Positions 1 to 33,802 of a stretch of DNA of 33,802 nucleotides are shown here, in pieces. Location of the stretch: positions 1-33,802 of the forward strand of contig JAJTYI010000001.1 of NCBI GenBank assembly GCA_021463645.1, given 5' to 3'. A model generated the notes under the pieces. That model saw only the letters and a program-made list of their open reading frames with translations, was not told where the DNA came from and made no database searches. The stretch is from a bacterium. Lineage in GTDB: Bacteria > Patescibacteriota > Dojkabacteria > B142 > OLB20. Made by a program: the position numbers and the translations under genes. Numbering within the stretch: position 1 is the stretch's first letter; each line of letters begins with the position of its first letter.

Positions 1-16
1 TGCCGCGGAAGGGACT
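1..16 (-). repeat. Partial duplicate of tRNA-Leu 3' end
   Basis: These 16 bases are identical to positions 97-112, the discriminator, acceptor 3' strand and part of the T arm of the tRNA-Leu gene. No matching acceptor 5' strand or anticodon arm lies between the two copies, so this is a fragment and not a second tRNA, unless sequence left of the window adds something. Short direct copies of tRNA 3' ends are typical attachment-site footprints of integrases, but only about 80 bases separate the copies, so any element has gone or the copy arose by slippage. Confidence 0.6.
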
Positions 17-68
17 TCCCGTATAAATTTCTTTCAGAAATTTCACGGGATAAACTTCTCGTCCCTTC
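8..68. repeat. Three-tier nested hairpin beside tRNA-Leu
   Basis: Three nested perfect stems: 8-15 pairs with 61-68 (8 bp), 17-22 pairs with 45-50 (TCCCGT/ACGGGA), and 25-32 pairs with 36-43 (AAATTTCT/AGAAATTT, loop TTC). On the minus strand the structure lies just 3' of the tRNA-Cys/tRNA-Leu unit, so it may be the 3' trailer or transcript end. There is no T-run for a classical terminator. The TCCCGTGAA...ACGGGA layout recurs at 14656-14688 before tRNA-Glu. Confidence 0.6.
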
Positions 69-96
69 ATTAAAGTCACTCGATTACAAATACAAA

Positions 97-181
97 TGCC
101 GCGGAAGGGACTCGAACCCTTAAGGCTGTTAAGGCCACTGGATTTTAAGTCCAGCGCGTATACCAATTCCGCCACCACGGC
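97..181 (-). tRNA. tRNA-Leu (anticodon TAA)
   Basis: On the minus strand the 85-base sequence folds as a class II tRNA with a long variable arm. The acceptor GCCGTGG pairs with CCGCGGC (one G-T pair), followed by discriminator A. The anticodon stem CTGGA/TCCAG encloses loop CTTAAAA with TAA at the anticodon, and the T arm is AAGGG-TTCGAGT-CCCTT. It reads UUA codons, common in an AT-rich genome. CCA is not encoded. The gene lies 2 bases downstream of tRNA-Cys on the same strand, so both probably share a precursor. Its 3' end is partly duplicated at 1-16. Confidence 0.95.
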
Positions 182-183
182 AA

Positions 184-254
184 AGGTGACACCGGGAATC
201 GAACCCGGGATAAGGGTTTTGCAGACCCATGCCTTACCACTTGGCCATGTCACC
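184..254 (-). tRNA. tRNA-Cys (anticodon GCA)
   Basis: The 71-base minus-strand gene has acceptor GGTGACA/TGTCACC (perfect 7 bp), discriminator T as expected for Cys identity, anticodon loop CTGCAAA with anticodon GCA, and T arm CCGGG-TTCGATT-CCCGG. CCA is not encoded. It precedes tRNA-Leu by 2 bases and probably is the first gene of a two-tRNA transcript. A plausible promoter lies at 290-319. Confidence 0.95.
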
Positions 255-289
255 ACAGGTTAACTCCGGTCATTCAAAGATCGTAACAG

Positions 290-319
290 ATTTTACCAGA
301 TTGACGATGTTATTGATAA
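290..319 (-). promoter_or_regulatory. Candidate promoter for tRNA-Cys/tRNA-Leu
   Basis: On the minus strand a TTATCA (-35-like, 319-314) is followed after 18 bases by TAAAAT (-10-like, 295-290), about 35 bases before the tRNA-Cys 5' end. This is a consensus match by eye only. Confidence 0.35.
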
Positions 320-373
320 GTATTTAGTAAAAAATAAGTTCAAGATGTATAATTTACAGATAACGGGCTGTAT

Positions 374-440
374 CCTCAATCAAGTTGAGGACAAGGTTTA
401 GTTTCCGCCAAAGGCGGACCAGCCTTTGGCTGGGGCTAAA
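374..440. repeat. Cluster of GC-rich palindromes (REP-like)
   Basis: Three hairpins lie in tandem: CCTCAA/TTGAGG (374-379 with 385-390), TCCGCC/GGCGGA (404-409 with 413-418, loop AAA) and CCAGCC/GGCTGG (419-424 with 428-433, loop TTT). GCCAAAGGC (407-415) is also fully complementary to GCCTTTGGC (422-430), so the last two can refold into one 9-bp stem. TTTAG (398-402) and CTAAA (436-440) close the unit. Short GC palindromes of this kind are common between genes of AT-rich CPR genomes. The role is unknown. Confidence 0.6.
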
Positions 441-446
441 ATGCTG

Positions 447-452
447 TATAAT
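447..452 (+). promoter_or_regulatory. Candidate -10 box upstream of tRNA-Pro
   Basis: A perfect TATAAT. No good -35 lies at the right distance, since the upstream bases belong to the palindrome block. Transcription from here would give a leader of roughly 120 bases before tRNA-Pro. The same TGTATAATTT string occurs at 347-356. Confidence 0.3.
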
Positions 453-504
453 TTGTTTGAAAATCATTTCGGAGCGTAACACTGATCAAGTCAGGGGAAA
501 GGTT

Positions 505-531
505 CCCACCTTCGCCTAAAGCTACGGTGGG
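505..531. repeat. GC-rich hairpin upstream of tRNA-Pro
   Basis: CCCACC (505-510) pairs with GGTGGG (526-531) around a loop with TTCGCC and AAAGCTAC. This resembles short palindromic elements scattered in CPR genomes. There is no T-run, so it is not an obvious terminator. Confidence 0.5.
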
Positions 532-580
532 TAGGCAGTTCGTAATGCACTATTAGCTCAAAGGTATTTGAAAATAACAT

Positions 581-654
581 CGGGCTGTAGTTTAGTTGGC
601 TAAAATGTACGGCTGGGGGCCGTGAGAGCGTGAGTTCGAGTCTCACCAGCCCGA
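581..654 (+). tRNA. tRNA-Pro (anticodon GGG)
   Basis: The 74-base gene has acceptor CGGGCTG/CAGCCCG (perfect 7 bp; C1-G72 is typical for proline), discriminator A, anticodon stem TACGG/CCGTG with loop CTGGGGG (anticodon GGG), and T arm GTGAG-TTCGAGT-CTCAC. CCA is not encoded. It stands alone on the plus strand after a structured leader region. Confidence 0.93.
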
Positions 655-691
655 TTTGCAAAGAATGGTGTAACTACATAAGTTATTAGGT

Positions 692-713
692 CGCTAGGGA
701 GTTTATCCCAGCG
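692..713. repeat. Hairpin downstream of tRNA-Pro
   Basis: CGCT-A-GGGA (692-700) pairs with TCCC-AGCG (706-713) with one bulged A and a 5-base loop, 38 bases after the tRNA-Pro 3' end. No T-run follows. It may protect or define the tRNA precursor 3' end. Confidence 0.4.
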
Positions 714-756
714 TAAGCAGGGAAGTCTAGTCGCTCCGATATTAAGATAAACATTA

Positions 757-786
757 TTAAGAATCAAATTATTTATTTTCTATAAC
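757..786 (+). promoter_or_regulatory. Candidate promoter of the clean-up operon
   Basis: TTAAGA (757-762), an 18-base spacer and TATAAC (781-786). The expected start point would fall at about the A of the ATG at 793, so the mRNA would be nearly or fully leaderless. This fits the absence of any Shine-Dalgarno sequence. Confidence 0.35.
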
Positions 787-792
787 TATCAT

Positions 793-1125
793 ATGGGGAA
801 CTACAACAGGAAAGACTTTCAACGTGAAGTTGATGAACTTTTTGATAAATTCCCGTTTTCATGGAGCAATTATGTTCATTATATACATTTAGTTAAAGAA
901 GTCGGCGAATTAGGAGAAGCTTTGACTGTTTATGAAGGTGATCGTCAAGTAGGTAATGGAGAAGCTGCTATGGCAGACCATAATGACTTAACAGAAGAAA
1001 TAGGAGATGCATTGTATGCACTAGTTAGGGTCGCAAATAAAACTAAAATCGACCTCGATGTAGCAGTTGATTCTGCAAGGAAACGCTACAATGAAAAACT
1101 TAATAAATATCTTGATGTGAATTAA
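793..1125 (+). CDS. MazG-like nucleotide pyrophosphohydrolase
   Basis: A 110-residue single-domain member of the all-alpha NTP pyrophosphatase (MazG/dUTPase-2) superfamily. The family cleaves NTPs or damaged dNTPs to NMP and pyrophosphate with Mg2+. The metal-binding pattern is visible: a first helix with KEVGELGEA (two Glu spaced by three) and, after a hydrophilic insert, EEIGDALYALVRVA (ExxD). The length fits the single-copy 100-120 residue type, not the two-domain E. coli MazG. It is the first gene of a five-gene cluster whose members overlap or abut; the next starts 1 base after its stop. The ATG at 793 is preceded by no ribosome binding site. The exact nucleotide substrate cannot be read from sequence. 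Cytoplasmic. Confidence 0.85.
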   Translation: MGNYNRKDFQREVDELFDKFPFSWSNYVHYIHLVKEVGELGEALTVYEGDRQVGNGEAAMADHNDLTEEIGDALYALVRVANKTKIDLDVAVDSARKRYNEKLNKYLDVN

Positions 1126-1126
1126 G

Positions 1127-1774
1127 ATGCCAAAACTCATCCTCGCTTCAAATACAAAATTTCTTGATATCCCCAATCTAAATGAACACCTTGATGTTCC
1201 GATTCAAAAAGCTAAGATTTTGTATATTACGACAGGTGCGAATAAAGTTGATGATGTTAGTTTTGTAGAAAGACATCTAGAACGAGTTGCGGAAAGGAAT
1301 CTGAATTACATGTCTTATGATATCGAAGGTAAATCTGAAACAGAAATTTCGAAGACTATGGATAATTACGATATCATTCATATGGAAGGTGGAAACACTT
1401 TTCATATCTTAAAAACAATTTATACAACTAATTTCGACAAGATTTTAAAGAGAAGACTCGATGAAGGGATGAATTACATAGGTACGAGTGCTGGATCATA
1501 TGTGATGACTCCGTCAATTATTACAGCTACATGGAATGATAGAGGTTTTGATAGATGCCGTTTAGAAGATTTCACTGCCTTGAATTACATTCCTTTCATC
1601 CTGAAGGCACATTATACTAAAGAATGCAGACAATCAATTCTAGATAACGCTCAAGGTTTGAAGTGGCCTTTAAAGATCCTAACTGACAATCAAGCCATTG
1701 CAGTTAATGGTGATAATTATCAATTGATTGGTGAAGGTGTAGAAATTACTTTAGAAAATTTTCAAAATGAATAA
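1127..1774 (+). CDS. Peptidase S51 (dipeptidase E-like) protein
   Basis: A 215-residue protein of the S51 family (peptidase E/cyanophycinase, class-I glutamine-amidotransferase-like fold). Visible marks are MEGGNTFHILK near residue 86, the nucleophile elbow IGTSAGSYVM with Ser121, and a later His (KAHYT, His162) where the family places its catalytic His. Known members cleave N-terminal Asp-X dipeptides, or cyanophycin in a related branch. The length is close to E. coli PepE (229). The gene starts 1 base after the MazG gene stop and overlaps the Nudix gene by 8 bases, so expression is probably coupled. Dipeptide clean-up would suit the neighbouring genes, but substrate is an inference. Cytoplasmic, no signal peptide. 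Confidence 0.85.
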   Translation: MPKLILASNTKFLDIPNLNEHLDVPIQKAKILYITTGANKVDDVSFVERHLERVAERNLNYMSYDIEGKSETEISKTMDNYDIIHMEGGNTFHILKTIYTTNFDKILKRRLDEGMNYIGTSAGSYVMTPSIITATWNDRGFDRCRLEDFTALNYIPFILKAHYTKECRQSILDNAQGLKWPLKILTDNQAIAVNGDNYQLIGEGVEITLENFQNE

Positions 1775-2309
1775 ATGGAAACTCCTCAAAACTAACCCAA
1801 TCCACGAGACTGAATGGATGTCACTATACAGTGATACATATCAATTTCCCGATGGCAAGACTGGATCTGGATACTTACGATTCACGAGAGATGATTATGT
1901 AGTTATTTTTGCGATTAATAAAAACAACGAATTAATTATCAACAGGCAGTATCGTAGAGGTGTCGACAAGATAAACATTGAACTCCCAGCAGGTGTGCTT
2001 CATAAAGGTGAAAAACCTGAAGAAGCGGCAATTAGAGAATTACGTGAAGAAGTCGGCTATGAATGTACTGTTAAAAATTGTTTCGAGATTTTCCCACAAC
2101 CCGCTTTTATAAATTTCAAAGCATACATTACCATTTGTGAGCTCGGTGATAAATGTGACCAAGCAACAGGTGACGATGATGAGTTCATCGAAAGTGAAAT
2201 TATCCAACTCGAGAAACTTGAGAACATGGTTTTAAATGGGGAAATTCAAGACAATTCTTTAATAACCGCGTTGGGTTTATATAAATTAGTAACTAATAAT
2301 CATGATTAA
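1767..2309 (+). CDS. Nudix hydrolase, ADP-ribose pyrophosphatase-like
   Basis: A 180-residue Nudix protein. The complete box GX5EX7REUXEEXGU runs from Gly76 through Glu82, Arg90-Glu91 and Glu94-Glu95 to Gly97. The preceding NRQYRRGVDKINIELPAG stretch is typical of ADP-sugar pyrophosphatases of the NudF type, which split ADP-ribose to AMP and ribose-5-phosphate. The start overlaps the S51 gene by 8 bases and the end overlaps the HAD gene by 8 bases, indicating translational coupling. No Shine-Dalgarno sequence is present. ADP-ribose is the most likely substrate from the motif context, but other nucleoside diphosphate derivatives are possible. Confidence 0.88.
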   Translation: MNKWKLLKTNPIHETEWMSLYSDTYQFPDGKTGSGYLRFTRDDYVVIFAINKNNELIINRQYRRGVDKINIELPAGVLHKGEKPEEAAIRELREEVGYECTVKNCFEIFPQPAFINFKAYITICELGDKCDQATGDDDEFIESEIIQLEKLENMVLNGEIQDNSLITALGLYKLVTNNHD

Positions 2310-2898
2310 ACTAGCACTTTTTGATATAGACGGCATCTTGAATGTTGCACCGAGGTTCAGTACTCGTTATACCCAAGAGTTTGGGGTATCGATGGATACA
2401 TTACTCGAGTTTTTCGACGGAAGATTTCAAGAGTGCCGAATTGGTCAGGCAGACTTACGAGAAGAACTAACAAAAGTAAAAGACGACTGGAAATTCAACG
2501 GTAGTGTTGATGAGCTACTTGATTACTGGTTTAAAGGAGAAGTAAACGAAATCAGAGAAGTGAGAGAATTTATCATAGAAATTAAGCAAAAAGACATAAT
2601 TAGAGCAGCAGGAACCAATCAGGAGAAGTATAGAGTTGAATATTTAACTAACACGCTTAAATTAAATGAAGTTTTTGACAAGATTTATAGTTCTGCTGGG
2701 ATAGGGATTACAAAACCTGACATTAAATTCTTTAAATTTATCTCAGACGACTTATTAATACCCTATGATGAAATTATTTACTGGGACGATAGTCAGAAAA
2801 ACGTAGATTCCGCAAGATCATTAGGAATACATGCGTATTTATTCGAAGGACTTGATAAGATGAGGGAACAATTTAAGAATCTAACCAATGGAAAATAA
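2302..2898 (+). CDS. HAD-superfamily phosphatase
   Basis: A 198-residue haloacid dehalogenase-like hydrolase, subfamily IA by layout. Motif I is LALFDIDGI with nucleophile Asp8 and general acid Asp10. A helical cap lies at about residues 17-85. Motif II is probably AAGTNQ around Thr105, motif III is ITKPD with Lys138, and motif IV is IYWDDSQKN with Asp162-Asp163. The family hydrolyses phosphate monoesters such as sugar phosphates, nucleotides or phosphoglycolate; the substrate cannot be told. Overlaps on both sides (8 bases upstream, 11 downstream) place it inside the operon. Confidence 0.88.
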   Translation: MIKLALFDIDGILNVAPRFSTRYTQEFGVSMDTLLEFFDGRFQECRIGQADLREELTKVKDDWKFNGSVDELLDYWFKGEVNEIREVREFIIEIKQKDIIRAAGTNQEKYRVEYLTNTLKLNEVFDKIYSSAGIGITKPDIKFFKFISDDLLIPYDEIIYWDDSQKNVDSARSLGIHAYLFEGLDKMREQFKNLTNGK

Positions 2899-3559
2899 AA
2901 ACCAGGAAATCATTAATAAAACAGTAAATTATGTAAAATCAGTTTTACTCGGAGAATCCTCTGGTCACGATTGGTGGCACATTTATCGTGTTTGGAGGCT
3001 TGCCAGAGATATTGCAGAGAAAGAAAGTGCAGATTTGTTTATTGTTGAATTAGCTGCTTTATTACACGATATTGCTGACTGGAAATTCACAAATGGAGAT
3101 GAGGAAGTAGGTCCGAAGTTAGCCAGAGAATGGTTAGAGCAATTAGAAGTTAATGAAAATGATATTTATCACATAACCGAAATCATCAAAGACCTCTCAT
3201 ACAAAGGAGCGAAAGTTCAAACATCTATGAAAACCCTCGAAGGCAAAGTTGTACAAGATGCTGACAGACTAGATGCTATGGGAGCTATCGGAATTGCAAG
3301 ATGTTTCGCTTATGGTGGTCACAAAGGCCGAGAAATCTATAATCCTGAAATTAAGCCTCAACTACACGAGTCTGCAGACGCATACAAAAGCAACAAAAGT
3401 CCAAGCATAAATCATTTCTATGAGAAATTATTATTGATAAAGGATTTGATTAACACTGAAAGTGCAAAAGCAATCGCCCAGGAAAGACATGAGTTTATGG
3501 AGAGATTCCTTAATGAATTTTATTATGAAACTTCATTATCGCCCATTAAGCTCTCATAA
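2888..3559 (+). CDS. HD-domain phosphohydrolase (YedJ-like)
   Basis: A 223-residue HD-superfamily protein. The metal ligands are visible: GHDWWHIYRVW (His31), ALLHDIAD (His60-Asp61), and VVQDADRLDAMGAIGIAR (Asp124 or Asp126), the last being characteristic of the YedJ/YpgQ group of small HD hydrolases, some of which act on nucleotides. It is the last gene of the clean-up operon and overlaps the HAD gene by 11 bases. Its 3' end overlaps the convergent unknown gene by 37 bases, so the last dozen codons are read on both strands. The family assignment is firm; the substrate is not known. Confidence 0.85.
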   Translation: MENKNQEIINKTVNYVKSVLLGESSGHDWWHIYRVWRLARDIAEKESADLFIVELAALLHDIADWKFTNGDEEVGPKLAREWLEQLEVNENDIYHITEIIKDLSYKGAKVQTSMKTLEGKVVQDADRLDAMGAIGIARCFAYGGHKGREIYNPEIKPQLHESADAYKSNKSPSINHFYEKLLLIKDLINTESAKAIAQERHEFMERFLNEFYYETSLSPIKLS

Positions 3560-4881
3560 ACTCTTCCAACTCTTAAAGCAGCTTTTCCTAGACCTGGGTA
3601 CGAATCATTCTGTCGACTAAGAGAAATGATAAGTCCCATTCCAGGTTCATCATCCAGAAGTGCATCTTCCAATGAGGCCATATGGATGTCACGAATATGA
3701 CCTCTTACATGAGGATTATCTCTAAGTTTATTTAAAAATTTAATGACGGGAAAATTATTTCCTCTTTTCTTTGCCGCTAAAGCTATAACACTAGGTTTCA
3801 GTAAGTTGTCTAACACAGTCTCATTCACAATCGTGTCATCTGTGGTATTGAATCCACCTTCCGTCATATTTATTCCAAATTTTGCCCCCTCTCGATTATA
3901 GTATTCACCAGCTCTTTTTATTAACTTTAGATCTTCTTCACTAAGATCACGTTCATGACCAAAAGCTGTATATGAATGTAAATCTATGTATCTTCTAATC
4001 TCTTCGTCTGTGAAATCATTTACGGGATCCCTTCCATCCATCATCAAGCCATCTAATATTCCCGAAGCTACACTCATAGCTTCAACTTTACGTCCTGTTG
4101 TTTTCAGATCTTCAGGTAATTCATCAATCCATGATGTAGTTTTTACTATTTCAAAATCTTTATTGGGTTCATTTGTTTCGTCTTGCTCATAAAGTGCATC
4201 TACAAACATATCATATGCTACAACTCTTGCAGCTATGTCTGGATTGTTTTGATAAAAAGTACCATCTTGATCGACAACCTCCACTAATGTATTTATAAAT
4301 GGGTATTTCTCATCCAACTCTGTGATGATTCTCTCTAATGGTATTCCCTCCTCCAATTGACTTTGAAGAAGTCCTGCTCTTAGAGCAATATCGTACCTGA
4401 TTTTTAATTCTAAAGGGTAGGATAAATCGTCGCCAGAAAGAATCTCTCCTATCGCACGGATATCGTCGGGAGGTGTGATTCCATTATCAGGGTGATTATA
4501 CTTCCCATCTAATGCTGTAATATCTTCATAGAGATGATTAAAACCCTTTCTTGCGGGACTCATTTCATATGAATTTTCTCCGTATCTGTCATCAAAATCC
4601 AATGTATTGCCTTGTAGACTATTCTCAGTTCCTCCATAATTTTCTAATATCGGATTCGGATTTATCAATGATGGATGAATACCAGAAAAATTTGGTTGTT
4701 CTGTAAAGTCGTTCTCTGCTCTTCTGCGTAGATAGTCACGGAGCTGTGCTTGAACCCTATCACTTGCATACTGTATTTTGTCACTATTAGTCATTGCTTC
4801 ATTTCGCACTACTGGATCAACATCATTAGTCATATTAATTTGATAAAAATTATTAATATTATTTCTAAATATATCATACAT
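3523..4881 (-). CDS. Hypothetical acidic protein
   Basis: A 452-residue protein I do not recognise. It is soluble, rich in Asp, Glu and Asn, and without a signal peptide, membrane segment or familiar motif. Asn/Pro/Gly-rich stretches at about 60-105 and 135-150 suggest loops. The helical middle (150-330) and C-terminus look globular. The ATG at 4881 is AT-rich and lacks a ribosome binding site; a second ATG at 4833 (residue 17, MTNDVDPVV) is an equally good start. It lies 39 bases upstream of nothing but the end of the same-strand GH36 gene and converges on the HD gene with a 37-base overlap. In style (acidic, about 440 residues, no domain) it resembles the unknown protein at 21382-22698, but I see no alignable similarity. 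Confidence 0.75.
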   Translation of the reverse strand: MYDIFRNNINNFYQINMTNDVDPVVRNEAMTNSDKIQYASDRVQAQLRDYLRRRAENDFTEQPNFSGIHPSLINPNPILENYGGTENSLQGNTLDFDDRYGENSYEMSPARKGFNHLYEDITALDGKYNHPDNGITPPDDIRAIGEILSGDDLSYPLELKIRYDIALRAGLLQSQLEEGIPLERIITELDEKYPFINTLVEVVDQDGTFYQNNPDIAARVVAYDMFVDALYEQDETNEPNKDFEIVKTTSWIDELPEDLKTTGRKVEAMSVASGILDGLMMDGRDPVNDFTDEEIRRYIDLHSYTAFGHERDLSEEDLKLIKRAGEYYNREGAKFGINMTEGGFNTTDDTIVNETVLDNLLKPSVIALAAKKRGNNFPVIKFLNKLRDNPHVRGHIRDIHMASLEDALLDDEPGMGLIISLSRQNDSYPGLGKAALRVGRVYESLMGDNEVS

Positions 4882-4920
4882 AGCATTTATATTAGAAGCA
4901 TAGTAACTGTAAAAATCATA

Positions 4921-6519
4921 TTATATCAACCCATACCCAATCATTTCCTCATTCAAATTCTGAATATAATCCCCTACCCACCTCGAATTCGATTGATTCA
5001 TGAGGATTTGTTGCTCGATGATTAGATTCTTATCCAATCCAGTATTTTGATTTAGTACGAGACAGTCGATATCTGCATTCCAGACTTTTCCATTCAAGAA
5101 GTTTCTTCCTTTAAAAGATTCGATGTTCTTCTTTAACACGTAATTATTCACAACTCCTCGAAAAACCGGAAATCCATAGCTAAGTGGACTTGTTGTGTCA
5201 ATTCCTGTTCTGACAAAATCGATATAGCCAACCAAGGGAGATAACTGTGAAATAGCACTTAGAAATACCGCGTCTTTCCCAACTGAAGATTTGATTACAT
5301 CTAATAATCCAGTTAATGCTTGTGCACGTGTGACGTTTTTGGAAAAATCAGTAGTGAAACCAAGGGGATAAACGAAGTCAATTTTAAAAACTCTGAAACC
5401 CCAGTCATAGTATTGTCTATACACTTGCCCTAAATAATTTTTCACTTCAGCGAGTGTGGGATCCAAAATCATCAAACTCAATGAATCAATAAAATCAAAA
5501 GGCTGAGTTTTCCTGCCTTCGAAACCTTGGAAAAACCAATTCTTATGGGTTTGATAAAGCTGACTATTAATAGTTGCAATTATTGGAGCTATCCAAATCC
5601 CTGCTTTAAAGCCTCTACTCCTAATTTCACTTGCAATATACTTCATCCCTTTAGGAAACTGGTTCTTATAATTTAACCAGTCACCAAATTCACAATAACC
5701 TGCATCAATGAGTATGGTATCTGTATTCACCAAATGTCCTGCATTCTTTTTCTCATCGATTTTGTACAAAGTGTTCATCACGTATTCTTCGTTGACTTTA
5801 TTTCCCTGTGCATAATAGGCACAGCAAATCCCGCTGATTTCTCTTACTACATTTTTTAGCTTCATTCGCTTTGACACTAACTTCGCGAATTGATTCTCTA
5901 AACAAGATTTTTTATCCCACATAAAGACGACTTTTTCGGTTTTCAATTTCTCCCCCACTGGTAACTCTACCTCATCAAATTGACAGACAACACACACCTT
6001 GATAAGTCCTCCATCATTTTTCAAATATATAACTGTGTACTGATCCGATGTTGTTAATGCTCCGACCATTAAATGGATTTTTTCAAAAGACACTCGAGAA
6101 AACCATTCTGAAATAAGTGAGCCTTTCAAATATCCATATTCTTCGAGAAATGAAAATGGATTTTGGTCTCTCATCATTATGTAATCGGACCTCTCTGTTT
6201 TTTTAATTTCTTTCAAGATTTTACAACTTCCACTTTGAGTCCATTCGTTGTACAAAACGTCCACAAAGCTCCCTAAAGTCTTGGGAAGTGTAAAATCGGC
6301 AATAACCACGGAGTTAATAAATTTAGTAGTCTTGGAGATATTTTTTAACTCAACTTCAACTTGATAAGAGTTCGAATAATCTTTCAATTTTGTGATTTTC
6401 CTTTTCAACTGAATATTTCTACCATTTCCATTTTGATAGAAATCGCTTGACCTATCTCTGAAGGATATTCCATATTTTGAAGATTTTAATCTTTTTCTTA
6501 AACGATGATTATTTAACAT
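4921..6519 (-). CDS. GH36-type alpha-galactosidase-like protein
   Basis: A 532-residue retaining glycosidase of the GH36 (melibiase) type, related to raffinose-synthase-like proteins. The N-terminal third (to about 225) is beta-rich, as in the family. The TIM barrel shows ILIDAGYCEFGDW (268-281), KGMKYIASEIRSRGFKAGIW (290-309), KIDFVYPLG with the probable nucleophile Asp381, and VRTGIDTTSP with the probable acid/base Asp441. Full GH36 enzymes are 650-750 residues, so this form is compact with a reduced C-terminal beta domain. There is no signal peptide, so it acts in the cytoplasm on an imported or internal galactoside, or has another alpha-sugar substrate. It follows on the minus strand from a 116-base divergent gap shared with the MgtE gene. 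Confidence 0.8.
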   Translation of the reverse strand: MLNNHRLRKRLKSSKYGISFRDRSSDFYQNGNGRNIQLKRKITKLKDYSNSYQVEVELKNISKTTKFINSVVIADFTLPKTLGSFVDVLYNEWTQSGSCKILKEIKKTERSDYIMMRDQNPFSFLEEYGYLKGSLISEWFSRVSFEKIHLMVGALTTSDQYTVIYLKNDGGLIKVCVVCQFDEVELPVGEKLKTEKVVFMWDKKSCLENQFAKLVSKRMKLKNVVREISGICCAYYAQGNKVNEEYVMNTLYKIDEKKNAGHLVNTDTILIDAGYCEFGDWLNYKNQFPKGMKYIASEIRSRGFKAGIWIAPIIATINSQLYQTHKNWFFQGFEGRKTQPFDFIDSLSLMILDPTLAEVKNYLGQVYRQYYDWGFRVFKIDFVYPLGFTTDFSKNVTRAQALTGLLDVIKSSVGKDAVFLSAISQLSPLVGYIDFVRTGIDTTSPLSYGFPVFRGVVNNYVLKKNIESFKGRNFLNGKVWNADIDCLVLNQNTGLDKNLIIEQQILMNQSNSRWVGDYIQNLNEEMIGYGLI

Positions 6520-6585
6520 TTGTACAGTAATAGTAAATTAGTCTAGCAAATCAGTAACATCTTAAAAACTTAAAACAAAATAAAC

Positions 6586-6614
6586 TTAACTTTCATCTCT
6601 CGAAGCGCTACACT
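6586..6614 (+). promoter_or_regulatory. Candidate promoter of the MgtE gene
   Basis: TTAACT (6586-6591), a 17-base spacer, and TACACT (6609-6614), giving a leader of about 15 bases before the ATG at 6636. It is in the divergent gap with the GH36 gene. Confidence 0.4.
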
Positions 6615-6635
6615 AAAACAGTTTACATAATAAAA

Positions 6636-7592
6636 ATGCATCGAAAAAAAGCAATTGATTATATTTCTAATTCTGTTCCCACAGTTTCATTAAACGCGAA
6701 AGTTGAAGAAGTCCTTAAACTGTTCTTAAACAAAAAGCATTTCGAATCAATTAGTTATGTATATGTCCTTGATGACGATAAGTTAGCTGGACAATTAAAA
6801 ATTGAAGAACTAATAAAAAGTGATAAAAATGAAGAGATAATAAAATTAATAAAGAAAGAACACAATGTTTCCGTTTCTCCTGACACTGAACTCAGAAGAG
6901 TAGCACTCAAAGCAATGGCACGTAACTTAACTGCATTGCCAGTTGTCGATGAATCGGGAAAATTTCTTGGTGCCATAACAACAGACACAACACTTAAAAC
7001 CCTAGATAGTAAAGCTGTAGCGCAAATTCTACGACATGGAGGTATAAATATCTCACATCAACCAGACATTTACAGTACAACTATTAAAACATCACTGAAA
7101 CACAGGCTTCCATGGCTTTTGGCTGGATTAATTGGTGGTATTGCAACAGCAGGAATAATTACTGGTTTTGAGAAAACTCTCGAACAAAATCTCGTATTGG
7201 CGATCTTTATTCCATTGATTGTCTATATGGCAGATGCTATAGGAAACCAAATGGAGGCATTTGTAATTCGTGATTTAGACAAATCTTCTGACTTCAACTT
7301 TAAAAAATATATTGGCAAACAACTTGAAGTTGTGGGAATAATCGCTTTAATACTTTCGATAATAATTTTCATCTTCTCACTTATTAGTTTTGGCTCGACG
7401 AAGTTGAGTTTTGTTATTGCAGTTGGATTATTCTGTGCTTCGATTTCATCAGTTATCACTGGAGTTATGATCCCATTTATCTTCTCCAAGCTCAAGCTCG
7501 ATCCAGCAGATGCAAGTGGTCCCATCGCAACTATCATCCAGGATTTCTCTAGTTTGTTAATATACTTTACAATTGCTACGATTTTTCTATAA
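6636..7592 (+). CDS. MgtE-like Mg2+/divalent cation channel with CBS pair
   Basis: A 318-residue protein with two CBS motifs (about 1-60 and 75-125; the second has NLTALPVVDESGKFLGAITTD) followed by an MgtE transmembrane domain of five helices (about 158-178, 186-200, 230-252, 255-283, 300-318). Pore-family signatures are seen: ADAIGNQ (199-205) and DPADASGP (289-296) followed by Asp303. MgtE channels admit Mg2+ and are gated by Mg2+ binding to the N and CBS domains. Usual length is about 450 residues; here the N-terminal superhelical domain is missing, so gating should depend on the CBS pair alone. The PAP2 gene follows after 23 bases on the same strand. Confidence 0.88.
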   Translation: MHRKKAIDYISNSVPTVSLNAKVEEVLKLFLNKKHFESISYVYVLDDDKLAGQLKIEELIKSDKNEEIIKLIKKEHNVSVSPDTELRRVALKAMARNLTALPVVDESGKFLGAITTDTTLKTLDSKAVAQILRHGGINISHQPDIYSTTIKTSLKHRLPWLLAGLIGGIATAGIITGFEKTLEQNLVLAIFIPLIVYMADAIGNQMEAFVIRDLDKSSDFNFKKYIGKQLEVVGIIALILSIIIFIFSLISFGSTKLSFVIAVGLFCASISSVITGVMIPFIFSKLKLDPADASGPIATIIQDFSSLLIYFTIATIFL

Positions 7593-7615
7593 GATAGAAC
7601 ACTAGGTATTTTTCA

Positions 7616-8515
7616 ATGAAAGAGAAAAAGAACATATATAGAATTGGTATACTTTCGATAATTATCGCTATTTTAATAGTTAATCTTTTCTTTTATAGTT
7701 TTGCATTTGATGCGATTGTAGTAACACTTGGTCTTTTTGCAATTTTATTAAAGAAAGAGAAAGAGTTTATTCTCGATTGGACACCTCCCTTATTTCTGTT
7801 CTACGTCTATGAATTATTGAGAAGTAGAGCAAATAATCTTGCCGAATACTTCTCCAGACCGTTGTTAGACCAAGTCTTGATTGATTGGGAATCAAAGCTT
7901 TTCACAATTTCAGACCAGATTCCCACAGTTTTCTTGCAATACAAGTATTCAATGCCAGTTGGAGAGAATTTTATTCCGACAAACCTAGAATATTTTTTGT
8001 TTTTCTTCTATGTTTCTTTTTTTTGGTTTTGGTTAATCGTTGGTTTTATGCTTTGGAAAAAAGATCGAAAAGTCTTTAAAAAATATATTTACGGGCTTAT
8101 TGGATTTTCGACTTTCAGTACACTAATATACTTCCTTTACCCATCAGCCCCACCTTGGTTTGCATCTCAAGAAGGTTTGTTACCAGAGCTCAAAAGAACA
8201 ATGTATAGCTACAACTATCTAAACACAAGTGGAGTAAATCTCCTCAAGACATACGGAGGTAATGACTTCGCTGCATTTCCATCACATCATGCTGCATGGC
8301 CCTTCTTCGCTTGGTTGTTCTTGGTGAAATATTACGGAAAAAAGATGATTCCGCTTGTAATAATCCCATTTGTGACGATTTTCGCAACATGGTACGGGGC
8401 AGAACATTATATTATCGACTCGATAGCAGGAGTGGCACTGGCAAGCATAGTATTTTTCTTGATAAATGCTGATTGGAAGAAAGAATACAATCTAAAATTC
8501 TGGAAAAAACCATAA
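7616..8515 (+). CDS. PAP2-family membrane phosphatase/phosphotransferase
   Basis: A 299-residue integral membrane protein with about six hydrophobic segments and the PAP2 signature: YPSAPPW (175-181), FPSHHAAW (221-228) and GAEHYIIDSIAG (261-272), with His225 and His264 as expected catalytic histidines. The layout matches the AUR1/inositolphosphotransferase-like branch of PAP2 proteins, which act on lipid phosphates or phosphoinositol lipids, or undecaprenyl pyrophosphate in other branches. It lies 23 bases after the MgtE gene, probably co-transcribed. A weak AGG 10 bases upstream of the ATG is the best ribosome binding site. The substrate is undetermined. Confidence 0.85.
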   Translation: MKEKKNIYRIGILSIIIAILIVNLFFYSFAFDAIVVTLGLFAILLKKEKEFILDWTPPLFLFYVYELLRSRANNLAEYFSRPLLDQVLIDWESKLFTISDQIPTVFLQYKYSMPVGENFIPTNLEYFLFFFYVSFFWFWLIVGFMLWKKDRKVFKKYIYGLIGFSTFSTLIYFLYPSAPPWFASQEGLLPELKRTMYSYNYLNTSGVNLLKTYGGNDFAAFPSHHAAWPFFAWLFLVKYYGKKMIPLVIIPFVTIFATWYGAEHYIIDSIAGVALASIVFFLINADWKKEYNLKFWKKP

Positions 8516-8591
8516 TTATCATTTTCCACACTATCACATACAATCAAGTAGATTATTATGATAAAATCTGCTTCTTTAATTATTAAATTAA

Positions 8592-8855
8592 AATAATGGC
8601 AATTGGTGGAGAGAATTAAGTTGGTTTTGGAAGGTCAGGAATGGACGAACAGTTCGGGGGGGACTTGGAGATAAGTTAGTAACATAGGAAGACTTAGAAA
8701 TTGCAGCTCAGATTGCTGGGAATTATGATGGACCCTTATTGAAGATAGAACCATTACCTGCTACAACAAACTCACAACAGGAAAATTAGCAAAGGGAGTA
8801 TTTGATATTTCGCAAGTCATATCCCGTTACAGAATTTGATGTTTTGGTGATATAA
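8592..8855 (+). pseudogene. Decayed coding remnant with two in-frame TAG codons
   Basis: One frame between TAA (8589-8591) and TAA (8853-8855) gives 88 codons with the look of protein, broken only by TAG at 8685-8687 and 8787-8789. Segments include WWRELSWFWKVRNGR and VRGGLGDKLVT before the first TAG, and EDLEIAAQIAGNYDGPLLKI between the two. There is no start codon in the intact part. The other frames carry more stops. I read it as a fossil of a small gene or gene end. Natural TAG readthrough is the alternative, but no other gene in the window shows internal TAG. The family is not recognised. Confidence 0.5.
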
Positions 8856-8856
8856 T
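8851..8856 (+). promoter_or_regulatory. Candidate -10 box of the 77-residue gene
   Basis: A perfect TATAAT 26 bases before the ATG at 8883, overlapping the end of the decayed frame. A poor -35 (TTACAG) lies 18 bases upstream. Confidence 0.35.
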
Positions 8857-8882
8857 CATTATTGATGTTTTAATTAACAATT

Positions 8883-9116
8883 ATGAATAAATGTAGACAT
8901 AATTTTGTCAATCCCCTTATAACCTATGGTGATCCACAAGAAAGAGTATCACCTCAACCAGTCATGATAGAAGGTGTCCTTCATGAACAAACACAAGTGG
9001 TTAAGGAATTCTTTGTAAGTGGACTTTGTTCTCTTTGTGGAAATTATATTGATCAAATGCCTGATGGTTTTATGGTTATTGAGGGTAGGACAACGTATCG
9101 ACCATTAGATCAGTAA
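8883..9116 (+). CDS. Small protein with possible zinc-binding Cys/His
   Basis: A 77-residue soluble protein. CRH near the N-terminus (Cys4, His6) and CSLCG (Cys49, Cys52) could together form a zinc-ribbon-like site; this is an inference from spacing. No family is recognised. It starts downstream of a perfect TATAAT and ends with a 7-base overlap into the convergent GH18 gene. It may be expressed alone. Real coding is supported by the promoter, the clean start and the paired cysteines, but a short frame of this size could be accidental. Confidence 0.55.
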   Translation: MNKCRHNFVNPLITYGDPQERVSPQPVMIEGVLHEQTQVVKEFFVSGLCSLCGNYIDQMPDGFMVIEGRTTYRPLDQ

Positions 9117-10342
9117 ATAGTCCCCTCATCCCCTAACCTCCAGAAAACAACACCTTTGAGGTTATATTCCTGTGCGAGGAGCATTCTTTCTTTCACTCCA
9201 TTGGGGCTGATATAAACTAGTGCTCGATTTTCGAGAACACCAGTCTTGTCATTTTTTCGAGTGTAGAAAAATACATTTTCACCTTCGAAAGCTGAAGCTT
9301 CCCCTTGATTTGACTGAAGTATGCTTAACACGTTTCTATAAGTATAAGCCCTAGCAGTGTTAGGATTAGAGCCTGAATTTTGTGAAGAATCTGTTTTGAG
9401 TTCAAGTTCTTCACCTGTGGTAGCATTTTGATACCATTCATAAGCATATAAATGTATCCCTAAAACTGTTTTCTGTGGGGGCATTTTCTGACTAGCATAT
9501 TCCAGCACTTCATTTATCCACCCAGTCGGACCGATTGGTCCTGGGTACTTGTCACCAGAATAAGTATAGTCGTAAGCCATAATTCTCACTTCATCCGCAT
9601 ATTTCGAGATCAAGGCCCAATCCTGTACTTGCCTAGTCTCTGGTCTATACGAATATCGAACATTGTCACCCCACTTGGCAAGTACTGTGACAATCAAAAT
9701 CTTATCGTTTCTGTGTAATTCCGAGGATAATTTGCTAAGAAAATCGTAATATAGATCCTTGTCAGCTAAACTCACAGATTCATAATCTAAATCAATCCCG
9801 TCATATCCATTAGTCACAACTGTCGATACTATTGAATCAACATGTCTTTGAATGTTCGTAGGAGATTGCAGCACTTGTGAGAATAAATTGTGATCAAACA
9901 TTCCTACTGTAGGCAAGATCCTAATATTCTTCGTTTTTGCATAATTTAATATCTGCGTTCGATTTGATGGATATTTCGTATTCAAACTTCCGTCAGACCT
10001 AACTTCGTACCATACAGGTGAAATTGTATCAAAATAGTTCGGATTTGCTGTTAATGAATTATATCCACTTTGTGATGCCCAAGTTGGCATCCATCCACCG
10101 ACATCAAGTTTATTTTTATCGAGAACTAATTCTGATTTAATGACTTCTTGTGTGACTACTACCTCTACTGTAGGAGTGACAGTGATTATTATTTCTTGTG
10201 ATTTTACTTGTGAAGAGTCATTATGCACTTGTGATTCAGAATCCAGTCTTAAGGTATACGCAAAGAAGCCAATGGTTAATAATAATAAAATCAGTATTAA
10301 TCCCACTAGAATTAGTTTTTTGTGCGATAATTTATTAATCAT
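9110..10342 (-). CDS. Membrane-anchored GH18 (YaaH-like) glycosidase
   Basis: A 410-residue protein from the ATG at 10342. A longer TTG start at 10432 is possible but would run 62 bases into the divergent kinase gene. Residues 9-31 form one hydrophobic segment (signal anchor), followed by a Thr/Val-rich linker and a GH18 TIM barrel. The catalytic motif DGIDLDYE holds Asp181, Asp184, Asp186 and the proton donor Glu188; barrel marks VGGWMPTW, EVRIMAYDYTYSG and VVFWRLGDEG are also present. Similar spore or envelope GH18 proteins hydrolyse beta-1,4-linked N-acetylglucosamine polymers, including peptidoglycan. It probably works outside the membrane on cell wall or chitin-like material; the exact substrate is inferred only. 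Confidence 0.88.
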   Translation of the reverse strand: MINKLSHKKLILVGLILILLLLTIGFFAYTLRLDSESQVHNDSSQVKSQEIIITVTPTVEVVVTQEVIKSELVLDKNKLDVGGWMPTWASQSGYNSLTANPNYFDTISPVWYEVRSDGSLNTKYPSNRTQILNYAKTKNIRILPTVGMFDHNLFSQVLQSPTNIQRHVDSIVSTVVTNGYDGIDLDYESVSLADKDLYYDFLSKLSSELHRNDKILIVTVLAKWGDNVRYSYRPETRQVQDWALISKYADEVRIMAYDYTYSGDKYPGPIGPTGWINEVLEYASQKMPPQKTVLGIHLYAYEWYQNATTGEELELKTDSSQNSGSNPNTARAYTYRNVLSILQSNQGEASAFEGENVFFYTRKNDKTGVLENRALVYISPNGVKERMLLAQEYNLKGVVFWRLGDEGTIY

Positions 10343-10370
10343 AATCCATTCTAACTGAAATATAGTAAGG

Positions 10371-10997
10371 ATGTTAACAAACGAAAAATTAAAACGGCAT
10401 TTATCAGATTTCCCTGTCAGACCAGATATCAAAGTTGATGTAATTTCCGGACCGACTGCGATTGGAAAACATACAATAGTAAATCAACTCAAAAAAACTC
10501 ATAAATTTCTAGTTCCAACTACTACTCGCCCCCCATTAAGAGACGAAGTTAACGGAATTAATTATTATTTTGTTAATAAAACTGATTTTGTGAGAGGTTT
10601 ACTAAACGGTAAGTTTGCAACAGGATTTATTTTAGAGAATCATTATTATGGTTTTTCCGTAGAAGAACTTGAAAAAGCAATTTCAAGTGAATACAAAACC
10701 ATAGCAATCATTTATTATAAAGTACTCGATCAGTTTATAGAAAAGTTTCCAAATTCATTTATACATTTTATGTTTCCACCCTTTACAAATAGTGGACTAG
10801 AGCTTATTAAAAGAAGGATGTTATCCAAAACAGCATGGAATTTTGAACAACGATGGAGAGACACATTAGAGCAAATGAATGCGATGTATGTGACAAAACC
10901 AACTTTACTTGAGAAATATCCGAAAAGTAGACTCTACAAAATCAAAGATGACAGAAGTACTTCGAAGCTTATCAAAGACTTGAAAAAATCCAAATAA
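10371..10997 (+). CDS. gmk: Guanylate kinase-like protein
   Basis: A 208-residue P-loop kinase resembling guanylate kinase, which phosphorylates GMP to GDP with ATP. The P-loop is ISGPTAIGKHTIV (Lys33), altered from the usual GPSGAGKGT. It is followed by VPTTTRPPLRDEVNGINYYFV (TTTR at 50-53), the typical GMP-binding segment, though the usual RxGE is RDEV here. An AAGG touches the ATG at 10371, too close for a normal ribosome binding site. The gene is divergent from GH18 and its stop abuts the stop of the convergent small membrane gene. Length is normal for the family. The sequence is divergent enough that another nucleotide or non-nucleotide substrate is possible. Confidence 0.75.
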   Translation: MLTNEKLKRHLSDFPVRPDIKVDVISGPTAIGKHTIVNQLKKTHKFLVPTTTRPPLRDEVNGINYYFVNKTDFVRGLLNGKFATGFILENHYYGFSVEELEKAISSEYKTIAIIYYKVLDQFIEKFPNSFIHFMFPPFTNSGLELIKRRMLSKTAWNFEQRWRDTLEQMNAMYVTKPTLLEKYPKSRLYKIKDDRSTSKLIKDLKKSK

Positions 10998-11189
10998 TCA
11001 ATCAAAAGCTTTGCCAGACATTTGATTATACTTTTTCCATACAAAATCGATTGCAATCCGAGCTGTGGCTCCAATAACAACACCTACTGCTAGGGATGGG
11101 ATTAAGTCTTGAGTGATAAAAGCAACAAAGAAGCCAATTAAAGCTCCGACAATACTGCCTTCAATGATTAATGTTAATATTCTCTTCAC
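10998..11189 (-). CDS. Small two-helix membrane protein
   Basis: A 63-residue protein with two hydrophobic stretches (about 4-25 with GSIVGALIGFFVAFI, and 31-50 with GVVIGATARIAIDFVW), Gly-rich in the manner of small glycine-zipper membrane proteins. The start is GTG at 11189, overlapping the stop of the upstream 96-residue gene by 4 bases, so translation is probably coupled. Function unknown; the two form a small membrane pair. Confidence 0.6.
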   Translation of the reverse strand: MKRILTLIIEGSIVGALIGFFVAFITQDLIPSLAVGVVIGATARIAIDFVWKKYNQMSGKAFD

Positions 11190-11476
11190 TCTGTAGGCTC
11201 TGTTTCTAATAAGGTAGGTTCAGTCTCCTGTACTTCGATTTCCAAAGGAATTTCCGTTATTGTATTTTGATCATCTCGCATTTCAACCATTCTTTGAGAT
11301 TCCAAATCTTGTTTCAAGTAAAAGTTCTCTTCGATAGTGTTCTCCATAATCTTGTCTATTAGCAAAATATTTACTAAAAACAAAAGCACAATAGCTGAAA
11401 CACCTACAAATAATAAAACATACATAAGCAACTCGTCTTTATCACTCCGCTTAATAGTTTGGGGCAATTTATCCAT
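11186..11476 (-). CDS. Small single-span membrane protein with acidic tail
   Basis: A 96-residue bitopic protein: a charged N-terminus (about 1-15), one hydrophobic helix (about 17-41, VLLFVGVSAIVLLFLVNIL), a short possibly coiled segment (42-65) and a Glu/Thr/Pro-rich acidic tail. The topology resembles FtsL/DivIC-like small division proteins, but there is no sequence evidence for that role. It overlaps the next small membrane gene by 4 bases. Confidence 0.6.
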   Translation of the reverse strand: MDKLPQTIKRSDKDELLMYVLLFVGVSAIVLLFLVNILLIDKIMENTIEENFYLKQDLESQRMVEMRDDQNTITEIPLEIEVQETEPTLLETEPTE

Positions 11477-11559
11477 TATCTAACAAAAATTAATAATTTA
11501 TATCTTATATTAGATAATATTTCACAAACAAATACAAGGAACGAATTTAACAAATGGGT

Positions 11560-11565
11560 TATAAT
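11560..11565 (+). promoter_or_regulatory. Candidate -10 box of the ICMT-like gene
   Basis: A perfect TATAAT 26 bases before the ATG at 11592, in the divergent gap. No good -35 is seen. Confidence 0.35.
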
Positions 11566-11591
11566 CTTATTTAACTAATTCACCGATATAG

Positions 11592-12020
11592 ATGATTACA
11601 AAATTATTAGTTATTGTTCAATTCACTACTTTATTATTAATTGTAATAATTAGTGAATCATCCATATTATCCAATCCAACTAGCATTATTCTCTTTATAA
11701 TCGCAGCTTTTGTTGGATTGATTCCTGTAATACAGAAGAACTTCAAAGTAAATGTTTTCCCAGAAACAACGAAAAACATGAAATTAATAACTAACGGTAT
11801 TTACAAATTTATTCGTCACCCGATGTACTTGTCTGTTTTACTCGTCGGTTTGAGTTTTGTAATTTCTGATCCGAAACCAACAATATTCATTGTTTGGATG
11901 ATTTTGTTCATTAACTTGCATTTAAAGATGGATATTGAAGAGGTCAATTTGATCAGAGCTTTTCCAGAATACAAGGAATATAGGAAATCAACAAAAAGAT
12001 TAATTCCGTTCATTTATTAA
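11592..12020 (+). CDS. ICMT/PEMT-like membrane methyltransferase
   Basis: A 142-residue integral membrane protein of the isoprenylcysteine carboxyl methyltransferase family. Helices lie at about 4-22, 30-48, 79-92 and 96-112. The SAM-binding signature GIYKFIRHPMYLSVLL (RHPMY at 75-79) is followed by Glu116-Glu117 and the terminal FPEYKEYRKSTKRLIPFI, all typical of this family. Bacterial members methylate small membrane-associated acceptors that are mostly unknown; prenylated proteins are unlikely here. The HIT gene starts 7 bases after its stop, so the two are probably co-transcribed. Confidence 0.85.
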   Translation: MITKLLVIVQFTTLLLIVIISESSILSNPTSIILFIIAAFVGLIPVIQKNFKVNVFPETTKNMKLITNGIYKFIRHPMYLSVLLVGLSFVISDPKPTIFIVWMILFINLHLKMDIEEVNLIRAFPEYKEYRKSTKRLIPFIY

Positions 12021-12027
12021 GTTTATT

Positions 12028-12501
12028 ATGTTTAATCACGCAAAATCAGACTATGAGTGCCCTATATGTCTAGCAATTAATGGCATAGAAAACGATGATA
12101 CGATGATTAAACAAGAAGATATCTTTTATCAAGATGATAGCATTTTAGGAATTATTAATAGTAAATATGTCGAATACAATCCTGGACATATTATCCTCGT
12201 CCCACGAGAACACATTGAAAACATTTATGACTTACCAGACGAAATCGGTGCTAGAATTTTTAAGATGAGCCGTATTTTTTCTATTGCGTTGAAAGAAATC
12301 AGAAAGTGTGACGGAATCACTATTCGACAGAACAATGAACCTGCCAGTAACCAACATGCATTTCACTATCATCTTCATATTTTCCCAAGGTTCGAAGGAG
12401 ATGATTTCGAGAAATTATCACAGAACGCAAACATATTAGAACCAATTGAAAGAAAGAAATACGCTGACGATCTAAGAAACTGGGTGAAAACAAATATGTA
12501 G
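12028..12501 (+). CDS. HIT-family nucleotide hydrolase
   Basis: A 157-residue histidine-triad protein. The motif is FHYHLHIFPRF with His113, His115 and catalytic His117. The N-terminal CPIC (Cys11, Cys14) matches the zinc-binding pair of HIT proteins of the Hint/FHIT-like type. NPGHIILVPREHIENIYDLP is the usual substrate-face segment. The family hydrolyses nucleoside phosphoramidates, AMP-lysine or dinucleoside polyphosphates. The start at 12028 has no ribosome binding site; it follows the ICMT-like gene by 7 bases. A long imperfect inverted repeat lies just after its stop. Confidence 0.9.
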   Translation: MFNHAKSDYECPICLAINGIENDDTMIKQEDIFYQDDSILGIINSKYVEYNPGHIILVPREHIENIYDLPDEIGARIFKMSRIFSIALKEIRKCDGITIRQNNEPASNQHAFHYHLHIFPRFEGDDFEKLSQNANILEPIERKKYADDLRNWVKTNM

Positions 12502-12511
12502 TAACTAGTGG

Positions 12512-12577
12512 CTCTTTCAGTTTAATAAGCACAAATTTCATTGTAGAGAATTTGATTATTAATGGACTGAAAAAGAG
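12512..12577. repeat. Long imperfect inverted repeat
   Basis: The arm CTCTTTCAGTTTAATAA (12512-12528) matches 12556-12577 on the opposite strand, TTATTAATGGACTGAAAAAGAG, with small bulges; loop about 27 bases. It begins 11 bases after the HIT stop. It could act as a transcript 3' end, though the loop is long for a terminator, or be a small inverted-repeat remnant. Confidence 0.45.
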
Positions 12578-12713
12578 TTATAATTTGCGTAAACAAACAG
12601 GACATCAACAACTCAATAATTATTTTCATGTCTTCTACACTGATTGAGCGAAGACCATTTTCTAAACACCAAATCATCCAAGATTATTATTTATATTCAT
12701 GGAAATTTCGGTC

Positions 12714-12854
12714 TTAGAAGAGATTTCGGAAGAAGTCTGCGATTCCTTCCAAAATATATCCGCCGCCAATGAAAACGGCAGGTATGACAAGGAATATAAT
12801 AATATAATCAAATACCCCAGAAAATGATTCTAGAATGTCTTTTATCAGTTTCAT
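12714..12854 (-). CDS. Candidate 46-residue single-span membrane protein
   Basis: From ATG (12854-12852) to TAA (12716-12714) the frame encodes 46 residues: a short amphipathic N-terminus (MKLIKDILESFSG), a continuous hydrophobic segment of about 19 residues (17-35, with FLVIPAVFIGGGYIL), and a Phe/Arg tail. The clear membrane-helix pattern argues for coding. There is no Shine-Dalgarno sequence, as elsewhere in the window. Family and function unknown. Confidence 0.45.
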   Translation of the reverse strand: MKLIKDILESFSGVFDYIIIFLVIPAVFIGGGYILEGIADFFRNLF

Positions 12855-13003
12855 ATATAATATTATCACAATTTATAAAATATTAATCGACGGCTAATTA
12901 TTGAAATTTTCACATGATATAAAAGAAATCATAATAAAAAAGAGACTAAACAATTTGTATAAAAAGGGAGATAATTTCTATGTGTACTGATATTGAGAAT
13001 TTC

Positions 13004-14458
13004 TTACAATTTTGTCAGGTCCAACTCTTCATTTATATGAATTTTCGAAACGAAGTCTGGTAAATGGCTTATCAGTAATAGACCCCCTTTAAAATTGTCT
13101 AATGCTTTTGCAATTACAGGTATGTGCCTGAAGTTTATATGATTTGTTGGCTCATCCATTATCAACAATCCAGGTTCTTGAAGCATAAATCGTGCATAAC
13201 ATAATAAACCTTTCTGACCTTCTGATAGATCACCAACTTTTTGTTGGAGTTTCTCACCAGGTAACAAAAATCTTGCTGCAGCAGAATATAGCTCTTGGTA
13301 ATTGTTACCCAACATTACAGATTTTAAAGAATCAAATGCAGTGGAATCAAAATCAAGCTCAGAAAAATTTTGACTGTAATAACCTACCCTCACTCCGTCA
13401 CTTATTTCTGCACCATTATTTTCCAAAATTGACTTTAGTAACGTGCTTTTACCAATCCCATTTGGACCTGATATGATAACCCTGCTTCCTTTGTAAATCT
13501 GGATATTTACCTTCTTCTCTGCTACTTCAGAACCTTTCATAAAGCTCACCTTCTCAATCATTAATAACCGTCCTGGGTAGTTTTGATTTGGAATCGTAAA
13601 ATCAGGAATTGTTTTGTCTTCCTTTCGGACATCTACTAATTTTTCTTTGTCTTCTTCTATATCAGCTCGGACTTTGTTTGCCAGCCTATTCATTGCGACA
13701 CTTTTTCCACCAAGTTTATTAACCTTGATGAATCTATCTTTAATACTCTTCTCTAATCTTGAATTGAGTAATCTGTCTCTTTCAATTTTCGCTTCGATTT
13801 GATCTAGCACGTCATAGTAATTGCCTACGAATTGCTCGACTTTATTGGTAAACACATCCAAATTCAGAACTCCATCACTAAATACATTCAAAAAATCTGC
13901 ATCATGAGAGATGACTATACAAGTCTTTGGATAGTAGTATAAGAATTCTGTTAAATGTTCAACTCCTGCTTTGTCTAAATTATTTGTAGGTTCATCCAAT
14001 AATAAGATAACTGGCTCTTGAATCAATGCATAAGCTAAAAGCAATCTAGCTTTTTGACCTCCTGAGAGTTCTGATACTTTCAAATCAAGGTTATTTCCAG
14101 GAATCTGTAGATTTACAACTCTTAAAACATCTCTAATATTTCTCTCAATTCCATGTTTTTTCTCAGGAATTGCTTTCGAAAAATACTCTAGAATTGATAA
14201 TTTCAATTCTTCAGTAGTAATCATTTGCTTTGCTATCGCAATCTTTGCATTCAGATTGATATGGATTTCACCGGACGTGGGTTTACAAACTCCAGTAAGC
14301 AATTTAAAGATAGTACTCTTACCTGCACCGTTTTGGCCCATAATTGTAATCTTCGAATTTTTTCTAATCGAGAAATTCGCTTCATCTAGAATTATATTCT
14401 TATCGCTGTACTTAAAAGTGACGTCATCGAAGCGAACTATTACATCTTGTTTATCCAT
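13004..14458 (-). CDS. ABC-F family ATPase
   Basis: A 484-residue soluble protein with two ABC cassettes and no membrane part. Cassette 1: Walker A GQNGAGKST (41-49), signature LSGGQ (131-135), Walker B ILLLDEPTNNLD (Asp155-Glu156), His185. A charged linker (about 215-285) corresponds to the P-site tRNA-interaction motif. Cassette 2: GPNGIGKST (331-339), LSEGQ (411-415), LLIMDEPTNHIN (Asp435-Glu436), His465. ABC-F proteins bind the ribosome E site and relieve stalling or antibiotic block. In cassette 2 the second Gly of the signature is Glu and the D-loop Asp is Asn, suggesting unequal ATPase sites. It is shorter than typical members (520-650). It stands alone upstream of the tRNA-Glu region. 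Confidence 0.9.
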   Translation of the reverse strand: MDKQDVIVRFDDVTFKYSDKNIILDEANFSIRKNSKITIMGQNGAGKSTIFKLLTGVCKPTSGEIHINLNAKIAIAKQMITTEELKLSILEYFSKAIPEKKHGIERNIRDVLRVVNLQIPGNNLDLKVSELSGGQKARLLLAYALIQEPVILLLDEPTNNLDKAGVEHLTEFLYYYPKTCIVISHDADFLNVFSDGVLNLDVFTNKVEQFVGNYYDVLDQIEAKIERDRLLNSRLEKSIKDRFIKVNKLGGKSVAMNRLANKVRADIEEDKEKLVDVRKEDKTIPDFTIPNQNYPGRLLMIEKVSFMKGSEVAEKKVNIQIYKGSRVIISGPNGIGKSTLLKSILENNGAEISDGVRVGYYSQNFSELDFDSTAFDSLKSVMLGNNYQELYSAAARFLLPGEKLQQKVGDLSEGQKGLLCYARFMLQEPGLLIMDEPTNHINFRHIPVIAKALDNFKGGLLLISHLPDFVSKIHINEELDLTKL

Positions 14459-14592
14459 TTTTTACGTTTTTATTAAAAGCAACTTGTATGATAACAGAAA
14501 ATGAGCGTTTTTAGTCACATTTAAGTATTTAAGAGTTGTAGGATTTTCTAAGTTCTCAGGGCTAATAGCTAGTTCTAAAATTTTTCATAGTC

Positions 14593-14601
14593 TGCTATAA
14601 T
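14593..14601 (+). promoter_or_regulatory. Extended -10 promoter upstream of tRNA-Glu
   Basis: TGC followed directly by TATAAT (14596-14601) is an extended -10 element, which can work without a good -35. Transcription from here would make a leader of roughly 135 bases containing two hairpins before tRNA-Glu. Confidence 0.45.
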
Positions 14602-14654
14602 TACAACTTAATGTCGTAGGAAGCGACTTGTTTAATGTTGAAAACTTAATAATA

Positions 14655-14689
14655 GTCCCGTGAATCCTCGTAAACTCGGTTTACGGGAC
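14655..14689. repeat. Hairpin of the TCCCGT...ACGGGA type, tRNA-Glu leader
   Basis: GTCCCGT (14655-14661) pairs with ACGGGAC (14683-14689). Alternatively CGTAAAC (14669-14675) pairs with GTTTACG (14679-14685), loop TCG. The two stems compete for the 3' arm. The TCCCGTGAA start and ACGGGA end are the same as in the hairpin beside tRNA-Leu (17-50 read on the minus strand). Confidence 0.6.
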
Positions 14690-14692
14690 AAT

Positions 14693-14741
14693 AGAATTCA
14701 AAAATCCTTACTTCACTTTGTTCGTAAAGATTAAGAATTCT
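14693..14741. repeat. Second hairpin directly before tRNA-Glu
   Basis: AGAATTC (14693-14699) pairs with GAATTCT (14735-14741). AATCCTTAC (14703-14711) continues the stem with GTAAAGATT (14724-14732) with one mismatch. It ends 4 bases before the tRNA 5' end, so it would sit next to the RNase P cut site. Confidence 0.55.
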
Positions 14742-14745
14742 AATT

Positions 14746-14817
14746 GGCCCCATCGTCTAACGGTTAGGACACCGGCTTTTCAAGCCGATAATCGGAGTTC
14801 GATTCTCCGTGGGGTCA
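14746..14817 (+). tRNA. tRNA-Glu (anticodon TTC)
   Basis: The 72-base gene has acceptor GGCCCCA/TGGGGTC (one G-T pair), discriminator A, anticodon loop TTTTCAA with anticodon TTC, and T arm CGGAG-TTCGATT-CTCCG. CCA is not encoded. Its last three bases are shared with the stop codon of the convergent glycosyltransferase gene. Confidence 0.95.
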
Positions 14818-15840
14818 TTTAAATCTAAACCTATAAAAAAAGTTCCCCAAAACCAAACACATAAAAGGATAAACTGGCAACACATACCACGCCAATTTAG
14901 TTTCAACAATCGTAAAAATTACCAATACAGTTACAATTGCTATCATTGAATATCTTACATATTGGATAGAAGATATTTTCCTATTAAATATGGCAAGAAT
15001 CAAAAGTGGCCAGAGTGGATTTACTCGGAAATCTAAGAAGACTTTCAAAATGTACCAGACTGGATGCCCATGACCTTCTATTCCCTCGTTCATTCTCTCT
15101 ATTATATGGTAATTCAGGTAAACATCAGTAAATTCAGAACCATGATTCATAAACATAAACAAATGCCATGGAAGAACAATTATCCCAAAAGCAATTAGCC
15201 CTAAGAATAGTTTGATCAATTCCTTTCTGCTGAATTTCCTTGACGACACAAAGAATAATGAATTAATTGCCAGGAAAATCATAACCAGCGGACCTTTTAC
15301 TAAGAACCCCAATCCAAGTAAGATACAACTTAAGATCCAATATTTTCTTTTCGTTTGTAACAATACAAATGACAAAAAAATTAGTAAAATTTGAAGACCA
15401 TCTAAGTCTGCACTTTTGTATGTGTGAGTACTAAAATAGTCACTAGGGTTTACCAGGATGTTATGCGGTATTAGTGGAAAACTTATTGCTGCAATGAACG
15501 CAGAGGTTTTATTAGTTCTTGTCTTTAGAAATTGATAGATAAGGGCAACAATCGCACTACCAGAAAGGGCACTTGGCAGTCGATAAACCCATATCTCATC
15601 ACCTAGCACATTTGTCAGGAATCTTGTCAGCCAATACCAAATTGGTGGTTTTTCAAAAAATTTTTCACTTTGAAAACTTAAATAAATTCCACTACTCTCT
15701 TGCACCACTTGTATATTGGTGTATTCATCCCATCTTTCGACATCCCTTTCTCCTAGATTAAGAATGAGTATCAATCCACAAAAAAGTAGAAGCAACAACA
15801 ATAGTTTATCTATACTTTTGAGTAAATTGAGGAATTTCAT
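14815..15840 (-). CDS. PMT/ArnT-type membrane glycosyltransferase
   Basis: A 341-residue polytopic membrane protein of the GT39/GT83 (PMT_2, ArnT-like) group, which moves a sugar from a polyprenyl-phosphate donor to lipids or proteins on the outer face of the membrane. After the first helix, the expected external acidic pair lies in ERWDEY (Asp38-Glu39), with SEKFFEKPPIWYWL (59-71), LPSALSG and GLGFLVKGPL, all typical. About nine hydrophobic helices follow. Known members reach 500 residues or more; here the C-terminal soluble domain is missing. The ATG at 15840 is chosen because the longer TTG start (15885) overlaps the upstream gene. It starts 5 bases after that gene's stop, so it is in the same operon. 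The TGA stop overlaps tRNA-Glu. Confidence 0.85.
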   Translation of the reverse strand: MKFLNLLKSIDKLLLLLLLFCGLILILNLGERDVERWDEYTNIQVVQESSGIYLSFQSEKFFEKPPIWYWLTRFLTNVLGDEIWVYRLPSALSGSAIVALIYQFLKTRTNKTSAFIAAISFPLIPHNILVNPSDYFSTHTYKSADLDGLQILLIFLSFVLLQTKRKYWILSCILLGLGFLVKGPLVMIFLAINSLFFVSSRKFSRKELIKLFLGLIAFGIIVLPWHLFMFMNHGSEFTDVYLNYHIIERMNEGIEGHGHPVWYILKVFLDFRVNPLWPLLILAIFNRKISSIQYVRYSMIAIVTVLVIFTIVETKLAWYVLPVYPFMCLVLGNFFYRFRFK

Positions 15841-15845
15841 AATTC

Positions 15846-17930
15846 TTAGTAAACCACAACACCAGAGTTGTTGAATACTGACCAAAGTGAATCAAATTGA
15901 GAGGTGCTTACGGTCCATACACCACGATTGGTGTCATGTAATATCACTTGTGTCGGATTTTCCATATCACCTTTCCAACCTGCCACAACGAAAGAGTGCA
16001 TTCCCGCAATCGCATAGATTGATTGACCACCTGGAGTTTTCCAGGAAATATTGGTGCCAACAGCCCCATTTGGAGATGAGCTATATCCGTTGTGAGCCCA
16101 AACTATGACTGGATTCCCTTTCGAGACTTCTGTTAGTAATGCAGTTCTATTCCAACCAGTTTTGACTGCAGTTGATCGATATTTGTTAATAAATGCGCTG
16201 ATTGGTGACCAATACACACCGTAACCCTTCGGATTTCCACTAATATCGCCAACAAAACCAGAATTAGGATTTCCCCAAATTCGATTACCATCACTTTCAC
16301 TATATGGAGTCGGATCTTTTGGGATAGAAGCATAAACTGATTCAGTGGAAAGTGAAACACCACGATAACCCAAAGCAATCCTAGTAGCATCAATATTGCA
16401 AGAAAAACTATTCTTCTGATAAATAACTGGTAAGTCTAGCTTGAAACTCTCTGGTTTTGTTGTGAATTTAAATGTTCTAGTCTGAACCGAGTCCACACCC
16501 CTGATTGATTTTATTCCCGGACTAATCGTAACGGTATAAGCTGTATTGTAAGATAAGTCTGCATTAGGATTGAATGTCATTGTATTTCCGTTCCAGGAAA
16601 ATGCACCTTCGACTGCAGGACTGACAGAGAATTTGCTCTGTGCAGAGGCTCTATCAGCCTCTTGGTTGAAACTGACACTAATGTTAGTTCCTAAGGAGAT
16701 GTTTGTCGCACCATTTCCAGGGGTGTTTCCAGAGACTACGAGTTTTCCAATTGTAGAAAACGAATTCTCTATCACTCTTTCTATTACCCCTCCTTTTACA
16801 CTTTTCAGACCTTTCTCCAGTTTTATCAAATATTTCGTCTCTTTGGCTAAACCGTTATGCTTGAATTGTAATGTCTTTGCATCAGGCCAGATGATTTCCC
16901 CAGCTACTGCTGGTTCTATTTTAAATAATTCTCCAACTGAATCTGGCAACATATCTTCTTCAAAGACAATTTTTATCTCAGTGTCACTGAACAAACCTTC
17001 TCCAGTAGGTGAGATAGTCTGCACAAGAGGCTCTTTTATTGTTTTGAATTTTCCTTTAAGAATTTCTTCGGGTTCTTTTCTTTCAATAATTTCATCTTTT
17101 TCGAGGTCATACCTAAGCAAAGTTCTATTAATTTGATATTGATATTCTTGTGTTTGAGCTAAGTTATTAACAAATTTAATAGTAAGGACATTATCATTTT
17201 GTTCAAGCTCATATTGAACCTCAGGAGTGAACTTTATCTCCCACTCTGTATATTTATCCAGAGGTCGATCAAAAGTAAGCTTGATTGGCTCAGATACAGC
17301 GACATCCGCAGCTTCATTCTCTGGGTCAATACTCTCTAATTTCTGTGAAGGAACTGTGAATGTATTCGTACTAAACTCCCATCCACCTGCTTTCATTGCG
17401 GTTGGATTTTTGATTCCAGCGTAATATATGAACAACTTAGTTTCATCAAAAAATGTTTCTTGCGGATAAAATGTAACTCGCCTTTTAAACATAGGTAACC
17501 AGTCATAAACGGGTTCGTTTTTCCATTCGCCCTTTATTTCAGGGAAAATATAAGGTTTCATATCACCTTCTTTGATTGGTCGGTCAAACAATACGCTTAC
17601 ATTTCCGTTATTCTGGTCATAGAGAACATCATCATCAGGATATTCACTTATTGGATAAGGACTTTTAGAGAGATCCTTATACAAAATTACTACGGAAGCA
17701 ATAAGTAGTATATTTAATGGTATTAAAGCAAATTTGTAGAACAAGTACCCTAATCTTTTAATTTTCAGCTTAATCAGTGAAGGTTTCTTTGAGTCATTTT
17801 CAGATGTTTTGAAAATATTGGGGTTTATAGTGTTTAGACTTTCCGCTTTTTTCAACCGTCTAGCTTTTCGTCTGCGCAGTAAAAAGATAATTATCCATAC
17901 GAAATTAGATAATAGCAAAACCACAACCAT
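15846..17930 (-). CDS. Membrane-anchored Big_5/Ig-like and C39-like peptidase protein
   Basis: A 694-residue envelope protein. Two hydrophobic stretches (about 2-18 and 66-84) flank a basic cytosolic piece. Outside, there are bacterial Ig-like (Big_5/SbsA) modules: about 195-270, 305-395 and 400-492, each with the pattern of sequence problems 'P.....v.....i.v.F...' and a closing 'F.t'. The C-terminus is a C39-like (Peptidase_C39_2) domain with Cys511 (NSFSCNIDA), His645 (AGMHSFVVAGW) and Asp666 (ILHDTN) as the probable triad. Such proteins can cleave peptides, process cell-wall proteins or bind them. The start ATG at 17930 has AGGA directly before it. It sits between the acyltransferase-deacetylase gene and the glycosyltransferase in the same direction. 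Confidence 0.82.
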   Translation of the reverse strand: MVVVLLLSNFVWIIIFLLRRRKARRLKKAESLNTINPNIFKTSENDSKKPSLIKLKIKRLGYLFYKFALIPLNILLIASVVILYKDLSKSPYPISEYPDDDVLYDQNNGNVSVLFDRPIKEGDMKPYIFPEIKGEWKNEPVYDWLPMFKRRVTFYPQETFFDETKLFIYYAGIKNPTAMKAGGWEFSTNTFTVPSQKLESIDPENEAADVAVSEPIKLTFDRPLDKYTEWEIKFTPEVQYELEQNDNVLTIKFVNNLAQTQEYQYQINRTLLRYDLEKDEIIERKEPEEILKGKFKTIKEPLVQTISPTGEGLFSDTEIKIVFEEDMLPDSVGELFKIEPAVAGEIIWPDAKTLQFKHNGLAKETKYLIKLEKGLKSVKGGVIERVIENSFSTIGKLVVSGNTPGNGATNISLGTNISVSFNQEADRASAQSKFSVSPAVEGAFSWNGNTMTFNPNADLSYNTAYTVTISPGIKSIRGVDSVQTRTFKFTTKPESFKLDLPVIYQKNSFSCNIDATRIALGYRGVSLSTESVYASIPKDPTPYSESDGNRIWGNPNSGFVGDISGNPKGYGVYWSPISAFINKYRSTAVKTGWNRTALLTEVSKGNPVIVWAHNGYSSSPNGAVGTNISWKTPGGQSIYAIAGMHSFVVAGWKGDMENPTQVILHDTNRGVWTVSTSQFDSLWSVFNNSGVVVY

Positions 17931-18102
17931 TCCTATGAAAAGAATAAATGCGTGTTCGAAAGTGATAGTGTCAGATATTAATGCTAAAGAAATTTTATTA
18001 CATTAATAAGTAATTAATTTCACGGAAATAATATACTAACACGAATTGGAATGCGATTTTAATAGGATAAGATTAGCTTTTATGTGAATTTTGAAACGAA
18101 TT

Positions 18103-20997
18103 TTAATCGTCTTTGTCGATAGTACTCAGGGTATTCTCCAATGTAGAGTATATAACTGGACCGTTATCATTTTCATATTTCATTAGCTCAATATAATCAA
18201 AAATCCTTTCCATATCTGACTGATCTAATTTTGTAAACCAATGTGGATGGCTAAGATAGGTTACGACTTGAGATTGTTCAAGTGGTATAGATTTGTAATT
18301 ATCATCGAACTTATCTCTCAATATTTCGAAGTCCCTATTCGTGCTATCCATACCATTGTTAGGATATTCCCAAATGTTTAAAAATGGTTCTGCTGAGATA
18401 TTCTGATCCAATAGCGAAGGTTTGTAAGGTTGAGTCGTAGAACTCAGCGTCCATGGATTCTCGATTTTATTTGGACCGTAAATTATCGCTTCACGACCTG
18501 ATGAATCGATTTTAAAGTCTAAATCGGCTAATACTCGTAAATTTTCCTCGTCAATAAACCATCCACCTGCACGATAAGAAACAGGCTCCGGTAGTCCATT
18601 TACTGCATATTGCTCTAGTGACCATTCGATAATTTGTTTGAATTCATCATACTCATAAGCAGTAGTAAGTACATCATGACCATTTTCTCTTCCACCCCAC
18701 CTTGGCTCTGTTTTGGGCTCCAATCCAATCTTCGAAATCATATCTTGATGCATATGAAGGTGTAGAGCGATTTCGTCTCCTCTATTTTTCTGACCTAATT
18801 TAATCCACTCCACCATTCGAGTAATTCTTGCTGGACTTATCTCACTTGCAGCAAAGATTCTAGGATTGAAAAATGTCGTCATTGGCATGCCGTACTTAGC
18901 AGTTATTTCATCCATCACTCTTAAATTATCCTCGCTAACATCATATCCTTCCCAGTCCATCGTCCAAGTTACAAATAATGGATAGCTTACATTGAAAGTG
19001 AGTGTGTCACTTTCGTAATTTTTACCCTGAACAACAGTTTTTATAGAATATTTCCCCGGTTCAAGGTCTTCTGTCGGAAGTTGTAGTTCATAAATTTTTT
19101 CGTCAATTTTAGGTGGTCTGTATTTATTTTCAACGTCTTCAGGATCCGTAACAATAACCGAAACAATGTCATCAGTAATTACTTCGTTTGTCGTAAGCTG
19201 AATTTTATATAATACATTTTTATCATCAGGAGAGACTTTATCGTAATCTTTCAAATACCATGCTCTTGAAAGATTTGTGACAATTAAAGCACTATTTTCT
19301 TCACCTTGAGTGACTTTGAATTTGAGTGTTTTCAACAAAGGTTTGCTCAACTCCGTCGTGTCAGAATCAAGCTGTTTATTTCCATAATATAAGTAATAAT
19401 TCCCGACTGATGCTTCTGGAGCTAGATTCTCATTTAATTGAAAATATATCTTAGTAGTTGAAGTATTGATTTCTTCTAGAAACACAGCCTGTTCCCGATA
19501 ATCACCTTCACCTAGATAAACGATAGCTAAATCATCTCCATTTATCGAGCTTTTTTGTTTTTGCACCAATTCACTATGATCAACTTGGAGGACAACCCAG
19601 CTGTCTTTGGGTAATAAATGTTCACTATCGGTATTCTTAATCGTTAACTCGGAATTGTATTTATAATCTTTATTCCACCAGATGATTTCCTCTTCTTTTT
19701 CAGGTGCAACATAACCTTTTACCACTCCCTCTTCGACTGATGATAATTTTGTATCATCGGAAACATTTACCCTTGTATAAACAATGAAAGCAAGCGCGAA
19801 TACTAAAAGAAGAGCAATTGTTCTATATGCGTATTTAATCATTATTTCTAATCTCTGGCTAATTATACCATTTATCCTTGATTCAAGTTGTAGCTTGGGC
19901 AATATGAAAAATCTCTTCATTGTATAAACTAAAACGCTAACTACTAAAGTCAAAGTACAAAATCCAAGAAAAACCAGAATCACATTTCCTGTTTTAGTAC
20001 CAATGAAAGTTTTATACGACTCCAAAAGAAGTATGTGTAAAACATAGAAATCCAGTGGGTTTTTCCCGATAAACTCAATAATTGATGTTTTAGATTGTTT
20101 ATTGTTAATAAATAGATTGAAAAATTTATTAATAATAATGACAAGCTGAACAAAAACTAAGCCTATTATCAGGAAGCTAACAGAAGGAGGCCATCTTTGT
20201 AGGAAAATGTAACCTTCTCCAACAACTGGTTGCCAAGTTTTTGTTACTGCAAAAAATAGTGTTAATAAACTGATAAATAGAAGCTGTAGAATCCAGCTGA
20301 TTTTGAATTTAGATTTTCCACCCATTAACTCAGAACCAAATTTCATCCCAAATAAATATATGGGGAAATATTGAAAAACTGGGAATTGATAACCCTGTTC
20401 GTGCCCAACAAATAAAGATTTGTAATGATTGAGATCAACACCTAGGTCTATTTGATATAGCAACATTCCGAGGATATATGCATTTATTCCGAACAAAATA
20501 ACTACGAAAGAATTCTTTATGATTAGCTTATAGACTCTACCGAAGAATACAAGTGACAAACTTAATATTAAAAATGCTATTAGGAATTCTGTATATGTTG
20601 GAATTAATTTGAAAATTAAAATATTGGGTACAATTTCTATTAAAATATCCAAATTTAGTGCTTTCTGGTCTAGTAAGCTAAGTAATATGGCTACAGAATA
20701 ATAAATCAGTAGAAATTGAAAGGTTTTTATTAGTATGTGTAATTTTTTCTTCTGCCAAAGGTCAGATTCGCTAGCAAGGTCAACATTAGCAATGTAGTTA
20801 GACGCTCCAGAAACATAGATAAATGTTGTGAAGGCAACTGTCGCAGTAAACCAGCGTGTGAAATCCACACTAAGTGAATTCCCGTTATAGAAGAAATCAA
20901 TACTATGGGAGACAAACATTAGAAGTACTGCCAAGCCTCTAACTTTATCGATTATTGGGAATCTTTTTTTACTTGTTATTATTACGTGTTTTGACAT
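18103..20997 (-). CDS. Fusion: membrane acyltransferase, DUF2341-like, polysaccharide deacetylase
   Basis: A 964-residue protein from ATG 20997 (a TTG at 21051 would add 18 residues). Numbering here is from that TTG. Residues 31-385 form a membrane acyltransferase of the OpgC/heparan-glucosaminide N-acetyltransferase type: RFPIIDKVRGLAVLLMFVSH, then about ten helices. A further helix (409-426) leads to a DUF2341-like beta module (458-560, WWNKDYKYNSEL to NYYLYYGN) and a second beta domain (575-690). The C-terminus (693-982) is a NodB/CE4-like deacetylase with Asp699 (TWTMDWEG), HLHMHQD (764-770), YRAGGW (826-831) and SHPHW (934-938). Acyl transfer and deacetylation would thus act on the same polymer from one chain. 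It heads a minus-strand envelope cluster. Confidence 0.83.
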   Translation of the reverse strand: MSKHVIITSKKRFPIIDKVRGLAVLLMFVSHSIDFFYNGNSLSVDFTRWFTATVAFTTFIYVSGASNYIANVDLASESDLWQKKKLHILIKTFQFLLIYYSVAILLSLLDQKALNLDILIEIVPNILIFKLIPTYTEFLIAFLILSLSLVFFGRVYKLIIKNSFVVILFGINAYILGMLLYQIDLGVDLNHYKSLFVGHEQGYQFPVFQYFPIYLFGMKFGSELMGGKSKFKISWILQLLFISLLTLFFAVTKTWQPVVGEGYIFLQRWPPSVSFLIIGLVFVQLVIIINKFFNLFINNKQSKTSIIEFIGKNPLDFYVLHILLLESYKTFIGTKTGNVILVFLGFCTLTLVVSVLVYTMKRFFILPKLQLESRINGIISQRLEIMIKYAYRTIALLLVFALAFIVYTRVNVSDDTKLSSVEEGVVKGYVAPEKEEEIIWWNKDYKYNSELTIKNTDSEHLLPKDSWVVLQVDHSELVQKQKSSINGDDLAIVYLGEGDYREQAVFLEEINTSTTKIYFQLNENLAPEASVGNYYLYYGNKQLDSDTTELSKPLLKTLKFKVTQGEENSALIVTNLSRAWYLKDYDKVSPDDKNVLYKIQLTTNEVITDDIVSVIVTDPEDVENKYRPPKIDEKIYELQLPTEDLEPGKYSIKTVVQGKNYESDTLTFNVSYPLFVTWTMDWEGYDVSEDNLRVMDEITAKYGMPMTTFFNPRIFAASEISPARITRMVEWIKLGQKNRGDEIALHLHMHQDMISKIGLEPKTEPRWGGRENGHDVLTTAYEYDEFKQIIEWSLEQYAVNGLPEPVSYRAGGWFIDEENLRVLADLDFKIDSSGREAIIYGPNKIENPWTLSSTTQPYKPSLLDQNISAEPFLNIWEYPNNGMDSTNRDFEILRDKFDDNYKSIPLEQSQVVTYLSHPHWFTKLDQSDMERIFDYIELMKYENDNGPVIYSTLENTLSTIDKDD

Positions 20998-21381
20998 TAT
21001 TATATTTAGTATATGGGACGGAAAAATTCGTGTAAAGTTAAGAGTTTTCAACTTAAAGACGAATTTACATTAAGCAGGTCTGGTTATATAAGTTATAACC
21101 TTGAGTCAACTTCAAAGCAAAGGTAAAATTAAATAATTTAAGGAAGACAATTATTGCAGAGCAAAAACACTTCGTTAAGTCGAATACACAACAAATACAT
21201 CGTATTTCCTGATTATCTCCTCTACTGGAACTTCACAAAAGTGTTCTGATGGTTCCACTGTTTCGATAATTTATTAATAAAGCTGAATTTCTGGTGATTA
21301 CTTAAATAGATATTTTTCAAATCAACTTTCTGTTCTGATACCAATCTATATCTATACTCTTACCTTTAGAAGTTATTATAA
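20998..21381. other. Intergenic region upstream of the fusion gene
   Basis: About 380 bases without a convincing gene. It includes the palindrome at 21082-21100 with a promoter-like pattern, and AT-rich sequence otherwise. On the minus strand it would be the promoter and leader of the fusion gene. Only very short frames (about 20 codons) occur. Confidence 0.5.
21082..21109 (-). promoter_or_regulatory. Promoter-like site overlapping a perfect palindrome
   Basis: GGTTATA-TAAGT-TATAACC (21082-21100) is a perfect 7-bp inverted repeat with a 5-base spacer. On the minus strand TTGACT (21109-21104) lies directly upstream, and TATAAC (21088-21083), inside the palindrome, follows after 15 bases. A dimeric repressor bound here would cover the -10. 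The spacer is short, so the promoter call is tentative. Confidence 0.4.
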
Positions 21382-22698
21382 TTATCTTAATGAGGGAAAT
21401 GTGGGAAATGAGGGAAATGTGGGAAGTATGTGGATGTTTGCACCGACGATATCCCTTCTATAAGTTTCAATATATCTTTTCATAATTTCACTAAATCTCT
21501 CGTTTTCTTCAGCTCCACCCTCAAGTGTTGTTGCACGAATATCCTCTTGAATTTGTAACAATTCATTTCTTTCATCAGCATCGACATCCAATCGCTTTCT
21601 ATCACCTTGCGATATCACATTGGCAATTATGCCACGTTGATTTTCGGGAATACTTGCTTCGGGAAGATTAGCTGTAATCTTTAGCAATTTGTTTACCATC
21701 AGCTCGTTCTTTTCTGTATCATAAATTGAATCTATGTAGTAAATACCATCCTTCAATACAACCATTTCCCTTGAAAGATATTGAGTAGTATCATTTATTA
21801 AAATATTGTCATCATAGATTTTACATCTCCCCGTATCAGCTAATATAACTTCAACCAAGGGTCTAGTTTCACTTGTAGTCAATGCAGATTTAGGTCTTTG
21901 TTTATTCCATCTATCCATATTGTGTGTAAAGTCATCAATCAATGCTTCGTCCTGACTTTTCTTGATTTTCCCATGTAACTTACCAAAAATTGCATATTCG
22001 GTACTCAACATTAGTTTTACCATCTGAGGAGGATACTTATTCAACAAATACAGAATCCAGTATTGATGATAGAATTCTCCCATCCTATTATTTATGTCTT
22101 TGTCTGGATCCTGCGATGAACCATCTGGAAAGGGAAGACTAGGACTAATAGGTACAAACACATCCGAAAAATATCTAGCCTCAAGTAATTTATCACCTAT
22201 TTTAATCAAACTCCTCCTCCTTTGCTTTTCTCTTAGTTCAGAATGAAAAAATAGCATTGTGTCCCTTAATGCTGAAGTTATATTTCCATCATGTACTTCC
22301 AACATAAATCCAAAAAGGTCCGAATGATTTAATTTGGCCCCCTTAATACGCTGTTTATCCTCCAGCCAATTATGAATTAATGCGATAGGGTTTGCAATAT
22401 TATCGTGCTGGATAACATTGTATACATCACTCCCCCTATCAATTCCAGTCTGTAATCCTTCTTCAAGCACCGTATTAGACCTCTCTCTGTTATATTTTCC
22501 TGCATACGCATCTAATATGGTTGAAATATTTCCAGGGTAAGTAGATACTCCTTCCAAATTAGTCGCTCCTTGTTTAGCAAAAATCGCAGACTTTCCATTC
22601 CTACTTTCGTATTGATCAATTTGGTCGATTACATCCTTAAATATTGAGTTTGTGCGGATATTCATTTCAGGACTTTCAGGGTTTCTATCAACACTCAT
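21382..22698 (-). CDS. Hypothetical soluble protein with FPS/FPT repeat tail
   Basis: A 438-residue protein I do not recognise. It has no signal peptide or membrane segment. It is polar, mostly helical in look in the first 260 residues (GEFYHQYWILYLLNKYPPQMV) with a beta-rich stretch at about 275-335 (LADTGRCKIYDDNILI, VVLKDGIYYIDSIYD). The end is LPTFPSFPTFPSLR, encoded by four 9-base tandem repeats. It is divergent from the YdeI-like gene and ends 381 bases before the fusion-gene start. Like the unknown protein at 3523-4881 it is about 440 residues and charged, but no similarity is evident. Function unknown. Confidence 0.72.
   Translation of the reverse strand: MSVDRNPESPEMNIRTNSIFKDVIDQIDQYESRNGKSAIFAKQGATNLEGVSTYPGNISTILDAYAGKYNRERSNTVLEEGLQTGIDRGSDVYNVIQHDNIANPIALIHNWLEDKQRIKGAKLNHSDLFGFMLEVHDGNITSALRDTMLFFHSELREKQRRRSLIKIGDKLLEARYFSDVFVPISPSLPFPDGSSQDPDKDINNRMGEFYHQYWILYLLNKYPPQMVKLMLSTEYAIFGKLHGKIKKSQDEALIDDFTHNMDRWNKQRPKSALTTSETRPLVEVILADTGRCKIYDDNILINDTTQYLSREMVVLKDGIYYIDSIYDTEKNELMVNKLLKITANLPEASIPENQRGIIANVISQGDRKRLDVDADERNELLQIQEDIRATTLEGGAEENERFSEIMKRYIETYRRDIVGANIHILPTFPSFPTFPSLR
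21392..21427. repeat. Four 9-bp tandem repeats at a gene 3' end
   Basis: Units GAGGGAAAT, GTGGGAAAT, GAGGGAAAT and GTGGGAAGT, i.e. an 18-bp unit twice. They encode, on the minus strand, the Phe-Pro-Ser/Phe-Pro-Thr tail of the unknown protein. Copy number could vary by slippage without frame change. Confidence 0.8.
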
Positions 22699-22852
22699 AG
22701 TTTTTAAGTACTTAGATTATTTCTTACATATAATTTTTAATTTTATCATTCATACTATTATAAGCAACATAGAATAGTTTTGAACCATATAGACTAAATG
22801 AAAAATTTTTAATGATTAGAATCAGGATATAATTTATAAGTCACAAAATTGA

Positions 22853-22881
22853 TTGAGTACATAATCATAATTGATTATAAT
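22853..22881 (+). promoter_or_regulatory. Promoter of the YdeI-like gene
   Basis: TTGAGT (22853-22858), exactly 17 bases, then a perfect TATAAT (22876-22881). It gives a leader of about 17 bases before the ATG at 22905. This is the best sigma-70-type match in the window. Confidence 0.6.
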
Positions 22882-22904
22882 TTATTTTATTTTACACTGT
22901 AATT

Positions 22905-23189
22905 ATGTCTGACCCACAAGTCTTGCCAGGTATTTTACATGAAATACCCAAGGATTTATTATCTATTATTGAGAATAGCCCCCAGTTAATCTTAAAATGG
23001 AATGCCCTAACACCACTTGCCCGTAACGAGTGGATTTGCTGGGTCACAATCGTTAAGAAACAAGAGACTCGTGATGACCACTTAAGAAGATTGGAAGAAG
23101 AAATCCTAGGAGGGGTCAAAAGACCTTGTTGCTGGCCAGGATGCCCACATAGAAGAGAAAGTGCGAAGAAATGGTTTAAAAATATTTAG
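22905..23189 (+). CDS. YdeI/OmpD-associated (OmdA) domain protein
   Basis: A 94-residue protein matching the C-terminal half of the YdeI/OmdA family: IPKDLLSIIENSPQLILKWNAL, then LTPLARNEWICWVTIVKKQE, TRDDHLRRLEEEI and LGGVKRP. Members have been tied to bacteriocin or antimicrobial-peptide protection, but the mechanism is unknown. Full family proteins are 130-200 residues; here the N-terminal DUF1801-like part is missing, a common stand-alone form. Unusual is the Cys/His tail CCWPGCPHR, which could bind a metal. A strong promoter precedes it; it is a single-gene unit, convergent with GT4. Confidence 0.75.
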   Translation: MSDPQVLPGILHEIPKDLLSIIENSPQLILKWNALTPLARNEWICWVTIVKKQETRDDHLRRLEEEILGGVKRPCCWPGCPHRRESAKKWFKNI

Positions 23190-23224
23190 AAATTAAGGGG
23201 TTTAGACAATTGGGCTTCTATAAA

Positions 23225-24388
23225 TTATTCAGCTACAATATCTTTGGGTAACACCTCTTCATAGACATCTATTATTTTACTCGTAACTTTGTCCCATTTG
23301 TATTTTTGAGCAAATTCTTGTCCAATATGCCCTAATTCTTCCGCTCTGGACTTGTTTTTCACAATTGCTTCAATACTAACTTTCCATTCATCCTGATTCT
23401 TAGGATTTATTAATTTTACCGCTCGTGTGGTAAATATCTCTGCAGGACCACCTTTATTAGTAGAAATCACAGGTACTCCCTGAGCGAGAGCTTCTAGAAC
23501 AACGATTCCAAAAGCTTCATGTAGACTAGGCAAAAGTAAAACATCCGCTGCGCTATACATGTCAACTTGTTTTTCTGGAGTTATAAACTTCTCAGTAAAA
23601 ATAATATTATCCATTCCAGAGAACGAGTTTTTCAAAGTGTTCAAGTATCCATCATCTCCACCAGCGACAAAAAACAATACATTTTTGAGTTTTTTAACTG
23701 CAGTTTTGAGGTTTTGGATACCTTTAGCATAACTCACCCTACCAACAACAACTGCAATCCCCTGCCATTTATCAGGGTTAATATTCCATTCTCTATAAAA
23801 ATTTGGAGCAAAACCAGTTGAAAAGAATACATCTTCAACTCCATTTGGGATTTCAACTATTTTTTGCTCTGGGATTTTAAACTCATTAACCAATTTAGAT
23901 TTTTCTGAAGGTACAATTGAAATTATTTTTGAGAAATTTTTAATCAATAATTTTCCAATTATTTTGTCGTGAATTTTTATCATTCTTTCTGCAATAGGTG
24001 AACGAGTTGATGTCGGGAATGGATTGTGGGTGGTTAATACTAAAGGCTTTTTCTTTAATTTAGTAATAAACCAAGCTAAATATGACTCTGATTTGCGTAA
24101 TCCGTGCACATGCACTAAATCGTAATTCTCTTTCCAAAGATATGCCATAATTCCAGGGAAGAATTTATGATAATAGCTCAAACTAAACCAACTTCGGAAC
24201 CTATGGATTTCTACACCGAAATAGTTTGTGTCATATTTTGTGATGCGTTTTCCCACTTTAGTAGAGTCTGAGCAAAGAACTTCCACCTCATGGGCATTTT
24301 TTTCTAATTCTCTAGATAAATTTAAGACATGTGACTCAACTCCACCCGTAACTGGATGAAAGAATGTAGTGATTTGGATTATTTTCAT
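23225..24388 (-). CDS. GT4-family glycosyltransferase
   Basis: A 387-residue GT-B fold glycosyltransferase. The N-terminal domain has FFHPVTGGVESHVLNLSREL (glycine loop, 10-28), VHVHGLRKS and TTHNPFP. The C-terminal donor-binding domain has VVVGRVSYAKGIQNL (213-227) and the EX7E motif in PSLHEAFGIVVLEALAQG (Glu291 and Glu299). GT4 enzymes transfer sugars from UDP-, GDP- or similar donors to lipids, polysaccharides or other acceptors at the cytoplasmic face. Sugar and acceptor are unknown. It starts 8 bases after the stop of the ClpC-like gene, so both are probably in one transcript. No signal peptide. Confidence 0.9.
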   Translation of the reverse strand: MKIIQITTFFHPVTGGVESHVLNLSRELEKNAHEVEVLCSDSTKVGKRITKYDTNYFGVEIHRFRSWFSLSYYHKFFPGIMAYLWKENYDLVHVHGLRKSESYLAWFITKLKKKPLVLTTHNPFPTSTRSPIAERMIKIHDKIIGKLLIKNFSKIISIVPSEKSKLVNEFKIPEQKIVEIPNGVEDVFFSTGFAPNFYREWNINPDKWQGIAVVVGRVSYAKGIQNLKTAVKKLKNVLFFVAGGDDGYLNTLKNSFSGMDNIIFTEKFITPEKQVDMYSAADVLLLPSLHEAFGIVVLEALAQGVPVISTNKGGPAEIFTTRAVKLINPKNQDEWKVSIEAIVKNKSRAEELGHIGQEFAQKYKWDKVTSKIIDVYEEVLPKDIVAE

Positions 24389-24396
24389 TGAATTAC

Positions 24397-26985
24397 TTAC
24401 TTTTTATTAAATGTAAACACACCATTTTTAAAACCAACTTCTACCTTATCGTTTTCACTTACTTCTTCTGAAAGGATTTTCTCGGATAGTGGATTTTCAA
24501 TATATCTACGAATAATCCTCTGAAGAGGTCTAGCTCCGTACTGAGGATCATAACCAATCTTTGCAATCTCTTTAACTGCTTCTTCCGAATACTCAACAGA
24601 AATCTTCTGAGCATTTAGTAATCTGCTAGTTTTCTCTAACATCAACCTAACTATATTCTCAACTTCTTTAATTGACAATGCCTTGAACACTACTATTTCA
24701 TCAATTCTATTAACAAATTCAGGTTTAAAAGATTTTTTGATAAGTGCATTCATCTCTATCATCATCTCATCCCATTCTTTATTTGCATCCGAATTATCAT
24801 CATTGTTTTTCGATTTCATTTTAATAATCTTCGACTCTGTCTGACTCTGGGCTGTTACTGGAGCTGATTTTAACGGAGACTTGCTTATCTTATTTAATGT
24901 ATTAATAATTAACTCAGCACCAAGATTGCTCGTCATGATGATAATCGTGTTTTTGAAATCGATCGTTCTACCTTTTGAGTCAGTCAGTCTTCCTTCATCA
25001 AATAATTGAAGTAGTATGTTAAGAACATCTGGATGTGCTTTTTCAATCTCATCGAGAAGTATCAATGAATAAGGTTGTCTTCGGACCTTTTCTGTCAATT
25101 GCCCCCCTTCTTCGTATCCTACATATCCTGGAGGCGAACCAATTAGTTTCGCGACTGAATGTTTCTCCATAAATTCACTCATATCAAGCCTGAGCATTGC
25201 ACTTTCATCACCAAAAACTAATTCAGTCAAGACTTTTGCAAGTTCTGTCTTCCCTACACCGGTTGGTCCCATAAACAGTAGAACTGCTGTGGGTCTTGTA
25301 GGATTTTTCAAACCAACTCGAGATCTTCGAACAGCTTCAGAAACAATTTTTACGGCTTCGTCTTGCCCTACAATTTTTTCGTGAAGTTTGTTTTCCAAAT
25401 TCATCAAGTTTACTTTCTCTTCTTTCTTGAGACTGGTAACAGGAACTCCTGTCATCTTGGAAATTACTTCCGCTATGTCTTCATAGGTTACTTCTGGTGA
25501 TCCTGTTCCCACTCTTCTTTTCCACTCTTCTTCAATTGGTTTCATCTGCTCTTTTTTTTGTTCAATTTTCACTTTTAATTCAGCAGATTCTTTGTGCTTG
25601 TTTGCTCGTGTTAATGATTCTCTTTCCCTCTCAAGCTTTTCCACTTCGAGTTTAAGAGTTCTCAATTCTTCAGGTTCTGCAGTCACCCTGAGTCTTACTT
25701 TACTAGCCGATTCATCAATCACATCTATGGCTTTATCTGGTAAAAATCTATCTTTAATATATCTGTCAGATAATTGTGCAGCTGAAACTAATGCTTCATC
25801 AGAGATTTTAATCCTATGATGAGCTTCATATCTATCTCTTATCCCTCTTAAAATTTCAATTGTCTGTTCCACATTGGGTTCATCAACAAGAATTGGCTGA
25901 AATCTCCTCTCCAGTGCCGCGTCTTTTTCAATATATTTTTTGTATTCATTCAGAGTAGTAGCACCAATCACCTGAAGCTCACCTCTAGCTAATGCAGGTT
26001 TTATCATATTTGCTAAATCTAGTTCTCCCTCACGGGAACCTGAACCAACAATTGTATGAAGTTCATCTATGAACAAGATTACTTCTCTTTCAGCTTTTTC
26101 TAATTCTGTAATAAACTTTTTTGCACGATCCTCGAACTCCCCTCTAAACTTAGAACCAGCGACCAACATACCCAAGTCTAGTGCTTTTACTCTTTTGTTT
26201 TTCAAAATATCTGGGACATTATTTGTTGAGATTCTTTGGGCTAGACCTTCTACGATTGCTGTTTTCCCAACACCAGGCTCTCCTATCAAAACGGGATTGT
26301 TTTTCTTACGCCTTGATAGAATTTCAATAATTCTAGTAATTTCATCCGCACGACCAACAACAGGGTCAATTTTACCCTGAAGGGCAATCTCGGTCAGATC
26401 TTTTGAATATTTGTCCAATTCCGGAGTAAGTGAATGGGATTTGAGCTTTTCACCTTCTTTGTCCCCCTCCCCGACTAATTTGATTACCGCTTGTCTGGCT
26501 TGTGGATGAGTTATGCCATTTTTCTTTAAAACTTGATACGCAAGTCCTTCACCTTCTCTCAAAATTCCTAAAATTAGATGTTCTGTTCCGATGTAGTTGT
26601 GCCCTAATTCTCTTGCCTCTTGAAATGCAAGTTGAAGAATTTGTTTCGCTCTTGGTGTGATACCAATATTTGTGGTTTCCTGAGTCCCTTCACTTAACAA
26701 CGATTCAACATATTCAATCAATTGATCTTTATTTAAATTCAAATCTTTTAATAATTTCTCTGTAAGCTCGTCAGATTTCAACAAAGCTAGTAACAAATGT
26801 TCACTATCTATATTTCTCTGCTTGTATTCAACAGTGATTCCAGCTGCTTCTTGAATTGTTCTCTGGGTTCTTTCTGAGAAAAGTTGTGTAATATCAACCC
26901 TCTCGGAGGCTCCGTTGTAACTAGAGAATTGATTAAACGGATTATCTCCATTTCCAAATGGGTCAAAAGGATTTTGATCGTTCAT
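24397..26985 (-). CDS. clpC: ClpC-like AAA+ unfoldase
   Basis: An 862-residue Hsp100 ATPase. Order: Gly/Asn/Phe-rich leader (1-30), Clp_N double repeat (34-170), AAA-1 with Walker A GEPGVGKT (235-242) and Walker B ILFIDE (303-308), a short ClpC-size coiled middle domain (about 438-490), AAA-2 with GPTGVGKT (573-580), LILLDE (641-646) and NR (759-760), then the C-terminal D2-small domain. The hexamer unfolds proteins, usually feeding ClpP. However, the region where ClpC has its [LIV]GF ClpP-docking loop (about 690-745) holds a Lys/Ser/Asn/Asp-rich insert without such a tripeptide. It may work as a ClpB-like unfoldase, but the short middle domain is not ClpB. It is the first gene of a unit with GT4; the clp name is by overall similarity. 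Confidence 0.88.
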   Translation of the reverse strand: MNDQNPFDPFGNGDNPFNQFSSYNGASERVDITQLFSERTQRTIQEAAGITVEYKQRNIDSEHLLLALLKSDELTEKLLKDLNLNKDQLIEYVESLLSEGTQETTNIGITPRAKQILQLAFQEARELGHNYIGTEHLILGILREGEGLAYQVLKKNGITHPQARQAVIKLVGEGDKEGEKLKSHSLTPELDKYSKDLTEIALQGKIDPVVGRADEITRIIEILSRRKKNNPVLIGEPGVGKTAIVEGLAQRISTNNVPDILKNKRVKALDLGMLVAGSKFRGEFEDRAKKFITELEKAEREVILFIDELHTIVGSGSREGELDLANMIKPALARGELQVIGATTLNEYKKYIEKDAALERRFQPILVDEPNVEQTIEILRGIRDRYEAHHRIKISDEALVSAAQLSDRYIKDRFLPDKAIDVIDESASKVRLRVTAEPEELRTLKLEVEKLERERESLTRANKHKESAELKVKIEQKKEQMKPIEEEWKRRVGTGSPEVTYEDIAEVISKMTGVPVTSLKKEEKVNLMNLENKLHEKIVGQDEAVKIVSEAVRRSRVGLKNPTRPTAVLLFMGPTGVGKTELAKVLTELVFGDESAMLRLDMSEFMEKHSVAKLIGSPPGYVGYEEGGQLTEKVRRQPYSLILLDEIEKAHPDVLNILLQLFDEGRLTDSKGRTIDFKNTIIIMTSNLGAELIINTLNKISKSPLKSAPVTAQSQTESKIIKMKSKNNDDNSDANKEWDEMMIEMNALIKKSFKPEFVNRIDEIVVFKALSIKEVENIVRLMLEKTSRLLNAQKISVEYSEEAVKEIAKIGYDPQYGARPLQRIIRRYIENPLSEKILSEEVSENDKVEVGFKNGVFTFNKK

Positions 26986-27039
26986 ACGAAATAATTAACA
27001 ACTAACCAAAACATCTAGTGCTTATGTTAATTGTTAATT

Positions 27040-27726
27040 TTATTTTTTTGCCATTTCAATCCCTTCTTTGATGGGATCAAAGTAATAACCCTGATGAACT
27101 GATTCGCGGTATTCGTTTTGGCTGATTCTTACAATCAATCTGATATCATTTTGAAGAGTAGGAATAACCATACGACCACCAATTGCTAGTTGGCTTTTGA
27201 TTACTACTGGGATTTGTGCCATAGCGACGGAAAGGTGAATCCCATCATAGGGTGAATATTCAGGTAGACCATTGCTTCCATCTCGGAAAATAACAAACAA
27301 ATTGATTAATTCAGGATACTTACGTACATTTTCTACGGCTTTACGAGCAATTGACTCAACTCTTTCCATTGTGTAAACGACTCCTTTAGGTCCAACTGCG
27401 TCTGCTAGTAATGCAGCCAACCATCCACTACCGGTACCGATATCGAGATATTTACCAGATTCTTTTATGTCTAATAACTCTAACATCTCACATATTAATG
27501 TAGGTTTGTTTAATATTGTGCCATCCTCAATCAAAACATCAACATCTTGGAATGCTTTATCTTTAGATACTGCGGGTACAAAGTCTTCTCGTTGGATTTT
27601 CATTAATGCTTTCTTGAGAAGTGGATTTTTAACCACTGGGTATTGTCCAGTTGTTAATACTTGATTAAGATATTTATGGGTCCAACTAAAGACTCCTGCT
27701 CCACCAAAACTATCAATATCGTTCAT
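27040..27726 (-). CDS. pcm: Protein-L-isoaspartate O-methyltransferase
   Basis: A 228-residue SAM-dependent methyltransferase of the PCMT family, which methylates isoaspartyl residues in aged proteins to start their repair. Motif I is KYLDIGTGSGWLAALLA (92-108); the preceding IEDGTILNKPTLICEMLELL matches the family's GQTIS.P segment, with Asn in place of the usual Ser; the REDFVP at 46-51 is the usual N-terminal mark. An upstream TTG (27762) would lengthen it by 12 residues, but it would lie upstream of the TATAAT at 27754-27749, so the ATG at 27726 is preferred. It lies next to the ClpC-like gene, which would fit a protein-quality-control unit. Confidence 0.9.
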   Translation of the reverse strand: MNDIDSFGGAGVFSWTHKYLNQVLTTGQYPVVKNPLLKKALMKIQREDFVPAVSKDKAFQDVDVLIEDGTILNKPTLICEMLELLDIKESGKYLDIGTGSGWLAALLADAVGPKGVVYTMERVESIARKAVENVRKYPELINLFVIFRDGSNGLPEYSPYDGIHLSVAMAQIPVVIKSQLAIGGRMVIPTLQNDIRLIVRISQNEYRESVHQGYYFDPIKEGIEMAKK

Positions 27727-27748
27727 TTTTGAAATACTTAATATAAAT

Positions 27749-27754
27749 ATTATA
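27749..27754 (-). promoter_or_regulatory. Candidate -10 box of the pcm gene
   Basis: TATAAT on the minus strand, 22 bases before the ATG at 27726. The upstream -35 is not clear. Confidence 0.4.
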
Positions 27755-27863
27755 ACAAACAAAAATTAGCATTACTAAATTGTTTAACATATTAATTTGA
27801 AGAAATGAAGAAAATCAGAAATTAAGAACTTTTTTAATTAAATCTGAAATTAAAGAAAATAAC

Positions 27864-27892
27864 TTCATCTTCTAATAAATTTACAGTAGAAT
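27864..27892 (+). promoter_or_regulatory. Candidate promoter of the giant gene
   Basis: TTCATC (27864-27869), a 17-base spacer, TAGAAT (27887-27892). The expected start point falls at about 27899, the A of the ATG, suggesting a leaderless mRNA. Confidence 0.35.
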
Positions 27893-27898
27893 AAAAAT

Positions 27899-30800
27899 AT
27901 GAAATCGATTGGTATTCGTAAAATTCGCATAATACTTTTGTTAGTGCTAGGATTGGCATTCCTATTGATTGGCTCCATCGTTATATCAGTTTTAGATAAA
28001 GACGATAATGTTCCTCAAGACAACTCCACAGGACAAGAATTTAATATAAAAGATCTTCCCCCAAACGAACCAAAAACTCTCGACACCGATACCAGAAAAG
28101 TAAGTCCTAGTGTAAATCCAAAAGTTGGAGAACCTGTTGAGGAAAATGAAGATAAACTTCGAGAGATCTCAAAGGAAGCTCAAGAAGCTTATGAAAGAGA
28201 TACGAATATGAATGTTAAAGGTGCTAATACTGATGATGCTTTAGTACAAAAAGTATTTGTTGTTATTTGGGATTCAACACGCATGTCCCCAAACTCGGAT
28301 TATCCCGTATCAGATGACCCCGCAAAACTATCAACCTTACTAAAGGAGAAGATGGAGGAAGCTTCTATCGAACAAGGATATTCGGAATCTGGAAATAACT
28401 TTAAAAATGCGGAATTTCAAATTACCGATGTTGTCAGATATTTTGGTGTGACCCCTAAGAAGCCCGGAACCCCTCCTATTGATAGCCCTAATGGAGATGC
28501 CCACAGCGGGTCCTTTGACTATAACGCTTTGGTAGATATGCACAATCTTTGTCAAAAAGTGAATAATAACGAGATTGATGAGGTGTGGGTATGGGCTGAT
28601 AGAACAGGAGGTTTTTGGGAATCAATTATGATGGGACCTTCAAATCAAGTGTATTATATCAACGGTGACCCAATTGTCAGAAATGATTGCCAAAGAGCTT
28701 TATATGTGATGGGGTTTAATTATGAAGTATGGGTTGACCAAGCTATGCATAGTTATGGCCATAGATCTGAAGACACTTTGTCTTTCTTCCTTGATGGTGT
28801 TTATAGTAATGCTATTTATCCTGGAAGTACATCTTTTGAATACATGGGGATAAATTATGATTCAAATTACACTGACAACAAAAACTATATCGGAAATATG
28901 CATTGGCCTCATAATGCAATCAAACGCGATGATAGCACTGAATATGATTATAACAATACAACAAGCAAAATCACTGATTTTAGAGATTGGAATCCTCAAC
29001 ATACAGGAGAAAAAAGTAACTTGAATTGTAATCAATGGGGTTGTACCCCTCATGGTTTTTATACACAGTGGTTTCAAAATCTGCCAGGAAGATGCACCAG
29101 TTCGAAGTTAACTCAATTAAATGGAAATCCCATGATAAATATGTGGTGGGCAATATTAAAGAATTCATTTTATATTGAATCCGATGGATGTGATGTAGAA
29201 CCAACAACACCACCTAGTCCTTCGCAACCACCAGCAGCTCCTCCCGTTGATTCTCCGGAAAGTGGAGAATGTCAACCGATGCTCGAATATTGTGATCCTC
29301 CAGGAGCGAATTTACTTGACGATGTGTACTTTAATCAGTCGAATGATGGTAGTTTCGAAAACCCCATTTGTACACTTAATCCAGATGGTTCGTATGGAGG
29401 GAAAGGTTGCGATGCCGTAAACCAGCAACATACATATTATCAAGCAGATCGTTCAGCATTACTTCCAATCAACTCAATGGCTTTCTTTACGAGTGGTGAA
29501 GGATACGACAAACCTGAGTATATAGTGCAAGAAGTTGCAGGAAATCAACAATGCGAAGAAGGTTTGACAGCTCATGGTAACAACTCGTATAAGATTTTTT
29601 CTAGACAAGGTTTAGCTCTGAAAGGCGGACTTTGTCTACCTATGAAACCGCACGGTAATCCTACGCATTCGGGCATCAACTTCAGAGTATCTCAAGCAAC
29701 TAGAGATATTGCTGACAATGTAGAAGTGACATTTAGACTTGGCTACATTACAACACCTCTTTCCAACAACTTCTATTTCGATAGTACACCTTCTCTTCAG
29801 GAATCAGCGATTACATGGGTTACAACTAGAAGAGTAGGACAAAGTGAATACGGACAAGAAGAAGGTTTTGCATCAAGATACGCTGGTGGATTCTTAGAGT
29901 CAACAATGCCAGGAAATGCAACTGGCTTCTGTTTTATGGCAGAAAGTGTCGGAGGGCAAGGTATCAATACATTCTGGGATGCAGCTTTCGCAAGTATTGA
30001 TTCAAATTCATGCGATATAGCCACCGAACACAAAGATGGAATCGATCGATCCTGTGGGGGCTATGCTTGTGGAAACGTTGACCCCACTCTTTCGGGCAAT
30101 GGATATGTCGACTTCAATCAAGAATATTATGCATTTGATATGCCAACTCACTGGAGAGCTACACAATGTCATTATGAAACCGAAACAAATGGAGCAGATT
30201 CTGAATATGGGGCTTTATTCGCAGGACTGGACTTAAATAATTGTGATCCAAATTACTGGGACCCAGCACAAAGAAATCTTCATCCCGAGATGGACAAACC
30301 AGACGTGGCTTGTGCAGACTCGAGGAATTGGATTTATGGGTATGCATGGACTGGAGGTGTGAAAGACTTTGGTCTACTTCAATACTTAGATTGCGCATTA
30401 ACCTCTCTTGATGGTAACGAAATTGATCCAGAACTTAGAAATGCGTTTAAAGGAACTTCCAACAATCCATACTTTTGTGACCAGATATTAAAGTCTTACG
30501 CGAATTCTATTGACGTTCCTCTCGACGTGGATCCTGCATTTGAAATACGTTACAGCAATACCTATTCAGGATTAGTAAATGCAATACAAGCAGAAACGAG
30601 AAGCAATTTCTGGAAAGTGCCACTACTTGGAAGTGCCGTAGGTTCTGGAGTGATTAACAACAAATATCCTGAAGAACATTATATCGATCCATTTTTAATT
30701 AGTAAGAGAAATTCTGGCTCAGGACTAAATAATTTTTCGAAATTCAATCTAGAAGATCAAGCTATTGCAATTATTGTAAAAGACGAAGATCATGAATTTA

Positions 30801-33800
30801 CAGATTCTATAATCCCACAAAACGAAGTACTAATGGAAGATCTATTGGCTCGTGGACCTGTATGTGAAGAAATTGTCGGAGACCCAATCACTAAGATACA
30901 TTATGGTCCTGAAGAAGGACTTTCTGATAGGGCAATCTTTGGTTTTGCAGACGATGAAGGAAGTTTCGAACACATTATTGAAGAAGAAAACCACGATATA
31001 ACAACAAGACAACTTTGTGATTATCAATTCCATGAAGGTCGAGTGGTAGGAGCTGATTGTACAATTGATGGGATAACATTTAATGAGGGAAATATAGGTG
31101 CTACCCTACATGGCGCCGGACTTATGGATTACCTTTCCGTTCCCACCCTACCACCTCCATCACCCACCGGAATACCAGTTGAAGGTTTTGATACCTGTCC
31201 CGATCAGAGTTTCTGTGGAGAAGATTTTGATTGTGAAGATTCAATGTTAGCACTCTATGAACATTGTAAAATGACGGTTGATGAATTCAGTATAGGGATT
31301 GGTGGAAATCCATTTATCAGGCAAGAACTACCCAACGGTTGGAGAGATCTTCAAGTGTTCGGACTGAACAAAGTAATGGATTCCATGTGGCACAATGAAT
31401 TTTTACAATATAACTACCCTATCCGCCATGAAAATGTTGGAATTGATGTTAACCAAGTTGTGAGTATGTATGACCAACAGCAACCAAAATGCAGCATCAT
31501 GCCTGAGAGTAGAAAACCTGTTTATTGTAGTGATGACGCAGATCCAGCGACTGCATCAGTCATTGACAAGGCTCAACAAGTTTGCAGACGTGTTCCACCT
31601 TATAACTGCAATTGTAGTGCTTCAAACTTCACAACTTGTTTGATTGATTGCAAAGCGAACTTTACTCCTCCTCCACCATTGGAAGACATAGGACTACCTA
31701 TCGAAGGTGATATAGTACCAACTCGTCCACCAGGACCAAATGTTACACAACCTCCCGATACAGCAATTCGCCCAATATTGGATAATACTCACGAATCGTT
31801 CTTAGAGAGGTTTGTAAGACTTTTAGACCCAAAGACATATCCAGGTGAAGGTGGAAGAGAATATGAGGAAGGGCAAATTTATAACTATGATCCACGATAT
31901 ACAGGAGGATTCCTACTCGCTAATACTGGAGGTGAAGCAACACAATGTACTGTCCAAACAGGTCCTAGAGCTGCAGAGAGTGTCTCTCAAGTTAGAATCG
32001 AGAACTACTTTGCGTATGCCGGACAACTTGCCAGAATGAATGAAAGAATAGGATTTGCCGCAACAAATAATAAAGATCCTAGATCTTTTAAGGGAGAAAT
32101 TATTGATATCGAGAATGCTTCAGTTGCAGAGCTTATTTCATATTTCGTAGTTAGAGGAGAAGGGCTTGAAAATGTCGCTATACCTTACTGTGATTCTTTG
32201 ACAGACACAGAAAAAGCTGATTGTATGACATCAACCGATCAAAGTTGTGATTGTATGATAAGAAGTTGCCAACAACAATACGATACAAAATTATCAAATA
32301 TGGACGAATATCTGCCATTAATCTGTGAAAAGTTAACAAATATCCCTGAGAATGACTATCATCAAAGACCAATATCGGAATGTATTACAAATTTATCAAC
32401 TCATTGGGTAAATAATATTTTTATACCCGCAAAAGAAAGGTGTGATGCAACACCAAAAACGAATCTCAATTTCAATTGCGATCCAATGGCAAATTACTTG
32501 ATTGACCAAGGTTTTGATACTGCAGAACTAAGACTCGCGGCATGCGATCGCATACTTAACGATCAACAATGCGATTATGAAAAATTTGGAGTACATTTGA
32601 TAACCGGACCAATTCAACCAGAAAACTATACAAGAGCGGAAACATTAGGTTTGGGATGGAAAATGGAGGTGATAGTCGATGATTCAGATAATATGGTTAC
32701 TTCGATGGCTGACGCTGTGAATTCGTTTAGTGGTAAGACAGTGTTTAGATTCTGTAATGCAGATCAAGGAGAAGCAGGGTCGAAAATACAAGATCAAAGT
32801 TGTCAATTTAGAACAGAACTTACTGGGTCTCCTGCAGAGTCAGGAAGAAAAGCAGCCAACATGATACTCAGGGTTGCAGAGAGAACGAGTAAAGCATTTC
32901 TAGTCGCACCTATAAACGAGCCAGTGTCGGAACATTGGTTCGGAGGTGATTTGAATGACGATTCAAATCCAACGACAATGCAAGCTGCATCAGAATTCTA
33001 TACTGCATTTGCTGAAGTTCTCAATGCGAATCAGGCTTTAAGAAACAAAATTGAAATTGGTGGACCTACTTATAATGTCACCGCATTCGGGAATTACAGT
33101 AACTTTGAAAAATTCCATTCTGAATTTACTGCCAAAGCATTGGTAGATTACTGGACTGTTAATATTTATAATCACGATGATTTACCTCCTGCAATAAACA
33201 AAATCGAAGTCCAATTCGAACATGTAAAAAGTGTCTTCAATGATTCAAAACTCATAGGAATTAACGAAACAGGTGATTTCCAACACAACATATTGAGACT
33301 GAGAGATAGTCTCGCCATTATAGGACCTGATCCAAGATTAAAATACGCACTGTTATTTAATGCCTTTGGTGGATGGGGTGATACGAGAGGAGAACCATTA
33401 ATATTGAATGATGTGGAAATCCGAAATATCCTATCTGATAATGGTGTTTGTGAAGATACTGAAGAACCTATTTGTTATGAGGATCCTACAGGTGGTGGTG
33501 GAAACTTAGTTGCAAACCCACTTCCATTTGCTCGCAATTTCGTAGAAGTTTATGACCAACTACATGCTCCAAATTCTGCCGGAGGTAGAACTTGTGCTGA
33601 TTTGCCTCCTGGCCCAGGGGAGTATTATGAACCAAATGATGTAGGAATGGCTTGCGAAGGATATGAAACTAGGAAAGCTCTCCCAGAGTATGAATTCTAC
33701 AGAGGAGCATTAAGAAGATGCGGAATCCCTGTATCACAGACGGGGTGGACATCTCAGAACACATATAATATTGACGATTTAGGTGAACTGAAAGAAGAGA

Positions 33801-33802
33801 TA
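27899..33802 (+). CDS. Giant Cys-rich anchored protein with GH-like domain, partial
   Basis: One frame from ATG 27899 runs 1968 codons to the window edge with no stop, so the C-terminus is missing. Residues 11-32 form a single hydrophobic signal anchor after a basic start. Then: a charged linker (33-100); a first domain (about 105-435) with EIDEVWVWADRTGGFWES and the conserved-looking HSYGHRSED (284-292); a Pro-rich linker (about 438-455); a Cys-rich region (460-1080); two more Pro-rich linkers (about 1081-1095 and 1256-1295); a Cys-rich domain (1300-1560); and a TIM-barrel-like domain (about 1565-1860) with APINEPVSEHW (Asn1673-Glu1674-Pro1675) and LIGINETGDF (Glu1790), the acid/base and nucleophile pattern of clan GH-A. 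Many paired Cys suggest disulfides outside the cell. A surface hydrolase or adhesin is likely. No named family is certain. Confidence 0.85.
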   Translation, partial: MKSIGIRKIRIILLLVLGLAFLLIGSIVISVLDKDDNVPQDNSTGQEFNIKDLPPNEPKTLDTDTRKVSPSVNPKVGEPVEENEDKLREISKEAQEAYERDTNMNVKGANTDDALVQKVFVVIWDSTRMSPNSDYPVSDDPAKLSTLLKEKMEEASIEQGYSESGNNFKNAEFQITDVVRYFGVTPKKPGTPPIDSPNGDAHSGSFDYNALVDMHNLCQKVNNNEIDEVWVWADRTGGFWESIMMGPSNQVYYINGDPIVRNDCQRALYVMGFNYEVWVDQAMHSYGHRSEDTLSFFLDGVYSNAIYPGSTSFEYMGINYDSNYTDNKNYIGNMHWPHNAIKRDDSTEYDYNNTTSKITDFRDWNPQHTGEKSNLNCNQWGCTPHGFYTQWFQNLPGRCTSSKLTQLNGNPMINMWWAILKNSFYIESDGCDVEPTTPPSPSQPPAAPPVDSPESGECQPMLEYCDPPGANLLDDVYFNQSNDGSFENPICTLNPDGSYGGKGCDAVNQQHTYYQADRSALLPINSMAFFTSGEGYDKPEYIVQEVAGNQQCEEGLTAHGNNSYKIFSRQGLALKGGLCLPMKPHGNPTHSGINFRVSQATRDIADNVEVTFRLGYITTPLSNNFYFDSTPSLQESAITWVTTRRVGQSEYGQEEGFASRYAGGFLESTMPGNATGFCFMAESVGGQGINTFWDAAFASIDSNSCDIATEHKDGIDRSCGGYACGNVDPTLSGNGYVDFNQEYYAFDMPTHWRATQCHYETETNGADSEYGALFAGLDLNNCDPNYWDPAQRNLHPEMDKPDVACADSRNWIYGYAWTGGVKDFGLLQYLDCALTSLDGNEIDPELRNAFKGTSNNPYFCDQILKSYANSIDVPLDVDPAFEIRYSNTYSGLVNAIQAETRSNFWKVPLLGSAVGSGVINNKYPEEHYIDPFLISKRNSGSGLNNFSKFNLEDQAIAIIVKDEDHEFTDSIIPQNEVLMEDLLARGPVCEEIVGDPITKIHYGPEEGLSDRAIFGFADDEGSFEHIIEEENHDITTRQLCDYQFHEGRVVGADCTIDGITFNEGNIGATLHGAGLMDYLSVPTLPPPSPTGIPVEGFDTCPDQSFCGEDFDCEDSMLALYEHCKMTVDEFSIGIGGNPFIRQELPNGWRDLQVFGLNKVMDSMWHNEFLQYNYPIRHENVGIDVNQVVSMYDQQQPKCSIMPESRKPVYCSDDADPATASVIDKAQQVCRRVPPYNCNCSASNFTTCLIDCKANFTPPPPLEDIGLPIEGDIVPTRPPGPNVTQPPDTAIRPILDNTHESFLERFVRLLDPKTYPGEGGREYEEGQIYNYDPRYTGGFLLANTGGEATQCTVQTGPRAAESVSQVRIENYFAYAGQLARMNERIGFAATNNKDPRSFKGEIIDIENASVAELISYFVVRGEGLENVAIPYCDSLTDTEKADCMTSTDQSCDCMIRSCQQQYDTKLSNMDEYLPLICEKLTNIPENDYHQRPISECITNLSTHWVNNIFIPAKERCDATPKTNLNFNCDPMANYLIDQGFDTAELRLAACDRILNDQQCDYEKFGVHLITGPIQPENYTRAETLGLGWKMEVIVDDSDNMVTSMADAVNSFSGKTVFRFCNADQGEAGSKIQDQSCQFRTELTGSPAESGRKAANMILRVAERTSKAFLVAPINEPVSEHWFGGDLNDDSNPTTMQAASEFYTAFAEVLNANQALRNKIEIGGPTYNVTAFGNYSNFEKFHSEFTAKALVDYWTVNIYNHDDLPPAINKIEVQFEHVKSVFNDSKLIGINETGDFQHNILRLRDSLAIIGPDPRLKYALLFNAFGGWGDTRGEPLILNDVEIRNILSDNGVCEDTEEPICYEDPTGGGGNLVANPLPFARNFVEVYDQLHAPNSAGGRTCADLPPGPGEYYEPNDVGMACEGYETRKALPEYEFYRGALRRCGIPVSQTGWTSQNTYNIDDLGELKEEI

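Follow-up and report, generated by a model that had tools for sequence, protein, structure and literature searches.

An apparent cell-surface modification unit of Patescibacteria: a membrane acyltransferase fused to a CE4-like domain and linked to a C39-like peptidase

A single gene of a Dojkabacteria genome joins a predicted membrane acyltransferase of the AT3 type to a C-terminal CE4-like barrel, and in Patescibacteria genomes the same two parts recur beside a gene for a C39-like cysteine peptidase. Together, the fused gene and its linked peptidase appear to form a genuine unit for modifying the cell surface, one not described before and with a predicted chemistry. The gene lies within the 33,802 nucleotides analyzed here (hereafter, the window), which are the start of a 113.6-kb contig (JAJTYI010000001.1) in a 1.2-Mb genome with a completeness estimate of 88% (GCA_021463645.1). 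The closest named homologue of the fused protein also comes from a WS6/Dojkabacteria bacterium.

We found no report of an AT3 and CE4-like fusion in the open-access literature. In a review and two structural papers on AT3 proteins (PMC9558356, PMC9833829, PMC12423673), the fusions described carry SGNH, alanine racemase, or NRF domains, and the word 'deacetylase' is absent from these three papers, which is weak evidence of novelty. The recurrent pairing is a natural case in which to test what partner domains do for AT3 proteins. It also suggests that the reduced, mostly uncultured Patescibacteria modify their surface in a way not yet described. The cell surface is the interface through which many of these bacteria are thought to contact their hosts.

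Results

An intact fused gene

18103-20997, minus strand: fused gene of 964 aa, comprising AT3 acyltransferase, transmembrane helix 11, beta modules, and CE4-like domain (ORF translation; full length kept in other genomes)

Translation gives a single uninterrupted frame from an ATG at 20997 to a TAA at 18105-18103. An alternative TTG start at 21051 would add 18 aa; the N-termini of homologues fall near the ATG. Pfam matches to both an acyltransferase and a deacetylase-fold family lie in this one polypeptide, as the original prediction had proposed. An assembly or frame artefact, or chance, was ruled out, as stop-free full-length fusions occur in many independent genomes. The fusion is not unique to this contig, a doubt that the prediction had raised against itself: genome scans recover it across other lineages.

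The N-terminal acyltransferase domain

19873-20964, minus strand: AT3/TmAT acyltransferase domain, residues about 12-375 (PF01757, AF2 model, Foldseek)
20905-20940, minus strand: R20-x10-H31 motif, an AT3 hallmark (R in 26/29 homologues, K in 3; H in 29/29)

Sequence comparison assigns residues 12-375 to the TmAT superfamily of acyltransferases, with AT3 as the best-fitting family and with a predicted activity. The isolated domain matches PF01757 (Acyl_transf_3; E 6.8e-13, 48.8 bits against a cut-off of 31), as do all 29 of the 29 homologous N-terminal domains. Its match to HGSNAT_cat (PF07786; E 8.5e-6, 25.9-27.8 bits against a cut-off of 22) is weaker and is shared by 19 of the 29, and a Pfam scan of the whole protein lists HGSNAT_cat alone for the N-terminal part. 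OpgC_C (PF10129) is matched by 10/29 homologous domains and, at E<=0.1, not by the fused protein of the window. The domain had been described as of OpgC/HGSNAT type; the OpgC label is not supported, HGSNAT_cat scores above its cut-off but ranks second, and PF01757 is the best Pfam assignment.

The R-x10-H motif is defined for AT3 proteins in TMH1 (PMC9833829). Position 91 is basic (R/K) in 28/29 homologues, and a clear RxxR of TMH3 is absent from the window protein. D17 and an F59-x4-G64 motif are present, corresponding to a residue and a motif named for the TmAT superfamily (PMC12423673). When the AF2 model of the domain (pLDDT 85, pTM 0.85) was compared with the PDB by Foldseek, the best ten matches were nine human HGSNAT cryo-EM structures and one entry titled 'membrane proteins'. 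These ten matches all have a probability of 1.00 and E-values of 1e-3 to 5e-3, and the next match has 0.14; for this predicted model, the E-values are modest and the separation from the next match is clear. The fused protein is the sole PF01757 match found in its source genome (88% complete).

Topology and middle modules

19750-19818, minus strand: 11th hydrophobic helix, about residues 394-416 (hydropathy peak 385-414)
18988-19725, minus strand: beta-rich modules, residues 425-670 (AF2 model; first half without a Pfam family)

The C-terminal half, which follows helix 11, is predicted to lie outside the cytoplasm because the topology parallels that of AT3-SGNH proteins, in which the esterase fold is required for transfer (PMC9558356). 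The layout is indeed the same, with 10 transmembrane helices, an 11th, a linker, and an outside domain of esterase fold, and it would also suit a single acyltransferase in which the CE4-like domain stands where OafB/OatA have their SGNH domain and carries out or directs the last step, acyl transfer to the glycan. The altered metal motifs described below could likewise mean a changed reaction. We nevertheless consider this reading unlikely: CE4-type mechanisms are hydrolytic and proceed without a covalent acyl-enzyme, which would make a transfer role unusual, and homologues consisting of the C domain only exist without AT3 or peptidase. The mechanism of NDST1 agrees, with deacetylation that involves no covalent acyl-enzyme (PMC10864358).

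A DUF2341-like module had been proposed between the two domains and is not borne out, as Pfam gives no match for residues 425-565 at E<=1, DUF2341 included. A domain search of the three segments, which the original prediction had suggested, thus recovered the acyltransferase and the DUF2334 CE4-like part and left the middle segment without a Pfam family. At the level of sequence the middle module seems dispensable, because shorter fused relatives have no detectable copy. A similar module precedes the LamG domains of a 2560-aa LamG protein encoded in the same genome (contig 9; L062:420-8102).

The C-terminal CE4-like domain

18106-18984, minus strand: CE4-like (DUF2334, PF10096) barrel, residues 672-964 (Pfam, AF2, Foldseek)
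18949-18957, minus strand: D681-W-E683 at the CE4 motif 1 position (D in 47/48, E or D in 48/48; end of model strand 250-257)
18748-18762, minus strand: H746-L-H748-M-H750 at the CE4 motif 2 position (H746 and H748 in 48/48)
18559-18573, minus strand: R809-A-G-G-W813 at the motif 3 position (R and G811 in 48/48, W in 45/48; MT3 Pro absent)
18505-18507, minus strand: D831 at the motif 4 position (47/48; loop stretch in the model)
18247-18249, minus strand: H917 at the motif 5 position, candidate catalytic acid (47/48; after model strand 486-492)

As modeled by AF2 (residues 425-964, pLDDT 92.9, pTM 0.86), the C-terminal domain has the NodB barrel fold. The match to PF10096 has an E-value of 1e-6 to 3e-7 (29-30.6 bits against a cut-off of 26); PF01522 (NodB, CE4) gave no match to the window protein at E<=0.1, and 5 of 42 members match it. 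The best PDB neighbours in Foldseek are HP0310 (3qbu; E 4e-9, TM by target 0.61), 3rxz (0.63), and ArnD (8t0j; 0.56), with a CE4 xylanase domain (Xyl-CE4, 7ax7; TM by target 0.65) lower in the list. The query was multi-domain, and its many other matches, which are multi-domain glycosidases with high rmsd, were given zero weight. Aligned by hhalign with Patescibacteria CE4 sequences, the domain matches weakly and in the motif 3-4 region only, and the CE4 relation therefore rests mainly on structure. In a PDB sequence search, the C-domain profile matched 3rxz (E 0.005), plus one kinase at chance level.

Residue conservation was counted across 48 C-domain homologues from several phyla, using published CE4 motif definitions (PMC10967932). 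The tandem Asp (DD) of motif 1 is replaced family-wide by D-x-E/D, with the E/D two residues after D681. At motif 2 the family constant is H-x-H (48/48); the window's HLHMH formally contains HxxxH, but position 750, that of the usual second His (+4), is His in 14/48 and F, Y, W, Q, or N in 34/48. Six of the seven conserved sites (D681, E683, H746, H748, R809, H917) sit at or beside strand ends in the AF2 model. Because near-invariant residues lie at or next to these modeled strand ends, the domain likely has a candidate active site, perhaps with a re-arranged metal site. The original description of a CE4-like domain with Asp and His-rich motifs agrees with the fold and with the retained Asp, Arg, Asp, and His. 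Across the family the metal-ligand pattern departs from the canonical DD and HxxxH, and the domain is best left outside CE4. PuuE (3CL6), which has Trp in place of the second motif 2 His, is metal-independent (PMC10967932). Judged from its sequence, the domain may be no deacylase at all.

Another reading makes the barrel non-catalytic: it would bind the glycan and position the acceptor for the AT3 domain. The family-wide variation in canonical metal ligands would fit this. Near-invariance of Asp, Arg, Asp, His, and H-x-H in the 48 cross-phyla homologues would be unusual for a lectin-like role, and we regard this as improbable, the least probable of the readings weighed here.

Distribution of fused and separate forms

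Searching 97 relatives with the fused protein (E<=0.001) gave matches in 30; some of these cover only one part or only the middle module. Of 380 genomes sampled evenly from the phylum, 33 match, several through weak middle-module-only matches, and the share that carries the unit is therefore well below a tenth. An alignment query run against named genomes yielded 67 loci, 31 of which have both A (acyltransferase) and C (CE4-like); by mechanical ORF calling, these comprise 21 fused loci and 10 with neighbouring separate genes. A survey of genomes for the same order had been suggested at the outset, and it shows the fusion conserved in other lineages. Both parts occur in Dojkabacteria/WS6, CPR2, CPR3, Doudnabacteria, Wirthbacteria, Berkelbacteria, WWE3, Microgenomates, Magasanikbacteria, and further Patescibacteria. 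The 31 loci are not independent samples, as related genomes share history; given that they span at least nine Patescibacteria lineages, coincidence is very unlikely.

Where the two are separate genes, C usually follows A across a small gap or with a small overlap. A few of these loci resemble broken fusions (L090; L120, with C in pieces). One additional fused copy (L084) is cut by a contig start. The C-domain tree requires at least three changes between fused and split states. That A stands beside C even when split, and that such changes have occurred at least three times, indicates that both parts serve one process. Outside the Patescibacteria (Chloroflexi, Myxococcota, and others), six-frame profile searches of C-domain loci found neither A nor peptidase nearby, and the viral contigs scanned gave no match. 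Two copies are apparently split or broken, L033:7893-10487 (G003, with in-frame stops) and L120:7983-10955 (G021, a complete genome), and these sequences suggest occasional loss of the fused gene.

A linked C39-like peptidase and other neighbours

15846-17930, minus strand: partner gene encoding N-terminal transmembrane helices, three Big_5 domains, and a C39-like cysteine peptidase (Pfam; downstream of the fused gene)
14815-15885, minus strand: PMT_2/GT-C-type glycosyltransferase with a weak ArnT-like match (Pfam; a minority of loci have a homologue close to the unit)

The partner gene, which the original prediction did not mention, matches PF13529 (E 3e-18) and has a solved relative in 3erv; its peptidase residues Q505, C511, H645, and D666 are each kept in 31/31. 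A gene of this transmembrane/Big_5/C39-like architecture adjoins 30 of the 31 A+C loci, and the exception (L075) stops at a contig edge. It is usually the next gene, often separated by a few bases or overlapping. In one locus (L067) it lies on the opposite strand, and the peptidase and the unit are therefore not always one transcript. Among called C loci lacking A, the peptidase is present in the cut copy L084 only and absent in 22. The reverse search of the 97 relatives agrees: peptidase matches that are strong and cover the full length (E 1e-57 or better) adjoin A-C or C genes, and below that level the scores drop to partial C39 or Big_5 matches.

Other flanking genes are mostly mixed and uninformative. 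The NCBIfam match of the PMT_2 gene to ArnT is far below cut-off, and the NCBIfam scan gave nothing above cut-off; a further PMT_2 gene is among the neighbours in L068. The neighbours annotated in the window include no GT2 synthase.

A proposed dual enzyme

From this observed architecture, conservation, and linkage, we favor, at about even chances and ahead of each of the alternatives discussed, a dual enzyme that is anchored in the membrane, has two predicted active sites, and would control how an extracytoplasmic glycan is acylated; both reactions, the donor, the substrate, and the topology are what we infer. As in the AT3 and HGSNAT families, the ten-helix domain would accept an acyl group from acyl-CoA in the cytosol and make it available at the outer face of the membrane. 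The tethered CE4-like domain, assisted by the adjoining beta modules, would then hydrolyse an acyl group, probably N-acetyl, on the same glycan, as its fold and conserved Asp, Arg, Asp, and His suggest. As a net effect, the glycan would lose an acyl group at one position and gain one there or elsewhere. Against this dual reading, glycosyltransferase and other neighbours vary among loci, and the C domain departs family-wide from the canonical metal-ligand motifs.

Opposite reactions in one protein are not paradoxical, because there are precedents: IcaB deacetylates PNAG, which IcaC is proposed to O-succinylate (PMC9558356), and NDST1 joins N-deacetylation to N-sulfation (PMC10864358). The linked C39-like peptidase and the GT-C glycosyltransferase, which is linked in some loci, point to a surface glycoprotein or an anchored polymer as the substrate. 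A narrower form of the proposal, which we put forward tentatively and hold to be well short of even chances, is a Patescibacteria-specific N-acyl exchange enzyme, coupling acyl transfer across the membrane to glycan deacylation, whose metal site is altered (D-x-E, H-x-H) and which works with a dedicated surface cysteine peptidase.

The same dual activity could instead be directed at peptidoglycan, a special case that we keep apart by its substrate. The AT3 domain would O-acetylate and the CE4-like domain N-deacetylate the wall, and the C39-like protein would be a wall-bound endopeptidase. These two modifications of peptidoglycan are otherwise made by separate proteins, OatA and PgdA. The best solved fold neighbour of the C domain, H. 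pylori HP0310, is a putative peptidoglycan deacetylase, and the Big_5 domains of the partner match the Ig domains of L,D-transpeptidase 2. Yet 24 of the 30 relatives searched carry separate PF01522 deacetylase genes, the PMT_2 glycosyltransferase is a poor fit as a neighbour, and the unit is patchy in the phylum; we find this version quite unlikely, more so than the single transferase considered above.

Relation to known systems

The favored dual enzyme shares features with several described systems and is identical to none of those compared. Like the AT3-SGNH proteins OafB, OatA, and PglI, it combines AT3 with an 11th transmembrane helix carrying an extracytoplasmic domain of esterase fold; here, however, that domain is a C-terminal CE4-like DUF2334 barrel rather than SGNH, and a C39-like peptidase is linked. 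In the icaADBC operon for PNAG, a deacetylase and an AT3 protein are likewise proposed to act on one glycan, but IcaB and IcaC are separate proteins and IcaB is a canonical CE4 enzyme. NDST1 unites a metal-dependent deacetylase barrel and a group-transfer enzyme in one polypeptide; unlike the protein described here, it is eukaryotic, transfers sulfate, and has canonical D/HxxxH ligands. The HGSNAT/TmAT superfamily shares the membrane-domain fold and acyl-CoA transfer across the membrane (predicted here), whereas the fused protein is closer in sequence to PF01757 and HGSNAT is without a deacetylase domain. ArnD, HP0310, and other CE4-like deacylases have the barrel fold and the catalytic Asp/Arg/Asp/His positions of CE4; in the present family the ligand motifs are altered throughout, and extra beta modules and a fused membrane enzyme are added. 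Finally, the OCL5 outer-core locus of Acinetobacter baumannii (pda2a, atrOC1) places a polysaccharide deacetylase and an Acyl_transf_3 protein in one glycan locus, but as separate genes of a lipooligosaccharide cluster and with a different deacetylase family (PMC4172580).

Other genes of the window

Upstream of the fused gene is an ORF of 438 aa (21382-22698, minus strand) with no Pfam match, and a frame of at least 1968 aa (27899-33802, plus strand) runs off the window end and matches no Pfam family at E<=0.001. Two further minus-strand genes are possibly glycan-active, encoding a GH18-like protein (9110-10432) and a melibiase/GH31-like protein (4921-6519).
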